From the NCBI RefSeq assembly GCF_023845585.1, contig NZ_JAMQHS010000013.1, positions 1 to 64,000 of the forward strand: a stretch of DNA of 64,000 bases, written 5' to 3'. Every line of letters starts with the position of its first letter. The stretch's first letter is position 1. The notes under the pieces were generated by a model. The model had not been told where the DNA came from. It was given only the letters and a program-made list of their open reading frames with translations, and did no database searches. Shown here piece after piece: positions 1 through 64,000 of this stretch. The position numbers and the translations under genes are program-made. The DNA comes from Clostridium sp. CMCC3677. GTDB taxonomy: Bacteria > Bacillota > Clostridia > Clostridiales > Clostridiaceae.

Positions 1-144
1 GTTTAATCTTGACTTACTCAAATAAAGAATTGCTGGTTTATTTTAATGTTTCTTGATTTCTGTTCAATTTTCAAAGACCAAATTTTCATTGTTGACTTTC
101 TTGTCAACTTTTGTTTTATTGTGTCACCCTTAAGCGACTTCATC
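1..144 (-). promoter_or_regulatory. rRNA operon leader (16S gene lies beyond the left edge)
   Basis: On the minus strand this reads as the transcribed leader of an rRNA operon. It has a boxA-like element TGGTCTTTGA at 71-80, directly preceded by a GTTGAC/GTCAAC hairpin (91-108), and then the AACCAGCAATTCTTT-type stretch that clostridial operons carry just before 16S. The 16S gene itself is not in the window. The identification rests on recognising the leader; extending the sequence to the left would settle it. Confidence 0.78.
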
Positions 145-173
145 AGTATAACATTTTGTTACTTTTCTGTCAA
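145..173 (-). promoter_or_regulatory. rRNA operon promoter
   Basis: The minus strand has TTGACA (168-173), a 17-bp spacer and TATACT (145-150), a near-consensus sigma-A promoter upstream of the boxA leader. The AT-rich DNA to its right would suit an UP-element role. No second promoter of similar quality was seen upstream. Confidence 0.8.
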
Positions 174-536
174 CATTTTTCTTTTAAAAAACTTTCTTTA
201 TTTTTACTCTCAAGCTCTGCTTAAAGAGAAATTAAATCATTTTTTTAAATTTGTTAACTTGTCTCAAGGACGTGTTTTATCTTACCATATATTTTTTAGC
301 TATTTAGACTTATTTCTCGTATTTTCAGGGTTTAAGTCCCTAATTATTCATTATTCTGCTATTTTTTTTATTTTTCTACTATTGATACACGTGGTTTAGT
401 ATTCCCCATTCTATTACATTATTATCCTTTATTTCATATAGTTTCATCTATATTATTTATTATCAACCTATATTTTAACATTATATACTATATAAATAGA
501 CACTAAAATTATAATTGTAAACGTAATTAAAGTTTA
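174..536. other. Non-coding AT-rich spacer
   Basis: About 360 bases between the rRNA promoter and the PTS promoter. An open frame on the plus strand (46-399) is only the antisense of rRNA leader and promoter DNA and is not called as a gene. A small GGG-ACTTAAA-CCC hairpin lies near 327-341. No other convincing element was seen. Confidence 0.6.
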
Positions 537-565
537 TTGACATCCTTAATATAAGATTATATAAT
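537..565 (+). promoter_or_regulatory. sigma-A promoter of the EIIA gene
   Basis: A perfect TTGACA (537-542), 17-bp spacer and TATAAT (560-565). The predicted start is near 572, right at the antiterminator element, so the whole transcript is subject to antitermination control. Confidence 0.85.
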
Positions 566-571
566 TATCTA

Positions 572-600
572 GACGTGTTACTGTTAAATCAGGCATAAGT
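572..600 (+). promoter_or_regulatory. RAT antiterminator RNA for a GlcT/LicT-type protein
   Basis: GTGTTACTG...TCAGGCATAAGT closely resembles ribonucleic antiterminators of PTS genes (the B. subtilis ptsG element has the same GTGTTACTG and CAGGCATGAGT blocks). It overlaps the 5' arm of the terminator at 591-632, so binding of the antiterminator would block termination. The likely regulator is the product of 3230-4084. Confidence 0.85.
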
Positions 601-632
601 TTTCTTAGATAGAGAAATCTTATGCCTTTTTT
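591..632 (+). terminator. Conditional terminator in the EIIA leader
   Basis: AGGCATAAG (591-599) pairs with CTTATGCCT (619-627) and is followed by a T run. It shares bases with the RAT element, the classical mutually exclusive arrangement. Confidence 0.85.
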
Positions 633-749
633 TATTAAACATTAATAGTAATATGCTTATATTTTTTAATATGTAGGTAAAAATACAATATACAAGTACA
701 TAATGTAGAGAAAGGATGTGAATTATCCTGGTTAGTCAGGATATAATTT

Positions 750-1244
750 ATGTTTGGATTATTTAAAAAGAATAAAAAAGAAGATAGCAATTTAAAATTA
801 GTAGCACCTATTACAGGTAAATCAATTCCTTTATCAGAAGTTCCAGATCCAGTTTTTGCTCAAAAAATGGCTGGAGACGGTTTAGCAATAGAACCTTCTG
901 ACAATGTAGCTGTTGCTCCTGCAGATGGTGAATTAACTTTAGTATTTAATACTAAGCATGCATTTGCAATGACATTAGCAAATGGTATAGAACTTTTAGT
1001 TCATATTGGTATCGAAACTGTATCTTTAAATGGAGAAGGATTTGAACAATTAGTAGAACAAGGAACTAAAGTTAAAGCTGGAACTCCTATAATAAAATTT
1101 GATAGAGAATTTATCAAATCAAAAGGACTTCCATTAACAACTCCTGTTTTAATAACTAATGTTGATACATTAAAATCAATAAAAGCTACTGAAAATGTAG
1201 ATACTGTAGCTGGTGAAACTTCAATAATAGAATATACTCTATAA
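750..1244 (+). CDS. crr: PTS glucose-type EIIA domain protein (Crr-like)
   Basis: A single-domain EIIA-Glc protein of 164 aa. EIIA accepts phosphate from HPr and passes it to EIIB of the glucose/N-acetylglucosamine/maltose family in the cytoplasm. The active-site histidine lies in LLVHIGIET (about residue 90), and HAFAM earlier supplies the second conserved histidine. It probably serves the EIICB protein encoded convergently at 1344-2981, which lacks its own EIIA domain. The leader carries promoter, RAT and terminator, so expression should need the antiterminator. A 6-bp inverted repeat (725-742) covers the only Shine-Dalgarno-like AGGA close to the ATG. Confidence 0.9.
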   Translation: MFGLFKKNKKEDSNLKLVAPITGKSIPLSEVPDPVFAQKMAGDGLAIEPSDNVAVAPADGELTLVFNTKHAFAMTLANGIELLVHIGIETVSLNGEGFEQLVEQGTKVKAGTPIIKFDREFIKSKGLPLTTPVLITNVDTLKSIKATENVDTVAGETSIIEYTL

Positions 1245-1273
1245 TTTTTTTAAAAGATTCACAAAATTTAAAT

Positions 1274-1315
1274 GCCCTAGTAGATAACTTAATATTTATC
1301 TACTAGGGCAAAATT
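1274..1315. terminator. Bidirectional terminator between crr and the EIICB gene
   Basis: GCCCTAGTAGATA (1274-1286) pairs with TATCTACTAGGGC (1297-1309). T-rich tracts follow on both strands, serving two convergent genes. Confidence 0.85.
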
Positions 1316-1343
1316 TTTATAAACTAATTGTATAAACTAATTA

Positions 1344-2981
1344 CTAACTAATACCTAATATATCATTAATAGCGTTTTTATATCCGTCAGCTTTAGCTCC
1401 AAATATAGCTTGGATTCCATTACCCACTTCCATAACACCTGCTGCACCTAAAGTTTTTAATTCAGCTTTATCAACTTTAGCTTTATCTTTAACTTCAACT
1501 CTAAGTCTTGTTATACAAGCATCAACACTTACAATATTTTCTTCTCCACCTAATGCTGCTAATACAGCTGGTGCTTTTTCAACTATTTCACTCTTAGCAC
1601 TTCCATTTTTGCCTTGGAAATCAGCTTTAGTGTATAATTTAGTTTCTTCTTCATTTTCATCTCTACCAGGAGTTTTTAAGTTAAACTTCTTGATCATGAA
1701 TAAGAATAAGAAATAGTAAACTACTGCATAAATTGCTCCTATTAATAGAACCATAAACCATTTAGTTGGAACTCCTGCTCCTGCTGGAAGTAATCCAAAT
1801 AAACTAAAGTCAATTAATCCACCTGAGAATGTCATTCCTATAAATACATTGAATATATCCATTAACATGAATGATAAACCTGCTAATATACAGTGTACTC
1901 CGTATAATACTGGAGCAACGAATATGAATGTAAATTCTAATGGTTCAGTAATACCTGTTAATAATGAAGTAATAGCTGCTGCTAATAATAATGATCCAAC
2001 CGTTTTTCTCTTGCTTGGAGCTGCTGCTCTATACATAGCAAAAGCCGCTGCTGGTAATCCAAACATCATGAATGGGAATTTACCTGCCATAAATCTTGTA
2101 GTTCCACCAACTATTGTTGACATAGTGTCAGCTGATGCACCTACTAAATCAGTCATGCTTGATAATTGAGCAAAGTATGCTGTGTTAGCACCTGCTACTG
2201 TTTGCCAAGTTCCATTAACTAATATTTGACCATCAACAAATGATCCAAACCAGAATGGAGTATAGAATACATGATGTAATCCAAATGGAATTAATGCTCT
2301 TTCAATAACTCCATAGAAGAATGTTCCTATAAATCCTGCATTTCTAACTGCATTAGCTATAACTCCAATACCATCTTGAACTATTGGCCATAAGAATGCT
2401 AATATAGCTCCTACAACTGCCATAGTAACTGCTGTTATTATTGGAACAAATCTTGATCCTGAGAAAAATCCTAATATTTGTGGTAATTGGATTTCATGGA
2501 ATCTATTATGTAATATTGCTGTAATAATACCTGTGATAATACCACCAAACACTGACATGTTTAATGTAAATATACCTAAGTTAGTTGTAATATATGTTGC
2601 GTATTTACCAATGCTATCTGGAGTAAGGACTCCTAATTGAGTAACTCCTAAAGCAAGTAATGTTGAAATAACTTGATTCATTACTATAAATCCAAATACT
2701 GATGCTAATGCTGCTGTACCTTTGTCTTTTTTAGCAAGACCTACTGCAACACCAACTGCAAATAGTATTGGCAAGTTTCCAAAAATAATATCACCTATAT
2801 TTTTCATTACTGTTAATATAGCAGTAACTGCTGGAATACTAACAAATGCTATAAGTGGTTCATAAACTGCTGGTGGGTTATTTAATCCTGCAATTCCAAG
2901 TAAAGCTCCACCAACTCCTAATAATATACCTGCGATTGGTAGCATTATAGCTTTACCTATTCTTTGTAAATATTGAAGCAT
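1344..2981 (-). CDS. ptsG: PTS glucose/GlcNAc/maltose-family EIICB permease
   Basis: A 545-aa PTS permease that takes up and phosphorylates a hexose of the glucose superfamily. Residues 1 to about 425 form the polytopic EIIC domain, with the conserved GITEPLEF loop near residue 340. A linker at about 430-470 joins it to a C-terminal EIIB domain whose phosphorylation-site cysteine is in DACITRLRVEV (about residue 485). There is no EIIA domain; that function is presumably given by the convergent gene at 750-1244. A GGAGG ribosome binding site precedes the ATG. The leader (3076-3226) has promoter, RAT and terminator, and the antiterminator gene lies immediately upstream. The exact sugar (glucose, GlcNAc or maltose) cannot be fixed from sequence. 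Confidence 0.88.
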   Translation of the reverse strand: MLQYLQRIGKAIMLPIAGILLGVGGALLGIAGLNNPPAVYEPLIAFVSIPAVTAILTVMKNIGDIIFGNLPILFAVGVAVGLAKKDKGTAALASVFGFIVMNQVISTLLALGVTQLGVLTPDSIGKYATYITTNLGIFTLNMSVFGGIITGIITAILHNRFHEIQLPQILGFFSGSRFVPIITAVTMAVVGAILAFLWPIVQDGIGVIANAVRNAGFIGTFFYGVIERALIPFGLHHVFYTPFWFGSFVDGQILVNGTWQTVAGANTAYFAQLSSMTDLVGASADTMSTIVGGTTRFMAGKFPFMMFGLPAAAFAMYRAAAPSKRKTVGSLLLAAAITSLLTGITEPLEFTFIFVAPVLYGVHCILAGLSFMLMDIFNVFIGMTFSGGLIDFSLFGLLPAGAGVPTKWFMVLLIGAIYAVVYYFLFLFMIKKFNLKTPGRDENEEETKLYTKADFQGKNGSAKSEIVEKAPAVLAALGGEENIVSVDACITRLRVEVKDKAKVDKAELKTLGAAGVMEVGNGIQAIFGAKADGYKNAINDILGIS

Positions 2982-3075
2982 AATAATTCCTCCTAAACTA
3001 ATTAAATAAAATAAAATTAAATGTTATGTAAGTATATATTGCTATTTTTAGCTGACCAGCTAAAAATTATGCAAA

Positions 3076-3161
3076 TAAAAAAGACTTAAATATAAGCCCA
3101 GAAAAATTTATTCAATCAAAAACAGTATTGTAATAAATTTTTCTTTACTTATATTAAGTCT
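3076..3161 (-). terminator. Conditional terminator in the EIICB leader
   Basis: On the minus strand AAGACTTAATATAAG (about 3147-3161) pairs with a matching arm ending in AAGTCTT (3082 onward), with a further AAAAATTTATT stem inside, followed by T6. It overlaps the 3' end of the RAT element at 3156-3185. Confidence 0.8.
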
Positions 3162-3185
3162 TGCCTGCTTTACCAGTTACACCTT
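3156..3185 (-). promoter_or_regulatory. RAT antiterminator RNA before the EIICB gene
   Basis: The minus strand reads AAGGTGTAACTGGTAAAGCAGGCAAGACTT, here split as GTGTAACTGGT and AAAGCAGGCAAGAC, a standard RAT fold with the GCAGGCA block. It is the second such target in the locus and implies joint control of both PTS genes by one antiterminator. Confidence 0.82.
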
Positions 3186-3197
3186 AATTATATAAAC

Positions 3198-3226
3198 ATA
3201 ATATCATATTATTTCCCATTTGTAAA
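3198..3226 (-). promoter_or_regulatory. sigma-A promoter of the EIICB gene
   Basis: TTTACA (3221-3226), 17-bp spacer, TATTAT (3198-3203) on the minus strand, between the stop codon of the antiterminator gene and the RAT element. Confidence 0.65.
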
Positions 3227-3229
3227 GGT

Positions 3230-4084
3230 TTAATTATTTTTAGATACTTTGAATCTTTCAACATGAATAGTTAAAAATGCAACTTCATCCTTTGTAACCT
3301 TCACTTTAAGTTCATCTTCAATAATCTTAGCAATTCCTTCTGATATTGAATATGATTTCTTATATGTCTTCTTTATAATTCTAGATAAATCATTATGAAC
3401 ACATGTATTATCCATTATTCTTTGAAGTGCAAATTTAATATGCGTACAAAATCTTGCATAATCTAAAGATTTTTTGTTTATTTTTATTCCTAATCTATCT
3501 TCAACATATTCAGCTATAGTGCTACTTAAATAAGTATTTTTTATTGTATTAGAAAGTTTACCATTATTTAATGAAGAATGTATATGAAGCGCTATAAATG
3601 CAACTTCTCCATCAGGTATCATTACATTTGAATAGCTCCCAACTCTTTCTGCCACTATTTTAGCTAATCTGAATTCTTCTGAATATAAAGTTTCTGTCTC
3701 AACTAAAAAAGGATTCTCTATTTGTTCATCATTTTTCATTCTTTTAACTGCAAAAAATAAATGATCTATTAGACCAATGTGTATATGTTCATTTAATTCT
3801 TCATTCAATTGTTTAGATATTTCATATATAGCTTCTTCACAAACTGCAAAGAATTCATCATCAATTTTTTCTATCATACCTTGAAGGCTTTTTATATTTT
3901 CCTTGTTTTCTATGGTAAATATTTTTTCTATTTCTGTATTTTCAGGTATGACATGACCCGGCTTTTTACCAAATCCTATACCTTTAGCAAAAAGTATTTT
4001 TTCTTTATCAGATGAATCAACTAAAACTATATTATTATTAAAAACCTTTGACACTACTTCGCTTTTATTAAGTATTATTGTCAT
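3230..4084 (-). CDS. glcT: GlcT/LicT-family transcription antiterminator
   Basis: A 284-aa BglG-family antiterminator. Residues 1 to about 60 are the RNA-binding CAT domain; residues about 70-170 are PRD1, with histidines in EHIHIGLIDH and ALHIHS; residues about 175-284 are PRD2, with FCTHIKF and LTIHVERF. Such proteins bind RAT hairpins and let polymerase read through the leader terminator; PTS phosphorylation of the PRDs sets their activity. Two RAT targets lie in this locus (572-600 plus strand, 3156-3185 minus strand), and the gene directly precedes the EIICB gene, so it most likely regulates both. GlcT versus LicT specificity is inferred from the neighbouring glucose-type PTS. Confidence 0.88.
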   Translation of the reverse strand: MTIILNKSEVVSKVFNNNIVLVDSSDKEKILFAKGIGFGKKPGHVIPENTEIEKIFTIENKENIKSLQGMIEKIDDEFFAVCEEAIYEISKQLNEELNEHIHIGLIDHLFFAVKRMKNDEQIENPFLVETETLYSEEFRLAKIVAERVGSYSNVMIPDGEVAFIALHIHSSLNNGKLSNTIKNTYLSSTIAEYVEDRLGIKINKKSLDYARFCTHIKFALQRIMDNTCVHNDLSRIIKKTYKKSYSISEGIAKIIEDELKVKVTKDEVAFLTIHVERFKVSKNN

Positions 4085-4259
4085 TTTACTATCCTTTCTA
4101 TATACAAAATTTATTATTTATAATAACTCATAATTAATTATATCATTAAATTTAATCATAATTCGTATTTTTTTAACAAAGTAACTGTATCACGCTTTAT
4201 TAGTTAAAAAAATTGAAAGTTTCAATAAAAAGCGTACATACTTTCTAAAAATATATATT

Positions 4260-5216
4260 TTATTTAGATTGTTTTCTATAAAATTCCTCTTTGGTAATAT
4301 AATAAGTAACATGATCTTTCCACTGACCATTAATAAATAAATATTTCTTATTTATACCTAATTCATTAAATCTGCAGCCTTTTAATACACCTTTTGATTT
4401 TTCATTTTCTAATAGTGCTGACGCTTCTACTCTATGCAGATCTTCTTCAGTAAAAAGATAATCTATAAAAAGATTAACAGCTTCTTTCATATATCCATGT
4501 CCTTGCTCTAGCTTATCTATAGAATATCCTAAGATACCATTTTTAAAACTTCCAAAAACTAAACTAGATACTTTTATTTTTCCAATGAAATTATCATTTT
4601 TAAATATACCTACTTCAATAGAACTTCCATTTAAAAATTGTCTATAACTTTCATTTAATATATCTCTTTGCCCATCCAATGTATAAAAATTATTATCTCT
4701 ATTAGGTTCAAATGGAGCTAGATACTCCTTGTTTCTTATGTAATATTCCAATAAGTCATTTGCATTTCCAGGTGTTAAATTTCTTAATACTATATTTTTG
4801 CCTTTTAATTCTATAAATAAAGATTTTATTTTATGATTATACTCTGTACGAGTTATTCCAAATGATAATTCATCTAAAAATTCACCCTCATGATATTGAT
4901 TTTCACTAAATATCCCCTCTAAAGTAAACCCTAAATCTAAAAAGGAACTAATCTCTATTCCCTCTACAGTTTTAATATTAATTTTAAATATATTTAAATC
5001 CTTAAATACAGCCCTAAGAATCAGTTTTAATGTCTCTTTTAATAATTCACATTTACAAGCTTTATAAAAATTAAGTTTAATATCACATTTTTTGCTTGAA
5101 TCAGCAAACTCTATTATATAAAATCTACCAATAATTATATCGCTTTTATCTTTTATTATATATTCTTTCTTTGATAACTTACTTACTTCTATTTTAACCT
5201 TCAAATTAGATTCCAT
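4260..5216 (-). CDS. Two-domain GNAT acetyltransferase
   Basis: A 318-aa protein. The C-terminal half (about 135-318) is a RimJ/RimL-type GNAT domain, with KNIVLRNLTPGNANDLLEYY at its start, an acetyl-CoA loop LEQGHGYMKEAV and a RVEASALLENEKSKGVLKGC helix pair. The N-terminal half (1-130) has the length and pattern of a second, degenerate GNAT fold but lacks a clear acetyl-CoA loop. The substrate is unknown; RimJ-like enzymes acetylate protein N-termini, amino acids or sugars. The gene sits downstream of flagellin on the same strand, but a terminator (5615-5645) lies between. ATG at 5216 is chosen because GGGAG sits 7 nt upstream. A hairpin with TAGCACTT/AAGTGCTA arms (5246-5275) lies in its leader. 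Confidence 0.75.
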   Translation of the reverse strand: MESNLKVKIEVSKLSKKEYIIKDKSDIIIGRFYIIEFADSSKKCDIKLNFYKACKCELLKETLKLILRAVFKDLNIFKINIKTVEGIEISSFLDLGFTLEGIFSENQYHEGEFLDELSFGITRTEYNHKIKSLFIELKGKNIVLRNLTPGNANDLLEYYIRNKEYLAPFEPNRDNNFYTLDGQRDILNESYRQFLNGSSIEVGIFKNDNFIGKIKVSSLVFGSFKNGILGYSIDKLEQGHGYMKEAVNLFIDYLFTEEDLHRVEASALLENEKSKGVLKGCRFNELGINKKYLFINGQWKDHVTYYITKEEFYRKQSK

Positions 5217-5614
5217 CAAAATTCTCCCACTGCATTTAATTGAAATAGCACTTACATTTATTAATGAAAGTGCTACCTTATATATATTATAATATTTTTA
5301 ACCTGCGTATACCATAGGTGTTGGTGAAATTAGTTAATTTATTTAATGAGTATATAACCTAAATTTCATATCCTTAAAACAACTAAAGATCTTTAAACTT
5401 GTACCTGTAAAAATTTACACCCCAGGGGTGAATAAAAAATTATATGTTTATTTTTTAAACTTAATTTAAAACCTTTTATGTTAAATTGAACTTCAAAATC
5501 ACATTCTTTAGAATCTTCTTTTAAAGCTATATTAATTGTGCTACATATTCTATAAATCCATATAAAATCCTCTAAATGATTTTATATACTACTCTCCATT
5601 ATCAACTTTCAACT
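5217..5614. other. Intergenic region between GNAT gene and flagellin
   Basis: About 400 bases without a gene. It holds the leader hairpin at 5246-5275 and a compact palindrome CACCCCAGGGGTG at 5419-5431, next to a GTAAAAATTTAC palindrome, an unusual GC cluster in this DNA that could be an operator. No motif allows a firm call. Confidence 0.4.
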
Positions 5615-5645
5615 AAAAAAAGCCAGAACTTTCGCCCTGACTTTT
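5615..5645 (-). terminator. Flagellin terminator
   Basis: On the minus strand GTCAG...CTGGC arms (5622-5641, one wobble pair) are followed by seven T residues, 60 bases after the flagellin stop codon. Confidence 0.8.
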
Positions 5646-5704
5646 TAATGTGTTAAAAATTGATTTAACTTTATTGAATAAATGTTAACTCACATAATTC
5701 CTAA

Positions 5705-7078
5705 TTATCTTAATAATTGAAGAACTGCTTCTGGTTGTGACTTAGCTTGAGCAAGCATTGCTTGTGAAGCTTGGCTAAGAATGTTATTCTTTGAGAAGTT
5801 CATCATTTCTTTAGCCATATCAACGTCTCTAACTCTTGATTCTGCAGCTTGTAAGTTTTCACTTGAAGTTCCTAAGTTATTGATTGTATGTTCTAATCTA
5901 TTTTGGTATGCACCAAGTTTTGATCTTTCAGTTGATACTTGGTCTATAGCTTTTTGTATTATTGTAACTGATTTGTCTGCTGATTTAGCATTACTTACAT
6001 CTATACCATCAACACCTAAAGATTTAGCTCTCATATCTCCTATTGATAATGCTATATTTTGACCTTCGTTAGCACCTATTTGTAAGTTTGCTCCTACTGA
6101 ATCAATTTTAACATTTCCTTTAGTAACAGTACCTGCTGCTTTTAAGACATCGATTTTTAATCCTTCAGCACCTGCAATTTCATCTTTAATTTCTATAGAA
6201 TTACCTTTACCTGTAATATCTTTTCCACCAACTGTGATTTTTGCATCTGTTCCATTGTTTACTGTAGCAGCTACATCTTTTCCTGTTGCAGCAACATCAT
6301 CTGTTATTTTTCCTAAGCTGACAGCTGATCCAGCTTGATTTGCTGTTATAACTAATTTATTACCTGCTGACGCTGTTGCAGTTGCATCTATTCCTTCTTT
6401 CTTTAAGAAGTCATTAACCTTACCAAGTATATCTGCTGTCTTAGTCTTTGCTGCTAACACAAGTTTTTTATCACCAATTTTTAAAGTTACATCAGCAGCA
6501 CCAATATCTGCATTAGTAGCTATAGCTGTTGTTGATTCTTCTCCTGTTCCTACTACTGTTTTTGTTATTGCAAATTCTGTATCAACCTTAGTTTTATCTG
6601 AAGATCCAGTAACTTTAACTACATCTTTAAGATCATCTCCTAAAGTAGCCTTTACATCAGTTTCTCCATTTAATAACTTCTTAGTATTGAATTCTGTAGT
6701 ATTTCCGATTCTGTCAATTTCTGAAGTTAATTGGTTGATTTCTTTTTGTATTTGTCCTCTATCTGCATCATTGTTAGTATCATTTGATGCTTGAACTGAT
6801 AATTCTCTCATTCTTTGAAGAATTGAGTGAGTTTCATTTAAAGCACCTTCTGCAGTTTGGATCATTGAGATACCATCTTGTGAGTTTCTTGTAGCTTGAT
6901 CTAATCCTCTGATTTGACCTCTCATTTTTTCAGAGATTGCAAGACCTGCTGCGTCATCTCCAGCTCTATTTATTCTTAAACCTGAGCTTAATTTTTCCAT
7001 TGATTTTCCACTGTTAACAGTGTTCATTCCTAGGTTTCTGTGTGCGTTCATTGCGTTCATATTGTGATTGATTATCAT
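5705..7078 (-). CDS. fliC: Flagellin
   Basis: A 457-aa flagellin, the filament subunit exported through the flagellar type III system. Residues 1 to about 140 form the conserved D0/D1 domain (MIINHNMNAMNAHRNL, SSGLRINRAGDDAAGLAISE). Residues about 145-340 are a variable surface region rich in Thr, Ala, Asp and Lys. The C-terminal D1/D0 segment ends with ANNLQ-type and QAMLAQAK motifs and closes in LLR. There are no cysteines. The leader (7088-7122) carries a GGA hairpin and a GGA-containing ribosome binding site, pointing to CsrA repression, and csrA lies about 370 bases upstream. No other flagellar structural gene is in the window, so this is an isolated flagellin locus. Confidence 0.96.
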   Translation of the reverse strand: MIINHNMNAMNAHRNLGMNTVNSGKSMEKLSSGLRINRAGDDAAGLAISEKMRGQIRGLDQATRNSQDGISMIQTAEGALNETHSILQRMRELSVQASNDTNNDADRGQIQKEINQLTSEIDRIGNTTEFNTKKLLNGETDVKATLGDDLKDVVKVTGSSDKTKVDTEFAITKTVVGTGEESTTAIATNADIGAADVTLKIGDKKLVLAAKTKTADILGKVNDFLKKEGIDATATASAGNKLVITANQAGSAVSLGKITDDVAATGKDVAATVNNGTDAKITVGGKDITGKGNSIEIKDEIAGAEGLKIDVLKAAGTVTKGNVKIDSVGANLQIGANEGQNIALSIGDMRAKSLGVDGIDVSNAKSADKSVTIIQKAIDQVSTERSKLGAYQNRLEHTINNLGTSSENLQAAESRVRDVDMAKEMMNFSKNNILSQASQAMLAQAKSQPEAVLQLLR

Positions 7079-7087
7079 AATAAAATA

Positions 7088-7122
7088 CCTCCTTGAATTT
7101 TGAAGTGGACATCCTTTTCCAC
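7088..7122 (-). promoter_or_regulatory. Flagellin leader: two putative CsrA sites over the ribosome binding site
   Basis: The minus-strand leader holds GTGGA-AAAGGATG-TCCAC (7105-7122), a hairpin with GGA in its loop, and then the ribosome binding site AAGGAGG (7088-7094) 9 bases before the ATG, which holds the second GGA. In B. subtilis, CsrA represses hag through one upstream hairpin site and one site covering the Shine-Dalgarno; the layout here matches. Confidence 0.7.
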
Positions 7123-7176
7123 CATAATTTATTTTTTTATATTTATAGAAACCCTTACGGGATAACTAACAGTTTT

Positions 7177-7312
7177 GAGTTGAGAATTGAGAGCGGAGAG
7201 TTGAAAGTGTGTTGATAATTTTTCTATGAAAAATTTTGAATTTATTAATATAAGTTTTTCTGCAACGAAGTGAAGAAAACTTCCTTAACTCTCCATTCTC
7301 CACTCTCAACTC
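7177..7312. repeat. Inverted-repeat (MITE-like) element
   Basis: Two 26-nt arms, 7177-7202 and 7287-7312, are inverted copies of each other (22 of 26 positions match; consensus core GAGTTGAGA...GGAGAGTT). They flank about 84 bases with smaller hairpins. It carries no coding capacity. Similar GAGTTGAGAGTGGAGA-type sequences recur in clostridial genomes to my knowledge, but no second copy was found in this window. Confidence 0.65.
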
Positions 7313-7339
7313 CCTGCGTTGTGGGACAAAATCGAAATA

Positions 7340-7406
7340 AAAAAAGAGCGATCTTCATTAAAACTTAGCTTCCTGCTAATATTTAATGAAAATCACTCTT
7401 CCTGAG
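7340..7406 (-). terminator. csrA terminator with two CAGGAAG hairpins
   Basis: GAGTGAT...TTTAATGAAGATCGCTC arms (7346-7398) followed by T7 form the terminator. Its loop carries a perfect TTAGC-AGGAA-GCTAA hairpin (7365-7379), and its 5' base overlaps a CTC-AGGAA-GAG hairpin (7396-7406). The same two-hairpin design is seen in the terminator upstream of csrA (7641-7713). CsrA binding could favour the small hairpins over the terminator stem. Confidence 0.75.
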
Positions 7407-7445
7407 CTTGTACTATTATTAAATTTTACATAAAATATGAAAATA

Positions 7446-7607
7446 TTATTTACTCATACTTTCGTATACTTCGCCTCTTACGATTTTAATTTCTCTTGGT
7501 GCATCAATTGCAAGTCTTAAATTGCCTTCTTCACTTCTTATTACTGCAACCTTTATTTTGTCATCTATTACTATATATTCACCTGGTTTACGACCTAAAA
7601 CTAACAT
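7446..7607 (-). CDS. csrA: CsrA, carbon storage / flagellin translation regulator
   Basis: A 53-aa RNA-binding dimer subunit. It has the start MLVLGRKPGEYI, the LRLAIDAPREIKIVRGEVYE core and the key RNA-contact residues Leu4 and Arg44. It is shorter than the 61-75 aa usual for the family and lacks almost all of the C-terminal tail that in other Bacillota takes part in FliW binding. CsrA binds GGA in hairpin loops; in B. subtilis it blocks hag translation. The gene lies between flagellin and a GGA-hairpin RNA on the same strand. AGGGGGA precedes the ATG by about 8 bases. No promoter of its own was seen in the 35 bases after the upstream terminator, so expression may need read-through. Confidence 0.93.
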   Translation of the reverse strand: MLVLGRKPGEYIVIDDKIKVAVIRSEEGNLRLAIDAPREIKIVRGEVYESMSK

Positions 7608-7640
7608 TCAATACAGTCCCCCTAACGCTTGTCGTATAAA

Positions 7641-7713
7641 TAAAAAAATGGGAGCATACCCTAATTTCATTAGCTTCCTGCTAACTATAATAGGGTTATA
7701 TGCTCCTCCTGAG
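7641..7713 (-). terminator. Terminator between the GGA-hairpin RNA and csrA
   Basis: GGAGCATA...CCCTA (up to 7706) pairs with TAGGGTATGCTCC (7650-7663) and is followed by T7. The loop contains the TTAGC-AGGAA-GCTAA hairpin, and the stem base shares GAG with the CTC-AGGAG-GAG hairpin at 7703-7713, so the two structures compete. Confidence 0.8.
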
Positions 7714-7830
7714 TACTCTCATTGCATCTTGCAATGAGAACAATTTTTAAATTTAAAGTAAAATAACTTCTTGTTATTTTATAAGACAAGCCTCTTCCTG
7801 AGACATTTAAATTCATCCTGAATTATCTTA
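7645..7830 (-). ncRNA. Putative CsrB-like CsrA-sequestering RNA
   Basis: The predicted minus-strand transcript is about 185 nt, starting just after a sigma-D-like promoter and ending at an intrinsic terminator. It has four hairpins with AGGA in the loop: AATTC-AGGAT-GAATT (7810-7824), GTCTC-AGGAA-GAGGC (7790-7804), CTC-AGGAG-GAG (7703-7713) and TTAGC-AGGAA-GCTAA (7670-7684). All fit CAGGA(U/A/G)G, nearly the CsrB repeat of E. coli, CAGGA(U/A/C)G. Two further hairpins without GGA lie at 7717-7739 and 7760-7780. No open reading frame fills it. The adjoining csrA gene makes a CsrA sponge or a csrA autoregulatory leader the best reading; function is inferred. Confidence 0.68.
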
Positions 7831-7837
7831 TATTTAT

Positions 7838-7865
7838 ATTATCGTAAGATTTATTATCCACTTTA
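7838..7865 (-). promoter_or_regulatory. sigma-D (sigma-28)-like promoter of the GGA-hairpin RNA
   Basis: The minus strand has TAAA (7862-7865), 17 bases, then CGATAAT (7838-7844), equal to the TAAA-N15-NNCGATAA pattern of flagellar sigma factors. The start would fall near 7830, right before the first GGA hairpin. A possible sigma-A promoter TTGAAA-N16-TATAAT (7944-7971) lies further upstream. Confidence 0.6.
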
Positions 7866-7943
7866 TACTTATTTTAAAATTTTTTTCTAAGAGCATAAAT
7901 AACTTTTATGGTAAATTATATATTATGTAACTCGCTCATTCTA

Positions 7944-7971
7944 ATTATAGCATATATATGATTTTTTTCAA
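7944..7971 (-). promoter_or_regulatory. Possible sigma-A promoter upstream of the GGA-hairpin RNA
   Basis: TTGAAA (7966-7971), 16-bp spacer, TATAAT (7944-7949) on the minus strand. It would give a transcript about 105 nt longer at the 5' end than the sigma-D-like start. Confidence 0.5.
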
Positions 7972-8010
7972 TAAAATTCTATTTTTACATATCTCTATTT
8001 AAAACAAATA

Positions 8011-8050
8011 AAAAAATACCACTCAATTAATAAAATTAAGTGGTATTTTT
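8011..8050. terminator. Terminator after the FUSC-like gene
   Basis: AATACCACT...AGTGGTATT arms with A/T runs on both sides, 25 bases past the stop codon of the minus-strand gene. Confidence 0.8.
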
Positions 8051-8074
8051 AACAAATATTAAATAATCTCTACA

Positions 8075-9994
8075 TTATATAACGCTAATATCATCTAAAT
8101 TATTTATGCCATTTAAAATTTCAATATAATCAACAAGAGCCACCTTTATATTTAACTCTTTAATTTTATCTAATTTATCTTCTAAATATGATATTTTATC
8201 TTTAATATTAATTTTCTTATTTTTAATTATAGTTCTTATATCTTCACGTATTTTATAATGATTATTATTGTCTAACCAAGTGTATAAATCATATATATTA
8301 GTAACTAATAATCTATTAGAATTTATATAATTTATTAATTCTTCATTATCTTCATCAAAATTATTAGATTTTAACTTTTCTTCAATCATTGTTGATATAA
8401 GAATATTATTTCTTATTAAATCATAGTTTGGCTTCATTCCATCTATTAATTCTTCCATAGTTCTTAATAATTCTATCGTTACGCCTTCATTCATTTCTAT
8501 AAGATCTTTTTTAGCATCCATAGCTTTATATTGTAATACAAATCTACTTAATAATAGTCCAATAATAGATCCTATTATAACATACACAATTCTATTGATA
8601 CTTAAAACAGCTGTTCCACCCATAAGTGCTGCAGAACCTATTGCTGATATTGTAACGCATATCATATTATATTTATATTCCTTTATATATCCACTTATAT
8701 ATCCAGCCATCATAATAATCATAGTTCTCATAGTTAAATCTTTAAAAATGTAAAATAAAGTTGCAATTATAGCTGTACCTACAAATGTTGATAATATTCT
8801 ATACTTAAATTTTTCTTTAGATACTTCATAATGTGGTTGAACCAATGAATGTATAGTGAATATAATCCATCTTCCCTCTGATAAATTAAAATAATCCATT
8901 ATAAATCCACCAATAGCAACACCAAGTCCTAATCTAAATGCATAAGAAAATCTTAGAGAATCTAGTGCAAAATGTTTTTTAAAAATATACATTGCTTTAA
9001 ATTGGTTTGGTATTTCATCACCTTTATTAATAAGATTATATTTTTTCTTATCTAAACCTTTTAGTTCATATAAGCTAGTTTTTAATAAATGTAAAGAATT
9101 AAGCATTCTTGCTATAATAATGTTATTAGAATTTTTTACATTATATTTTTCTAATAGTTCATTAAATAATGCATCTAAATTTTCTAAGTTATTTTCATCT
9201 TCAAAACATATTTTCACATTATCAATTGATATTATTATATCGTCTTCTATTTCTTTTATTTCATTGATTTGTTCAATATCATCGCCTCTTTTAACTCTTT
9301 CAATATCATCTAAGAGAGCATTTAATTTATCTAATGATAGGGAAATATTTAGTTTTATTCTACTTTCTTCTGTTATATAAAAATGCTCTGCTCTTTTATC
9401 ATAAATAATTTTTCTGAATTCATTTATAGAAGATTTTATTTCATTATCTATTTCTTCAAATGACTCATTATTTCTAATAGCTCTAATCTTTTGTAACATA
9501 CTAGTACAACTTTTTGCTAAAAGCTTATTACCTTTTTTATAAACTCTGTTTCTGTTTGCTATTAATTGAATTGCCATAATAGATACAGCTCCAAACGCTA
9601 ATGATAATAATCTTAATGGTAATTTATCAGCTGTAACTGGAAAAGAAAACATAAATAAATACTGAAGTGTAAATGGAATATAGCTAGGAGAATTTAAGTT
9701 ATAGCATAGTCTATATGCTATTATAAATAGACTTATAAAATTAAGCGGTATGGCTAAGAACATATTGCTTGATGCTAAATACGTAATTATCCCCATTAAA
9801 ACATTGAAAACCATTAGTCCTACTGTATTTTTTACAGGATTTAATGTTAAATCTTTTGTCAAGAATAATAGCATGCCCGTTATGGTAGTAACTCCTATTA
9901 ATATATTGTCATCTCCGAATATAGTTTTAAAAGTTATTACAAATACCATTATAAATATAAATAATATCGTTTGTGATACTATTTTCTTTTTCAT
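8075..9994 (-). CDS. FUSC/aromatic acid exporter-like membrane protein
   Basis: A 639-aa integral membrane protein of the FUSC/ArAE type. An N-terminal block of hydrophobic segments (about 5-145) is followed by a charged cytoplasmic region (about 150-330, rich in Glu, Asp and Ile). A second membrane block (about 345-480), with the recognisable RWIIFTIHSLVQPHYEVSKEKFKYRILSTFVGTA type core, precedes a cytoplasmic tail. Relatives export aromatic acids or related compounds, but the substrate here is unknown. The gene is monocistronic, with its own terminator. Length and tandem layout fit the YccS-like group. Confidence 0.72.
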   Translation of the reverse strand: MKKKIVSQTILFIFIMVFVITFKTIFGDDNILIGVTTITGMLLFLTKDLTLNPVKNTVGLMVFNVLMGIITYLASSNMFLAIPLNFISLFIIAYRLCYNLNSPSYIPFTLQYLFMFSFPVTADKLPLRLLSLAFGAVSIMAIQLIANRNRVYKKGNKLLAKSCTSMLQKIRAIRNNESFEEIDNEIKSSINEFRKIIYDKRAEHFYITEESRIKLNISLSLDKLNALLDDIERVKRGDDIEQINEIKEIEDDIIISIDNVKICFEDENNLENLDALFNELLEKYNVKNSNNIIIARMLNSLHLLKTSLYELKGLDKKKYNLINKGDEIPNQFKAMYIFKKHFALDSLRFSYAFRLGLGVAIGGFIMDYFNLSEGRWIIFTIHSLVQPHYEVSKEKFKYRILSTFVGTAIIATLFYIFKDLTMRTMIIMMAGYISGYIKEYKYNMICVTISAIGSAALMGGTAVLSINRIVYVIIGSIIGLLLSRFVLQYKAMDAKKDLIEMNEGVTIELLRTMEELIDGMKPNYDLIRNNILISTMIEEKLKSNNFDEDNEELINYINSNRLLVTNIYDLYTWLDNNNHYKIREDIRTIIKNKKINIKDKISYLEDKLDKIKELNIKVALVDYIEILNGINNLDDISVI

Positions 9995-10506
9995 TTAATC
10001 ACCTTTTTTCTTTTGATTTTTAAGAGTTAAAAAGCATTTTACCATAAAATAAAATATCATACAATATTTTATTATCGCATGATATTTTTATGTTTTTTAT
10101 AAAGTTATCAACACTATCCACAATATGTTGTTGATAACTTTTGTTAAAATACTCAACATATTGTGTAGTATGTAAATTCCAGTTAAAATTAAGCTCGTTA
10201 TTTATTACACATTTTTGTCATATACTGGCCTATATGATAGAAGCACAAAATTAGTTTTCTAATCATATATTCTTTCAAGTCTTTTCTTAAAGCATACTTA
10301 AAAAACAGAAAAATAAAATATACATTATTCTTATTTTTACATTTATAGACGTTTTATATTATTTAAAAATAAAAACTAGTGTATATTTGTATACTATTCA
10401 CTAAACATAAGTAGAATCATTAGATATTATACACTTATTTCAGTTATTTAATTTATAAAACATTTAATCCTACTTTTATTGTGGATAAAATAATTTTTTT
10501 ACTTAA
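9995..10506. other. Gene-free region with DnaA-box-like sequences
   Basis: About 510 bases with no open frame of note. It contains the inverted pair TTATCAACA (10105-10113) and TGTTGATAA (10129-10137) around CTATCCACA, and a perfect DnaA box in inverse orientation, TGTGGATAA, at 10480-10488. The rest is AT-rich spacer with no recognised element. Confidence 0.45.
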
Positions 10507-11268
10507 TTACTTAATTCCTAAAATATCTTTTATAACTTCTCCTGCAATTATCATTCCTGCAACTGGTGGCACAAAAGATATACTTCCAGGTATTTGTCTC
10601 CTAATGGCACATTTTTTAGTTCCCCCTGTACAAACACATCCTGTTTTACAAGTAACAACATCTTCTACTTTAGGTTTTAAAGGAATTTCTTCCGAATATA
10701 CTACCTTTAACTTTTGTACTCCTCTTTTTCTTAATTCATGTCTCATTACTTTTGCTAATGGACAAACGCTTGTTTTAAAAACATCTGTAACTTTAAATTG
10801 AGTAGGATCCAATTTATTTCCTGTACCCATAGAACTCATTATTTTTATATCATTTTTATAACAATACTCTGCTAATCCAAGTTTTGCTGAAACTGTATCT
10901 ATTGCATCTACTATATAATCAATATTTTCTGGAATTATCTCAGATATATTGTCTTGAGTGACAAACATTTGATGAGTTATAACATTACAACTCTTATTTA
11001 TAGAAAGAATCCTTTCTTTCATAACTTCAACTTTAGACTTACTTATAGTATTATATGTAGCATGTATTTGTCTATTTAAGTTTGTTAAACAAATAGTGTC
11101 ATCATCAACTAATATTAACTCTCCAACTCCGGCTCTTGCAAGTGATTCAACAGTGTAACTTCCTACTCCACCGATTCCAAAGACCATTACCTTACTATTT
11201 TTTAATTTATCTAAACCATCTTTTCCTATTAACAATTCTGTTCTTGATAAAGAATGTTGTGCTAACAT
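10507..11268 (-). CDS. tcdA: tRNA threonylcarbamoyladenosine dehydratase TcdA
   Basis: A 253-aa E1-like ThiF/MoeB-family enzyme that cyclises t6A37 in tRNA to ct6A using ATP. The ATP-binding GIGGVGSYTVESLARAGV loop lies at about residues 31-48, followed by DDDTICLTNLNRQ. Cysteines cluster at 190-215 (TCKTGCVCTGGTKKCAIRR), as in this subfamily. The ISFVPPVAGMIIAGEV C-terminal motif is typical of TcdA/YgdL. It appears to be a single gene. Confidence 0.92.
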   Translation of the reverse strand: MLAQHSLSRTELLIGKDGLDKLKNSKVMVFGIGGVGSYTVESLARAGVGELILVDDDTICLTNLNRQIHATYNTISKSKVEVMKERILSINKSCNVITHQMFVTQDNISEIIPENIDYIVDAIDTVSAKLGLAEYCYKNDIKIMSSMGTGNKLDPTQFKVTDVFKTSVCPLAKVMRHELRKRGVQKLKVVYSEEIPLKPKVEDVVTCKTGCVCTGGTKKCAIRRQIPGSISFVPPVAGMIIAGEVIKDILGIK

Positions 11269-11557
11269 TTTCTTCTCTCCTTATAATTTTAATTTATATT
11301 GTTTAAAATTCCCCTATTAAATAAATCATATTATAAAATTTCTACATTATATAAATTTAGTTTCTTATATAAAAAGATAAATTATACTATGAAATCTTTC
11401 GCTCATATTATATCATAAAATAAGAGTATTCTACTCAACTAACTTGGATATAATTTTAACATTAATTAATATTAAAATTACTATTAAGTTTTTCTTTTAA
11501 TGTTTATAATATAAATTATAACTTAACAGAATGTAATTTATTTTTAGGAGGATTTTT

Positions 11558-12250
11558 ATGACAATTGGAATAATAGCTGCTATGGCAGAAGAATTAGAAA
11601 TATTATTAAAAGATTTAAATCTTGAAGAAAAGAAAGAAAAAGCAAACATGATTTTTCACAAAGGAACTATAAAAGGTAAAAATGTTGTTGCTGTTGTTTG
11701 CGGAATAGGTAAAGTAAATTCAGCTGTATGTACTCAAATATTAATATCTGAATACAATGTTGATAAAGTTATTAATGTTGGTGTTGCTGGTGGTATTGGA
11801 AAAGATATTTACCCAGGCGACATAGTTGTAGCTGAAAATTTAGTACAACACGATATGGATACTTCAGCATTTGGAGATAAGATTGGGCAAATTCCAAGAC
11901 TTGATACATTTGATTTTAAATGTGACAAAGACATGGTTTCTGCTGCAAAAAAATCTTGTGAAGAAATATCTGAACTAAACAGCTTTACAGGAAGGATAGT
12001 TTCTGGAGATCAATTCGTTGCTAACTTAGAAAAAATTCAATGGCTTGAAAAAGAATTTGGCGCTATTTCTTGCGAAATGGAAGGCGCTAGCATAGCTCAA
12101 GTTTGTTACTTGAATTCAATTCCATTCGTAGTTATTAGATCAATTTCGGATAATGCAAATAACGGAGCTCATATGGATTACGAAAAATTCACTCCAATTG
12201 CAGTTAAAAACTCAACTAATATACTTAAAAATATGTTAGAAAAACTATAA
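11558..12250 (+). CDS. mtnN: 5'-methylthioadenosine/S-adenosylhomocysteine nucleosidase
   Basis: A 230-aa Pfs/MTAN enzyme that hydrolyses MTA and SAH, feeding methionine salvage and relieving methyltransferase inhibition. The start MTIGIIAAMAEEL, the GVAGGIG phosphate/ribose motif (about residue 77), the EMEGASIAQVC ribose-binding stretch (about 172) and the catalytic Asp in RSISDNAN (about 197) are all present. An AGGAGG site sits 8 bases upstream. The gene is followed by a very strong terminator. Confidence 0.95.
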   Translation: MTIGIIAAMAEELEILLKDLNLEEKKEKANMIFHKGTIKGKNVVAVVCGIGKVNSAVCTQILISEYNVDKVINVGVAGGIGKDIYPGDIVVAENLVQHDMDTSAFGDKIGQIPRLDTFDFKCDKDMVSAAKKSCEEISELNSFTGRIVSGDQFVANLEKIQWLEKEFGAISCEMEGASIAQVCYLNSIPFVVIRSISDNANNGAHMDYEKFTPIAVKNSTNILKNMLEKL

Positions 12251-12254
12251 GAAC

Positions 12255-12297
12255 AAAAGGTCCCAGCTGGTGACAGTCACCAGCTGGGACCTTTTTT
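12255..12297. terminator. Very strong bidirectional terminator
   Basis: GGTCCCAGCTGGTGAC pairs with GTCACCAGCTGGGACC with a near-zero loop, then T6 on the plus strand. Its GC content is exceptional for this DNA. It separates mtnN from the convergent surface-protein gene. Confidence 0.9.
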
Positions 12298-12311
12298 AGT
12301 TGAGAGTAAAC

Positions 12312-13658
12312 TTACTTCATAGTAAAATAATCAGAAACTTGAACCTTACAGTTTCCCAAGTTATCACTTATTTTTTGAGTATCATAAATTCTTGCAAGCT
12401 TCATCTTAGCTGCTCCACTTTTAATCCAGTTATATCCTACATTTTTAAATTCCAATGTATTAGTATTACCATCACAGTAAACAGTTTTTACATATGCACT
12501 ATTATCAGATTCAAATCCATATAATACATAAGTTCCTTCTTCAAAGTTTCCCTTACCTTGAACTGTACAATTAAATTTACTATCTTCTTTTTTAGTACAT
12601 GCATTAGTTATTTCATTAGTTAATTTATCTTTACTTACAACTTGCATCTTAGATGATTTAAGACTTGTCCCTTTATTATTTTTAATTTGTGATACTATAT
12701 AATCATTTTGATTCATTTCTCCTAATATATCTGTTATAAAAATAGTAGCTTTTGAACCATTTATTTTATCCGGCTTATCCCATTTTATAGTATCTACAAT
12801 CTTATTATTTGAATTATACATTTCACATTTCACATCATATTCAGCGTTATTTTTAATTTCATAATTAAAAGATACGTCTTGTTTATCTATATTTAACTTA
12901 GATAAATCTGAATAATTTGAATTTGAACTACTATGATGCTTTTTAGAACCGCCTGACTTTTTTTCTGTATTATCATTAACTTTTTCCGTATCATTTTTTT
13001 GTTCAGTTCCATAATTAGTGTTATTTGCATTTTGGTTTGTCGTTACATCTATATTTCCTTGAGCAAATTCTTTAGCTATCTTAGGAACTTCACCACTTAC
13101 ACATTCTCCACTCTCAGAGAAGATATATGTTTTTCCTTCAATAACAACATTACCTTTTTGCATAGCTCCAGTTTCACTTAATGAATAAACCTTATTATCA
13201 ACCTTAACTACACCAGTTTGCATTGCTCCAGTTGATGAGGTATAATACCATTTTCCATTATCACTTACCCAACCTGTCTTCATTATGCCTGAACTATCAG
13301 CATAATACCATGTTCCATTATCATTGATCCAACCAATTTGCATTGCTCCACTTTGAGAAGTATAATACCAATTTCTACCATCATTAACCCAGCCTGTCTT
13401 CATTGCACCTGAAGCATCTGTATAATACCATGCTCCATTATTATTTACCCATCCTGTTTTCATATAACCATCTTGTCCAAAGTAATACCATGTGTTATTT
13501 ATATTTTCCCAGCTAACAGAATAAGAGCTTCCCTTATCATTCCACCATCCATTACTATCTTGCTTCCATGCTGCTGATGCTCCAACTGGAGATACAGAAG
13601 CCACAATTGATAGTGCCATTACCGCTGCTATAATCTTTTTTAATCTAGCACTTTTCAT
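12312..13658 (-). CDS. Secreted choline/cell-wall-binding repeat protein
   Basis: A 448-aa exported protein. Residues 1-29 are a Sec signal peptide. Residues about 30-190 hold about seven cell-wall-binding repeats of the WYY...GAMKTGWV type, which in related proteins bind choline or teichoic acid. A polar linker (about 195-250, with KKHHSSSNSN) leads to a C-terminal domain of about 195 aa that I do not recognise and that has two cysteines in a CTKKEDSKFNC context. No enzyme motif was seen, so it is probably a non-covalently attached surface protein or adhesin. Monocistronic. Confidence 0.85.
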   Translation of the reverse strand: MKSARLKKIIAAVMALSIVASVSPVGASAAWKQDSNGWWNDKGSSYSVSWENINNTWYYFGQDGYMKTGWVNNNGAWYYTDASGAMKTGWVNDGRNWYYTSQSGAMQIGWINDNGTWYYADSSGIMKTGWVSDNGKWYYTSSTGAMQTGVVKVDNKVYSLSETGAMQKGNVVIEGKTYIFSESGECVSGEVPKIAKEFAQGNIDVTTNQNANNTNYGTEQKNDTEKVNDNTEKKSGGSKKHHSSSNSNYSDLSKLNIDKQDVSFNYEIKNNAEYDVKCEMYNSNNKIVDTIKWDKPDKINGSKATIFITDILGEMNQNDYIVSQIKNNKGTSLKSSKMQVVSKDKLTNEITNACTKKEDSKFNCTVQGKGNFEEGTYVLYGFESDNSAYVKTVYCDGNTNTLEFKNVGYNWIKSGAAKMKLARIYDTQKISDNLGNCKVQVSDYFTMK

Positions 13659-13834
13659 AAAATTTTACCCCTTCCATAATTTCAACTCATATTATTTTTA
13701 AATCCACTGAACTTTTAGATTTAATAAAAATAACGTCCTTAACCTACCATTAAGTTTAAAACTGATTAATAATTTATTTAATAAAAAAACTTACTTAAAC
13801 CTTATTTGAATTCAATTCATTAACAAATTAAAAA

Positions 13835-14986
13835 TCATATTTGTTTTTTGTATCTACATAAATATGAAGTAACTATTGCTGTTATTGGAACCGTTAATAT
13901 TATTCCAATACTTCCTGCAAGTCCTTGAATTACTTCTGTCCCTATTACATCTAGATTCATTAATCTATTAAAAGTCATATTAGAAGAATATATTAAAATA
14001 AGTAGATTTAAAGAGCCTCCTGCAAAAGCTAAAATTAAAGTATTAGCCATTGTACCTATTATATCTCTCCCTATATTCATCCCACTTTTAAATAGATTAC
14101 TTATTGACATATCTTTGTTTATAGAATGAATTTCAAATATAGATGAAGATATTGACATAGCTACGTCCATTACAGCGCCTAAAGCAGATATTAATATTCC
14201 TGCAAACATTATTCCTCTTATTTTAAGACCTGTAGTTTCAGATATATACATAATGCTTTCTGCATCAGTCAAATTTACTCCTGAAAGATTAGCCCATAGT
14301 CCAAATACATAAGCAAATATACCTGCAATAATAACCCCCGATAAAGTTCCAAGTATCGCTGCTGTACTCTTTCTATTTATTCCTGATATCAATATAAGAG
14401 TTATAGTTATACTTACAACTGCAACTATAAGTGATGATAATATAGGACTTACCCCTTTAAGCATTAATGGTAACATCAAATATATAACGCAAACTATTGT
14501 AAATATTAACGATACAATTGCCTTAATTCCCTTAAATCCACCTATTAATAATATTGAAACTAAAAATAACATTCCCATAGTTATTAATACATGACTTCTT
14601 GTAAAGCTTGAAATCATAATATCATTTATATTTCCATCTTTAATATACAACGCAGCTATAACTTTGCTACCAGTCTTTACCTTAGTGTTATAAAGCCTAC
14701 TTATATTATTAAGTACATTGTATTCACTATCTTTATATGGTCCATCTAGAATTTTTAATTTAACTTCCTGATAACCTAATTCTATATCATCGATATACTT
14801 GTCCTCTTTAAGATTTTCCTTGTTAACTTGAATTACTTGTGCTTTATAATATTCAACACCTCGGTTTGCCTTATCGTCTATAAATCCACCAGTAAATATA
14901 AATTTTGATGAATATATAATAGCTAAGCCTAAAACCAAAGTTACTATTATGAATATAATATCTATTTTATATTTTTTTATCTCCAC
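13835..14986 (-). CDS. YibE/F family membrane protein
   Basis: A 383-aa membrane protein of the YibE/YibF family. One N-terminal hydrophobic segment (about 8-30) is followed by an extracytoplasmic domain (about 35-125). About seven membrane segments follow, including the GIKAIVSLIFTIVCVIYLMLPL and SALGAVMDVAMSISSSIFE stretches that mark this family. Function is not established. It lies downstream of the large secreted-protein gene in the opposite sense of reading order and shows no operon partner. Confidence 0.8.
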   Translation of the reverse strand: MEIKKYKIDIIFIIVTLVLGLAIIYSSKFIFTGGFIDDKANRGVEYYKAQVIQVNKENLKEDKYIDDIELGYQEVKLKILDGPYKDSEYNVLNNISRLYNTKVKTGSKVIAALYIKDGNINDIMISSFTRSHVLITMGMLFLVSILLIGGFKGIKAIVSLIFTIVCVIYLMLPLMLKGVSPILSSLIVAVVSITITLILISGINRKSTAAILGTLSGVIIAGIFAYVFGLWANLSGVNLTDAESIMYISETTGLKIRGIMFAGILISALGAVMDVAMSISSSIFEIHSINKDMSISNLFKSGMNIGRDIIGTMANTLILAFAGGSLNLLILIYSSNMTFNRLMNLDVIGTEVIQGLAGSIGIILTVPITAIVTSYLCRYKKQI

Positions 14987-15184
14987 AGAAAAACGCTCCC
15001 CTTATTTCACTATACAGAAGGACATTGTTAATGAGTGTTTAATATAACTATCTCTTTAACTAAATATATAATTTATTTTTCACAAAACTTTCTTTATATA
15101 AACATAGCTCAAAACTAAATGCCTTCTATAATAATGATTTACTTCTTCTAATATTAATTATCTTTTACTTCTTAAGTTTAAAAA

Positions 15185-18100
15185 TTAATTAACTCTATTT
15201 CTTGTTAAGTTTTTGTTTTCCCAATGTTTGCTCACAACATTTTCTTGAAATTTAATTTCACCAGTATTTCTTACTCTTAATCTACCACCTTCAGGATCCC
15301 ATGATGCTAACCCAATTGCTGAAACTTTATCACCAACTTCAATGTTCTTATCCCATTTACCTAAAGATTCTTCTTTATTTATTCCGTCCCAAATATATCC
15401 TTCAACATATACTCTTGATATACCTGATCCATCATCAATATATAGGTTTTGCTTGTCCGTTCTTATAACTTTTCCTTGTACTTTAACAAGTTTTCCACCA
15501 TTAATAGGTAACATACTATCACCTGTTGAAAGATCTATAGGTTCTACATCAACTATATTTTCATCTATTAATTTAACATTTTTAGATTCAATATTTCCTG
15601 ATACAGGTCCAGCATTTCTATCTGCTAATGAAATTTCAAGTTCACCTTGATAAGCATCAACTACACCTGTAATTCTAACTTTTTGACCAACTTTTAGCTT
15701 AGTACTAGATACTCCAAATATACATGCTCCACCAGTTTCATCTGAAATATATACAACTTCAAAGAATGAATTCATAGGTTCTACAGCTTCAGATTGTGAA
15801 GTAACATATCCTTCAACAGTAACCTTTTTACCATATAAATCTGGTGTTCCATCATTATTACTATCTTTTCTGATGTCACCTAACTTAATTGTTTTAGTTT
15901 CCTTAGACGGCATCATCCAATTTACAATATTATCTGTAATTTTTATATTAGAATATTTTTCTCCATTAGTACCATCAATCTCAAAATCAGAGAAGAAAGT
16001 ATTTCCTGAAACTACTATTTTTGCACCATTACTTAACTGTTCAACCCCCATTGTATTTACGCTTCCTTTAGGAACTTCTACATTATCTTTATCACCATCA
16101 GCATCCTTTGTTTCAGTAGTCTCAAATCCTTTAACTAAGAAATCAACGCCCTCATCATTTGCCCCATCTGCTAAAATTACTGATGCACCATTATAAAAAC
16201 TATATTCATCTTCACCATTCTTAACTCCATTAAGTAAATTGTAGTTTGGTGAATCATAATTTTTTAAATATAATCTATATTTTTCTTTTCCGCCAGTAGT
16301 ATTATCAATTACTTCATCATCATTTACTCTTAACTTAGTTCCTATAGCTTCTAAAACAGAATTCATTTGACTTCCATTGCTATATTCACCTTTTCCATCT
16401 TTATAGTCTGCTCTAGTTGATACTATTACATTTCCTCCATTTTCTACATATCTCTTTATGGCTTGTATTTCACTATCCTGAAATTTACTTGCTTTTAAAT
16501 CTCCATTATCAGTGCTTTGTGGATTTGTAAGAACTAATATCTTAACATCTTTTAAAGTTTCATCAGTTATCTTCTCTTTATTTATTACTGTTAGCCCATC
16601 TTTTTCTGTTAATAAACTCTTAAATGCAGTATATTTTCCAGCATAATCACCTGTTACATATTGATTATAGTGAGCTCCATCAACTAATATCTTTTTAACA
16701 TTCTCTGGATTTACAATCTTTACTTTAGCACTAGTAGTAAATGTTTTTTCTCCCTTATCTAATTTAACAGTTGCTTTTGCGTATAAAGTATATTCTCCTT
16801 CTTTATCTGCTTTCCAATTAAACTTAACATTCTCTGTTTGAGTACTTCCTACCTTTTCAACTACTTTTTCACCTATTTTATTATCAGAATTTATCTTATC
16901 CTTAAAGAATTCAAACTTAACATCCTTAACTTCATTTTCACCATTATTGAAGAATCCAACATTAAGTTCTACATTTTCACCTGGTAATGTCATATCAGTA
17001 TCAACAGATGCATTTGATAACCCAACATTTAAAGCATCTCCAACCCAAACAGGAGAAGTTACTGATATATCCTTGTCTTCTTGCACGACCTTAACATAAT
17101 AGTAACTATATTCTGGATCTAAAGTTAATTCCCAGTTAGCATCATTAGAATTGAAAGTTTTAGATTCAACTTCAACTCCACCATTAGCAATTATTGAAAC
17201 TTTCTTTATCTTATCAGTAGGATCATTTGCATTTATCTTAAACTTAAGCTTATCCTCATCTCCTAAAGAACTTCCCATCACTTCATCATTTACTGTATAA
17301 TCTATTGTCATATCAGTATCTTCTGAAGCATATACTCTCTTTTCTCTAAGAGCATCATATATAGATTCTCTTGAATTATCATCTGCAAGTACTATTGTTC
17401 TAGCATTATTAGATGTAAACCAATTTCCTTTATGGTTATCTTGGCTGTTAGTTGGAGCAACATGCCATCCTTTATCTAAAGCTCTTGTATAATACTCGTA
17501 ACTTGGGAAATATCCTGATCCTCTTATTGAACCTTCACCATTACCTACTTCAATTAAGTTTACATATTTGTCAGCACCTTCACTATAAAATCCAAAGTCA
17601 GCAAAATCACCAAAAGTCTTGCCTGGGTGGTTTAATTGAGATATTGATTGAGGCTGAGTTTGAATAGTCTTGTAGTAATTTTGTAAATCCATGGCTTTAT
17701 TATTTCTTGTCTCAAATCCTGGTGTATTGAATGTATTTATATGACCCCATCCGCCAGTAGAACCTGACCATGTCATTTCATATCCATAAATAGCTGTAAA
17801 ATCTCCAGGTTTATTATATTCATCAGCTATTTTATGAGCTTGTGTCCACTTTTGGCTAACTGATCCATCTGCTAAATTTGCATCTTTATCATTATCAAAC
17901 CAGTTTGAATGGTCTGTTACTGCATAATAATCCGCTCCGTTTTCCTTTACCCATTTATAAGCTTCATCTAGTGAACCGCTTCCATCTGAAATATTAGTAT
18001 GTGCATGAAGTTGTCCAAATAAATGTTTTAATTTAGCATCAGAGTCAAATACTCTAAATGTCCATTCTTTAGTAGTAACATTATTAACAATATCCTTAAC

Positions 18101-19606
18101 TTCCACTTTTACCTTATGTGATCCAAATGTAGGTTTTTCATTAGGTACATATTGTATTGAATCATTTTTTATTGTGCTATTTGCCGTAACATCTTTATCA
18201 TCTAAATAAACTTTAACAGAATTTATATCTATTCCTTTATCAGACTTAATTGAAGCTTTTATTTCAGAAAACGCTTCCATACTTACTCTAGAATTTTCTC
18301 CTGGGAGCATATCATATATTTCAGGTGCAGTACCATTTGTAACTTTCATAGAATAAATATCTGTCTTAGTTTCGTCATTCTTGTCTTTAGCATATATATA
18401 ATATTCCATACCTTTTAAATCTAATTTTTCTTTTGGTAAAGTAATACTATATTTATTATTTTCGCCTTTTACCATTTCTAATTTTTCAAACTTTTCAGCT
18501 CCAGTAACTTTATAATAAAAATCTACATTACTAATTTCAATTCCAGTTAAATCTGCTTCTACATTTAAATCTTCATTTATATCAGCGATTTCAATATTCT
18601 TATGAGTTATACCTACATCTGTTTTAATAAAAGTACATGATTTTCCATAAATTTGAATAGCATCATCAAATCTCCCCATAGTACCTTCAACATTTACTCT
18701 ATCACCAACCTTTATACCAGATGGATTACTAAAAATATCTATAGTTTCATCATTTTGTTTTAATAAAAAAATTTTTTTACCTTTACTATCCTTGCCTTCA
18801 TCAACAATTGCATTTTCTATACTTACATATTTTGAATCATATTTGCCTGATTTTAGTTCTGAGATTGTTACAGTTTCTGGTTTTAAATCAGAATTTTCTT
18901 CAGTAACTTTAATTTCTTTTACTTGAAGTTGTGCTAATTTATGAAACTCACCTTTTTTACCTGTTACTTTAACCTTGTTTCCTTTTTTTACTTTATCAAA
19001 CTTAAATTGAGTTCCAAAATTAGATATTGATATAGCGCCTGTATCATCTTCTATATATAATGTTTTACTTGAATCATTGAAAGAAACTACACCTTCTACA
19101 GTTGCTTCTTGATTCTTTTCTATTTTTAAAGCATCTTCAATGCTTATTATATCTTTTACTTCACTATCACTCTCAGTATTTTCTTCATTTTTATCTTTTT
19201 CATTATCTTCATTTACTTTTTCTGCACTCTGTACTCCCTCTTTTTCCGGCTCAATGTTATCGGTTACATTTTTTATGGAATCAAGTTCATCTTTTGAATT
19301 ACTCTCTAAATTCTCTTCTGATTTATCCTTATCTACTTCCCCCTCTGAAGTTTCTCCTTTGCCTTTATCAGTATTTTCCTCTAAAGTTTCCTCTTTATCT
19401 GCTTCAACTTTATCTTCTAAAACTTTTTCTTCATTCTTTTCTTCCTTGGCTGCGTTTTCATCAACTTTAGTTTCTGAATTAGCTTTTGAAATTGAATCAA
19501 TTATCTCATCAAGAGCAAAAGATTTTTCAACTGGCAAAATAATAGAAGTAGTTAAAACTGATATAGAAATTAATAATGCAAGTAGTTTTTTATTTTTCTT
19601 TAACAT
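15185..19606 (-). CDS. Large secreted multidomain protein with PHP-type metallohydrolase domain
   Basis: A 1473-aa exported protein. Residues 1-32 are a signal peptide. A highly acidic, Glu/Lys/Asp-rich stretch covers about 35-160, followed by an OB-fold-like domain (about 155-335). The central CehA/McbA-like PHP domain (about 530-800) has FGQLHAHTNISDG, VTDHSNWFDN, LNHPG and TNSQDNH motifs that supply metal ligands. Then come a CARDB-like domain (about 870-970), a class I glutamine-amidotransferase-like Rossmann region (about 985-1230) and two more OB-like domains (about 1245-1460). No LPXTG or repeat anchor was seen. ATG at 19606 is chosen because GGGAGGGG sits 6 nt upstream; a start 15 bases earlier would place that site inside the frame. 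Likely a secreted phosphoesterase; substrate unknown. Confidence 0.8.
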   Translation of the reverse strand: MLKKNKKLLALLISISVLTTSIILPVEKSFALDEIIDSISKANSETKVDENAAKEEKNEEKVLEDKVEADKEETLEENTDKGKGETSEGEVDKDKSEENLESNSKDELDSIKNVTDNIEPEKEGVQSAEKVNEDNEKDKNEENTESDSEVKDIISIEDALKIEKNQEATVEGVVSFNDSSKTLYIEDDTGAISISNFGTQFKFDKVKKGNKVKVTGKKGEFHKLAQLQVKEIKVTEENSDLKPETVTISELKSGKYDSKYVSIENAIVDEGKDSKGKKIFLLKQNDETIDIFSNPSGIKVGDRVNVEGTMGRFDDAIQIYGKSCTFIKTDVGITHKNIEIADINEDLNVEADLTGIEISNVDFYYKVTGAEKFEKLEMVKGENNKYSITLPKEKLDLKGMEYYIYAKDKNDETKTDIYSMKVTNGTAPEIYDMLPGENSRVSMEAFSEIKASIKSDKGIDINSVKVYLDDKDVTANSTIKNDSIQYVPNEKPTFGSHKVKVEVKDIVNNVTTKEWTFRVFDSDAKLKHLFGQLHAHTNISDGSGSLDEAYKWVKENGADYYAVTDHSNWFDNDKDANLADGSVSQKWTQAHKIADEYNKPGDFTAIYGYEMTWSGSTGGWGHINTFNTPGFETRNNKAMDLQNYYKTIQTQPQSISQLNHPGKTFGDFADFGFYSEGADKYVNLIEVGNGEGSIRGSGYFPSYEYYTRALDKGWHVAPTNSQDNHKGNWFTSNNARTIVLADDNSRESIYDALREKRVYASEDTDMTIDYTVNDEVMGSSLGDEDKLKFKINANDPTDKIKKVSIIANGGVEVESKTFNSNDANWELTLDPEYSYYYVKVVQEDKDISVTSPVWVGDALNVGLSNASVDTDMTLPGENVELNVGFFNNGENEVKDVKFEFFKDKINSDNKIGEKVVEKVGSTQTENVKFNWKADKEGEYTLYAKATVKLDKGEKTFTTSAKVKIVNPENVKKILVDGAHYNQYVTGDYAGKYTAFKSLLTEKDGLTVINKEKITDETLKDVKILVLTNPQSTDNGDLKASKFQDSEIQAIKRYVENGGNVIVSTRADYKDGKGEYSNGSQMNSVLEAIGTKLRVNDDEVIDNTTGGKEKYRLYLKNYDSPNYNLLNGVKNGEDEYSFYNGASVILADGANDEGVDFLVKGFETTETKDADGDKDNVEVPKGSVNTMGVEQLSNGAKIVVSGNTFFSDFEIDGTNGEKYSNIKITDNIVNWMMPSKETKTIKLGDIRKDSNNDGTPDLYGKKVTVEGYVTSQSEAVEPMNSFFEVVYISDETGGACIFGVSSTKLKVGQKVRITGVVDAYQGELEISLADRNAGPVSGNIESKNVKLIDENIVDVEPIDLSTGDSMLPINGGKLVKVQGKVIRTDKQNLYIDDGSGISRVYVEGYIWDGINKEESLGKWDKNIEVGDKVSAIGLASWDPEGGRLRVRNTGEIKFQENVVSKHWENKNLTRNRVN

Positions 19607-20000
19607 TACTTCCCCTCCCATTAATTGTAAATTATTTATAATTAATAGTATATATTATACATATTTGCATTTCAATAATTGAAAATATATTTACATAATT
19701 GAATTATTATCTTTCCAAAAATTGTAAAAATGTTATTTTTATAATAATATTTTTACAATTTTATCATTTCATTTAAACTTTACTAATAATCACATTATAA
19801 TCTTAATAGTATTTTTGATAATTTATTAAGAGAAATAACTTATTCACAATTTTAAATTTATTCTCAACAATAATAAGACTTATTCTTATAAATTTGTGGA
19901 TATCTTCTAAAATTTAAATCTTTAAAGTGTGGGGATAACTTGTCTTTTTCTGATAAAATTATATTTTCTATTTTTTCTAGAGAGCGGTTTATTATTATGT
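19607..20000. other. Intergenic region upstream of the large secreted-protein gene
   Basis: About 390 bases without a gene. A long inverted repeat with AAAATTGTAAAAAT arms (about 19718-19761) lies upstream of the secreted-protein gene and could be an operator or transcript end. TGTGGATAT and GTGGGGATAA near 19898 and 19929 are imperfect DnaA-box look-alikes. Confidence 0.4.
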
Positions 20001-21320
20001 TCACTTATCTCTCTGTATACATATTTTTATTTTTTCTATTCTTTTTTCTTTTACTGATTCTATTTTAAATATTACATTTTCATATTCAATAACTTTTTCT
20101 TCTATATCCTCAGGTATTCTTCCTATAAAATTGATTAAAAATCCACTTATAGTATCGCAATCTTCTGAAACTAACTGTATGTTAAGATAATCATTTAAAT
20201 CATTTATAGGCATTAATCCATTAACTATAAATGTGTTACCATCTATCTTTTGTATATAACATTCCTCTTCATCATATTCATCATCTATATTTCCCATAAC
20301 TTCTTCTATTAAATCTTCTATTGTAACTATACCTGAAAATCCTCCATACTCATCTATTAGTATTGCCATATGCTTTTTAGAGCTTTTAAGTTCATTAAAT
20401 AGATCATCAATATTTTTAGTTTCAGGTACAAAATATGGTGAATGTAGTATTTTTCTTATATCTACATTTTCAAAGCCATATTTACGTGCTTCAAGCATAA
20501 AATCTTTCATATATAATATACCTATAATATTATCTATATCCTCTTCATATACAGGCACTCTAGAATATTTTTCTTCTATTAATTCATCTAAATATTCTTC
20601 TAATGGTTTATTTATATTAATTAAGTATACGTCTGTTCTTGGTGTCATTACTTCATCTGCCAATTTATCATCGAACTCAAATATACTGTTTATCATATCT
20701 TTTTCTGTTTCATTTATTACTCCATGTTCTTGACCTACTTCTACTAATGACCTTATTTCTTCCTTAGACACTTTTTCATCTAGTCCATCTTTATCTAGAC
20801 CTGATAATCTAACTAATATATTAGTTGATGCAGAAAGAAGTTTTATAAATGGAGCTGTTATTTTAGATACATATAATATAGGTCTTACAGAAAACATTGC
20901 GATAGCTTCAGATTTTTTAAGTGCTATTCTCTTTGGAAATAATTCTCCAAATACTAATGTTATATAAGATATAATAACAGTTACTATTATTAATGCTATT
21001 TTATTGCTATAAGGTATATTAAGTTTACTTAAATAACGTGCTAAATCTTGTGATACTCCAGTAGCAGCAGAAGCACTACTGAAAAATCCTGCAAGAGTTA
21101 TACCCACTTGTATAGTAGATAAAAATTTAGTGGGCTCATCCATAAGTTTTAATAAAATTATTGCTTTCTTATCTCCATCTTCTGCAAGAAGTTTTATTTT
21201 ATTTTTATTTAATGACACTATAGCCATTTCTGCTGACGCAAAAAATGCATTAACTAACGTTAAAATTACTATTAAAATTATTTGTGAAGTTATATTCACA
21301 GACCCAACTTCTGGTTGCAT
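20001..21320 (-). CDS. CNNM/CorC-type hemolysin family transporter (DUF21-CBS-CorC)
   Basis: A 439-aa protein with an N-terminal DUF21 membrane domain (about 1-190; NAFFASAEMAIVSLNKNKIKLL, FGELFPKR), a CBS pair (about 205-330; MTPRTD, DEYGGFSGIVTIEDLIEEVMG) and a C-terminal CorC/HlyC domain (about 345-435). Relatives are implicated in Mg2+ or Co2+ efflux and membrane ion balance; the older 'hemolysin' label is not a demonstrated activity. ATG at 21320 is preferred over an upstream in-frame ATG because GGGGAGGA stands 8 bases before it. A paralog is encoded at 37884-39137. Confidence 0.88.
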   Translation of the reverse strand: MQPEVGSVNITSQIILIVILTLVNAFFASAEMAIVSLNKNKIKLLAEDGDKKAIILLKLMDEPTKFLSTIQVGITLAGFFSSASAATGVSQDLARYLSKLNIPYSNKIALIIVTVIISYITLVFGELFPKRIALKKSEAIAMFSVRPILYVSKITAPFIKLLSASTNILVRLSGLDKDGLDEKVSKEEIRSLVEVGQEHGVINETEKDMINSIFEFDDKLADEVMTPRTDVYLININKPLEEYLDELIEEKYSRVPVYEEDIDNIIGILYMKDFMLEARKYGFENVDIRKILHSPYFVPETKNIDDLFNELKSSKKHMAILIDEYGGFSGIVTIEDLIEEVMGNIDDEYDEEECYIQKIDGNTFIVNGLMPINDLNDYLNIQLVSEDCDTISGFLINFIGRIPEDIEEKVIEYENVIFKIESVKEKRIEKIKICIQRDK

Positions 21321-21754
21321 TATTATATTCCTCCCCAATTTATATAATATAAAAATCATGATAATGCCATATATAAAATATTTATATATATTTATATTGT
21401 TCCTAATTATATATTTTAATTATTCATAATTAGTTTCAATAGTTTAGTTAAAATTATCTTATACAATAATTTACAGCCGATATAATTTTCTAATGAGCAA
21501 CTGCACTTAAATGGCTGCTAGAATAAGTTGATAAAAATGAGGAAAATAAAAAGGAATAAGGCTTTTCAATATTTCTCTTCAATACTCTTGCAAGCGTTGA
21601 AAATCAATATCTTACCTTATTCCTTCTAACCCATTATTTTATCTATAATAGCCCTTTTTATTAATTACCTTTGATTTCCTCTGGTATTTTCTGTCCCTTT
21701 TTCTCTTCTTAGTCAGTCTGTTTTATTTAGCTAATCTTTATTTTGCAGAGACAT
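21321..21754. other. Intergenic region
   Basis: About 430 bases with no gene. The only clear element is the terminator at 21551-21625 for the DUF1015 gene; the remainder is AT-rich promoter DNA of the CNNM gene. Confidence 0.5.
21551..21625 (-). terminator. Extended stem-loop terminator
   Basis: AAGGAATAAG (21616-21625 on the minus strand) pairs with CTTATTCCTT (21551-21560), with further pairing inside (TTGAAAA / TTTTCAA), followed by a T-rich tract. It ends the DUF1015 transcript. Confidence 0.7.
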
Positions 21755-23011
21755 TTATTTTAATTTATGAACAAATAATCCGCTTCTTAATTTAGGTTCA
21801 AACCAAGTAGATTTTGGAGGCATTACTTCTCCAATATCTGCTACTTTCATTATATCTCTAACTTCTGTTGGATACATTGAAAAAGCTATTCTCATATCAG
21901 TATTTGCTCTGCGTTCTAATTCTTTTAAACCTCTTATTCCTCCAATAAAATCTATTCTAGGTGATGTCCTTACATCTTCAATACCTAATATTGGAGTTAA
22001 TAAATTATTCTGTAGTATTGATACATCAAGACTTAAGATTGGATCTTTTTCATTAAAAGTTCCTTCTCTTGCTTCTAATACATACCACTTATTTTCTAAG
22101 TACATGCCAAACATGTGCTTTTTATAAGGTCTAAATGGCTCATTAGTTGGAGCATCTGATATATCAAATTTATCTCCTAATTTATCTAGTAACTCATTTT
22201 TAGTTAATCCATTTAAATCTTTAACTACTCTATTATAATCCATTACCATTAAATCATTATCTGGAAATGCTACTGCTAAGAAATAATTAAATTCTTCTTC
22301 TCCAGTGTAATCAGGATTTTCTTGTCTTCTCTTTAATCCAACTTGAACGGCCGAAGCTGATCTATGATGTCCATCTGCTATATATAAATAATCTATTTCT
22401 TTAAACAAGTCTACTATTTCATCTATTATGATTTCATTATCAATTGCCCAAACAATATGAGTAATTCCGTCTTCTGACACAAAATTATATAGCGGTTTTC
22501 TTTTACTTTCATTTTCAATCCATGCTTCAATAATTTCTGATGCAATTTGATCTTCTTTATAAGTTAAAAATATAGGACCTGTATTTGCATCACAGCAATC
22601 AACATGCTTTATTCTATCATCTTCTTTATCTTGTCTAGTAAATTCATGTTTTTTTATAACACCATTAAGATAATCATCAATAGATGCGCAAAATACTATT
22701 CCTGTTTGAGATCTTCCATCCATTATTTGTCTATATATGTACAGACAAGGATTAATATCTTGTATATACTCACCATCATCAATCATTTTATTTAAATTGT
22801 CTCTGGCTTTTTCATAAACCTTTTTATCATGTACATCTATTGAAGGATCTAAATCTATTTCTGCTCTATCAATATGAAGGAACGAATATTGATTTCCCTT
22901 TACCATATCTCTTGCCTCTTCACTATTCATAACATCATATGGCAGAGCTGCTATTTTTGATGCTAATTCTCTAATTGGTCTAATACTTTTAAAAGGTCTA
23001 ACTACAGCCAT
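21755..23011 (-). CDS. DUF1015 family protein
   Basis: A 418-aa protein of the DUF1015 family, recognised from VVRPFKSIRPIRELASKIAA at the start, ALPYDVMN, the central YIADGHHRSASA motif (about residue 210) and the HKL end. The biochemical role is unsettled. In clostridia it commonly sits with the two genes found upstream here (D-3-phosphoglycerate dehydrogenase and a class V aminotransferase), so a link to serine metabolism is plausible by association only. The gap to serA (300 bases) is filled by repeat elements. Confidence 0.85.
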   Translation of the reverse strand: MAVVRPFKSIRPIRELASKIAALPYDVMNSEEARDMVKGNQYSFLHIDRAEIDLDPSIDVHDKKVYEKARDNLNKMIDDGEYIQDINPCLYIYRQIMDGRSQTGIVFCASIDDYLNGVIKKHEFTRQDKEDDRIKHVDCCDANTGPIFLTYKEDQIASEIIEAWIENESKRKPLYNFVSEDGITHIVWAIDNEIIIDEIVDLFKEIDYLYIADGHHRSASAVQVGLKRRQENPDYTGEEEFNYFLAVAFPDNDLMVMDYNRVVKDLNGLTKNELLDKLGDKFDISDAPTNEPFRPYKKHMFGMYLENKWYVLEAREGTFNEKDPILSLDVSILQNNLLTPILGIEDVRTSPRIDFIGGIRGLKELERRANTDMRIAFSMYPTEVRDIMKVADIGEVMPPKSTWFEPKLRSGLFVHKLK

Positions 23012-23050
23012 TTAAACTTCCTCCTAATTATTTAAAGTATTTTTATTTTA

Positions 23051-23092
23051 GGCTCTGTTTTAAATATATCAACACTCTGTTAAAACACGGCC
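23051..23092. repeat. R1 intergenic repeat, compact copy
   Basis: GGCTCTGTTTTAA...TGTTAAAACACGGCC forms a hairpin around ATATATCAACACTC. It is the two ends of the R1 family (see 36564-36663) with the middle missing. Confidence 0.7.
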
Positions 23093-23151
23093 TCTTTTAC
23101 TTCTATTGTAAACAATTTCACTCAATTAATAAACTACTTTATTCATTTTTT

Positions 23152-23282
23152 AGTCTCTATTTTAAACATGTCTTGATCTATGCAATAAATAAAGTGGCGT
23201 TGTAATTAAATTATACTCATTTTAGTATTACTAAGTTCAATTACTCTATCCAGCTTTACTTATGCATATATCAATATATATT
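23152..23282. repeat. R1 intergenic repeat, long copy
   Basis: Contains TTGATCTATGCAATAAATAAAGTGG at one end (given here as TTGATCTATGCA and AAAGTGG) and GCTTTACTTATGCATATATCAA at the other, in inverse orientation, with TTCAATTACTC between: all R1 blocks. Confidence 0.65.
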
Positions 23283-23310
23283 GTAAATCATAACTTTTTC
23301 TAATTAAATC

Positions 23311-24219
23311 CTACAATTTAAAAAAGTCTTTTATAATTGAAACTACCTCATCACCAATTCTAGTTTGAGCTTCTTTAGTCGCTGCTCCAATATGAGGAGT
23401 TACACTAACTTTAGGATGATTAATTAAAGCTTCATTTTTTGTTGGTTCTTCTTCAAATACATCAATTCCTGCACCTGCAATAACTTCATTATTAAGTGCT
23501 TCTAATAATGCAGCTTCATCAACAACTTTTCCTCTAGCGCAATTAATTAAATATGCATTTTTTTTCATCAAATTTAATTCATCTTTTCCTATTAATGATC
23601 CACTTTCTTTATCATACGGAACATGTAATGATATAAAATCAGATTCTTTTAAAACTTCTTCAAATGATAAAAATTGATAGCTTAACTCTTCATGCTTTCC
23701 TTCTATTGTATTGTATATAACGTTCATGCCTAATGCTGTTGCTTTTTTAGCTAAAGATTGTCCTATCCTACCCATTCCTATAATTCCAAGTGTCTTTCCT
23801 GCTAATTCAAAGCCTTGATATTTCTTCTTATTCCATTCACCATTTCTCATAGTTACATTAGCTATTCCAACAAATCTTGAAACTGCAAACATATGAGCTA
23901 AAGCTAGTTCTGCAACTGAATCAGAGCTTGCTGATGGAGTATTTGTAACACTTAAATTATTTTTAACAGCATAAAGTATATCTATATTGTCTATCCCTAC
24001 CCCTGCTCTAATAATTAACTTTAAATTACCGCCGATTTCTTTATCAATAACATCAGCTGTAACTTTAGTAGCTGATCTTATAACCAATACATCAAAGTCT
24101 TTTAATTTTTCACCTAAAATATCTTGATCAAAATGTTCATTTATAACTTCAATACCCAAACTTTTTAAACCTTCTATAGCTTTAGGTTGCAAACCATCAT
24201 TTATTAATACCTTAATCAT
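23311..24219 (-). CDS. serA: D-3-phosphoglycerate dehydrogenase family protein
   Basis: A 302-aa D-2-hydroxyacid dehydrogenase. The NAD-binding GMGRIGQSLAKKA motif lies at about residues 149-161. Catalytic Arg in INCARGKVVDE (about 228), Glu in VFEEEP (about 257) and His in TPHIGAAT (about 276) are present. It has the short SerA form with no C-terminal ACT regulatory domain. With the upstream class V aminotransferase it would convert 3-phosphoglycerate or a related hydroxyacid towards serine or glycine; the pair lies 62 bases apart on the same strand and is likely co-transcribed. Confidence 0.85.
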   Translation of the reverse strand: MIKVLINDGLQPKAIEGLKSLGIEVINEHFDQDILGEKLKDFDVLVIRSATKVTADVIDKEIGGNLKLIIRAGVGIDNIDILYAVKNNLSVTNTPSASSDSVAELALAHMFAVSRFVGIANVTMRNGEWNKKKYQGFELAGKTLGIIGMGRIGQSLAKKATALGMNVIYNTIEGKHEELSYQFLSFEEVLKESDFISLHVPYDKESGSLIGKDELNLMKKNAYLINCARGKVVDEAALLEALNNEVIAGAGIDVFEEEPTKNEALINHPKVSVTPHIGAATKEAQTRIGDEVVSIIKDFFKL

Positions 24220-24240
24220 AAAAATCCCCCCAATTCAATT

Positions 24241-24290
24241 CCTAAGTTTAATTACTCAGTCCACTTTACTTATGAATATATCAACATAAC
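24241..24290. repeat. R1 intergenic repeat, half copy
   Basis: Reads CCTAAGTTTAATTACTCAG, TCCACTTTACTTATG and ATATATCAACATAA: one half of the R1 element, lying between serA and the aminotransferase and reaching into the last codons of the latter. Confidence 0.6.
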
Positions 24291-25357
24291 CCTAAAATTT
24301 CTTCTATATTTTTAAGCAATTCCTTTACATCTTCTACTGAGCAATCAGCCATATGAGCTATTCTAAAGGTCTTTTCTTTTAAATCACCATATCCATTAGA
24401 AATTTGGAATCCTCTTTTACCAAGCTCTTTATTTAAATCAGCTACATTTATTCCTCTAGTATTTTTAATTGTTGTTAATGTATTTGATAGATGATTTTCA
24501 TCTGGGAAAATATCAAAATATTTTTTAGCCCACGCTCTAACTATTTTAGCCATCTCAAGATGTCTTGCAAATCTATTTTCTAGTCCTTCTTTATTAAGTA
24601 TATTGTCTAATTGATAATCAAGAGCAAACATGTGAGAAAGTGATGGTGTTGAAGGATATTGATAATCTTTCTTTTGAATATATTGATATAATTTTAATAA
24701 ATCTAAGTAATACCCTCTGCTCGGAACTTTTTCTGCTCTCTCTTTAGCTTTTTGTGAAAAAGTACATACTGATAATCCTGGAGGCAAACCTAAAGCTTTT
24801 TGAGATGATGTAATACAAACATCTATCCCCCATTTATCAACTTCTATTTTCGTTCCTGCTGCTGAACTTACTGTATCAACAATAAGAACTACATCAGGAT
24901 ATTTCTTAACTATATCTCCTATTTTATCAACTGGATTCATTACTCCTGTTGATGTTTCATTATGAGTAACAGCAATTAAGTCGTATTTCCCTGTACTTAA
25001 TGCTTTTTCTACTTCTGCTAGATCTATTGCTTGTCCCATTTCTATTGAAAATAAATCAGCTGGAACATTGTTGTTAACTGCCATGTCATACCATCTTTTT
25101 CCGAAAGCCCCCACGGAAAATACAGCTGCTCTTTTAGCAGTACAACATCTTATAGCACCTTCCATAAGTCCACTACCAGAAGTTGTAGAAAGTAATATTT
25201 CACTATTTGTATAAAATAACTTTCTTAAATTATCGCTTATTCTTCTTTGTAAAATTGAAGCATCCTTACTTCTATGTCCTATCATCGGCGTTGCCATTTT
25301 TTCTAGGACATCCTCTCGAACCTCAACAGGTCCTGGAATAAATAATTTTTTATGCAT
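24281..25357 (-). CDS. Class V aminotransferase (serine-pyruvate/alanine-glyoxylate type)
   Basis: A 358-aa PLP enzyme of aminotransferase class V. The start KLFIPGPVEV, IGHRSKD, the TTSGSGLMEGAIR phosphate-binding segment and the PLP-lysine motif ITSSQKALGLPPG (about residue 190) are all present. Members act as phosphoserine, serine-pyruvate or alanine-glyoxylate aminotransferases; the coupling to a SerA homolog suggests the serine route. A GGTGGTTTT-type weak ribosome binding site precedes the ATG. The upstream gap of over 700 bases is unusually long. Confidence 0.85.
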   Translation of the reverse strand: MHKKLFIPGPVEVREDVLEKMATPMIGHRSKDASILQRRISDNLRKLFYTNSEILLSTTSGSGLMEGAIRCCTAKRAAVFSVGAFGKRWYDMAVNNNVPADLFSIEMGQAIDLAEVEKALSTGKYDLIAVTHNETSTGVMNPVDKIGDIVKKYPDVVLIVDTVSSAAGTKIEVDKWGIDVCITSSQKALGLPPGLSVCTFSQKAKERAEKVPSRGYYLDLLKLYQYIQKKDYQYPSTPSLSHMFALDYQLDNILNKEGLENRFARHLEMAKIVRAWAKKYFDIFPDENHLSNTLTTIKNTRGINVADLNKELGKRGFQISNGYGDLKEKTFRIAHMADCSVEDVKELLKNIEEILGLC

Positions 25358-26023
25358 TTTAAAACCACCCCATTTTATTAATAAATTATATTGCTTATTA
25401 GTGCTTATTTGACATTGATTTATTTGTATATTTTACTACTTATTTACATTTAACTCAATACTTTATCGCTTTAAATTGTACTACTTTGCTATTGTTAAAT
25501 TTTTAACCATTTTTAGTGTTTTTCTTCACTTTTATTGTTAATTTATTAACAATAGATTTTAGCTATATTATAACAATTATAAGTACATTTTTTTCAAACA
25601 TAAGCATTTTATATTCTCTTTAATATATTTATGCTTCCTTTATATCATTTGTGAAATTTATTATTAAATACATATAAAACAAAATGGAGAGTTAGTTTTA
25701 TTATTAACAAAATTTTACATATTAATTTATTACATCATAATAACATTATTTGGTATTTTTATCAATGTATTGATACCAAATAAAATGTTTTTCACATTAT
25801 TAATTAACTTTAAATTATATATATATATTTCTTATCCCCTCCCTCTTTCAACTAAATATTTATCTAGAACCTAAGGTTTATGAATTTTTCAATCTTTAAA
25901 AATTCTTTAAGATACATTTCTTAATCTTTAAACAAAATTATAATTTGAGTTATCCACAGACTCTTTTTTTAACAAAAATTAATTAATTCACATAATAATA
26001 ATCTAAATTCATAAAAATAAATA
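25358..26023. other. Long gene-free region upstream of the aminotransferase operon
   Basis: About 665 bases without a plausible gene. It contains a long hairpin with AACATTATTTGGTAT / ATACCAAAT...AATGTT arms (25742-25789), a purine-rich GAGGGAGGGG tract on the minus strand (about 25836-25851), an AACCTAAGGTT palindrome near 25870, and a perfect DnaA box TTATCCACA at 25950-25958. No T-box or known riboswitch consensus was recognised. Confidence 0.45.
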
Positions 26024-26070
26024 AAAAAGATCCCTAATAATTTTTTTATAAAATTATTAGGAATCTTTTT
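26024..26070. terminator. Bidirectional terminator
   Basis: AAAAAGATCCCTAATAATTT pairs with AAATTATTAGGAATCTTTTT; it ends the small Cys-rich gene on the minus strand. Confidence 0.85.
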
Positions 26071-26073
26071 CTA

Positions 26074-26259
26074 TTAATATCTATCATATTCTTCATCAAA
26101 AAATAATACTGATTCTGTTTCTCTACAATACTTTACACACATACATTGTGCTAATTTTCTTGGACATCTATAACATAAACATGTTAAATCATGCGAATTA
26201 CATTTTCCATTTTTTAATTCTGGACAATCTTCACAATTAACTCCATTTCCTGCTGGCAT
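26074..26259 (-). CDS. Small cysteine-rich protein
   Basis: A 61-aa protein with ten cysteines, arranged as CEDC, GKC, CLCYRC, CMC and KYC, which suggests metal (zinc or Fe-S) binding. Start ATG at 26259 is preferred because AAAGGA lies about 9 bases upstream and because an earlier in-frame ATG falls inside the terminal repeat of the element at 26283-26446. No function can be assigned. It is monocistronic, with its own terminator. The coding sequence looks real: cysteines are spaced regularly and codon use is normal. Confidence 0.7.
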   Translation of the reverse strand: MPAGNGVNCEDCPELKNGKCNSHDLTCLCYRCPRKLAQCMCVKYCRETESVLFFDEEYDRY

Positions 26260-26282
26260 AACATCAATTCCTTTCTTTGAAA

Positions 26283-26446
26283 TTAGGCACATTCAAATAA
26301 ATAACTAGTCAGTATGCTAGTTTATTTTGAGAACTACTTCTTCATTGGAATCTACTAATAGCATAACTATTAGCAGAACCCAAGTCATTGTATTTCACAA
26401 AATATCCGTCGCATCTTTGACTTGTTATTTATTTTCATATGCCTTA
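26283..26446. mobile_element. MITE-like element with terminal inverted repeats
   Basis: Ends TTAGGCACATTCAAATAAATAAC (as TTAGGCACAT + AAATAAATAAC) on the left and its inverse on the right (AAGTCA...TTATTTATTTTCATATGCC). The interior has further hairpins and no gene. A solo end occurs at 35398-35430. I recall related sequences as repeats in clostridial genomes. Confidence 0.65.
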
Positions 26447-26507
26447 TAATATTACAATTATTATACTACTAAATTATAATACATTTTTATAAAGTAAATT
26501 CAAAGCT

Positions 26508-27722
26508 TTAAATTAATATTTCTTTCTTTTTAAATACAATATGTGCAATTGTATAACTAATTATTGTAGTTAAAATCATTACAATAACTCCATTAATAGG
26601 AGTTATATTCACGTTTTTATACATATATGCTATATCACCAGTTATTACAGATGTTACAGAACCATAACTTAAAAATACAAGATGTGAAAACTTTGATAAA
26701 AATTCAAACATTTGAAATACTATAGTTCCTGAAGCTGTTATTATAATTGATATAGCTGTAGTTACATTACTGCTTTTAAATAATGTTGATATTAAAAATA
26801 TTATTGAACAACAAGTTATTATAAAAAATATTTGTAATAATAACGACCTTATTATCAACTCATTAAAGTTTCCTATTCTACCTGTATTAGCGATTCTAAC
26901 TAAGTCTGGATATCTTTGAGCTGGCATATTTGAAGTATCTAAAAAATACCTTACTCCCATTGTTTTAGGATATGTTCCTGCATTAAATCCTTTTACAGCT
27001 CCAAGTCCCAAAAATGTTAAAATTTCTGTTGATATAATCATTGTTAATACAGTAATTGTTATAGCTATAAATTTAGATAACAAAATCTTTCCCCTTGATA
27101 CAGGTTGCACTAGCAAGAATTTCAACGTTGGTGGAGTACATTCCCCTGAAACTATATCACTCATAAATACAGATATCCCTACTGCTAATAAAACCATGCC
27201 TAATATAGCCATAACACTGTCTATATAATTATAAGCATTAAACTCATATCCGTATAATGGTTTTATATTATTTTGCTCTAAGTATTTAAGTTTATCTATT
27301 CTTTCCGAAATCCATGTCTTGTCTTCCTCTGCAATGTCTTTATTTTTTAAATTTTCCTCATGACTCTTTATTTCTTCTGTCACATCTAGCTTCCATTGAT
27401 CAACATCACTATGATTGTTTATTTGATTTTCATATTTTATTTTTTCTTCTTCATAATGTTTCAAATCTTCTTTTAACGTATTTAAATATTCTTTATCTTT
27501 ACTATTTTCTATTTTGCTCATTTCTTCTTCTGTATAATTAATACTTTTTTCAACTTGTTCTAATTTATATTGTGGAGAATTATATTTTTTCATATTTTTA
27601 TCTTCATGATGTAAGCCATACATACCGACTAGCATGAATATTATAAATAATCCAAATACAATCCATGTTTTAGGCCTTTTTAGTATCTTTATAAGTTCAT
27701 TTTTTATTAACAAAAATATCAT
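26508..27722 (-). CDS. ABC-2 type transporter permease
   Basis: A 404-aa membrane subunit. One membrane segment (about 18-38) is followed by a long extracytoplasmic/coiled region (about 40-160, Glu/Lys-rich). Five further segments (about 168-190, 215-240, 290-315, 320-345, 375-398) complete the ABC-2 permease layout. It begins on the base after the stop codon of the ATPase gene; its GGAGG ribosome binding site is inside the end of that gene, indicating translational coupling. The pair could export a peptide, antibiotic or lipid; the BcrAB/ lantibiotic-immunity type is a possibility. Confidence 0.82.
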   Translation of the reverse strand: MIFLLIKNELIKILKRPKTWIVFGLFIIFMLVGMYGLHHEDKNMKKYNSPQYKLEQVEKSINYTEEEMSKIENSKDKEYLNTLKEDLKHYEEEKIKYENQINNHSDVDQWKLDVTEEIKSHEENLKNKDIAEEDKTWISERIDKLKYLEQNNIKPLYGYEFNAYNYIDSVMAILGMVLLAVGISVFMSDIVSGECTPPTLKFLLVQPVSRGKILLSKFIAITITVLTMIISTEILTFLGLGAVKGFNAGTYPKTMGVRYFLDTSNMPAQRYPDLVRIANTGRIGNFNELIIRSLLLQIFFIITCCSIIFLISTLFKSSNVTTAISIIITASGTIVFQMFEFLSKFSHLVFLSYGSVTSVITGDIAYMYKNVNITPINGVIVMILTTIISYTIAHIVFKKKEILI

Positions 27723-28637
27723 TTATATAGATCCTCCATTCATAAGTTCCATATATCTTTCTTCTAATTCTTGTTTGTTTTTATAGACTTCACAAATTTC
27801 TATATTTTCGTTTACTAATTTTTTTATTAACTTAGGAGTCATGTCTTTTTCTATAAGCAATATTATTTCATCTCCATTTGTTTTACTCCTAATAACATAT
27901 GGTAGTGTCTTAACTATATCTAATACTTTTTCAATAGCAGTCTTTGTCCTTAAAATTATATCATCTTTTCCTTGATATATTCCTTTGTTACCCATCTTCT
28001 CTATAGACTGAATTACGCCTTCATTTATGAATGCTACTTTATCACATAAATTTTGAATTTCACTTAATATATGAGAGGAAATAAATACTGAGATTTCTTT
28101 TTCTTTAGATGCTTTTTTAATAAGTTCCCTAAATTCTAATATTCCTGTTGGATCTAGTCCGTTAGTAGGTTCATCTAATATAAGCAGTTTAGGATTTCCC
28201 ATTAAAGCTACTGCGAGTCCTAATCTTTGTTTCATTCCAAGAGAATATTTTGAAACTTTATCATCTATTCGTTTTTCAAGACCTACAAGCTTTACTAATT
28301 CTTCTACTTCTTTTTTAGATACACTTCTAATTCTTGCTATTTGCATTAAATTTTCTCTTCCAGAAAGATATTTATATAATTCAGGATTTTCAACTACAGC
28401 TCCTACGTTTTTAAGTGCCTTTTCTTTATTTTTATTTAAATCATAACCACATATTCTTATTTCACCATTACTAGGTTGTATTAAGCCTACTAACATTCTT
28501 ATAGTTGTAGTTTTTCCTGCACCATTAGGACCTAAAAATCCAAATATTTCTCCTTGCTTTATAGAAAGATTTATTCCTTTAATTATCTCAGTTTTTCCTA
28601 ATGTTTTATAAAGATTTTCTATTTCTAAAACATTCAT
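27723..28637 (-). CDS. ABC transporter ATP-binding protein (BcrA-like)
   Basis: A 304-aa ATPase. Walker A GPNGAGKTT (about 38-46), signature YSLGMKQRL (about 130), Walker B LLILDEPTNGLDPTG (about 150-163) and switch His in SSHILSE (about 187) are all in place. The C-terminal extension of about 90 aa is typical of ATPases paired with ABC-2 permeases. It has a good AAGGAGG site and is the first gene of a two-gene unit. The substrate is unknown. Confidence 0.88.
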   Translation of the reverse strand: MNVLEIENLYKTLGKTEIIKGINLSIKQGEIFGFLGPNGAGKTTTIRMLVGLIQPSNGEIRICGYDLNKNKEKALKNVGAVVENPELYKYLSGRENLMQIARIRSVSKKEVEELVKLVGLEKRIDDKVSKYSLGMKQRLGLAVALMGNPKLLILDEPTNGLDPTGILEFRELIKKASKEKEISVFISSHILSEIQNLCDKVAFINEGVIQSIEKMGNKGIYQGKDDIILRTKTAIEKVLDIVKTLPYVIRSKTNGDEIILLIEKDMTPKLIKKLVNENIEICEVYKNKQELEERYMELMNGGSI

Positions 28638-28960
28638 AAATTTTCCTCCTTAACGTGAGCTATACTTAGAATTATAAGTACAACAAATTAATAAATATAT
28701 ATATAATTTCTTAATATTTATTAAATATATTTTGAAACTCTCAATATGAAAGTCTATATAACCTTAAAATTTATTATTCTCTTAATATTTGAATTTTTTT
28801 AAAATTAATACTTAATAGTAATAAAATGTTTACAAATTATCTTATATTAAAAGTTCCAAGATTTCTAAAACAATATATTGTAAAAATTCTAGTTGAATTT
28901 TTTCTATGAGTTCTCCAACTTCACATTGCAATTTTCAAATAAACTTCTGTGAAAAATAAA
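28638..28960. other. Intergenic region
   Basis: About 320 bases of AT-rich DNA upstream of the ABC transporter genes. No gene, repeat or motif beyond likely promoter sequence was recognised. Confidence 0.5.
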
Positions 28961-29013
28961 AATAGAGCTTGTATTATTTAATTTAAATAAATAACAAACA
29001 ACAAGCTCTATTT
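28961..29013 (-). terminator. Terminator after bofA
   Basis: AATAGAGCTTGT and ACAAGCTCTATT arms, T-rich tail on the minus strand, 45 bases beyond the bofA stop. Confidence 0.75.
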
Positions 29014-29056
29014 ATCTTTTAGTTTTTCAAATTTTAAATATCTTAACTTTAAATAC

Positions 29057-29305
29057 TTATAAAAATACTTGTAGTATAGCTAAAAGTATTACTCCTGGTA
29101 TACCTAAAAAGCCTGCAATTAATGCAGTAATTGGATTTATTGCTAAGCCAAAATTAAAATTAGCACCAACTAAATTTACTACATATAATATTACAACTCC
29201 AAGCACTCCATTTATAAGAATTTTTAATGGCCATTTTAAAAGTTTTATCATTAAAAATAATAAAACTAATCCAATCAAACCATATATTATATATTGCTCA
29301 TTCAT
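29057..29305 (-). CDS. bofA: Pro-sigma-K processing inhibitor BofA
   Basis: An 82-aa membrane protein with two hydrophobic segments (about 5-22 and 27-48) and the signature GVNxxG-like NFNFGLAINPITALIAGFLGIPGV end. In B. subtilis, BofA in the outer forespore membrane holds back SpoIVFB cleavage of pro-sigma-K, so the gene is a sporulation marker. ATG at 29305 has AAAGGAG 7 bases upstream; an ATG two codons earlier fits less well. It follows yaaL by 17 bases, the usual order in Bacillota. Confidence 0.9.
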   Translation of the reverse strand: MNEQYIIYGLIGLVLLFLMIKLLKWPLKILINGVLGVVILYVVNLVGANFNFGLAINPITALIAGFLGIPGVILLAILQVFL

Positions 29306-29322
29306 ACACAAACTCCTTTTTA

Positions 29323-29598
29323 TTATTTTGAAGAAATGTTCCTTTGTAAAACATAATCATCAGTCACTTTAATTCCTTTTGATTTAGCTATAAGTAATAG
29401 ATAATCATATCTTTTTTTAGCCATTTCTTCTGCATATATTGCTACTTCAATTAATTTAGAATCATTCACATTATCGAACATACTTCGTGCTGCATCAATT
29501 TCAGACTTAGTATCTTCTAATTGCTCTATTAATTCCTTATTTACATCTATATCTTTTGTTCTATTAATTAAATATTCAATTATTCTCTTTTTATTCAT
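29323..29598 (-). CDS. yaaL: YaaL-like DUF2508 protein
   Basis: A 91-aa protein of the DUF2508/YaaL family, mostly charged helix with the core ELIEQLEDTKSEIDAARSMFD and YAEEMAKKRYDYLLLIAKSKG. Function is unknown; its position between recR and bofA is conserved in Bacillota. ATG at 29598 has GGAGG 8 bases upstream, which excludes the earlier in-frame start. Confidence 0.88.
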   Translation of the reverse strand: MNKKRIIEYLINRTKDIDVNKELIEQLEDTKSEIDAARSMFDNVNDSKLIEVAIYAEEMAKKRYDYLLLIAKSKGIKVTDDYVLQRNISSK

Positions 29599-30059
29599 AT
29601 AAATACCTCCAAACACTACTATTAAAATCTTATCCATAGGTTTGAATGTATATACTTAATTTTTATATATTTTTTTAATTATAGTAACACTTTTTTTAAA
29701 GAATTCATAATATATTACTATAAAAACTTTTCACTCATATCAAATAAAAAGTTCTAACTCCCATCTATATAACACCTTTTTTTCTGGAACCCAATATCTA
29801 TTGGGTTCCATTTTTAGTTCTATGATTTGTTTTATAGATTTGTTTTTAATTAGACAGTGATATTATAGTATAAGAGCGCAGTGGCGTTGGAATTTTCTTT
29901 CTACAATACTTAATAAAGATTTGTTGAATTAATTGCTTGTCACAATGTCTCATTGGGAGCATGCATTAATTAGACTAAGCTTTGTTTTAGTATTGTTAAA
30001 GTAAATTCCTCTGTCCATGAGCATTATACTATAAGATCACCATGCTTTTTTAAAACTAT
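29599..30059. other. Gap inside the recR-yaaL-bofA cluster
   Basis: About 460 bases. Contains a GGAACCCAATA/TATTGGGTTCC hairpin (29784-29810) with T5 on the plus strand, and a copy of the R2 repeat (29881-30040). The gap implies that yaaL-bofA have a promoter of their own. Confidence 0.55.
29881..30040. repeat. R2 intergenic repeat
   Basis: Shares blocks with 46577-46735: GAATTAATTGCTTGTCA, CATTGGGA.CA.GCATTAATTAG (shown as CATTGGGA and GCATTAATTAGACTAAGCTT) and TTTTAGTATT.TTAAA, in the same order and spacing class. Confidence 0.7.
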
Positions 30060-30656
30060 CTATATTTCTTTTCTACCTTCTAGTGCTTTAGATAGGGTTA
30101 CTTCATCTGCATATTCTAGATCTCCACCAACTGGTATTCCTGCTGCAATTCTAGTTACTTTAACATCTAATGGCTTTAATACCTTTGCTATATACATAGC
30201 TGTTGCTTCTCCTTCTATATTAGGATTAGTTGCTAATATAACTTCTTTTACTTCTTCATTCATTCTTGCAACAAGTTCTCTTATCTTTATATCTTGTGGG
30301 CCTCTTCCCTGCATAGGTGATATATTTCCATGCAATACATGATACACTCCATTAAATTCTTTTACTTTTTCCATTGTCATTATATCTTTTGGTTGTTCTA
30401 CAACACATATTGTACTCTTATCTCTATTAGGATTTGAGCATAATGCACAAGGATCTTTATCTGTAAAGTTTCCACATGTTGAACAATATTTTATTGTTCC
30501 CTTCGCTTTAACTAATGCGGTTGCAAACTCTCTTACCTCGTCATCAGGAAGATTTAATATATGTAAAGTTAATCTTTGTGCTGTTTTTTTCCCTATGCTT
30601 GGCAATTTTGCAAACTCTTCAATTAATTTTTCTATGGCTACTGGATAAAATTCCAT
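30060..30656 (-). CDS. recR: Recombination protein RecR
   Basis: A 198-aa DNA-binding clamp that works with RecF/RecO in gap repair. It has the N-terminal helix-hairpin-helix ([12 protein letters not shown]), a four-cysteine zinc motif ([16 protein letters not shown], about 57-72) and a Toprim domain ([28 protein letters not shown]). ATG at 30656 gives the standard family length and has AAAGGAG upstream. It follows ybaB and dnaX as in most Bacillota. Confidence 0.96.
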
Positions 30657-30684
30657 ATTACACTTCTCCTTTATATATCTCATA

Positions 30685-30742
30685 TTTTAGCAGAGTGTTG
30701 ATACCTGCATAAGCAACGCTTGGCTAAATCATTGAGCTAAAG
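30685..30742. repeat. R1 intergenic repeat, half copy
   Basis: TTTTAGCAGAGTGTTGATA, CTGCATAAGCAA and ATTGAGCTAA match the left half of R1 with a few changes. Confidence 0.6.
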
Positions 30743-30847
30743 ATTCGAATTTAGATAGTTAAAAGCATACAGCTTTAAGGAATTTCCTCTATTCTGTATG
30801 CTTTATTTTTACTTAGGATTTTATTAGATAATATTTTATTTTATTAT

Positions 30848-31189
30848 TTAAAATAATCCTCCTGGCATTCCACCAGTTAATTTTCCCATTTTGCTAGCAG
30901 TTTCTTCTTCTGCTTTTCTTAAGGCTTCATTAACTGCTGTAAGTACTAAATCCTCAAGCATTTCTACATCATCTGGATCTACTACTTCTGGCTTTATATT
31001 AATAGATTTAACTTCTTTTTTACCAGTTACTGTTACAGAAACAGCACCGCCACCTACTGATGTTTCAAATTCCTTTGTTTCAAGATCCTTTTGCATATCT
31101 TCCATTTGCTTTTGAAGCTTTTGCGCTTGTTTCATAAGGTTATTCATATTTCCTCCCCCGAAACCTCCAGGGAATCCTCCTTTTGCCAT
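30848..31189 (-). CDS. ybaB: YbaB/EbfC nucleoid-associated protein
   Basis: A 113-aa small DNA-binding protein. Gly/Phe-rich start [12 protein letters not shown], helix with [20 protein letters not shown], then [20 protein letters not shown] and the [22 protein letters not shown] core. It always sits between dnaX and recR in this type of locus. A strong AAGAGGAGG precedes the start. Confidence 0.95.
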
Positions 31190-31267
31190 ACAAATCCTCC
31201 TCTTAATAAATTTCTACTCTCTATTATAGAACATTTTCTTATTGTTTACTACATTAAAATATTGATT

Positions 31268-32908
31268 CTACTCGTCTAATATTTCAAAAGGCATTCCATC
31301 TAACTTTTGCTTTAGCAATTCTTCTTTGCTTAATTCACCATCTTTATTATTTTCAACTTCATACCTTACTATTATTTTATCTTTTAATACTTCAGAAAAT
31401 ACTTCATTAACAATTTTTTTATATTCTAATTTTTCTAATCTATTTTTATTAAAGGCATATGATGCTTCATATAATAATGTGGCTACACCATTTTCAAATT
31501 TATATGGTCTTGCAGTTACTATAGATGCATATATAACCATTGCTCTTTTTGCTTTAAATGCCTCTAATATTTCTGACCAAGCTCTTTTTATATTATCTAT
31601 TGTTAAAGAAGATTCAACATTAACATTATGTTCTTCTGATACAGTAGGTTGCTCTCTTTTAACTTGTTTTTCTTGAGATTTAACTTGATTATTTGATACT
31701 ACGTCAGTTGAATGTGCTTTTTCACTTATTTGTGAATTTGATACTACTTGTATCTTACCACTTTTTATGCTTTCTTCTAACTTATTTATCCTAGCAAGCA
31801 TGACTTCACTTGATGTATCATATTCTATTTTACACATCTTTATTATACTAAGCTCTAAATATAATCTGCTTTGTTTACTTACTTTAGAATTAGCTTCCCC
31901 TTCTTGAAGAATTCTAATCCCTCTCATTATTTCTTCAATACGTATTTTTTTACCTTGCTCTTTTATAAGTTCAATATTTTCAAGAGACATATCTAAAATC
32001 TCTTCTGGAGTATTAGAAACTTTAACCATAAGTAAATTTCTAAAATGTCCTATTAAATCTTTTATAAATAAATGAATATCCTTACCTGAAAAAACTAATT
32101 TATCAATTATTACCATAGCTTTTTCTATATTTCTTTCTACTATTGAATTAGTTATGTCAAATAAATATTCGTTTGTAACCAACCCTAATATGCTTATTAA
32201 GTCATCATATTTTATATTGTTATCACCCATAGCTATTGCTTGATCTAATATACTTAAAGAGTCTCTCATAGCACCGTCAGCCACTCTAGCAATTAAATCT
32301 AAGCTCTTTTCATCAACACTAACATTTTGTGATTCAGTTATTTTTCTTAATCTATCTGAAATATCTTTTTGATTTATTCTTTTAAAATCAAACCTTTGAC
32401 ATCTAGATAAAATAGTTATAGGTAATTTTTGAGGATCAGTAGTTGCTAATATAAATATAACATTACTTGGCGGTTCTTCTAATGTCTTTAAAAATGCATT
32501 TACCGCTCCCCCTGATAACATATGAACTTCATCTAATATATAAATCTTATACTTACCCTCTTGTGGAGGATATTTTGTATCATCAATTATATCTCTTATT
32601 CTATCTATTCCATTGTTAGATGCTGCATCTAATTCCGTAACATCCATTGATAAACCTTCATTTATCTTTTTACACATCTCACATTCATTGCAAGGCTCTC
32701 CATTTTGAAGATTAAAACAATTTAATGCCTTAGCCATAACTTTAGCTGTTGATGTTTTACCTGTTCCTCTTGTTCCACAGAAAAGATATGCATGTGCAAT
32801 TCTATCATTTAGAATTTCATTTTTTAATGTTGTTGTTATATGTTCCTGACCTACTACATCATTAAATGTCCTTGGTCTCCACTCTCTATATAAAGCTGTA
32901 TATGCCAA
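31268..32908 (-). CDS. dnaX: DNA polymerase III subunit gamma/tau
   Basis: A 546-aa clamp-loader ATPase. Walker A GTRGTGKTSTAKVMAKALNC (about 44), a zinc module CNECEMC (about 70), Walker B ILDEVHML and sensor motif LATTDPQKLP are visible; the C-terminal 190 aa form the tau part. The start is read as TTG at 32908, since AGGTGGAGG lies 6 bases before it and the protein then opens with the family-typical AYTALYREWRPRTF. The in-frame ATG 27 bases earlier would put that site inside the gene. First gene of dnaX-ybaB-recR. Confidence 0.95.
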   Translation of the reverse strand: MAYTALYREWRPRTFNDVVGQEHITTTLKNEILNDRIAHAYLFCGTRGTGKTSTAKVMAKALNCFNLQNGEPCNECEMCKKINEGLSMDVTELDAASNNGIDRIRDIIDDTKYPPQEGKYKIYILDEVHMLSGGAVNAFLKTLEEPPSNVIFILATTDPQKLPITILSRCQRFDFKRINQKDISDRLRKITESQNVSVDEKSLDLIARVADGAMRDSLSILDQAIAMGDNNIKYDDLISILGLVTNEYLFDITNSIVERNIEKAMVIIDKLVFSGKDIHLFIKDLIGHFRNLLMVKVSNTPEEILDMSLENIELIKEQGKKIRIEEIMRGIRILQEGEANSKVSKQSRLYLELSIIKMCKIEYDTSSEVMLARINKLEESIKSGKIQVVSNSQISEKAHSTDVVSNNQVKSQEKQVKREQPTVSEEHNVNVESSLTIDNIKRAWSEILEAFKAKRAMVIYASIVTARPYKFENGVATLLYEASYAFNKNRLEKLEYKKIVNEVFSEVLKDKIIVRYEVENNKDGELSKEELLKQKLDGMPFEILDE

Positions 32909-33244
32909 AGGTTTCCTCCACCTTTCTATTTCCATTAAATCATATATTTATTATACACTAATAATTTAATAAATAATATAAAGCTTAAATTACTTAATTT
33001 ATCTTCTATATACAACTTCTTAATTTTCCTAATATTATATACTCTATTTACTTCATTTATCTATGAACCTTATATTAAAATATCAATACTGTCTTTTAAT
33101 ATGTCCATATGTTAAAATGAATATTAGTATTTTAGTAAAAGATTATGTTTTAAACTGATTTTGATATATTAATAAGTTACATAAATTATAATTATCTAAA
33201 TACTTAAGCATAACTTAGTAAAAATTTTGGAGGTAGTAGATAAA

Positions 33245-34036
33245 ATGAGTTTATATGATGATAAATATTTAGAAATAGCTAAAAATATTTTAGATAATGG
33301 GTATTATGATAATAATAGAACTGGAATGCCTACTTATAAAATACCCCATCAAGTAATGCAATTTAATTTAGAAAAAGAATTTCCTATATTAACTACTAAA
33401 TTTGTTGCTTTTAAAACAGCTGTTAAAGAACTTTTATGGATTTTTAAGGATCAATCTAATGACGTAAAAAAACTTCAAGAACAAAACGTACATATTTGGG
33501 ATGAATGGGAAATGGAAGATGGAACTATCGGAACATCTTATGGTTGGGTTGTTAAAAAATTTGACCAAATAGATAAACTTATAGATTCTTTAAAAAATAA
33601 TCCTCAAGATAGAAGAATGATGCTTAATTTATGGCAAATACCTTATTTAGATGGTGGAGCTCTTTGTCCTTGTTGCTTCCTAACTATGTGGGATGTAACT
33701 GATGGTAGACTTAATTGTATGCTTGTACAAAGAAGTGGAGATTGGCCACTTGGAATTCCTTTTAATACCAGCCAATATGCTGTATTAGTTCATTTAATTG
33801 CTCAAGTAACAGGTCTTAAACCTGGACTATTTACTCATGTAATAAATAATGCACATATTTACGAAAACCAAATTGATGGAATGAAAACTCAATTAGAAAG
33901 AAAAGCTCAAGCTTATGATGCTCCAAAGCTTTGGATAAATCCTGAAATTAAAGATTTTTATGATTTTACTTCTGATGATATTAAACTTGAAGATTACAAG
34001 CATCATGAATCAATAAAAATGCCAGTTTCAGTTTAA
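33245..34036 (+). CDS. thyA: Thymidylate synthase
   Basis: A 263-aa enzyme converting dUMP and methylene-THF to dTMP and DHF. The folate/phosphate signatures ([44 protein letters not shown]) are clear. The catalytic cysteine is in [13 protein letters not shown] (about residue 138); the usual His after the catalytic Cys is replaced by Cys, and QRSCD is QRSGD. The ATG at 33245 is chosen with GGAGG 10 bases upstream; the frame also extends to an upstream TTG that overlaps that site. It is followed at 111 bases by dfrA, the enzyme that recycles its DHF product. Confidence 0.92.
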
Positions 34037-34038
34037 AA

Positions 34039-34113
34039 TTTAGTTGAGTGTTGATATATGCATAAATAAAACTGGTCAAAGTAATTGAACTTAGAAATAC
34101 TAAAATGATTATA
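34039..34113. repeat. R1 intergenic repeat, half copy
   Basis: TTTAGTTGAGTGTTGATATA, TGCATAAATAAAACTGG and TCAAAGTAATTGAACTTAG, then AATACTAAAATGA: the left half of R1, between thyA and dfrA. Since the two genes look co-transcribed, the repeat would be in the mRNA. Confidence 0.65.
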
Positions 34114-34147
34114 TGATTTAAACTAGATATTAAAAGGGGGCTTATAA

Positions 34148-34642
34148 ATGTTATCAATAATAGTAGCTATTGCTAAAAATAATGTTATTGGAAGTGATAA
34201 TAAATTAATTTGGCACATTTCTGAGGACTTAAAAAGATTTAAAGAAATTACAAGCAGAAAAACTATTGTAATGGGAAGAAAAACTTTTGAATCTCTTCCT
34301 GGAGTATTACCTAATAGAAAACATGTGATTTTAACTAGAGATAAAAATTTTAAAGTTAACTCTGAATGTGTAGAAATAATTTATGATTTCGAGGAATTAT
34401 TAAATAAATATAATAACTCTGACGATGAAGTTTTTATAATTGGTGGTGGAGAAATTTATAAACAGCTATTACCTTATTCTAATAAATTGTACTTAACAAA
34501 AATCAATAAAGATTTTAATGGGGATACTTATTTTCCGCAAATAAATTATGATGATTTTAAAATAGATTATGAATCAGATGTTATAACTGATGAAAAAAGC
34601 GGATTAGAATATAACTTTATAAATTTAAGTAGACTTTCTTAG
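34148..34642 (+). CDS. dfrA: Dihydrofolate reductase
   Basis: A 164-aa NADPH-dependent reductase that regenerates THF. MLSIIVAIAKNNVIG, LIWHISEDLKRFKEIT, VMGRKTFESLP and VFIIGGGEIYKQLLP are the family landmarks. The acidic active-site residue sits in the HISEDLK helix (Glu27-type). GGGGG at 34135 lies 8 bases before the ATG. A bidirectional terminator follows. Confidence 0.95.
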   Translation: MLSIIVAIAKNNVIGSDNKLIWHISEDLKRFKEITSRKTIVMGRKTFESLPGVLPNRKHVILTRDKNFKVNSECVEIIYDFEELLNKYNNSDDEVFIIGGGEIYKQLLPYSNKLYLTKINKDFNGDTYFPQINYDDFKIDYESDVITDEKSGLEYNFINLSRLS

Positions 34643-34679
34643 TTGAAATCTTACACTCTCCTATATATTAAAAAAGAAC

Positions 34680-34722
34680 AAGAAAATGAGGGAATTTAAA
34701 ATTTAAATTCCCTCATTTTCTT
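34680..34722. terminator. Bidirectional terminator after dfrA
   Basis: A perfect inverted repeat: AAGAAAATGAGGGAATTTAAA (20 of 21 bases used) against TTTAAATTCCCTCATTTTCTT. Confidence 0.88.
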
Positions 34723-34780
34723 ATCCTATTGTTTTGTCCTATATTGTTAATCCTATTGAAGAATAACCTAATTTAATTCG

Positions 34781-34808
34781 AAAAAAAATCCTTCATTCTC
34801 TGTGAAGG
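34781..34808 (-). terminator. Terminator of the SRP RNA transcript
   Basis: CCTTCA-CAGAGAA-TGAAGG followed by T8 on the minus strand, directly after the 3' end of the SRP RNA. Confidence 0.85.
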
Positions 34809-34820
34809 TTTATGTATATA

Positions 34821-35090
34821 AACCGTGCACCTCGCTTCGATAAAAATTCCCTATACGTTACCTTTGCAGTTAGCTCAGACCAGATTGATCCACGGCACAT
34901 GCAGTGTGCACTTATCGCTGCTTCCTTCCGGACCTGACGAGGTTCATACGCTTTCATTGCGTGGGACCCAGTCATCAACACCACTTACAAAGGTCAGACT
35001 ATAAAAAATTAATACCTCTACGAGGAATTCAATCCTGCTATAGCGGATTGCAGGTTACAGGGCACCGCTAACTCCCCATCTAGCACGGAA
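34821..35090 (-). ncRNA. ffs: Signal recognition particle RNA (large bacterial type)
   Basis: The RNA of the co-translational targeting particle, about 270 nt, in the long form with Alu domain found in Bacillus and Clostridium. Minus-strand landmarks are CCGTGCTAGATGGGGAG and AGCGGTGCCCTGTAACC (Alu domain), and the apical GTCAGGTCCGGAAGGAAGC AGCG (Ffh-binding helix 8, 34917-34939). The terminal helix CCGTGC (35083-35088) / GCACGG (34823-34828) closes it. It lies between tRNA-Ser and thyA/dfrA near dnaX, its usual neighbourhood. A tRNA-like element abuts its 5' end. A short open frame on this strand (34793-34984) is not a gene. Confidence 0.95.
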
Positions 35091-35168
35091 TGGTGGTATG
35101 AAGAGGATTCGAACCTCAATAATTCTTTTTCTTAATGAAAAGTATCTGCCTCCATTAGGCATCAAACC
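35091..35168 (-). tRNA. Degenerate tRNA-like element directly upstream of SRP RNA
   Basis: The minus strand gives 5' GGTTTGA and 3' TCATACC arms (one T-T mismatch), a D-arm GCC-TAATGGA-GGC with GG in the loop, a T-arm TGAGG-TTCGAAT-CCTCT and an encoded ACCA end at 35091-35094. The anticodon arm, CTTTT-CATTAAGA-AAAAG, has an oversized loop; a UUA triplet could be read in it. The CCA end is 2 bases from the SRP RNA core, so the two are probably one transcript. It may be a pseudo-tRNA, a tRNA-like RNA, or a processing signal. No standard isotype can be given. Confidence 0.6.
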
Positions 35169-35397
35169 ATATTAAGTACTATACATTTTTTATACTTTTA
35201 CATCATAACACATACCATCTATAAATACAAGATAATACTATTAATATACTTTTGTAAATATATATATTATTATGAATTTATCTTAAATTTTTCCTTAATA
35301 TTAATATTTATTTAAATTAAAAACATTAATATTTTTCTATTGCCAATTCATAATATCATATATATTTTTTTGATTCAACCTTTTGTTTAAATATTAT

Positions 35398-35430
35398 TTA
35401 GGCACATGAAAATAAATAACAAATCCAAAG
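35398..35430. repeat. Solo end of the 26283-26446 MITE
   Basis: TTAGGCACATGAAAATAAAT followed by AACAAATCCAAAG matches the inverted right end of the 26283 element almost base for base. Confidence 0.6.
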
Positions 35431-35483
35431 TTTCCATGAATATTTTTCTTTATATTTCACCATATTTAACTTATATATTTTTA

Positions 35484-35534
35484 AACAAAAAATAAGAAAC
35501 ACATAATCTAAATTCATTAAAAAATGTGTTTCTT
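35484..35534 (-). terminator. Terminator of tRNA-Ser
   Basis: AAGAAACACAT (35524-35534 on the minus strand) pairs with ATGTGTTTCTT (35494-35504), followed by a T-rich tail. Confidence 0.75.
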
Positions 35535-35600
35535 AAGTATATATTTTGTTAAACTCTATAATCTATCTACATGTCATAAATAGAAAAACCAATAAATTCT

Positions 35601-35692
35601 TGGCGGAGAAAATGGGATTTGAACCCATGATAGAGCGTGAACCCTATACACGCTTTCCAGGCGTGCTCCTTCAACCACTCGGACATTTCTCC
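35601..35692 (-). tRNA. tRNA-Ser (GGA)
   Basis: A 92-nt tRNA with CCA encoded, GGAGAAA/TTTCTCC acceptor, anticodon loop CTGGAAA (anticodon GGA), long class II variable arm (TATAGGGTTCACGCTCTATC region) and T-loop TTCAAAT. It reads UCC/UCU. Confidence 0.95.
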
Positions 35693-35731
35693 AAAGGCAT
35701 AATGCTTTTTTATAATATCATATAAAAATGC

Positions 35732-36520
35732 CTAATTCAACTGAATATTTTGTATCTTATTTTTAATTTTTCTAATATAAATAATTAAAGAAAGCCCGAA
35801 AATTATTCCTATTATACTTATTAATTGAGCAACTCTTACTCCACCCAACATTAAACTATCAGTTCTAAGTCCCTCAATAAAAAATCTACCTACAGAATAT
35901 AAAACAATATAACTAGATATAACTATTCCCTTATTATTTTTTTTCTTTTTATAAAGTATACTAATTAGAATAATACATACTACTAAATTCCAAATAGATT
36001 CATATAAAAATGTAGGATGATAATATGTTCCATTAATATACATTCCTTTTTGTATAAACTGTGGAAACTTACTTATAAATTCATAAGTTACTTCTCCTCC
36101 ATGTGCTTCACTGTTCATAAAATTTCCCCATCTACCAATAGATTGAGCCAATATTATCGATGGAGCTACCACATCTAAATAATCTAAAAAATTTATTTTT
36201 CTTACTCTTGCATAAACAAATGCAGCTATTAATCCAGCTATTAATCCACCATGTATAGCTAAACCACCTTGTCTTATATTAAATATATCAAGTACATTTT
36301 CTTTATAATTTTCAAATTCAAATAAAACATAATATAATCTTGCTCCAATAATAGCTACTGGAAAAGATACAAGAAATCCATCACTTAAAATATCAAAGCT
36401 TAAATTCTTCTTATTGCAATTATAATAAGCCAATATTAACCCAAATAGAACTCCAGTTAAAATTATAATGGCATACCATCTAATATCAAAATTTCCTACT
36501 TTAAAAGCTATTGGATTCAT
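35732..36520 (-). CDS. lgt: Prolipoprotein diacylglyceryl transferase
   Basis: A 262-aa polytopic membrane enzyme that transfers diacylglycerol from phosphatidylglycerol to the lipobox cysteine of prolipoproteins. [22 protein letters not shown] and the Lgt signature [14 protein letters not shown] (about 136-149, with the catalytic-region Arg/His) are clear. ATG at 36520 is chosen because GAGGAG lies upstream and the protein then opens MNPIAFKVG, as is usual. It lies 145 bases from the PAP2 gene, with a full R1 repeat between them. Confidence 0.95.
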
Positions 36521-36563
36521 AAATACCACACTCCTCTTCATTTGTATCTTATTTTATTTAATT

Positions 36564-36663
36564 GGCTATGTTTTAAATATATGTTGATATATGCATAAGC
36601 AAAGTGGACTGAGTAATTGAACTTTGCCTATTGCATATATCAACACTCTGCTAAAACATAGCC
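36564..36663. repeat. R1 intergenic repeat, best full-length copy
   Basis: A 100-bp near-palindrome. GGCTATGTTTTAAATATATG ... is matched in reverse at the far end by CTAAAACATAGCC, and TTGATATATGCATAAGCAAAGT is matched by ACTTTGCCTATTGCATATATCAA around a central GACTGAGTAATTGA. This copy defines the family whose halves recur throughout the window. Confidence 0.85.
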
Positions 36664-36665
36664 AT

Positions 36666-37205
36666 TTAATTAAATTTTTTATCGTACTTAGGACTTATTA
36701 TTTTATAAATACAAGTACTTAAAATTATTCCTAATACACACCCAACTAGCACATCTGATGGATAGTGAACATATAAATACATTCTCGAAAATCCTATAAG
36801 TGCTGCTAATAAAAATGCACCAATTCCCATTCTTTTATTAGCTTTATAAATAATAGTTGCTGCTGCAAATGAAGACATAGTATGTCCAGATGGGAATGAA
36901 AAACTACTAGGTGCCTTTATAAGTAATTCTATATTTTCAACAAAATTAAAAGGTCTTATTCTTCCAACTAGTGGTTTTATGATTCCATCACCAATTAATA
37001 CACCAATACATAATGTACATAACATTATAAAACCATATTTTCTATACTTATTATTAGATATAAATGCTAATCCTATAATTATCCATACTAATCCCATATT
37101 TCCTAAAGAAGTTATTATAGGAACAATCTTATCCATCATCGGACTATGTAAGTTAATACGTATAAACTCCAAAATTTTGTTATCAAACATTTGAATAAAT
37201 TGCAT
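36666..37205 (-). CDS. PAP2-family phosphatase
   Basis: A 179-aa membrane phosphatase of the type 2 phosphatidic acid phosphatase family, probably acting on undecaprenyl or phosphatidyl-glycerol phosphates. The three active-site motifs are present: KPLVGRIRPF (about 84), PSGHTMSS (about 105) and SRMYLYVHYPSD (about 142). There are five membrane segments. TGGAGG precedes the ATG. Confidence 0.9.
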   Translation of the reverse strand: MQFIQMFDNKILEFIRINLHSPMMDKIVPIITSLGNMGLVWIIIGLAFISNNKYRKYGFIMLCTLCIGVLIGDGIIKPLVGRIRPFNFVENIELLIKAPSSFSFPSGHTMSSFAAATIIYKANKRMGIGAFLLAALIGFSRMYLYVHYPSDVLVGCVLGIILSTCIYKIISPKYDKKFN

Positions 37206-37280
37206 TAATATCCTCCAAACTATAAATTTTTTACTACTATTTTTAATGTATATTGTGAGTAATTTTTATTATAACATATA

Positions 37281-37739
37281 CTATAATAATTTATTTTTAT
37301 TAAGTTTCCTTTTTAACTGAAAGAATTCCATAAGTAATTTTGAACATTCTTCATCATATAACCAATTAACATTAACAAACGAATCTAACTTTCTACTATC
37401 TATAAGGTTTATTACAGAACCACAAGCTCCCATGTCCTTATTAAATGTCCCTATATGTAATTTTGATATTCTGCTTTGAATTATAGCACTAGCACACATA
37501 GAGCATGGTTCTAAAGTAACATACATTTCCGTTCCTTTTAATCTCCAGTCATTTAAAATTTTTGATGCCTTTCTTATTGCTAATATCTCTGCATGAGCTG
37601 TTACATCATTTAATGTTTCTTTTAAATTATGAGCCTTTGATATAACTATGTTATCCTTTACTATAACTGCACCTATTGGAATTTCACCTTTGGACATTGC
37701 TATCTTTGCTTCTTCTTTAGCAATATCTAAAAAATTCAT
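37281..37739 (-). CDS. tadA: tRNA-specific adenosine deaminase TadA
   Basis: A 152-aa zinc deaminase that makes inosine at the wobble position of tRNA-Arg(ACG). The catalytic HAEI (about 50) and PCSMC (about 80) motifs supply the zinc ligands and proton shuttle. ATG at 37739 has GGAGG 8 bases before it and gives the standard length. Near tRNA-Ser, SRP RNA and dnaX, as in other Bacillota. Confidence 0.94.
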   Translation of the reverse strand: MNFLDIAKEEAKIAMSKGEIPIGAVIVKDNIVISKAHNLKETLNDVTAHAEILAIRKASKILNDWRLKGTEMYVTLEPCSMCASAIIQSRISKLHIGTFNKDMGACGSVINLIDSRKLDSFVNVNWLYDEECSKLLMEFFQLKRKLNKNKLL

Positions 37740-37785
37740 ATCTTTTCCCTCCATAAAAATCAATATATTAATTTTTGATTATATC

Positions 37786-37835
37786 TCTGTTTTAAATATG
37801 TATTGATATATGCAATACTCTGTTAAAACATAATC
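37786..37835. repeat. R1 intergenic repeat, compact copy
   Basis: CTGTTTTAAATATGTATTGA, TATATGCAATACTC and TGTTAAAACATAATC: both ends of R1 with the centre missing, forming a short hairpin. Confidence 0.7.
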
Positions 37836-37841
37836 TACTTT

Positions 37842-37879
37842 AAAAAAAGACTGCTGATTATTTTTGCCAGCAGTCTTTT
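37842..37879 (-). terminator. Terminator after the second CNNM/CorC gene
   Basis: AAAGACTGCTGG / CAGCAGTCTTT arms with T7 on the minus strand, 5 bases past the stop codon. Confidence 0.88.
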
Positions 37880-37883
37880 ATGA

Positions 37884-39137
37884 TTATTCGTTATCTGTAA
37901 ATATTCTAACTTTTTTAATTCTATTTTTATCTATATTTTCTACGATAAATTTCATATTATCGCACTCAATTTCTTCTTTTTCTTCAGGCATTCTTCCAAG
38001 CTCTCCAATTATAAGACCTCCAATAGAATCAAATTCATCTGATTCCATATCAGTACCTATTAAATCACCAATATCATGAAGTCTCACACTACCATCTACT
38101 ATATATTCATTTTCTTTAATGACTTCAATACTTGTATTAGCTTCATCATATTCATCTTCTATATCACCAACAATTTCTTCTACCAAATCTTCTATAGTAA
38201 TTATTCCAACAGTACCACCATATTCATCTAACACAACAGCAATATGATTTCTTTCTTTTTTCATTTCCTTAAATAATTCTACAATCTTTTTAAATTCAAA
38301 CGTATAGAAAGGTTCTCTTATATATTTCGTCATTTTAAAGTTTTCTCTAGGATTTTCAAGCATTAATAAATCCTTCACATTTAATATACCAATAACATCA
38401 TCTATAGTTTGATTATAAATCGGTATTCTAGAAAATTGTTCTTCTTTTATAATCTTTAATACATCATCATAAGTTGATTCTGAATCTAAAGCAGTAACAT
38501 CAACTCTTTGAACCATTACATCCTTTACTTGAAGATCAGCGAAATCAAATACATTAAATATCATTTCTTTTTCAACATTTTCTAATACGCCTTCTTCTTC
38601 ACTTACACCTACCATTGTTTTTAATTCTTCTTCAGTAATAAATGGTTCAGTAGCTTTAGGATCTGCACCTAAAATTTTTATAAAAAATGATGATATAGCT
38701 GTAAATATATATACAAAAGGTTTAAATATAGTAACTATTAACTTTATAGGTTTACCAACTTTTAAAGCAACAGAATCTGATCTTTGCTTTGCAATAGATT
38801 TAGGCGTTATTTCACCAAAAATTAATACTAATACAGTCATAATTCCTGTAGCTATTCCTACTCCACCTGAACCAAATATATTAGTTGCAAGCACAGTAGC
38901 AAGTCCTGATGCTGCAATATTAGCTATGTTATTACCTATTAATATAGCTCCTAATAATTTATTTGGATCTTCTGTAAGTTTTTCTACTAATTTTGCTCCT
39001 GGTACGCCTTCTTCCACCATATGTCTTAGTCTAATCTTATTTATAGACATTAATGCTGTTTCTGACATTGAAAAAAATGCTGACAGCATAAGTAATATTA
39101 TTAAAGTTACTATCTCCCACGTATAACTAGGGTCCAA
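37884..39137 (-). CDS. CNNM/CorC-type hemolysin family transporter, second copy
   Basis: A 417-aa paralog of the 20001-21320 product: DUF21 membrane domain (about 1-180; SAFFSMSETALMSINKIRLRHM, FGEITPKS), CBS pair (about 195-320; MVQRVDVT, DEYGGTVGIITIEDLVEEIVGD), CorC/HlyC domain (about 335-415). Family members are linked to Mg2+/Co2+ handling. The start is read as TTG at 39137, with AGGAG about 13 bases upstream, a rather wide spacing; no better in-frame start was found. Confidence 0.87.
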   Translation of the reverse strand: MDPSYTWEIVTLIILLMLSAFFSMSETALMSINKIRLRHMVEEGVPGAKLVEKLTEDPNKLLGAILIGNNIANIAASGLATVLATNIFGSGGVGIATGIMTVLVLIFGEITPKSIAKQRSDSVALKVGKPIKLIVTIFKPFVYIFTAISSFFIKILGADPKATEPFITEEELKTMVGVSEEEGVLENVEKEMIFNVFDFADLQVKDVMVQRVDVTALDSESTYDDVLKIIKEEQFSRIPIYNQTIDDVIGILNVKDLLMLENPRENFKMTKYIREPFYTFEFKKIVELFKEMKKERNHIAVVLDEYGGTVGIITIEDLVEEIVGDIEDEYDEANTSIEVIKENEYIVDGSVRLHDIGDLIGTDMESDEFDSIGGLIIGELGRMPEEKEEIECDNMKFIVENIDKNRIKKVRIFTDNE

Positions 39138-39293
39138 AAAAAATCACTCTCCTAATTGATTTAATAATTATATTTTACTCAACATTATATCATAATATTA
39201 TTAAAAGTAATATATTGGATTAATATAAAAAACACATGCTTAAAAAATCAACATATTCATTAATTTTTAAGGCGATGTAATTTTATAAAGAAT

Positions 39294-39331
39294 AAAAAAG
39301 TCACACCATTAAAAATGATGTAACTTTTTTT
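39294..39331. terminator. Bidirectional terminator
   Basis: AAAAAAGTCACACCATT / AATGATGTAACTTTTTT arms, just past the stop codon of the minus-strand gene at 39342. Confidence 0.82.
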
Positions 39332-39341
39332 ACAGATGATC

Positions 39342-39809
39342 TTACATATTATTTTTAAGAAAAATATTAACCAACTTTTCTATCTCGGTATTTAAAGCTA
39401 GTTGAACTATTTCACCATTATTTAATTCAAAATTATATTTTTTAAGACCTTCAATATTAGTAGTATAGAACTTTTTTATTTTTGAATTATTATCTTTCTT
39501 AGATTCTAAAGCATATAAATTCTTTATAGAACTCTTGTCCATTTTTAAAACAATTTTTCTTTTACTCATATTAAATATTTTAGTTATAGTTAAAGTTCCA
39601 TCAAAAAATTCATACTCATAATCAACATATATACACATACTACTTAAAAATAAGAATACAGATAATACTATCAATGATACCGCTATCATTAATGATAAAA
39701 AAAATATAAATAAAGATAGTATAAATAATACTATTGAAATCTTTTTCATGACTTGGCTACTTTTATGTGATTTGTCTGAAGGAATAAATTGTTCAGCAAA
39801 AATCTCCAT
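39342..39809 (-). CDS. Small membrane protein of unknown function
   Basis: A 155-aa protein. A cytoplasmic start (1-22) is followed by two closely spaced membrane segments (about 23-62) and a C-terminal domain with DYEYEFFDGTLTITKIFNMSKRK, a pattern seen in clostridial bacterial-PH-like membrane proteins (DUF6106-like). The function is unknown. It has a GGAAGT ribosome binding site and its own terminator. The call as a real gene rests on codon use, length and flanking signals. Confidence 0.65.
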   Translation of the reverse strand: MEIFAEQFIPSDKSHKSSQVMKKISIVLFILSLFIFFLSLMIAVSLIVLSVFLFLSSMCIYVDYEYEFFDGTLTITKIFNMSKRKIVLKMDKSSIKNLYALESKKDNNSKIKKFYTTNIEGLKKYNFELNNGEIVQLALNTEIEKLVNIFLKNNM

Positions 39810-40029
39810 GCAATATACTTCCTTTCTTTTGTTGTGACTTGTGTGTTTTTACTAATTACTTAATTTGTATAACATGAATTTAGTTTACATATATATATTT
39901 TAATTGAATTTACTAAAAAATGCATTATAAAATTTAATATTTCCTTGATTTCGTTAAACTGCACAAAATTTAATACATAATTCCCCCTATAATGAACAAA
40001 AAGATTTCAATAACATGTGTTTATATGCT

Positions 40030-40110
40030 TTAATATAGTATTTGTATGTACATAAGTTGAAGTAAGCCGAGTAATTTGACTTAGCAATGGCAAAATGAGT
40101 ATAGTCTAAT
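40030..40110. repeat. R1 intergenic repeat, diverged copy
   Basis: TTTGTATGTACATAAGTTGAAG, GAGTAATTTGACTTAG and GGCAAAATGAGTATAG follow the order of R1 blocks with many changes. Confidence 0.5.
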
Positions 40111-40190
40111 AATACGTTAAGATAAGTACTTTACATGAAGCTTTTTAGTCATATTTTATGTTTATTTGAATTGTGATATAATAAATATAT

Positions 40191-40219
40191 AAAAAAGTGC
40201 CATGCTGGTAACATGGCAC
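40191..40219 (-). terminator. Intrinsic terminator
   Basis: GTGCCATG-TTACCAG-CATGGCAC followed by T6 on the minus strand. Confidence 0.8.
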
Positions 40220-40320
40220 TCTCCTAGAACGTTTTTTAGTTTTAGGGCTATTAGATTTTTAACGGTTAAAGAAAAGAATGCTTATCTTTTGCGATTAGAT
40301 GGGGCATTCTTTTCTTTTGT

Positions 40321-40528
40321 TTTAGTAGCGTGTTGATATATGCATAAGCAAAGTGGACTGAGTAATTGAACTTAGGAATGCTAAAATGATATAGTCCCAT
40401 TTTAGCTTGCTCCCAATATAAAATTGAGACAAGCAGTAAATGTGACAATACTCATTAAGGATTCTCAAAGTCCAATTACAATGCCACTTCACCTATTGCA
40501 TATATCAACACAAATTTAAAACAGAGCC
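40321..40528. repeat. R1 repeat with nested R2 sequence
   Basis: Opens with TTTAGTAGCGTGTTGATATA and closes with TATATCAACA...TTTAAAACAG, the two R1 ends. The middle, read on the minus strand, has GTGGCATTG, TGCTTGTC and ATTGGGAGCA blocks of the R2 family. A composite element. Confidence 0.65.
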
Positions 40529-40631
40529 TTCTTTTAAAATAAATCTAATAAAAACATAATGGCTTGTACATTTTTTATTTTTTTCCTAATAATCTCCTGA
40601 ATTAAGATTACTTTTAATCATTCACTATATA

Positions 40632-40859
40632 TTATATAATATTTCTTAACATTTCATCACCAATTTCAATTGCTTTACTAATGCTGTCAGTTATATGTGC
40701 ATAGTCTTTTATATCACAATAATAAAAACATTCATCATCTGTTTCATTAACTATCTTCTTTTGTATCCAAACCTGAAAAGTTCCATCTTCCCTATCTACT
40801 ATTTCATAACAACAATTCTTATCATTAGAATATCTAACTTTAACGACCTTATCTCTCAT
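40632..40859 (-). CDS. Hypothetical protein
   Basis: A 75-aa protein with no recognised family: a charged start MRDKVVKVRYS, a Cys pair (NCCYEI), an aromatic segment FQVWIQKK, and DDECFYYCDIKDYAHI, then a helical end. Start uncertain: the frame also opens at TTG 40883 and ATG 40874; GGATGG about 9 bases before 40859 supports the chosen one. It sits just outside the phage remnant. Moderate confidence that it is real. Confidence 0.5.
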   Translation of the reverse strand: MRDKVVKVRYSNDKNCCYEIVDREDGTFQVWIQKKIVNETDDECFYYCDIKDYAHITDSISKAIEIGDEMLRNII

Positions 40860-40965
40860 AACATCACCATCCATTAAGTGCAATTTCTTTTTCCCTAATT
40901 ATACCACTAGACAATCACTTTTAATGTTAATTCTTTAAATACTTTGATATTCCTCATATCAAAGG

Positions 40966-41235
40966 TCATGATATAATCTTCATTACTATTTTTACAGAAT
41001 CAAATGATATTGAATCTGTAGTTGTTGTATTACTAACTTCCTTTCTATATGAAGGCTTTTTTATATTAATATCCTGCACATTATCTGAAAATGCTGAACC
41101 TTCAGCATAATTATTTGTTAATGAAATATCTTCTAAACCTACAACTGCTACTGACTTTGCATATGTAATTAATCCACCACTAGAAGTTCTTTTTGCTAAA
41201 TACAGTAATCTACATCTTTCTGCTCTCTTTGCCAT
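40966..41235 (-). pseudogene. Truncated phage major tail protein
   Basis: An 89-aa fragment whose first 55 residues match the N-terminus of siphophage major tail (tube) proteins of the phi13 type: MAKRAERCRLLYLAK, KSVAVVGLEDISLTNNYAEG, SAFSDN. Full proteins are about 190-200 aa; here the later part is replaced by a short tail ending in KIVMKIIS. Last gene of the phage remnant in reading order. Confidence 0.72.
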
Positions 41236-41383
41236 GATTCTTCCCTACTTTCTAATTTAATATTTAGTTTTATTGGCATATTAAAAAAGCCGTCATTACA
41301 ATCAAGTACTGACTGTATGGCAACTTTCTTAAATCAATATTCATTAAATTTTTTTATTATCTTTTTACTTGTTTTTTCATATT

Positions 41384-41569
41384 TTATTTATCATACAAAT
41401 TCAATATAATATCATATGATGTTGTATCTTCTTCATTATCTGCAAATGATGATGGTGTTTCTATATAGTTAAATACTACACAGGATTCTTTAAAATTATC
41501 TTTTGATATATAAAAAGCAGGCAATTTTAATTCATCAAATGCTTGTATTAATATTTTATTAATCAACAA
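41384..41569 (-). pseudogene. Fragment of a phage tail-terminator-like protein
   Basis: A 61-aa frame (MLINKILIQAFDELKLPAFY ... EDTTSYDIILNLYDK) that resembles the N-terminal half of the small tail-completion proteins lying between HK97-gp10 and major tail protein genes. Its position fits that role; family members are about twice as long, so it appears truncated. Identification is by pattern and order. Confidence 0.5.
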
Positions 41570-41602
41570 ATCACCTATTTAAAACATTTTTATGTAAGAT
41601 AT

Positions 41603-42856
41603 TTAATGATTAGGAGCACAATTTATGCAAAAACCATTACCTCCATCATTATTTATTCCAATTGGGCACCCGCAATCTGGGCAAGTACTATAAGCATAGT
41701 CTATTTCATTCTCTTCATCCTCATCTTCATAGTCATTACAAAATTGATCAGATGAAGAAATTATTTCTGATGAAGCAAGTGTATATTCATCTAATAAGAT
41801 AGAATTAGTAACATCAGAATAACCCCTAACACTTACTTCATCTCCATCATACTTTATTTCTTTACCTTCTTCTAAACATATATTATCAGAAAATTTACTA
41901 ATATGTAATTCTATGGTTAATTCAAAATTTATATTATGAATTTCTTTTGTTTCAATCTCTTTTTTCCATAAATATTGCCTTTCTTCTTTATCATAACATG
42001 ATTGCTCCTCATCTACAAAACTACATATTATTTCAATCTCCGCATCAACATCAACAATTACTTTTGCACTATTCATATCAATTATATCAACATAACTTAT
42101 TTCATAATTGTTAATTTTTGTATCTCCAATTTCTAAATCATCTACATACTGCTCAGTACTATAATTAATCCTTTCCACAGCAATATTCGCTTCATCTATA
42201 ATCTCATCATAAATATATCCTTCTTCAATAAATTCTTTTAAACATTTTGTTTTATCATCAAGTGTAGTAATCATATCAATAAAACTTCCCAAATCATCAA
42301 ACAAGCCAACATCTTCTACATTTATACTCTTTCTAAATCCCTTATCATTTGAAACTACACATAGCCTACATTCATCATCCATGTTTTTCTTATATAAAAT
42401 AAGAGATTGAATTGCTATTGCATCTTTAAATTCTTCTGGTTTAGAATTTTCAAATGGATATTTTTTTTCAGAATAATCACTCATTATCTTTTCAACATTA
42501 ATATTATTTAAAGTGATATGTATGGCTTTACACATAGAAAGAAATTCATAAAATCTATCTTCAAGTAATTTTGTCATAAACTTTTTATCCAAAAGCTCAA
42601 CTTTTGTTTTATACTCATCTTCATGACGAAATGGAACAAATATTCTGTCATTCAAATCTTTATTTACAATATTAACCGCATCGTAAATACGAGATTTAAT
42701 ATGATTTTTTACTTCTATTTCAATAACTGAATTAATAAGCAAAACTACATTTCCACTATCCACTAACTTTTTTAGCTTTGAAAATGCACCATTATTAAAA
42801 TTATAATTAGCTGCATCGTATATGTTGGTATCTATAAAAACCATATACTTATTCAT
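41603..42856 (-). CDS. PIN-domain protein with C-terminal zinc ribbon
   Basis: A 417-aa protein. Residues 1 to about 195 form a PIN-type nuclease domain of the DUF4935/PIN_13 kind: acidic residues Asp9 (FIDTN), Glu46/Glu48 (VIEIEVK), Asp145 (FKDAIA) and Asp171 (VVSNDKGF) fit the metal site. Residues about 215-375 are an acidic beta-rich domain I do not recognise. Residues about 390-415 are a zinc ribbon, CPDCGCPIG...GFCINC. Such nucleases cut RNA; the ribbon may bind nucleic acid. The gene sits intact between phage tail genes that are broken, so it is probably cargo, perhaps in phage defence or toxin-like control. Function is inferred. Confidence 0.72.
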   Translation of the reverse strand: MNKYMVFIDTNIYDAANYNFNNGAFSKLKKLVDSGNVVLLINSVIEIEVKNHIKSRIYDAVNIVNKDLNDRIFVPFRHEDEYKTKVELLDKKFMTKLLEDRFYEFLSMCKAIHITLNNINVEKIMSDYSEKKYPFENSKPEEFKDAIAIQSLILYKKNMDDECRLCVVSNDKGFRKSINVEDVGLFDDLGSFIDMITTLDDKTKCLKEFIEEGYIYDEIIDEANIAVERINYSTEQYVDDLEIGDTKINNYEISYVDIIDMNSAKVIVDVDAEIEIICSFVDEEQSCYDKEERQYLWKKEIETKEIHNINFELTIELHISKFSDNICLEEGKEIKYDGDEVSVRGYSDVTNSILLDEYTLASSEIISSSDQFCNDYEDEDEENEIDYAYSTCPDCGCPIGINNDGGNGFCINCAPNH

Positions 42857-42883
42857 GATTCTCCCCCTTATAATAGTACCTAC

Positions 42884-43297
42884 TTAATAAATTTTGAGTA
42901 TTCTATATTTATTATATAATATATTTTCAATATTTTTCACTTTTATTTCACTGGCTATTGATTTAGTAATGCTATCAAACCACATAACATGTGGAGTTAT
43001 CATCTCTCCACTTTTCCAATGTTTATACCCCCAATTGTGATACCATAACCCTTTCCATAATTCAAAATCTACAGTATCGTTCTTAAGTTCAATATCAACG
43101 AAATAGCTTGATCCATAATCCCTTACATCACATTTATCTATATATAAATATTCAGTATCTGAAAATGTCTTTGATTTATTTACTATTATAGTTTCAACAT
43201 CTTTTGCCACATCTTCAATAGCTTCTTTAGCTGAAATATTAGAAATATTATTTAATTTATTTATGAGCTTATCAAAACCTTGTATTTCAAATGTCAT
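42884..43297 (-). CDS. HK97 gp10-like phage head-tail protein
   Basis: A 137-aa protein of the HK97-gp10 (tail completion) type: MTFEIQGFDKLINKLNNI start, helix with AKEAIEDVAKDVETIIVNKSK, and a C-terminal WYHNWGYKHWKSG...ITPHVMW stretch followed by a helix. ATG at 43297 is chosen because it overlaps the TAA of the preceding fragment as TAATG, the usual coupled arrangement in phage operons. It may be the only structural gene of near-full length in the remnant. Confidence 0.6.
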   Translation of the reverse strand: MTFEIQGFDKLINKLNNISNISAKEAIEDVAKDVETIIVNKSKTFSDTEYLYIDKCDVRDYGSSYFVDIELKNDTVDFELWKGLWYHNWGYKHWKSGEMITPHVMWFDSITKSIASEIKVKNIENILYNKYRILKIY

Positions 43298-43479
43298 TAT
43301 TCTATTTTTACCCCTTTTATTTTCAGCCACTTATTACGATTATCCAAATTATATATGTAAGTTATATTAAAATAATTCTGTTTAAATGTAATCAAAGTAC
43401 CATATTTATTAGTTTCAACTTTAACAGTGTTGTACTCAGCATATGTTGTCTTTTTTATATTTCCTGATGATGTATTCCC
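43297..43479 (-). pseudogene. 3' fragment of a phage head-closure/adaptor gene
   Basis: An open frame with no start codon, translating to GNTSSGNIKKTTYAEYNTVK ... DNRNKWLKIKGVKIE and stop. The end resembles phage head-tail adaptors, its stop overlaps the next gene start, and a stop codon precedes it in frame. It is the expected gene for this position. Confidence 0.5.
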
Positions 43480-43488
43480 TTATGTTGA

Positions 43489-43782
43489 TTAACCAATAGT
43501 CATTATTATTACTTCTAGTTCTCTTAAATCCAATTCATCATTATTTTCAATTGCATTTCTTATCTCATCAACTTCATTTTCCTCACCTTCAATATGATCT
43601 GTATTAATATTTTTGTTCTTCTTAATTTCTAGCATTCTTTTTTGAGCATTGATCTCTTTATCTATTTTCTGTAATCCAAGTTCTTTTGTTTCAAATACAT
43701 CAAATGCTCTATTTTCATTTGCTTCTTCCATTTCTGTTATAATAACAGCTCTTTTTTCTTGTAGTTTTTTTAATTTATTCAT
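43489..43782 (-). pseudogene. N-terminal fragment of a phage major capsid protein
   Basis: A 97-aa frame beginning MNKLKKLQEKRAVIITEMEE and continuing as a charged helix (ETKELGLQKIDKEINAQKRM), the pattern of the N-terminal delta/scaffold domain of HK97-type capsid proteins. The capsid fold itself (about 280 aa) is absent, so this is a deletion remnant. Confidence 0.6.
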
Positions 43783-43846
43783 CTTTTGTTTCCTTCTTCA
43801 TTTAAAATTTGGTATAAAAAAAGACTAGATATACATTCTAATCTCA

Positions 43847-44458
43847 TTAATAATTATTAATTTTGTTTAATATACTCTCTATTGCCATAACACATATAAT
43901 TTCAAACTTTTCATTTTGAACAGACATATTAAGTAAATTAACTATTTTCTTTATTCCAAAATAAAATATAATTACATCTCCAATTATATATGCTATTTTT
44001 AATATATTTGAATTACCTATATTATTAATTTCATTAGTTAATACTAAAGTACATATAGTCATAGCTATTGTTAATAAAATGCTAGAAATAATCCCCATTA
44101 TTGTTGTAGATTCTGTTCCTCCTAATACTCCTAATCTACTTTGTAAAAATATTTTTTCATTTATTAGTTGACTCTTTATTAATTGTTTTTTCTTCTTATC
44201 TAAGTTTTTTATATATTCATCAATTTCCTCATTATTATAATAATTGTTAATTGAAACATTAAAAAATTTTTCAACATATAAAATTTCTAACCTATTAGCT
44301 GCTTCTAACATATTTCTATTTTTTATTAAATCTTTAATCTGATTTATATAAAAATTCTTAAATGTATTAATATAATAAAAATTTCCTTTTGCAATGCATA
44401 ATTTATTTCTGTATAATTGATCTTTATAAATTAATATTTTCTTTTCCTTTTTCAACAT
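43847..44458 (-). CDS. Membrane protein of unknown function inside the phage remnant
   Basis: A 203-aa protein. The N-terminal half (1-105) is a Lys/Asn/Tyr-rich helical domain. Two to three hydrophobic segments follow (about 118-142, 152-172), then a C-terminal amphipathic tail. It replaces what should be capsid or protease sequence and has no phage-structural signature. A helical domain joined to membrane segments is a layout seen in some abortive-infection or toxin proteins, but no family is recognised. AAGGAAAG precedes the ATG. Confidence 0.55.
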   Translation of the reverse strand: MLKKEKKILIYKDQLYRNKLCIAKGNFYYINTFKNFYINQIKDLIKNRNMLEAANRLEILYVEKFFNVSINNYYNNEEIDEYIKNLDKKKKQLIKSQLINEKIFLQSRLGVLGGTESTTIMGIISSILLTIAMTICTLVLTNEINNIGNSNILKIAYIIGDVIIFYFGIKKIVNLLNMSVQNEKFEIICVMAIESILNKINNY

Positions 44459-44587
44459 GAATACTTTCCTTTTTTATGTTATTATACATAAAATTACAAT
44501 TATAATCAATCTATATTTTTATGTAACAATATCATTTTATTTTTATTATATTTGTATATATTTTTCTCATTATTAATATATATTTCA

Positions 44588-44788
44588 TCAAAATGCCCTA
44601 GCATAAGTCTGTGTTTCATTATATGCTCCAACTCTAACTATAGAAATTTCATGAATATCAAAATCAACTAGTGACCTTTCTTCGATACCATCTTTTCTAA
44701 AAGTCTCTTTTGACTTTGGTTTAAATTCAAAACTAAATTCCCTTAGTACTCCACTTTTCACTAGTTCATAAACATCTCTTGTATAACC
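44588..44788 (-). pseudogene. Fragment of a phage prohead protease
   Basis: An open frame without a start: GYTRDVYELVKSGVLREFSF, KPKSKETFRKDGIEERSLVD, FDIHEISIVRVGAYNETQTY, ARAF and stop. The ELVK.G.L..FSF, E..L.DFDI.EIS.V..GAY order is that of the C-terminal half of HK97-type prohead serine proteases. The catalytic N-terminal half is gone. Confidence 0.65.
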
Positions 44789-44970
44789 TTAATTTTTTAC
44801 GAAGCTATTCAATTTTCAACAGTTATCATTCATACTTTTAATATGATGGCACTCTATAGCCTAACAATTTATATAAAATCTCATTTCAGGACTTTTTATA
44901 ATTTATTCCCTGCCTTATATTCTATGAAATGGGGACTAAAAAAATATATCTTCCCCCTATTTATATCAAA

Positions 44971-45288
44971 TCACTTATTCAATATTTGTATCGAAAATCT
45001 TATCTTGCTATTCATATTATTAATTTCAGGTACTATTTTATCTATATTTATATATTCTTCAAAATTAAATTCTTCTTTTCTTCTCATTGTTTTAGCACCA
45101 GTTATTTTTAGTTTTACTATTCTATGTCTATATTCTTTAATCTTGTTATAGTCGTCTTCACTTCCTTGACATACGAGTTTTTTTAACATACCACCTTCAT
45201 AATATTCATCATTAACTATTGTTATTTTTAGTGAATCATCTATTGCACCTATAAAACCTCGCCCAAAATATTCTCTCATTTTTCCCAT
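44971..45288 (-). CDS. Phage-associated protein of unknown function
   Basis: A 105-aa frame starting 4 bases after the HNH stop codon: MGKMREYFGRGFIGAIDDSL ... GSEDDYNKIKEYRHRIVKLK. No family recognised. Tight spacing after the HNH gene suggests one transcript. It may be complete or a fragment; terminase and portal genes that should follow are missing. Confidence 0.45.
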   Translation of the reverse strand: MGKMREYFGRGFIGAIDDSLKITIVNDEYYEGGMLKKLVCQGSEDDYNKIKEYRHRIVKLKITGAKTMRRKEEFNFEEYINIDKIVPEINNMNSKIRFSIQILNK

Positions 45289-45292
45289 AATA

Positions 45293-45703
45293 TCAACCTC
45301 CTATATAAGGTATTATATCATAATTGGTATTATTTTCTAATATCCTTAAAATTTCTGCTATATTCATTCCTTTAACTTTTCTATGACATCTAGGACAAAC
45401 ATAAATCAAATTATCTAAATCATAATGAGTAGAGCCATCTACATTAGCAACTTTAACTATATGATGTACTTCATTACCTGCTCTAAGTCGTCCCTGTGCT
45501 TTACAAATTTCACATAAACCTTTTGCTTCAAACCTTATTCTAGACCACTGTGGATTGTTATAAACACCTTGAACTCTATCTCTTTTAATACTAGGTAATG
45601 TCTTTAAATATTTGTATCTACTTCTCTTACATTCTTCACATTGCCATTTAACTTCTAAAGGCATCTTTCTTTTACATCTAAGACATCCTTTACATTTAGC
45701 CAT
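45293..45703 (-). CDS. Phage HNH endonuclease
   Basis: A 136-aa HNH nuclease of the kind found beside phage terminase genes, needed for packaging in related phages. Zinc-binding cysteines (CKGCLRCKRK, CEECKRSR) open the protein; the HNH core has CEICKAQG, NEVHHIV (catalytic His-His), LDNLIYVCPRCH. It appears intact. It is the strongest phage marker in the region. Confidence 0.85.
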   Translation of the reverse strand: MAKCKGCLRCKRKMPLEVKWQCEECKRSRYKYLKTLPSIKRDRVQGVYNNPQWSRIRFEAKGLCEICKAQGRLRAGNEVHHIVKVANVDGSTHYDLDNLIYVCPRCHRKVKGMNIAEILRILENNTNYDIIPYIGG

Positions 45704-45738
45704 TACTTATATCTCAGAAAGTTTCTATACTTCATATC

Positions 45739-46122
45739 CTATTTTTTAAGGTGTGTATCAAGCTTTACCAACTTCTCAAAGTCTGCAACATCATCAATCT
45801 TTATGTTTTCTTCAGACAATTCCTTTAAAAGCTTATTAATTGATACTTTTATAATTTTTAAATTATTTTCATTTTCTTTTATATAATAATCTCTGCCTTC
45901 AGCATTTACCTTGATTACCTTCTTATCATCAACTCTTTCAATCTGGAAACCTTCATGATTTAAATTTTTTCAGACTGTAATATTCTTTCTATCACCATAA
46001 AATCTAATAGAACATTTTTCTTTTGCTCCATATAATATAAGCTCATGCTTACACTTATATTCTGCACATCTAAAATACAGTATTCTATAAGTTATCCACA
46101 GATTTTTAGTCCATATAATTTC
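45739..46122 (-). pseudogene. Phage zinc-finger-type protein with in-frame stop
   Basis: The minus frame reads EIIWTKNLWITYRILYFRCA, EYKCKHELILYG, then GDRKNITV, a TGA stop at 45970-45972, and continues in the same frame for 77 codons (NHEGFQIERVDDKKVIKVNA ... KLDTHLKK) to TAG. Removing the TGA (a likely TGG-to-TGA change) gives one protein of about 127 aa. The start codon is also missing. It probably is a phage gene that stood upstream of HNH. Confidence 0.6.
46092..46100 (+). promoter_or_regulatory. Perfect DnaA box
   Basis: TTATCCACA at 46092-46100, inside the first codons of the phage pseudogene. A single consensus box; relevance unknown. Confidence 0.3.
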
Positions 46123-46131
46123 CTAAAAAAT

Positions 46132-46163
46132 AAAAAAGGCTTAACCATTACAGTTAAGCCTTT
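46132..46163 (-). terminator. Terminator of tRNA-Arg
   Basis: AAAGGCTTAAC-TGTAATG-GTTAAGCCTTT with T-rich tail on the minus strand, 14 bases beyond the tRNA. Confidence 0.88.
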
Positions 46164-46176
46164 CTCCATATAATTA

Positions 46177-46251
46177 TGGTATCCCCAGTAGGAATCGAAC
46201 CTACATCTGTCCCTTAGGAGGGGACTGTTCTATCCATTTAACTATGAGGAC
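46177..46251 (-). tRNA. tRNA-Arg (CCT)
   Basis: A 75-nt tRNA with encoded CCA, acceptor GTCCTCA/TGGGGAT (two wobble pairs), anticodon loop CTCCTAA (anticodon CCT), T-loop TTCGATT. It reads AGG. Its 3' end faces the phage remnant, which suits a tRNA integration site. Confidence 0.93.
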
Positions 46252-46339
46252 TTGAATTATGAAATTATATATTAAATTTTATTATAGTTATTATCCATTG
46301 TCAAGTAATGCTATTTATACAATATCTCTTCACTAAAGC

Positions 46340-46425
46340 AATTAAAATATTGATATATACACTATGTAAAATAGCATTGTAATTTCACTATACTCATTTT
46401 AACATTCCAACCAAGTTAAATTACT
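46340..46425. repeat. R1 intergenic repeat, diverged copy
   Basis: AATTAAAATATTGATATATAC, GTAATTTCACTATACTCATTT and CAAGTTAAATTACT follow the R1 block order. Confidence 0.5.
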
Positions 46426-46494
46426 AAAAACATTACTTTATATTAATGTTGCTATTTTAATATAAAGGCTAATCTGACATTGGAATTTACTTTT

Positions 46495-46735
46495 TAGAAT
46501 CCTTAAGTGAGAAACCAAATTTTACATTTGGATTTTCGAACTTACTCAGCAAAATCGAGTTTCCTTTTAAAATTTGAATTAATTGCTTGTCAAAAGTAAA
46601 TGTCCAAATTTTATATTTGGTAACATGAACTTTCACACAGTACAATGTTTCATTGGGAACACGCATTAATTAGACTAAGCTTTATTTTAGTATTCTTAAA
46701 TTAAATTCCTTAGCTCAGTGAGCTTTATATTAAAA
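46495..46735. repeat. R2 intergenic repeat, long copy
   Basis: First part (CTTAAGTGAGA, CGAACTTACTCAGC, TCGAGTTTCCTTTT) matches 53870-53965; second part (GAATTAATTGCTTGTCA, TTCATTGGGAACACGCATT, AATTAGACTAAGCTTTATTT) matches 29881-30040. It seems to be a composite of both. Confidence 0.65.
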
Positions 46736-46747
46736 TATTCAACATGC

Positions 46748-47404
46748 TTACTTAAGTTTTTTACTAAGTTCTAAATAGCTATCTTCTACTTCTTCTAATG
46801 GTAAGTTTCCTTTAATTAATTCTTCTTCTGGCTTTTGTTTTAATTTATTATAGAATTCTAATCCCATTTCTATATTATTTTTATCATTATTACTTTTATC
46901 TATAATATAAAACAACATATCTTCTGCTTTATCTAACTTATTCATTAATTCGTAAAACTTAAAAATTTGCATATCACTTTCTAATGGAACATCATATTCT
47001 CTTAATTCATTTATTAAACATTCTATATCTTTAATATACTTATCACTATTAATCTCTTCTTCATCATATATTTCATAAAAAGCTTGTAGTGATTTTAAAT
47101 AATAATTTAACATCATTGATTCATCGTTGTCTTTTAAGCAAATCTTTCCTTGTAATTGTAATAATTCTCCCAGTGCAATATATTTTCCTAAATTATAAGA
47201 AGCATCTTTACTAATTATTTCCCTAACACTATTAAATGATAAAGTATCAATAGCATTAATATCTAATCCTACTAAATTTCTAAGCTGATTATTTACTGCA
47301 ATTTTAGCCTTTGTTATTTCCTCATTTATTAAATTTTTATTTACTTCTTCTTTTATTAAATCTAAGCTATTTTCCATCTCTTTCATATAATCATTTTTAA
47401 ACAT
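46748..47404 (-). CDS. DUF6483-like protein
   Basis: A 218-aa, mostly helical, acidic soluble protein: MFKNDYMKEMENSLDLIKEE at the start, TPR-like repeats such as LGELLQLQGKICLKDNDESM and EFYNKLKQKPEEE later. I assign it tentatively to a clostridial DUF (DUF6483-like) of unknown role. ATG at 47404 is used; the frame extends 6 codons further up but without a better ribosome binding site. It begins 21 bases after the P-type ATPase stop codon and may be co-transcribed. Confidence 0.65.
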   Translation of the reverse strand: MFKNDYMKEMENSLDLIKEEVNKNLINEEITKAKIAVNNQLRNLVGLDINAIDTLSFNSVREIISKDASYNLGKYIALGELLQLQGKICLKDNDESMMLNYYLKSLQAFYEIYDEEEINSDKYIKDIECLINELREYDVPLESDMQIFKFYELMNKLDKAEDMLFYIIDKSNNDKNNIEMGLEFYNKLKQKPEEELIKGNLPLEEVEDSYLELSKKLK

Positions 47405-47425
47405 TAATCTCTCACTTCCCAATAA

Positions 47426-49798
47426 CTAATATTCGAATTTAAATACCTTATTAACTTTCTTCCTTACTAAGTCTACTATTTTAGTAATTAATGGAGCTGA
47501 TAATATTATTACTACTAAAGATATTATCCAATGTCTTAATTTTAATTTTTCTAATGTGAAAATAATTCTTCCTATTGGAGTAATAAACGCAAGTATAACT
47601 ATTCCAAACATCAAAACTACTAAACAAAATTTAAATGTTGTTAAAGGTCTTGATACTTTAAGTAAAATAATCATACTAACACCTGAAAACATAAGTAATG
47701 CTAAAGTTCTACTGTACTCTATGGAAGCTCCTATATAAAATGAACTTATAAATGTTAATGTTGTAAACAATGCTAAGAATATACCATTGGGAATACTCAC
47801 AGTTAAAATTCTATGTAAAAACCCTTTCTTTACTCCACCTTCGTTAGGAAGTAACGCCAAGAAAAATGCTGGAATACCAATTGCACAACTTCCCACTAAT
47901 GACATTTGTATTGGTAAAACTGGAAATGGTAAAAATAACAATGAAAAAACTAAAGCTAATATTATAGAGTATACTGTTTTTGATAAAAATAGTTCAGCAA
48001 CTCTTTCTAAATTATTTATTTGTTTTCTTCCTTCTTCAACAACCTTAGGTAACGCTGAAAAATCTGATTTTAACAATACTAACTGTGCCACTGCTTTAGT
48101 TGCATCTGATCCATTTGCCATAGCTATTCCACAATCTGATTCTTTTAACGCAAGTACATCATTTACTCCATCACCAGTCATAGCAACTGTATGACCTGAA
48201 TTTTGAAGTGATTTAACTATTCTCTTCTTTTGATGAGGCGTTACTCTTCCAAAAACAGTGTTATTTTTAATCATTTCATTAAATTTTTCTTCATTTTCCG
48301 GAAGATTTCTAGCATCTATTGAATTTTCCCATCCATTTACTCCTGCTTTTTTAGCAACAGTTGAAACTGTCAGTGGATTATCACCTGATATTATTTTTAC
48401 TTCTACATCTTGTTTATTAAAATAATCTAATACAGCCGGTGCTTGTTCTCTGATTATGTCTTCTATTAATATTAAAGCTACAGCTTCAATCTCTCCACTT
48501 AATTTATAATTAAGTTTATTGTTTTTAACCTTAGCTAAAAGTAATACTCTTCTTCCTTTTGCTGCTTCTTCATCTACTAATGATTTAATGCTACTATATT
48601 CTTTATTTAATATAATTTCTGGTGCTCCTATTACCCACGTACCTAAATTTTCAAAGGTAGCACCGCCCCACTTTCTTTTAGAGGAAAATACTATCTTATT
48701 TGTGCATTTTAAATCATTATTAAAATCTTTATATATTTCTAAGATGGCTTTTTGAGTTGCATTATTACTAGGTAAATTGTATGTAAGTGCTGCTAATACT
48801 GTATCTATTTCTCCTGATTTAATATCACTAATATTTTTTATGTCAACTAATTTTAAATTTCCTTCTGTTAATGTTCCTGTTTTATCTAAACATAATACAT
48901 CAACTCTTGCTAAAACTTCTGTTGAACATAATTCTTGAACTAGTGTATCATATTTGGCTAGTTTAACTATTGCAACTATGAATGTAGCACTTGTTAAAAG
49001 AACCAATCCTTCTGGAATCATACCTATAATTCCAGCTACAGTTCCAATTGATGCTTGTTGCCATGTTACATTGTTTATCATAAGTTGAGTTACTGTAAGT
49101 AAAATTGATAACGGAATTATTATCCATATTATTACTCTAAATATTTTATTTATAGCATTTTGTAATTCTGAATTTATTAATTTAAATTTCTTAGCCTCTT
49201 CTGCAAGTCTAGATGCATATGTTTCTTTTCCAACATTAGTTACTTTAGCATACGCTTCTCCAGCTACAACAAAGCTTCCAGAAAATAATTTATCATCACT
49301 ATATTTTATAATAGAATCAGATTCTCCAGTTAACATAGATTCGTCAACCTCTAGTTCTACTGATGAAATAACTTCACAATCTGCTAGTATTTGCGCTCCT
49401 GTATCCAAATACAATATATCATCTAAAACAATTTTTTCTAAAGGTATTTTTTTTACCTCTCCATTTCTTAGAACATTAGCATAAGCTTCATTTATAACAG
49501 ATAATTTTTCTAATGTTTTTTTAGCTCTAAGTTCTTGTGCTATACCAATTAAAGTATTAACTAATATAACTCCTGCAAATATTGAATTTTTAGGTGATCC
49601 AGCTATTATAACTACTATTGCTAATATTAAATTTATAGTATTAAAACTAGTGAATAAATTAGCTCTAATTATTTGCCATAATGTTCTTGATGGAGCTTTC
49701 GGAATATAATTAACTTTTCCTTCAGCAATTCTTTCAGTTACTTCTTTATCACTAAGGCCTATAAGATCATTGTTTTTCTCTAGTGCATCTGTATCCAT
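47426..49798 (-). CDS. Cation-translocating P-type ATPase
   Basis: A 790-aa P-type (HAD-IC) ATPase. The actuator motif LTGES (about 165), M4 segment with IGMIPEGLVLLTSA, phosphorylation site DKTGTLTEGN (about 305) and hinge TGDGVNDVLALKESD (about 545) are in place, with ten hydrophobic segments in all. M4 PEGL and no N-terminal metal-binding cysteines speak for a P2/P3-like cation pump (Ca2+, Mg2+ or similar), not a heavy-metal pump; the substrate is not certain. ATG at 49798 has GAGGAGG 6 bases upstream, which excludes an earlier in-frame ATG. Confidence 0.87.
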   Translation of the reverse strand: MDTDALEKNNDLIGLSDKEVTERIAEGKVNYIPKAPSRTLWQIIRANLFTSFNTINLILAIVVIIAGSPKNSIFAGVILVNTLIGIAQELRAKKTLEKLSVINEAYANVLRNGEVKKIPLEKIVLDDILYLDTGAQILADCEVISSVELEVDESMLTGESDSIIKYSDDKLFSGSFVVAGEAYAKVTNVGKETYASRLAEEAKKFKLINSELQNAINKIFRVIIWIIIPLSILLTVTQLMINNVTWQQASIGTVAGIIGMIPEGLVLLTSATFIVAIVKLAKYDTLVQELCSTEVLARVDVLCLDKTGTLTEGNLKLVDIKNISDIKSGEIDTVLAALTYNLPSNNATQKAILEIYKDFNNDLKCTNKIVFSSKRKWGGATFENLGTWVIGAPEIILNKEYSSIKSLVDEEAAKGRRVLLLAKVKNNKLNYKLSGEIEAVALILIEDIIREQAPAVLDYFNKQDVEVKIISGDNPLTVSTVAKKAGVNGWENSIDARNLPENEEKFNEMIKNNTVFGRVTPHQKKRIVKSLQNSGHTVAMTGDGVNDVLALKESDCGIAMANGSDATKAVAQLVLLKSDFSALPKVVEEGRKQINNLERVAELFLSKTVYSIILALVFSLLFLPFPVLPIQMSLVGSCAIGIPAFFLALLPNEGGVKKGFLHRILTVSIPNGIFLALFTTLTFISSFYIGASIEYSRTLALLMFSGVSMIILLKVSRPLTTFKFCLVVLMFGIVILAFITPIGRIIFTLEKLKLRHWIISLVVIILSAPLITKIVDLVRKKVNKVFKFEY

Positions 49799-50086
49799 TT
49801 GATCCTCCTCTGCTTTATTTATCTTCATTTTATTTATCGTAATTTTTTTAAATAATTAACAATATTTTATCTACTATAATAATTATATCCTTTTTTATAT
49901 TATTTTCCTTTAATTTTATATTAAAATAATTTTAAATATATCTTATTATTGGTTTTAAAATTATTATTTTAGGGCTAGAATTAAATTTGTGTGCTTATCC
50001 TTTAAGTATTTGCTGCTATCTTTTAAATAATGCATTTTTATAATATACTATATTTATGTAGTAATTAAAATTAAGGATGTGTAAAC

Positions 50087-50806
50087 ATGATAAGAACAAT
50101 AACATTTTCTATAGCCATAATTTTTAGTTTATTATTTGTATCTATGAATAAATTTAAAATTAAATCCTTAGAAAATAAGGGGAATTTAGAAGAAAAAAAA
50201 GAATTTATTCATAAAGTTACTTCTAAGTGGGCAAGATTTGTAATGAAAGCTTGTGGTGCAAGAATTAATGTGGTAGGATTAGAAAATATACCTAAAGATG
50301 AGACTATATTATTTGTATCTAATCATCAAAGTAATTTTGATATTCCATTATTACTGAGTTCTATTGATGTCCCAAAAGGCTTTATCGCAAAAAAAGAATT
50401 AGAAACTGTTCCATTTATTAGTACATGGATGAAATACATAAATTGCGTTTTCATGGATAGAAAAAACTTAAGGAAGTCTGCTGAAGCAATAGTTCAAGGA
50501 ATTAGCATACTTAAAACTGGCTATTCTATGGTTATATTTCCAGAAGGTACTAGAAGTAAAGGAAAAGAAATTGGTGACTTTAAAGCTGGTAGTTTTAAAT
50601 TAGCTTTAAAATCAAAATGCGTTATAGTTCCTCTTACTATTAATGGAACTTACAAATTATTAGAGCAAACTAATAGAATAAAGCCTGCAAATGTAGAGCT
50701 TGTAGTACATGCACCAATTTATACAAAAGATTTAACAAAGGAAGAACAAGATGAACTTCCAAATAAAGTTAGATCAATAGTATGTAGTAAATATAAAGAT
50801 AATTAG
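50087..50806 (+). CDS. plsC: 1-acyl-sn-glycerol-3-phosphate acyltransferase
   Basis: A 239-aa membrane-associated acyltransferase making phosphatidic acid. The catalytic NHQSNFD (HX4D, about residue 81) and substrate motif FPEGTRSKG (about 153) are typical PlsC/LPLAT; an N-terminal hydrophobic segment (about 3-20) anchors it. AAGGATG precedes the ATG. It stands alone, divergent from the P-type ATPase. Confidence 0.92.
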   Translation: MIRTITFSIAIIFSLLFVSMNKFKIKSLENKGNLEEKKEFIHKVTSKWARFVMKACGARINVVGLENIPKDETILFVSNHQSNFDIPLLLSSIDVPKGFIAKKELETVPFISTWMKYINCVFMDRKNLRKSAEAIVQGISILKTGYSMVIFPEGTRSKGKEIGDFKAGSFKLALKSKCVIVPLTINGTYKLLEQTNRIKPANVELVVHAPIYTKDLTKEEQDELPNKVRSIVCSKYKDN

Positions 50807-50953
50807 CAATTTCAAGATTTATAAATTTCAAAATTTGTAAATTTTTTAGATTTGACATTATATAAACTACTCTGTTAAACTTATTTTATTTGACTTATGT
50901 AAATTAAGTAATATAAAGTAACCAATTTTAGATAAAAGAAACGAGGATATTTA

Positions 50954-52534
50954 ATGAACGATAACAAATTTTATTCTTTAGGTCTTAAAGACACAATTGT
51001 AAAAGCAATAGAGGATTTAGGATTTAATACCCCTTCTCAAATACAAGAAGAAAGTATACCTGTAACACTAGAAGGTTTTGACTTAATTGGTCAAGCACAA
51101 ACTGGTACAGGAAAAACTGCTGCGTATGGTTGTCCTATACTTAGCAGATTAAATGACACGAACGGAATTAAAGCACTTATTTTAGCTCCTACAAGAGAGC
51201 TTGCTGTACAAGTAAATGATGAACTTAAAAAGCTTTCAAAATATGAAAAAGCAAATGTATTACCTGTTTATGGTGGAGAGTCTATCGATAGACAAATCAA
51301 AGCCTTAAGAAGAGATAACATTGATATTGTTGTTGGAACTCCTGGAAGAGTGTTAGACCTTATAAACAGAAAAATACTTAAATTAAATACAGTAGATTTC
51401 CTAGTATTAGATGAAGCTGACGAAATGCTTAATATGGGATTCATCGAAGATATTGAAACTATAATAAGTAATACTCCTGCTGAAAGACAAACTTTATTAT
51501 TCTCTGCTACTATGCCTGCTCCAATAGCAAAATTAGCTAAGAATTACATGAAAGCAGATGCTAAGCACGTAGCAATAAAGAGAAGTTCACTTACAGTATC
51601 TAAAATAGAACAAAACTATTTTATGATTAACAATAAACATAGACTTGAAGCACTTTGTAGATTATTAGATTTAGATAATCCTTCTTCTGCTATAATATTC
51701 TGTCGAACTAAGAGAGGTGTTGACGAATTAGTTGAAGAACTTCAAGGTAAAGGATATGTAGTTGAGGGTATGCATGGAGATATGTCTCAAGTTCATAGAT
51801 TAACTACTTTAAAGAAATTTAAAGATGGTTCATTAAACTTATTAATCGCAACTGATGTAGCTGCTAGAGGTATTGACGTTGACGGTATTACACATGTAAT
51901 AAATTATGATTTACCACAAGATGTAGAATCATATGTTCATAGAATAGGAAGAACTGGTAGAGCAAATAGAACTGGTACTGCATATTCTTTAGTAACTCCA
52001 AAAGAATTAGGTATGCTTAAACAAATTCAAAGAGTAACTAAAAGTACAATAACAGAAAAATCAGTTCCAACAGCTAATGAAATACATAGTAGAAAATTCA
52101 CTAATATAGTTAATGAAATTAAAGAAACTATTGATAGTGGTGATTTTAGCACATTTGTTCCAAGTGCTATAGAATTAAATGAAGCTTATGATCCAATTTC
52201 TATAATAGCATCTTTAATGAAAATAAAATTCGAAAATGAAAGCAGTTTTGAATATAATACTGATACATTAGATGCACCTAGTGCTTCAAAAAATGATGTA
52301 CGTTTATTCTTCTCTGTTGGAAAGAAAGATGGCTTAACTCCAAAAATCTTAATAAACTACATAAAAGATCAAAGTAGAGTAAGACCTGCTGCTATTGGTA
52401 AAATAGATCTTATGGATAATTTCTCATTTGTGACTATAGATGAAGATGTTTCTTCTAAAGTATTAGAGAAATGTATCGGCGGTAAAATAAATAGAAAAAA
52501 AGTTAATGTTGAAGTAGCTAATAAAAGAAAATAA
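50954..52534 (+). CDS. DEAD-box RNA helicase with DbpA-type RNA-binding domain
   Basis: A 526-aa ATP-dependent RNA helicase. Motifs: Q motif GFNTPSQIQ, AQTGTGKT (about 48), PTRELAVQ, TPGRV, DEADEML (about 150), SATMP, ARGIDV, HRIGRTGRANRTG. The last about 75 aa (DVRLFFSVGKKDGLTPKILI, IGKIDLMDNFSFVTID) are the DbpA RNA-binding domain, which in relatives recognises helix 92 of 23S rRNA. A role in ribosome assembly or cold response is likely. Candidate names are dbpA, deaD or cshA; I leave the symbol open. Confidence 0.92.
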   Translation: MNDNKFYSLGLKDTIVKAIEDLGFNTPSQIQEESIPVTLEGFDLIGQAQTGTGKTAAYGCPILSRLNDTNGIKALILAPTRELAVQVNDELKKLSKYEKANVLPVYGGESIDRQIKALRRDNIDIVVGTPGRVLDLINRKILKLNTVDFLVLDEADEMLNMGFIEDIETIISNTPAERQTLLFSATMPAPIAKLAKNYMKADAKHVAIKRSSLTVSKIEQNYFMINNKHRLEALCRLLDLDNPSSAIIFCRTKRGVDELVEELQGKGYVVEGMHGDMSQVHRLTTLKKFKDGSLNLLIATDVAARGIDVDGITHVINYDLPQDVESYVHRIGRTGRANRTGTAYSLVTPKELGMLKQIQRVTKSTITEKSVPTANEIHSRKFTNIVNEIKETIDSGDFSTFVPSAIELNEAYDPISIIASLMKIKFENESSFEYNTDTLDAPSASKNDVRLFFSVGKKDGLTPKILINYIKDQSRVRPAAIGKIDLMDNFSFVTIDEDVSSKVLEKCIGGKINRKKVNVEVANKRK

Positions 52535-52550
52535 TATTTAGAACTTTTAT

Positions 52551-52583
52551 AAAATTAGGGAAGATTTAATCTTCCCTAATTTT
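52551..52583. terminator. Bidirectional terminator
   Basis: AAAATTAGGGAAGATTT / AATCTTCCCTAATTTT, between the helicase and the convergent Hsp20-like gene. Confidence 0.88.
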
Positions 52584-53094
52584 AATTTTCTATATAGTTT
52601 TTAACATCTATTATTTTAGAGTCTTCATTTAATGCATATTTTTTAGGCATAGATATTTTAAGTACTCCATTTTCTAATATTTTCATAATTTTACTTTCGT
52701 CTATAGATTCTATCTTATCAAATTCTTTTCTATAATTTTTCTTTACCATATAATTTGATGAAAGCATCCCTATATGTTGTGATACTTTTTCCATCTTATT
52801 TAAATTTATTGATAACTTTCCGGGATTATATTGTATACTGGTTTGTCTTAAATCTACTCCATTCAACTCAATAGTCAATATATACATATCATTATATTCT
52901 TCTAATTTTATAAATTCAGCTACATCTTCATTTTGTAAATCTTCTGATTCTTGAGAATATTCTTCTTCATATTCTTGATCTAATTCATTTATTAAACCTG
53001 ATAAGTCTATATCATCAAAAAAAGATCCTATCATATTTCCCAAATTTCCTATATTTATAGTTCCCCCAAATTTAAATGGAAACATTCTAAACAT
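52582..53094 (-). CDS. Hsp20/alpha-crystallin-like protein
   Basis: A 170-aa protein. Residues 1 to about 55 are Gly/Asp-rich; residues about 65-165 have the alpha-crystallin layout (YNDMYILTIELNGVDLRQTS, then a beta region and NGVLKISMPKKY near the end). It is diverged: the classical A-x-x-x-n-G-V-L is ILENGVLKI, but other positions differ. Probably a small chaperone; it could also be a spore-related relative. AAGGAG lies before the ATG. Confidence 0.65.
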   Translation of the reverse strand: MFRMFPFKFGGTINIGNLGNMIGSFFDDIDLSGLINELDQEYEEEYSQESEDLQNEDVAEFIKLEEYNDMYILTIELNGVDLRQTSIQYNPGKLSINLNKMEKVSQHIGMLSSNYMVKKNYRKEFDKIESIDESKIMKILENGVLKISMPKKYALNEDSKIIDVKNYIEN

Positions 53095-53156
53095 CTATAT
53101 ACTCCTTAATAATTACTCTAATTCATATTATTAAAAATAATTTTAAATGTTAAATT

Positions 53157-53777
53157 TTATTTCTTGCTATTCAATGTCTTCTTAAAAAATTCTATATCGT
53201 TTAAGGTTTGTTCTCTTAATGAATTATCTAATCCACCTCTACCTAATCTATCGCATAATGATACTAATGCTATATCATCTACACTGACATCTTTTAGAAT
53301 ACCTTCAACATCTTGAAATTTGGTATTTTTAATAACAAATAAACTCTGCATATGCCATCTTATTAATTTTCTAACATATGTTATAAATTCCTGACTCTCA
53401 TTAAAATAATTTAAAAATTCTTCTGCCATTTCTGCTCCAACTTTATCATGATCATATGAAGTCAATCTTCCTTTTCTCATTTTAGTAGTAGGCTTTTTTC
53501 CTATATCATGTAATAATAAAGCCCACATAAATATTCTGTTATCATTACTTATTTCACGTCTTTTAGCACCTTCATCAACTACCATCATTGTATGTATAAA
53601 TACATTCCCTTCTGGATGATACTTTGGATTTTGAGGTACTTCTTTTAAATCTTTAATCATTGATAGTGGATATTTATCAAAACTACCTTTATGCAATGCT
53701 TCATTTAAAAATAAAGATGGTTTTTCATCATTAAGTAAATGATTCTCTATCTCTAAAAATATCTTTTTCTCTTCCAT
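53157..53777 (-). CDS. HD-domain phosphohydrolase
   Basis: A 206-aa HDIG-type metal-dependent phosphohydrolase. The HD motif LLHDIGKKPTTK (about 88-99) and upstream HPEGNVFIHTMMVVDEG (His for metal) are visible, along with YDHDKVGAEMAEEFL and WHMQSL. It resembles the HD domains next to tRNA nucleotidyltransferases. The substrate is not known. Confidence 0.85.
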   Translation of the reverse strand: MEEKKIFLEIENHLLNDEKPSLFLNEALHKGSFDKYPLSMIKDLKEVPQNPKYHPEGNVFIHTMMVVDEGAKRREISNDNRIFMWALLLHDIGKKPTTKMRKGRLTSYDHDKVGAEMAEEFLNYFNESQEFITYVRKLIRWHMQSLFVIKNTKFQDVEGILKDVSVDDIALVSLCDRLGRGGLDNSLREQTLNDIEFFKKTLNSKK

Positions 53778-53869
53778 TTTATTATTCTCTCCTATACGTA
53801 TGGTTCTACTAAGAATCTTTAATAAAGTTAGTATTCCTAAAAAACATCTTTATTATGATTTTTTATTTT

Positions 53870-54004
53870 TAGTATTCTTAAGTGAGAGTCGGAATTTTAT
53901 ATTTCGCTCCTCGAACTTACTCAGCGACTATCAGAAGTCGAGTTTCCTTTTTACATTTCGTCCACAAGCTTTATACTATAATATCAACACTCTATTAAAA
54001 CAGT
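53870..54004. repeat. R2-type repeat joined to an R1 end
   Basis: CTTAAGTGAGAGTCGGAATT, CGAACTTACTCAGC and TCGAGTTTCCTTTT match the first part of 46495-46735; the end ATATCAACACTCTATTAAAAC is an R1 end that runs into the kinase gene stop codon. Confidence 0.6.
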
Positions 54005-54942
54005 TCTAATGTATTTATTATAAGTTTCTTTATTTCTTTATGTTTATTAGGCATATCATCTTTAGTATTAATTAATTTAATTAAACTAATTAAATCAACT
54101 AGCTTGGATATTTTATACCATTCATCAATTAATTTATCATCTGAATATTTATTATACTGTTTTTCAAATATTTTAATTAAATCATTATCAAAATACTCCT
54201 CATATCTAAATAATTCACCTATATCTATCAATGGATTTCCTGCCATAGAAAATTCCCAATCTATTATTGCAGATATTTTATTATCTTTTACAAGTATATT
54301 AGTTCCTTGAAAATCGCCATGAATTAAAGATATCTTTTTATCTAATTCTAATAGCATTTCTTTATTATAATTTACTATATAATTTATTTTCTTAACTATA
54401 TTATCACCTAATCTATTTTTAAAATTTATCCCCATATTTTCTTCATACCATGTATATAGCGGGGATAACTTGTGGATTATATTTAAGTTTTTATCTAGTT
54501 TTCCACATTCTTTATATTTAAATTTATGTATCTTTGCTAATGTCATAGCTAATTCTTCTATTAAATTTTTATCAATTTTAGATCCACCTCTAATTGCCTT
54601 ACCTAAATTAACCCCCTCTATATATTCATAAATACCAAAAATCTTATTTTTTATAATATTACTACTAGATATTAAATAAACTCTTTGTACTAAAGTATCA
54701 TTTTTAAGTAGATTTAATAAATTATTTTCCCTTTCATAATAGCAATCACACTCAGGAAATATTTTAAGTACATATTTATTCCTATTGTTAGTTTCTAATA
54801 CATAATTACTGCTTCTACACCCTTCGTTAATAGGATCTATACTCTCTACCTCTTCATTTAATAAAGTTTTCTTAAAAAGCTTATTGGCTATATCCAAATC
54901 TATATAAAAAAAAGGTAACGACCTCTCCCAATTATATTCCAT
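53995..54942 (-). CDS. Aminoglycoside/choline phosphotransferase-family kinase
   Basis: A 315-aa small-molecule kinase of the APH/choline-kinase fold. NYVLETNNRNKYVLKIFPEC (Lys for ATP), the catalytic loop LIHGDFQGTNILV (about 202-214) and the metal site IIDWEFSMAGNPLIDIG (about 221-237) are clear. The substrate (aminoglycoside, choline, homoserine or other) cannot be told. GGAGG stands upstream of the ATG. No resistance association is visible. Confidence 0.82.
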   Translation of the reverse strand: MEYNWERSLPFFYIDLDIANKLFKKTLLNEEVESIDPINEGCRSSNYVLETNNRNKYVLKIFPECDCYYERENNLLNLLKNDTLVQRVYLISSSNIIKNKIFGIYEYIEGVNLGKAIRGGSKIDKNLIEELAMTLAKIHKFKYKECGKLDKNLNIIHKLSPLYTWYEENMGINFKNRLGDNIVKKINYIVNYNKEMLLELDKKISLIHGDFQGTNILVKDNKISAIIDWEFSMAGNPLIDIGELFRYEEYFDNDLIKIFEKQYNKYSDDKLIDEWYKISKLVDLISLIKLINTKDDMPNKHKEIKKLIINTLELF

Positions 54943-54958
54943 AAAGTTTCCTCCATAT

Positions 54959-55025
54959 TCTTAAGTTCAATTGTTCAGTCCAGCTTTACTTATCCCTTTA
55001 ATACTCAGCTAAAACATAGACTTTA
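54959..55025. repeat. R1 intergenic repeat, half copy
   Basis: TCTTAAGTTCAATTGTTCAG, TCCAGCTTTACTTATC and CTCAGCTAAAACATAGAC are R1 right-half blocks. Confidence 0.6.
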
Positions 55026-55073
55026 TTTAAATTAAATTTTAAAATCACCGTACTAAATTTAATTATAATAGAA

Positions 55074-55110
55074 AAAGAGATTTAAAGAAAAATTTTCTTT
55101 AAATCTCTTT
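55074..55110 (-). terminator. Terminator after the DUF1540 gene
   Basis: A perfect inverted repeat, AAAGAGATTTAAAGAAAA / TTTTCTTTAAATCTCTTT, with T-rich flank on the minus strand. Confidence 0.8.
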
Positions 55111-55137
55111 CATTACTTGGGTTAATTATAAACTAAA

Positions 55138-55296
55138 TTATCTTAGTTGAAAAGATTCACAATCTGTACATTCTACTTGTTTTGGATGTGATTCATGTGT
55201 ACCTACATTAATTTGATCTAACGTACAATAATTTTGTGACTCATTATGATATTTGCATGATGCAACTGAACATTTTATACTTGGATTTTTATTCAT
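55138..55296 (-). CDS. DUF1540 cysteine-rich small protein
   Basis: A 52-aa protein: MNKNPSIKCSVASCKYHNE, YCTLDQINVGTHE, VECTDCESFQLR. The six cysteines (C-x4-C, C, C-x2-C plus spacing) are those of the DUF1540 family of Bacillota, likely a small metal-binding domain. GGGAG at 55305-55310 on the minus strand precedes the ATG. The function is unknown. Confidence 0.82.
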   Translation of the reverse strand: MNKNPSIKCSVASCKYHNESQNYCTLDQINVGTHESHPKQVECTDCESFQLR

Positions 55297-55508
55297 ATTC
55301 TTCACTCCCTATAATTTGTTACAAGAATAGTATGTGCTTTATATGTTTTTTTATACTTTTATTAAATTCAAAAATTTAATTCTGTTTTAAATTACATACA
55401 AAAATCTTAATACTTAATTAATGTATATTTTATCAAATTTACACATATAAAAATTCTAGTCATATAATATTTAGTGTTAAAATTATTTTTATTTAGGAGT
55501 TGATGAAC

Positions 55509-56597
55509 TTGGCTGGAAAAATTTTAAATTATTTTGCTTCTGCTAATACTTCAAAAGGGTTTTGTAACTTATTTTCATCTAATTTAGATAACTTAGATAA
55601 AATATATATTCTAAAAGGTGGACCTGGTTGTGGAAAATCTACACTTATAAAATCTATTGGAGATGAATGGTGCAATAAAGGTTATGATATAGAATTCATT
55701 CACTGTTCTTCTGATAATGATTCTCTTGATGGAGTAATAATACCAAAAATTAAAGTAGCAATAGTTGATGGAACTGCTCCTCATGTTATAGAACCTACTG
55801 CTCCTGGTGCTATTGAAGAGTATGTTAACTTAGGCGTTGCTTGGGATACTAATAAATTAAAAGAACATACAAAAGATATACTAAAAATTAAAAAGCATAT
55901 TTCATCTTGTTATAATAATGCTTATAAACTATTTGAAAAAGCCCTTGTAATACATGATGATTGGGAAAAAATATACATTGAAAATATGGATTTTAAAAAA
56001 GCAAATGAACTAACAGCAGATGTTATAAAAAAACTTATAGGAAATACTAAATTCAACAAAACTGCTGTAATAAAAGATAGATTTTTAGGTGGATCTACAC
56101 CTAAAGGCCCCGTTAATTTTGTTGAAAACTTAACTGAGAACGTTTCTAATAGATATTTTGTAAAAGGAAGACCTGGGTCTGGAAAATCTACACTATTAAA
56201 AAAATTAGTAAAAGAATGTAAGTTAAGAGGAATTGATGCTGAAGTATATCATTGTGGATTTGATCCAGATAGCCTAGATATGGTTATAATGAGAGAATTA
56301 GACGTATGCATCTTTGATTCAACTGCTCCACATGAATATTTTCCAACTAAAGAAAATGATTTTGTAATAGATATGTATACAGAACTAATAACTCCAGGTA
56401 CTGATGAAAAATATGCTAATAACTTATCTGTTATTCAATCAAAATATAAAGAAGCAATTTCAAAAGCTACCCTATATCTTGCAAAAGCTAAATCTTATCA
56501 TGATGATTTAGAAAAGATATATATTAATACAATTGATTTTAATAAAATTGATGATATAAAGCAAAGTTTAGTTGATTTAATAAAAACTTTTGAATAA
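55509..56597 (+). CDS. Tandem P-loop ATPase (PRK06851-like)
   Basis: A 362-aa protein made of two homologous halves. Each has a Walker A loop, GGPGCGKSTLIKSIG (about 37) and GRPGSGKSTLLKKLV (about 221), and each is followed by an HCSSDNDSLDGVI / HCGFDPDSLDMVI segment and DGTAPH / DSTAPH. I assign it to the uncharacterised PRK06851-type group of clostridia and bacilli. The function is unknown. Start: AGGAG lies 9 bases before TTG at 55509, so TTG (MAGKILNYFASANTSKGF) is preferred to ATG at 55503, which would be only 3 bases away. Confidence 0.78.
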   Translation: MAGKILNYFASANTSKGFCNLFSSNLDNLDKIYILKGGPGCGKSTLIKSIGDEWCNKGYDIEFIHCSSDNDSLDGVIIPKIKVAIVDGTAPHVIEPTAPGAIEEYVNLGVAWDTNKLKEHTKDILKIKKHISSCYNNAYKLFEKALVIHDDWEKIYIENMDFKKANELTADVIKKLIGNTKFNKTAVIKDRFLGGSTPKGPVNFVENLTENVSNRYFVKGRPGSGKSTLLKKLVKECKLRGIDAEVYHCGFDPDSLDMVIMRELDVCIFDSTAPHEYFPTKENDFVIDMYTELITPGTDEKYANNLSVIQSKYKEAISKATLYLAKAKSYHDDLEKIYINTIDFNKIDDIKQSLVDLIKTFE

Positions 56598-56660
56598 ACA
56601 CAAAATCTATCAAATCAATTAAAAATATCAAATAATTTATGTAAATTAAGTATTTGATTT

Positions 56661-56697
56661 TAAATATAACTGGAATTTAACTTTCCAGTTATATTTA
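56661..56697 (+). terminator. Terminator after the tandem P-loop ATPase
   Basis: TAAATATAACTGGAA / TTCCAGTTATATTTA inverted repeat, 65 bases past the stop. Confidence 0.65.
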
Positions 56698-56803
56698 AAA
56701 TTTCCTTGTGGAATACTAAAATTATGATTTAAATTATTCTCTACATTTTTTGATAACAAAAAAGTTCTTTATAACTATGCCTATTCTATTATCTTATTAA
56801 AAG

Positions 56804-56843
56804 AAAAAAATCATATGTAGACATTATTCTACACATGATTTTT
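56804..56843 (-). terminator. Terminator of the siderophore-binding protein gene
   Basis: AAATCATGTGTAGA / TCTACATATGATTT arms with T7 on the minus strand. Confidence 0.8.
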
Positions 56844-56870
56844 AATTTACATTGAAAATTATATAAATAT

Positions 56871-57818
56871 TTACTTAAATGCTTGTTCAATTTCTTCTAT
56901 CATTGTTAATGTTGTATTTATTCCACCAGTTGCTATATACCATACATTAGCATCTAAATATACTATATTATTATTTTTGTATGCATTCGTACTTTTTACT
57001 AATTCATTATCTAAAAGGGCTTTAGCAGATATTTGTCCTCCAGTTACTGCACTTCTATCTACTACGAAAAGATAATCTGGATTCTTTTCAACAAGATATT
57101 CAAACGAAGCCTTTTGTCCATGAGTAGATGATTCAATATCACTATCTACTGGCGCAACACCAAAGTTTTGATGAATTATTCCAAACCTTGATTCTTTACC
57201 ATATACACTAAAGCTTCCATCATTAGCTAATATTATTAATCCATTCTTTTGACTTTCACTTGTCTTTTTATTTAATTCTGCAATTTTAGAATTTATTCCT
57301 TGAAGTTTTTTATTAATTTCACCTTCTTTATCAAATATTTGACCTAAAGTATTCATATTGTTAGTAAATGACTCCATATAACTTTCATTTTCTATTCCTA
57401 AGTATATTGTTGGAGCTATCTTACTAAATTCATCATAACTTTCTTCTTGTCTACCTGATATTATAATTAAATCAGGCTTTGCTTCATGTACTTTTTCAAA
57501 ATTTGGCTCTTTTATTCCACCAACACTTATATACTGATCAGAACTATATTTGTCTAAATAAGAAGGTATTCCATCTTTAGGTACTCCTACCACATTAATT
57601 CCTAATGCATCTAAAGAATCTAGTACACCATAATCAAATACTACTACTCTTTTTGGATTTTTAGTTACTTCAGTTTCACCTAATTTATGTGTAATTGTTA
57701 TTTTCTCATTATTATCATTACTACCTTTTCCTGCAAACTTAGTAGCTTCTACTATTCCAAAAAGTCCTACTATTATTGCTACCACTATTATTATTGTTTT
57801 TTTACTTATATTTTTCAT
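56871..57818 (-). CDS. Iron-siderophore ABC transporter substrate-binding protein (YclQ-like)
   Basis: A 315-aa binding protein of the FatB/YclQ type for iron-siderophores. ITHKLGETEVTKNPKRVVVFDYGVLDSLDALGI, split across about 40-75, and the two-lobe layout with a helical bridge (about 155-185) are typical. The N-terminus is MKNISKKTIIIVVAIIVGLF with no lipobox cysteine, so it would be held by an uncleaved anchor or released, which is unusual for Gram-positive binding proteins. It is the last gene of a four-gene set with a 300-base gap to the ATPase gene. Confidence 0.85.
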   Translation of the reverse strand: MKNISKKTIIIVVAIIVGLFGIVEATKFAGKGSNDNNEKITITHKLGETEVTKNPKRVVVFDYGVLDSLDALGINVVGVPKDGIPSYLDKYSSDQYISVGGIKEPNFEKVHEAKPDLIIISGRQEESYDEFSKIAPTIYLGIENESYMESFTNNMNTLGQIFDKEGEINKKLQGINSKIAELNKKTSESQKNGLIILANDGSFSVYGKESRFGIIHQNFGVAPVDSDIESSTHGQKASFEYLVEKNPDYLFVVDRSAVTGGQISAKALLDNELVKSTNAYKNNNIVYLDANVWYIATGGINTTLTMIEEIEQAFK

Positions 57819-58119
57819 TTTTTCCTCCTATATTTTTCATTTATTATTGTTTTTACTTATTTTTCCTCCTAAATTTAATATCTAAGCTATACGACTCCAT
57901 AATTAATATTCTATTCTTTAATGATAATCTAATAGTAATTAATACTAGTTTGCGTCTAATAGTCTACTTAGTGACTAAAAAATAGATTCTATTCAATTAG
58001 ATATACACTTTATACTCTTCAGACAGCTCTGCAATGATCTTTAATCTATTATTATCAAAGAATATACGTTAATTAATATGGATCACTTTAATAGCCTGTC
58101 TAGTGCCTTAAAACGTAGA
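57819..58119. other. Gap between siderophore ATPase and binding-protein genes
   Basis: About 300 bases with no gene. Two TTTCCTCC-type (GGAGGAAA on the minus strand) ribosome binding sites and a short AT-rich hairpin region are present; AATGATAATCTAATAG at about 57921 only weakly resembles a Fur box. The binding-protein gene may have its own promoter here. Confidence 0.4.
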
Positions 58120-58875
58120 TTAAAAATACACACATATTGGTCTATTATCTATATTTGTAACATTAAAATTCATTTCATATATGCTTTCTAAAATCTCCTT
58201 ATTTATTATTTCACTTGTTTTTCCTTGATTAACTACTTTTCCATCTTTTAAAGCCACTATATAGTCAGAGTAACATGATGCAAAGTTTATATCATGAATA
58301 ACTATTATGACAGTTTTACTCTTTTCATTGACTAATCTCTTTAAAATTTTCATAATCTCAACTGAATGTTTCATATCTAAATTATTAAGTGGTTCATCTA
58401 AAAGTATATATTTAGTATCTTGAGCTATAACCATAGCTATATAAGCTCTTTGCCTTTGTCCTCCACTTAATTCATCTAAATATCTATCTTGCAAATCAGT
58501 AAGTTCCATATAATTAATAGCTTCATCAACAAAAGCTTTATCTTCACTCGTTAAATTTCCACCACAATAAGGAAATCTTCCAAATGTAACTAGCTCTCTA
58601 ACTGTAATTCTTATGTTTATATTATTGTTTTGTTTCAATATAGATATTGTTTTTGATAAATCTTTATCTTGCCATGTAGATAATTCTTTAGCATCAATTA
58701 CGACATCGCCACTGTCTTTTTTAGCAAGTCTACTTATCATTGATAGTAATGTACTCTTACCTGCTCCATTAGGCCCAATAAATGATATTATCTGATTTTC
58801 ATGTAAATCTAAAGAGACATTATCTACTACTTTTTTTTCACCATATTTTTTAGTTATATTTTTTACTGTTATCAT
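58120..58875 (-). CDS. Siderophore ABC transporter ATPase (YclP-like)
   Basis: A 251-aa ATPase: Walker A GPNGAGKSTLLS (about 34), signature LSGGQRQRAYIAM (about 138), Walker B YILLDEPLNNLDMKH (about 157), switch His VIHDINFA. FecE/FepC-type. Its start overlaps the permease stop by 4 bases (ATGA), indicating coupling. Confidence 0.92.
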   Translation of the reverse strand: MITVKNITKKYGEKKVVDNVSLDLHENQIISFIGPNGAGKSTLLSMISRLAKKDSGDVVIDAKELSTWQDKDLSKTISILKQNNNINIRITVRELVTFGRFPYCGGNLTSEDKAFVDEAINYMELTDLQDRYLDELSGGQRQRAYIAMVIAQDTKYILLDEPLNNLDMKHSVEIMKILKRLVNEKSKTVIIVIHDINFASCYSDYIVALKDGKVVNQGKTSEIINKEILESIYEMNFNVTNIDNRPICVYF

Positions 58876-59822
58876 ACACTTCTCTCCTTTAGTAAAAGGT
58901 ATATGAAATAAATTCCTCCAACAAAATTTATAATTACACTTACTGTTGTTCCAAAATTCATATATCTCTCAACTATTAATTGTCCTCCAATTAAAGCAAC
59001 TATACTTATAAGAATTGATGCACTAAATAAGTGTTTATGCTTATAAGTAGGTAACATCTGCCTCGCTATATTTACTACTAAAAGTCCTAAAAATGTTATT
59101 GGCCCAACTAATGCTGTAGCTACTGATACAAGTATTGCTACACAAATAAGCATCTTTTTTACAATATTATCGTAATCTACACCTAAATTAATAGAATGTT
59201 CTCTTCCTAATAGCATTACATCTAAAGTATCTAAATGTTCATAAACATATGCAAATACAAGAATTACTATTATAAGAGATATAAAAAGTACATTTGTATT
59301 TACATTATTAAAACTTGCAAACATTTTATTTTGTAAAGTTTGAAACTCATTAGGATCAATAACTACCTGCATAAAAGATGTTAAACTCTCAAATAATGTT
59401 CCAAATACAAGCCCTACAAGAAGTAAAAAGAATATATTTTTACTTCCCTTCTTAAATAAGAACTTATACAAAATTCCTGTAAAACAGAGCATTGTTATAA
59501 GTGATAAGAAGAAGTTCAATTTTTTATCAGTCAAAAATAAATTGCTAGATCCAAATAAAAACACTATTATTGTTTGAATTAACATATATAATGAATCAAG
59601 TCCAATAACACTAGGTGTTAATATATGATTCTGACTTATAGTTTGAAATATCACAGAAGAAAATGCTATAGATGCTCCTGTTAAAACTATTGCTATAACT
59701 TTAGGAATCCTTCTTGACAGTGCATATGAAAGATTATTTGAATTTAATCCTATTACTACAAACAATACACAAAGTATTATTGCTGAAAAACTAAGTATTA
59801 ATAATTTCTTATTATGCCTCAT
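58872..59822 (-). CDS. Siderophore ABC transporter permease (YclO-like)
   Basis: A 316-aa permease of the FecCD family with about nine membrane segments; RRIPKVIAIVLTGASIAFSS and GPITFLGLLVVNIAR are the family landmarks. It overlaps the next permease gene by 11 bases and the ATPase gene by 4. Confidence 0.92.
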   Translation of the reverse strand: MRHNKKLLILSFSAIILCVLFVVIGLNSNNLSYALSRRIPKVIAIVLTGASIAFSSVIFQTISQNHILTPSVIGLDSLYMLIQTIIVFLFGSSNLFLTDKKLNFFLSLITMLCFTGILYKFLFKKGSKNIFFLLLVGLVFGTLFESLTSFMQVVIDPNEFQTLQNKMFASFNNVNTNVLFISLIIVILVFAYVYEHLDTLDVMLLGREHSINLGVDYDNIVKKMLICVAILVSVATALVGPITFLGLLVVNIARQMLPTYKHKHLFSASILISIVALIGGQLIVERYMNFGTTVSVIINFVGGIYFIYLLLKERSV

Positions 59823-60765
59823 AACCAGACCTCCTAAATATTAAGTAAAGGAATGCTATACTACCTATTACCCCTACTGTTAAGCTTATTGATATTTCAT
59901 ATGGATAGATAATCAGTCTTCCTAAAATATCACATATTAATAAAAAGATAGGTCCTATTAAGGCTGTAAATCCTAATACATTTTTTAAATTATCTCCATA
60001 ATACATAGTCACTATATTAGGCACTATAATACCTAAGAATGGTATTGCTCCTATTGTTATAACTACCACTGATGAGATTAAGGCCACTATTACCAGTCCT
60101 AAATTAACAACACGATTATACTTTATTCCTAAATTTGTACAAAAGTCCTCTCCCATTCCAGCGATAGTAAACTTATTAGCATATATAGCTGCTATTATTA
60201 CAAGAGGTATACTTATATATAATAGTTCATATTTCCCTTTCATGATTAATGAGAAATCGCCTTCCATCCATGAATTTATATTTTGAACAAGATCATACCT
60301 ATAAGAGAAAAACATAGTTATTGAACCAACTATTTTTCCAAGCATCATACCTATAAGAGGTATAAAAACTATATTTTTAATCTTTATTTTCTTTTGTATT
60401 TGCATAAATAAAAGTGTTCCAAGTATTGAAAATGTAAATGATAAAAGCATTTTATTCATCATAGTTGCCTGTGGAAATATAAGCATACATACTAATATTC
60501 CTAATTTAGCAAAATCTATTGTTCCAGCAGTTGTAGGTGAAACAAATTTATTCCTACTTATCTGCTGCATTATAAGTCCACTTATACTCATTCCAATTCC
60601 AGCAAAGATTATACTTATAAGCCTTGGTAATCTACCAATTAACATAAGGTTTATTTTTTCACTATCTAAACTAATAATATCTGATAATGATATGTCACTT
60701 ACTCCAATAAATAATGAAGCTATTGACAGTATTACCAACAATATTAACAAGTATATTTTTTTCAT
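59812..60765 (-). CDS. Siderophore ABC transporter permease (YclN-like)
   Basis: A 317-aa FecCD-family permease and the first gene of the operon. GRLPRLISIIFAGIGMSISG (about 43) and GAIPFLGIIVPNIVTMYYGD (about 245) are family landmarks. GGAGG precedes the ATG. A Fur-box-like site lies about 110 bases upstream. Confidence 0.92.
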   Translation of the reverse strand: MKKIYLLILLVILSIASLFIGVSDISLSDIISLDSEKINLMLIGRLPRLISIIFAGIGMSISGLIMQQISRNKFVSPTTAGTIDFAKLGILVCMLIFPQATMMNKMLLSFTFSILGTLLFMQIQKKIKIKNIVFIPLIGMMLGKIVGSITMFFSYRYDLVQNINSWMEGDFSLIMKGKYELLYISIPLVIIAAIYANKFTIAGMGEDFCTNLGIKYNRVVNLGLVIVALISSVVVITIGAIPFLGIIVPNIVTMYYGDNLKNVLGFTALIGPIFLLICDILGRLIIYPYEISISLTVGVIGSIAFLYLIFRRSGYEA

Positions 60766-60876
60766 TTTTCCTCCATATGTAATATAATTAAATTATATTT
60801 TTATAATTTAATGTTTTCTTTTGTATAATTTATATTTTTAATGTTTTAATTTTAAATATGGTTATCTTTTTAAAAT

Positions 60877-60891
60877 TAATAATCATTCTCA
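60877..60891. promoter_or_regulatory. Fur-box-like operator
   Basis: TAATAATCATTCTCA matches 13 of 15 positions of the 7-1-7 Fur core TGATAATNATTATCA. It lies between the divergent siderophore operon and the AraC-type regulator, so iron repression of one or both is likely. Confidence 0.65.
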
Positions 60892-60974
60892 ATTAGTATA
60901 CATTTTTATTTAGTTCATGTCTTAAAGTATATATATTTTTTTTAAACTATATTTGTATAATAAAGGAGGATCAT

Positions 60975-61712
60975 TTGGAAACTAAAGAAAAAAACTTATT
61001 GTTTATCATTGAAAACTTTTATTTATGTACATCGATGCCAATAAAAGTTGTAGATTCTATTGGAAAAATCATTTTATCAAAAGGTAATATTGAAGATTCT
61101 AATGAAGATTTTATATGTAAACATATAATAAATTTAATATATGAAAAACAAAATCTAAAAAACAATTTTCAGATAGTAGAATATATTGATTTGAATTTTG
61201 CTATTTGTCCATATTTATTTAATGATGATAATTTCTTTTTTATTTTAGGACCTTTTAATAAAGAAAAAATTGAGAATTCAAAGTTTATCTATAGACCATT
61301 ACACTGTATACCTCATCTCATACAGTTACTATATAATTTTGATAATAATAAGCATATCTATAAACATGAGTATATAATAAATAAAATATATAGTTTTCAT
61401 ATAAAAAGAGCCTTAGAATATATACATGAAAACTATAAAAAAAATATTACTTTAGATGACATAGTCTCTCATGTAAATATAAATAAAAGCTATTTTTGTA
61501 GTTTATTTAAAAAAGAAATCGGTAAAACTTGTACACAATATATAAATTCTTTAAGAATAAAAGAAAGTGAAGAGTTATTGCTTAATACAGAAATGTCATT
61601 ACTAGATATATCTCTAACTGTAGGTTTTAATAATCAAAACTACTATAATAATTTATTTAAAAAAGAACATCGCATTTCTCCTCTTCAATTTAAGAATAAA
61701 TATTTTAGCTAA
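60975..61712 (+). CDS. AraC-family transcriptional regulator
   Basis: A 245-aa regulator. The first 130 aa form a sensor domain with several cysteines (CTS, CKH, CPY), reminiscent of PocR-like sensors but not firmly assigned. The last 105 aa are the AraC double helix-turn-helix: ITLDDIVSHVNINKSYFCSLFKKEIG and LLDISLTVGFNNQNYYNNLFKK. The start is TTG, with AAAGGAGG 5 bases before it. Divergent from the siderophore operon, so it probably controls that operon in response to siderophore or iron, as YbtA/Btr-type regulators do. Confidence 0.85.
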   Translation: METKEKNLLFIIENFYLCTSMPIKVVDSIGKIILSKGNIEDSNEDFICKHIINLIYEKQNLKNNFQIVEYIDLNFAICPYLFNDDNFFFILGPFNKEKIENSKFIYRPLHCIPHLIQLLYNFDNNKHIYKHEYIINKIYSFHIKRALEYIHENYKKNITLDDIVSHVNINKSYFCSLFKKEIGKTCTQYINSLRIKESEELLLNTEMSLLDISLTVGFNNQNYYNNLFKKEHRISPLQFKNKYFS

Positions 61713-61740
61713 TAATCTATCTTTTATAAAGTTATTCTTA

Positions 61741-61795
61741 TATTCGTAAGTAAGTGGGTTAAGTATTTGAACTTAGTAATTCTAAAAATTTAATT
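61741..61795. repeat. R1 intergenic repeat, diverged half copy
   Basis: CGTAAGTAAGTGGGTTAAGT, ATTTGAACTTAGTAATTCTA match R1 central blocks. Confidence 0.5.
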
Positions 61796-61850
61796 CCAAT
61801 ATTATCTTGTTTAATATATCAATACATTTCATTAATTATCTGTAAATTAG

Positions 61851-62005
61851 CTAATGTCTTTTATATTTTTAGATTACTTCATTTGATTGCAATGGATAGT
61901 CTGTTCTAAGTAAGCTAATGCCTTTTACATTTGAATGAAGTAATAACAATACTAGATACTTACAATTGACTTTAAATGAACTAATGTCTTTTATATTTTG
62001 ATTAC
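61851..62005. repeat. Three imperfect direct repeats
   Basis: CTAATGTCTTTTATATTTTT (61851), CTAATGCCTTTTACATTTGA (61915) and CTAATGTCTTTTATATTTTG (61981) recur about every 65 bases. A 65-codon open frame on the minus strand (61869-62066) covers them and is probably chance. Confidence 0.6.
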
Positions 62006-62054
62006 TATGTATATCAAAATATATTTCAATATATACAAAATAATCATTTAAATT

Positions 62055-62105
62055 AAAAACCGTCATAGATAATAATTTTATAATTATTTTCTATGACGGT
62101 TTTTA
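62055..62105. terminator. Strong bidirectional terminator
   Basis: AAAACCGTCATAGA-AATAATT / AATTATT-TCTATGACGGTTTT long perfect inverted repeat, serving the SulP gene or the AraC gene. Confidence 0.85.
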
Positions 62106-62229
62106 TATACTATAATCTAATATATTTGTTGAAATTAAAGATTGCTATTTTAGTATATCATTATGTTATACTTTACTTTTTAAATCTCATTTAATCTAAT
62201 TATGTATAATATAGATCTATTTTAAAAAT

Positions 62230-63891
62230 TTAACTTACAAAACTAGATATATTTTTTATATATCCACTTGCTACAGTTATAGCTTCTCTTTTAGTGTTGT
62301 ATATATTTTCTTCACCAATTGCATCTGAAATTCCCATATTTCCTAAAACATTTCTTGGTTGTTCTTGAACATGTGTTATTAAAAGTTTTATTTTATTTTT
62401 TCTGCAATGTTTAAGTAGTTTACCTAATGCCTCTATTGCTGAAGCATCTATTGCATAACTATGTCTCATATCTAATATAAGAACTTCTGCCGTTGATTTA
62501 ACAGCATTAACTTTAATTAAGAAATCTTGTACAATTCCAAAGAACAATGGTCCATCAACTTGATAAACAAGTATCTTTCCATCAGCTTCTTTTAACATAT
62601 CTAAAACTTCTTCATCAAATACCTCTTCATCTACTAAATCTCTAATAGCAGTTGTTTCAGATACTCTCTTCATAAATAAGAACATAGCCATAAGCATTCC
62701 AAATCCAATAGCTACTACTAAGTCAAACACTATAGTGAAGAAGAACGTTATAACTAATACAATAACATCACTCTTAGGTGCTTTTAATAATGACTTAAAT
62801 GTTCTCCATTCACTCATATTATAAGATACAACAGCTAATATTGCTGCAAGAGATGTCATAGGTATTAATTTAGCAATTGGCATTAAAATTAGCATAATAG
62901 CTAGTAATGTTACAGCATGTACAATACCTGAAATTGGACTTCTTCCTCCATTTTTAACATTTGCTGCTGTTCTTGCTATAGCTCCTGTTGCTGGTATTCC
63001 ACCAAATAATCCTGATACAATATTACCTATACCTTGTGCAACAAGCTCCATATTAGAATCATGAGTATCTCCTATCATGCCATCAGCTACTACTGCTGAT
63101 AATAACGATTCTAATCCAGCTAATATAGCAATTGTCATCGCTGGTGCAAATAATTGATTTATTGTGCTTATACTTAATTTAGGTAACATTGGCATCGGTA
63201 TTGAAGATGATAATGTACTAAATCTATCACCTATAGTTTCTACTGGTAATTTAAAAGCCATTACTAGTACAGTAGATACAATTAACGCCACCAATGAACC
63301 TGGTATTGTTTTATTAACTTTTGGCCATAAAGCAATAATAAGTACGCATAATATACCTATTAATAATGTTGAAGTACTTAATGTATTCATATGTGAAAAA
63401 TAACTTTGCCATTTTGGAATAAATTCTGCTGGAACATTATCTATTGTTAATCCAAAAAAGTCTTTTATTTGAGTGGATAATAAGGTTACTGCTATACCAC
63501 TAGTAAAACCTACAGTTATTGTTTGAGGTATGTATTTAATTACTGTTCCAAATTTTAATAATCCCATTATAACTAGAATGATTCCTGCCATTATTGTAGC
63601 TGTAATTAATCCATCTAATCCGTACTGTTGAATAATAGAATAAATTATAATTACGAAAGCTCCAGTTGGTCCTCCGATTTGAACTTTACTTCCACCCAAA
63701 AGTGAAATTACAAAGCCTGCAAAAATTGCAGTAATAAGTCCCTTTTCAGGTGATACTCCTGATGATATCGCTAACGCTATTGATAAAGGTAAGGCTATTA
63801 TAGCAACAATAATTCCTGATATAATATCTTTTGCTATCTGATTCTTAGTAATATCCTTTTGTTTTATCATTGTAAGTAGTTTAGGTAACAT
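62230..63891 (-). CDS. SulP-family inorganic anion transporter
   Basis: A 553-aa SLC26/SulP transporter. A membrane domain with about 12-14 segments (about 20-415) has SGIVAIIALPLSIALAISSG near the start and the SulP signature region GGSKVQIGGPTGAFVIIIYS. A cytoplasmic STAS domain follows (about 430-545; VYQVDGPLFFGIVQDFLIK, LILDMRHSYAIDASAIEALG). Members carry sulfate, bicarbonate or other anions; the ion here is unknown. GGGGGAGAT precedes the ATG. Confidence 0.9.
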   Translation of the reverse strand: MLPKLLTMIKQKDITKNQIAKDIISGIIVAIIALPLSIALAISSGVSPEKGLITAIFAGFVISLLGGSKVQIGGPTGAFVIIIYSIIQQYGLDGLITATIMAGIILVIMGLLKFGTVIKYIPQTITVGFTSGIAVTLLSTQIKDFFGLTIDNVPAEFIPKWQSYFSHMNTLSTSTLLIGILCVLIIALWPKVNKTIPGSLVALIVSTVLVMAFKLPVETIGDRFSTLSSSIPMPMLPKLSISTINQLFAPAMTIAILAGLESLLSAVVADGMIGDTHDSNMELVAQGIGNIVSGLFGGIPATGAIARTAANVKNGGRSPISGIVHAVTLLAIMLILMPIAKLIPMTSLAAILAVVSYNMSEWRTFKSLLKAPKSDVIVLVITFFFTIVFDLVVAIGFGMLMAMFLFMKRVSETTAIRDLVDEEVFDEEVLDMLKEADGKILVYQVDGPLFFGIVQDFLIKVNAVKSTAEVLILDMRHSYAIDASAIEALGKLLKHCRKNKIKLLITHVQEQPRNVLGNMGISDAIGEENIYNTKREAITVASGYIKNISSFVS

Positions 63892-64000
63892 TATTTATAT
63901 CTCCCCCTATCATATTATTTGAAACTACATTTTAGTAGTATTTTTAATTAAATTGTACGTATCAATAAAAAAACTCAACTTATTTTAAAATTGAACGCAA

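Follow-up and report, generated by a model that had tools for sequence, protein, structure and literature searches.

A conserved terminator module with CsrA-type hairpins precedes short csrA and flagellin genes in Bacillota and may be opened by CsrA

We analyzed a 64,000-nt stretch of the Clostridium sp. CMCC3677 genome (contig NZ_JAMQHS010000013.1), here called the window; coordinates are positions in it, and its features lie on the minus strand unless stated. A flagellin gene (5705-7078; PF00669/PF00700) follows csrA2 (7446-7607, stop codon included; PF02599, E 1.7e-21), which encodes a CsrA of 53 aa. An ordinary csrA, of 71 aa, sits behind fliW on another contig of the same genome. By its position, the segment 7865-7642 is the leader of this second, short csrA. 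The csrA2 ATG (7607) comes ~35 nt past the U-tract that ends the leader, which leaves no room for a promoter between them. An earlier note on this DNA had described an RNA adjoining csrA; the linkage stands, but the gene is the short paralogue, and the ordinary fliW-csrA pair is elsewhere.

The leader begins with a sigma-D-like promoter (7865-7838, TAAA-N17-CGATAAT), its TAAA at 7865-7862 and its CGATAAT at 7844-7838, 17 nt apart (equivalently, TAAA-N15-NNCGATAA). Folding then places two CsrA-type hairpins, AATTC-AGGAT-GAATT (7824-7810) and GTCTC-AGGAA-GAGGC (7804-7790), both also present in the C. weizhouense locus L021. Two degenerate hairpins follow, at 7780-7760 (loop CAAGAAG) and 7739-7717 (loop CAAGATG), with AAGA in place of GGA; at the first of these, C. 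weizhouense keeps GGA. With two further sites in the terminator region, the minus strand carries four CAGGANG sites in local hairpins, a number reached in 0 of 2000 dinucleotide shuffles (mean 0.03), and the fold z-score of the leader on this strand is -5.4. The promoter, the four CAGGANG hairpins and the terminator are therefore present as the earlier note had reported, with the reservation that the third of its loop hairpins is a stem of just 3 bp, one strand of which is also used by the terminator. A doublet of sites (CAGGANG-N8..38-CAGGANG) occurs three times in the 3.6-Mb genome, always inside the same 450 bases here; because the reversed control pattern occurs four times in that genome, the doublet alone is not rare, while its clustering is.

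The downstream end of the leader is a module of ~75 nt in which a small CsrA-type hairpin, hairpin a, shares one strand with an intrinsic terminator that bears a second CsrA-type loop. In copy 1 (7716-7643; covariance model R2, E 1.0e-8 in the genome), hairpin a (CTC-AGGAG-GAG, 7713-7703) overlaps the 5' strand of the terminator (7706-7651, U-tract 7648-7642), whose apex holds GTTAGC-AGGAA-GCTAAT (7685-7669). Model R2 also finds a second copy between csrA2 and flagellin (7409-7337), overlooked by the earlier note, with its own hairpin a (GCTC-AGGAA-GAGT, 7407-7395), apical hairpin (7379-7365), terminator and U-tract. The general layout can be written as [NNNC]A(N)GGA[NGNNN]...[N3GCAGGANGCN3]...terminator 3' strand, U-tract, and the consensus of a 72-sequence alignment as ACTCAAGGACGAGTAAAT...TCTGCAGGANGCAGA...TATTTACTCGTCTTTTTT. 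R2 supersedes a model of the terminator base only (R1).

Since hairpin a and the terminator share a strand, they cannot coexist, and both of these mutually exclusive helices, along with their overlap, are conserved. Among homologous copies, the terminator with its apical helix has 92.5% of cells paired, a covariation of 0.558 (at most 0.112 in slid controls) and 196 doubly changed cells where shuffles give 58; the shuffles leave the relatedness between sequences in place. The competing hairpin a has 87% of cells paired, 28 doubly changed cells against 10 in the same shuffles, and a covariation of 0.373 (at most 0.087 in slid controls). Compensatory changes in related genomes, which the earlier note had proposed as a check on its hairpins, thus occur in both exclusive helices. 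At one position the covariation is three-way, running through the 5' strand, the shared strand and the terminator strand as C-G-C, A-U-A or G-C-G, and these types recur in separate genera. With a length of only 3-4 bp, hairpin a is poorly formed or missing in some of the copies (16/101 lack a run of 3 consecutive bp). When it is forced to form, ~13 kcal/mol is lost relative to the terminator state, and the terminator stem, which otherwise reaches the U-tract, stops a median of 7 nt ahead of it; a stem ending that far short of its U-tract is not expected to cause intrinsic termination. The module thus has the makeup of a protein-responsive antiterminator, a hairpin exclusive with an intrinsic terminator and both conserved, and the loop sequence points to CsrA as the ligand.

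A search for short CsrA proteins across 84,980 genomes gave 80 loci, from Clostridium, Tepidibacter, Desulfosporosinus, Sporomusaceae, Paenibacillus, Halobacillus, Bacillus and others. The module was found in 70 of 81 loci (120 copies) in a first pass, and the covariance model raised this to ~139 plus-strand copies in the loci of ~70 Bacillota genomes. The next recognised gene after the 139 copies is csrA in 95 and flagellin in 37; an automatic rule assigned neither in 7, but among these, flagellin or its leader can be seen to follow the copies in L028, L032 and L056. The gap from module to csrA is mostly 19-76 nt and commonly ~35, which would not accommodate a promoter. Hairpins with CA(N)GGANG are concentrated on both flanks of csrA, with 140 upstream (1.9 expected) and 98 downstream (2.0 expected), compared with 4 in a control region (2.5 expected). 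Of 56 homologous loci, 39 have a sigma-D-like promoter within the 250 nt preceding the module (3.9 expected from shuffles), which is in keeping with the control by a flagellar sigma factor put forward in the earlier note.

Within the genus, the module follows the short csrA. Among 69 Clostridium genomes it was detected (E < 1e-7) in four, exactly those having a second, short csrA beside flagellin, and the 47 with only a long csrA gave no match at E < 1e-3. A 250-genome sample of the phylum added one genome only, G153, outside the genus, where the module again lies beside a short csrA and flagellin. Weak model matches in G040, G051 and G183, with no csrA-like or flagellin gene nearby, were judged to be chance. 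At the DNA level, only the C. weizhouense genome (G068) shows true similarity within the genus, other matches being short and low-scoring.

The flagellin leader contains a CsrA-type hairpin, GTGGAAAAGGATGTCCAC (7122-7105), followed by an AAGGAGG Shine-Dalgarno sequence, and homologues have the same hairpin. Consensus patterns for sigma-D-like and sigma-70-like promoters found none between the second module copy and flagellin in 32 of 32 loci, so that flagellin at these loci is probably transcribed by readthrough of that module. Some other elements accompany flagellin. The loci L051, L067, L069, L084, L087, L091 and L093 share a conserved hairpin, AATAAGCCGAGTGGCCATGAGGCTTGTTATA, which is located 40-110 nt upstream of the flagellin start and precedes the CsrA hairpin of the flagellin leader; it is seen in Negativicutes, Desulfosporosinus and other groups, and Rfam gave no match for it in L067 or L084. 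Clostridium and Tepidibacter have less strict forms of it, with a short GCC...GGC hairpin and then ATAAATA. An imperfect inverted repeat, GTTGAGAGTGGAGAATGGAGAGTTAAGG ... CTCTCCGCTCTCAATTCTCAACTC, occupies 7320-7190 of the window, between copy 2 and the flagellin leader, and similar repeats are seen in the Clostridium loci L028, L029 and L094. In L036 (2600-2740) and L043 (2620-2780), three to four CsrA-type hairpins and a terminator come after the flagellin gene, which suggests that CsrA may also bind the flagellin mRNA in its 3' untranslated region.

The csrA2 product belongs to the CsrA family by its PF02599 match and by R44, a residue kept in 75 of 79 short-type relatives. FliW binding requires V51, N55 and a C-terminal extension of CsrA (PMC7829508). 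The extension is absent from csrA2, which thus lacks the features of a FliW-regulated CsrA (the extension with V/I51 and N55), and of the 79 short-type CsrAs, 2 have N55 and 1 has I51. With R44 kept and the FliW-contact residues missing, the short CsrA should bind RNA and escape FliW; csrA2 probably encodes a FliW-insensitive paralogue. Tandem csrA paralogues were seen in L028, L029, L047, L049, L052, L063, L078, L091 and L093, several with a module before each; a divergent first copy (MQCRVGDS..., with IKRQ at the RNA-binding strand) is present in L049, L063 and L078. Viral contigs yielded only distant CsrA relatives.

Several known systems resemble parts of this arrangement. CsrB/CsrC and RsmX/Y/Z of Gammaproteobacteria likewise combine several A(N)GGA hairpins with a terminator, and CsrA is the predicted ligand here as well, but the module lies in cis, immediately ahead of csrA or flagellin, has few sites, one of them sharing a strand with the terminator, and comes with a sigma-D-like promoter where UvrY/GacA control the sponge RNAs. 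Rfam gave no CsrB/CsrC/Rsm match at the window leader even at E up to 5, nor one of this type at gathering thresholds in 20 homologous loci. A weak Rfam match to the PutA thermometer at 9712-9777 on the plus strand (30 bits, gathering threshold 51), opposite a coding gene, is probably chance. The RAT antiterminators of LicT/SacY/BglG are bound by their protein at a hairpin that takes up part of the 5' strand of an intrinsic terminator. The module has the same overlap, and by this analogy CsrA would act on it as LicT does on RAT RNA; the ligand would differ, being CsrA at GGA loops, and so does the second site in the terminator loop. We rejected an actual RAT element, given the loop motif CA(N)GGANG and a csrA or flagellin gene next in line, in place of the RAT sequence and a PTS-controlled gene. 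The B. subtilis hag leader also places a CsrA-type hairpin and a GGA-containing Shine-Dalgarno sequence before flagellin, in a genome with a FliW-CsrA pair; hag control, however, is exerted on translation without a terminator, by a CsrA that has the C-terminal FliW-binding extension. In E. coli, the autoregulatory csrA leader contains CsrA sites, and CsrA affects Rho-dependent termination at pgaA. These share with the module the leader sites and, in one case, an effect of CsrA on termination, but lack an intrinsic terminator exclusive with a CsrA hairpin. A literature search of incomplete coverage returned neither CsrA-controlled intrinsic termination nor a csrA-linked RNA in Clostridium or Paenibacillus, and an earlier description is possible.

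The earlier note had read the leader as a CsrB-like sponge that titrates CsrA and so frees flagellin translation. Spelled out, a stable ~190-nt sigma-D RNA would act in trans, and csrA2 would be expressed through leaky termination. The CsrA-type hairpins, sigma-D-like control and csrA linkage of the note carry over. An independent RNA gene acting in trans would have a promoter and terminator such as those seen here, but almost every module is a csrA or flagellin leader. This species has the multiple A(N)GGA stem-loops of a sponge (four sites, one of them a 3-bp stem overlapping the terminator), C. weizhouense has three extra, and L036 and L043 have their hairpins after flagellin. In C. uliginosum (L088, 3215-3340), a sigma-D-like promoter with its own module lies between csrA and another module, the one that precedes flagellin; this unit has no csrA behind it and is the strongest candidate for a stand-alone CsrA sponge. 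What is conserved, however, is the two-state terminator, placed in cis ahead of csrA or flagellin. Extra sponge-like hairpins occur in this species, C. weizhouense and a few others, but 24 of 38 homologues have none between promoter and module; one site would be buried in the terminator stem of the terminated RNA; and hardly any copy lacks a downstream csrA or flagellin. We therefore regard a dedicated sponge as rather unlikely, and "conditional terminator leader" fits this element better than "CsrB homologue".

Another account would have ordinary terminators and untranslated regions with CsrA sites serving translational or stability autoregulation of csrA2 and flagellin, with no termination switch. 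In B. subtilis, hag is repressed by CsrA at two sites of its leader, one of which lies on the Shine-Dalgarno sequence (PMC7652899), and both csrA and flagellin here have GGA within their Shine-Dalgarno sequences. Such autoregulation leaves unexplained the consistent overlap of a CsrA hairpin with the terminator base and its three-way covariation, as well as a full terminator 35 nt before csrA with no promoter between; we consider it improbable, more so than the sponge. That the hairpins are accidents of AT-rich DNA, for which only the low GC content speaks, is refuted by the shuffles of the leader together with covariation across more than 20 genera, and its probability is negligible.

We lean, with some reserve, towards a sigma-D-transcribed conditional terminator that CsrA holds open by antitermination and that controls csrA2 and flagellin. 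Sigma-D would transcribe the leader up to the conditional intrinsic terminator just upstream of csrA2. By default, hairpin a would be displaced as the 3' strand of the terminator emerges, and RNA polymerase would stop, leaving a short RNA only. Free CsrA would instead capture the nascent hairpin a, probably engaging the apical loop with its second site, so that the terminator base could not pair beside the U-tract and transcription would read through into csrA2; the same switch at copy 2 would give readthrough into flagellin. With the terminator ~13 kcal/mol more stable than the hairpin-a state, CsrA would have to act during transcription. Antitermination of its own gene would be positive feedback for a repressor, which makes sense only with translational repression: after readthrough, CsrA could still repress translation of both genes at their GGA-containing Shine-Dalgarno regions, and this could balance the feedback on csrA. 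In this species, as many as three GGA hairpins stay exposed on the terminated RNA, which may thus also bind CsrA as a sponge.

The prevailing view is that bacteria with FliW control CsrA through this protein and not through RNA. A 2015 study found FliW to be anti-correlated with the two-component system that drives Csr sRNAs (PMC4682653), and a 2020 review counted the joint action of FliW and sRNAs in any species as undetermined (PMC7652899). We give an even chance to the wider proposition, in which a widespread Bacillota RNA family uses CsrA as an antiterminator of intrinsic terminators and provides a flagellin-linked, FliW-insensitive paralogue with RNA control of its own, beside the FliW-CsrA pair. 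The module offers this question a defined, testable RNA in tractable, non-pathogenic species, such as C. ljungdahlii and paenibacilli. If true, the proposition would add control of intrinsic termination to the modes of action of CsrA, and a new RNA family for annotation.
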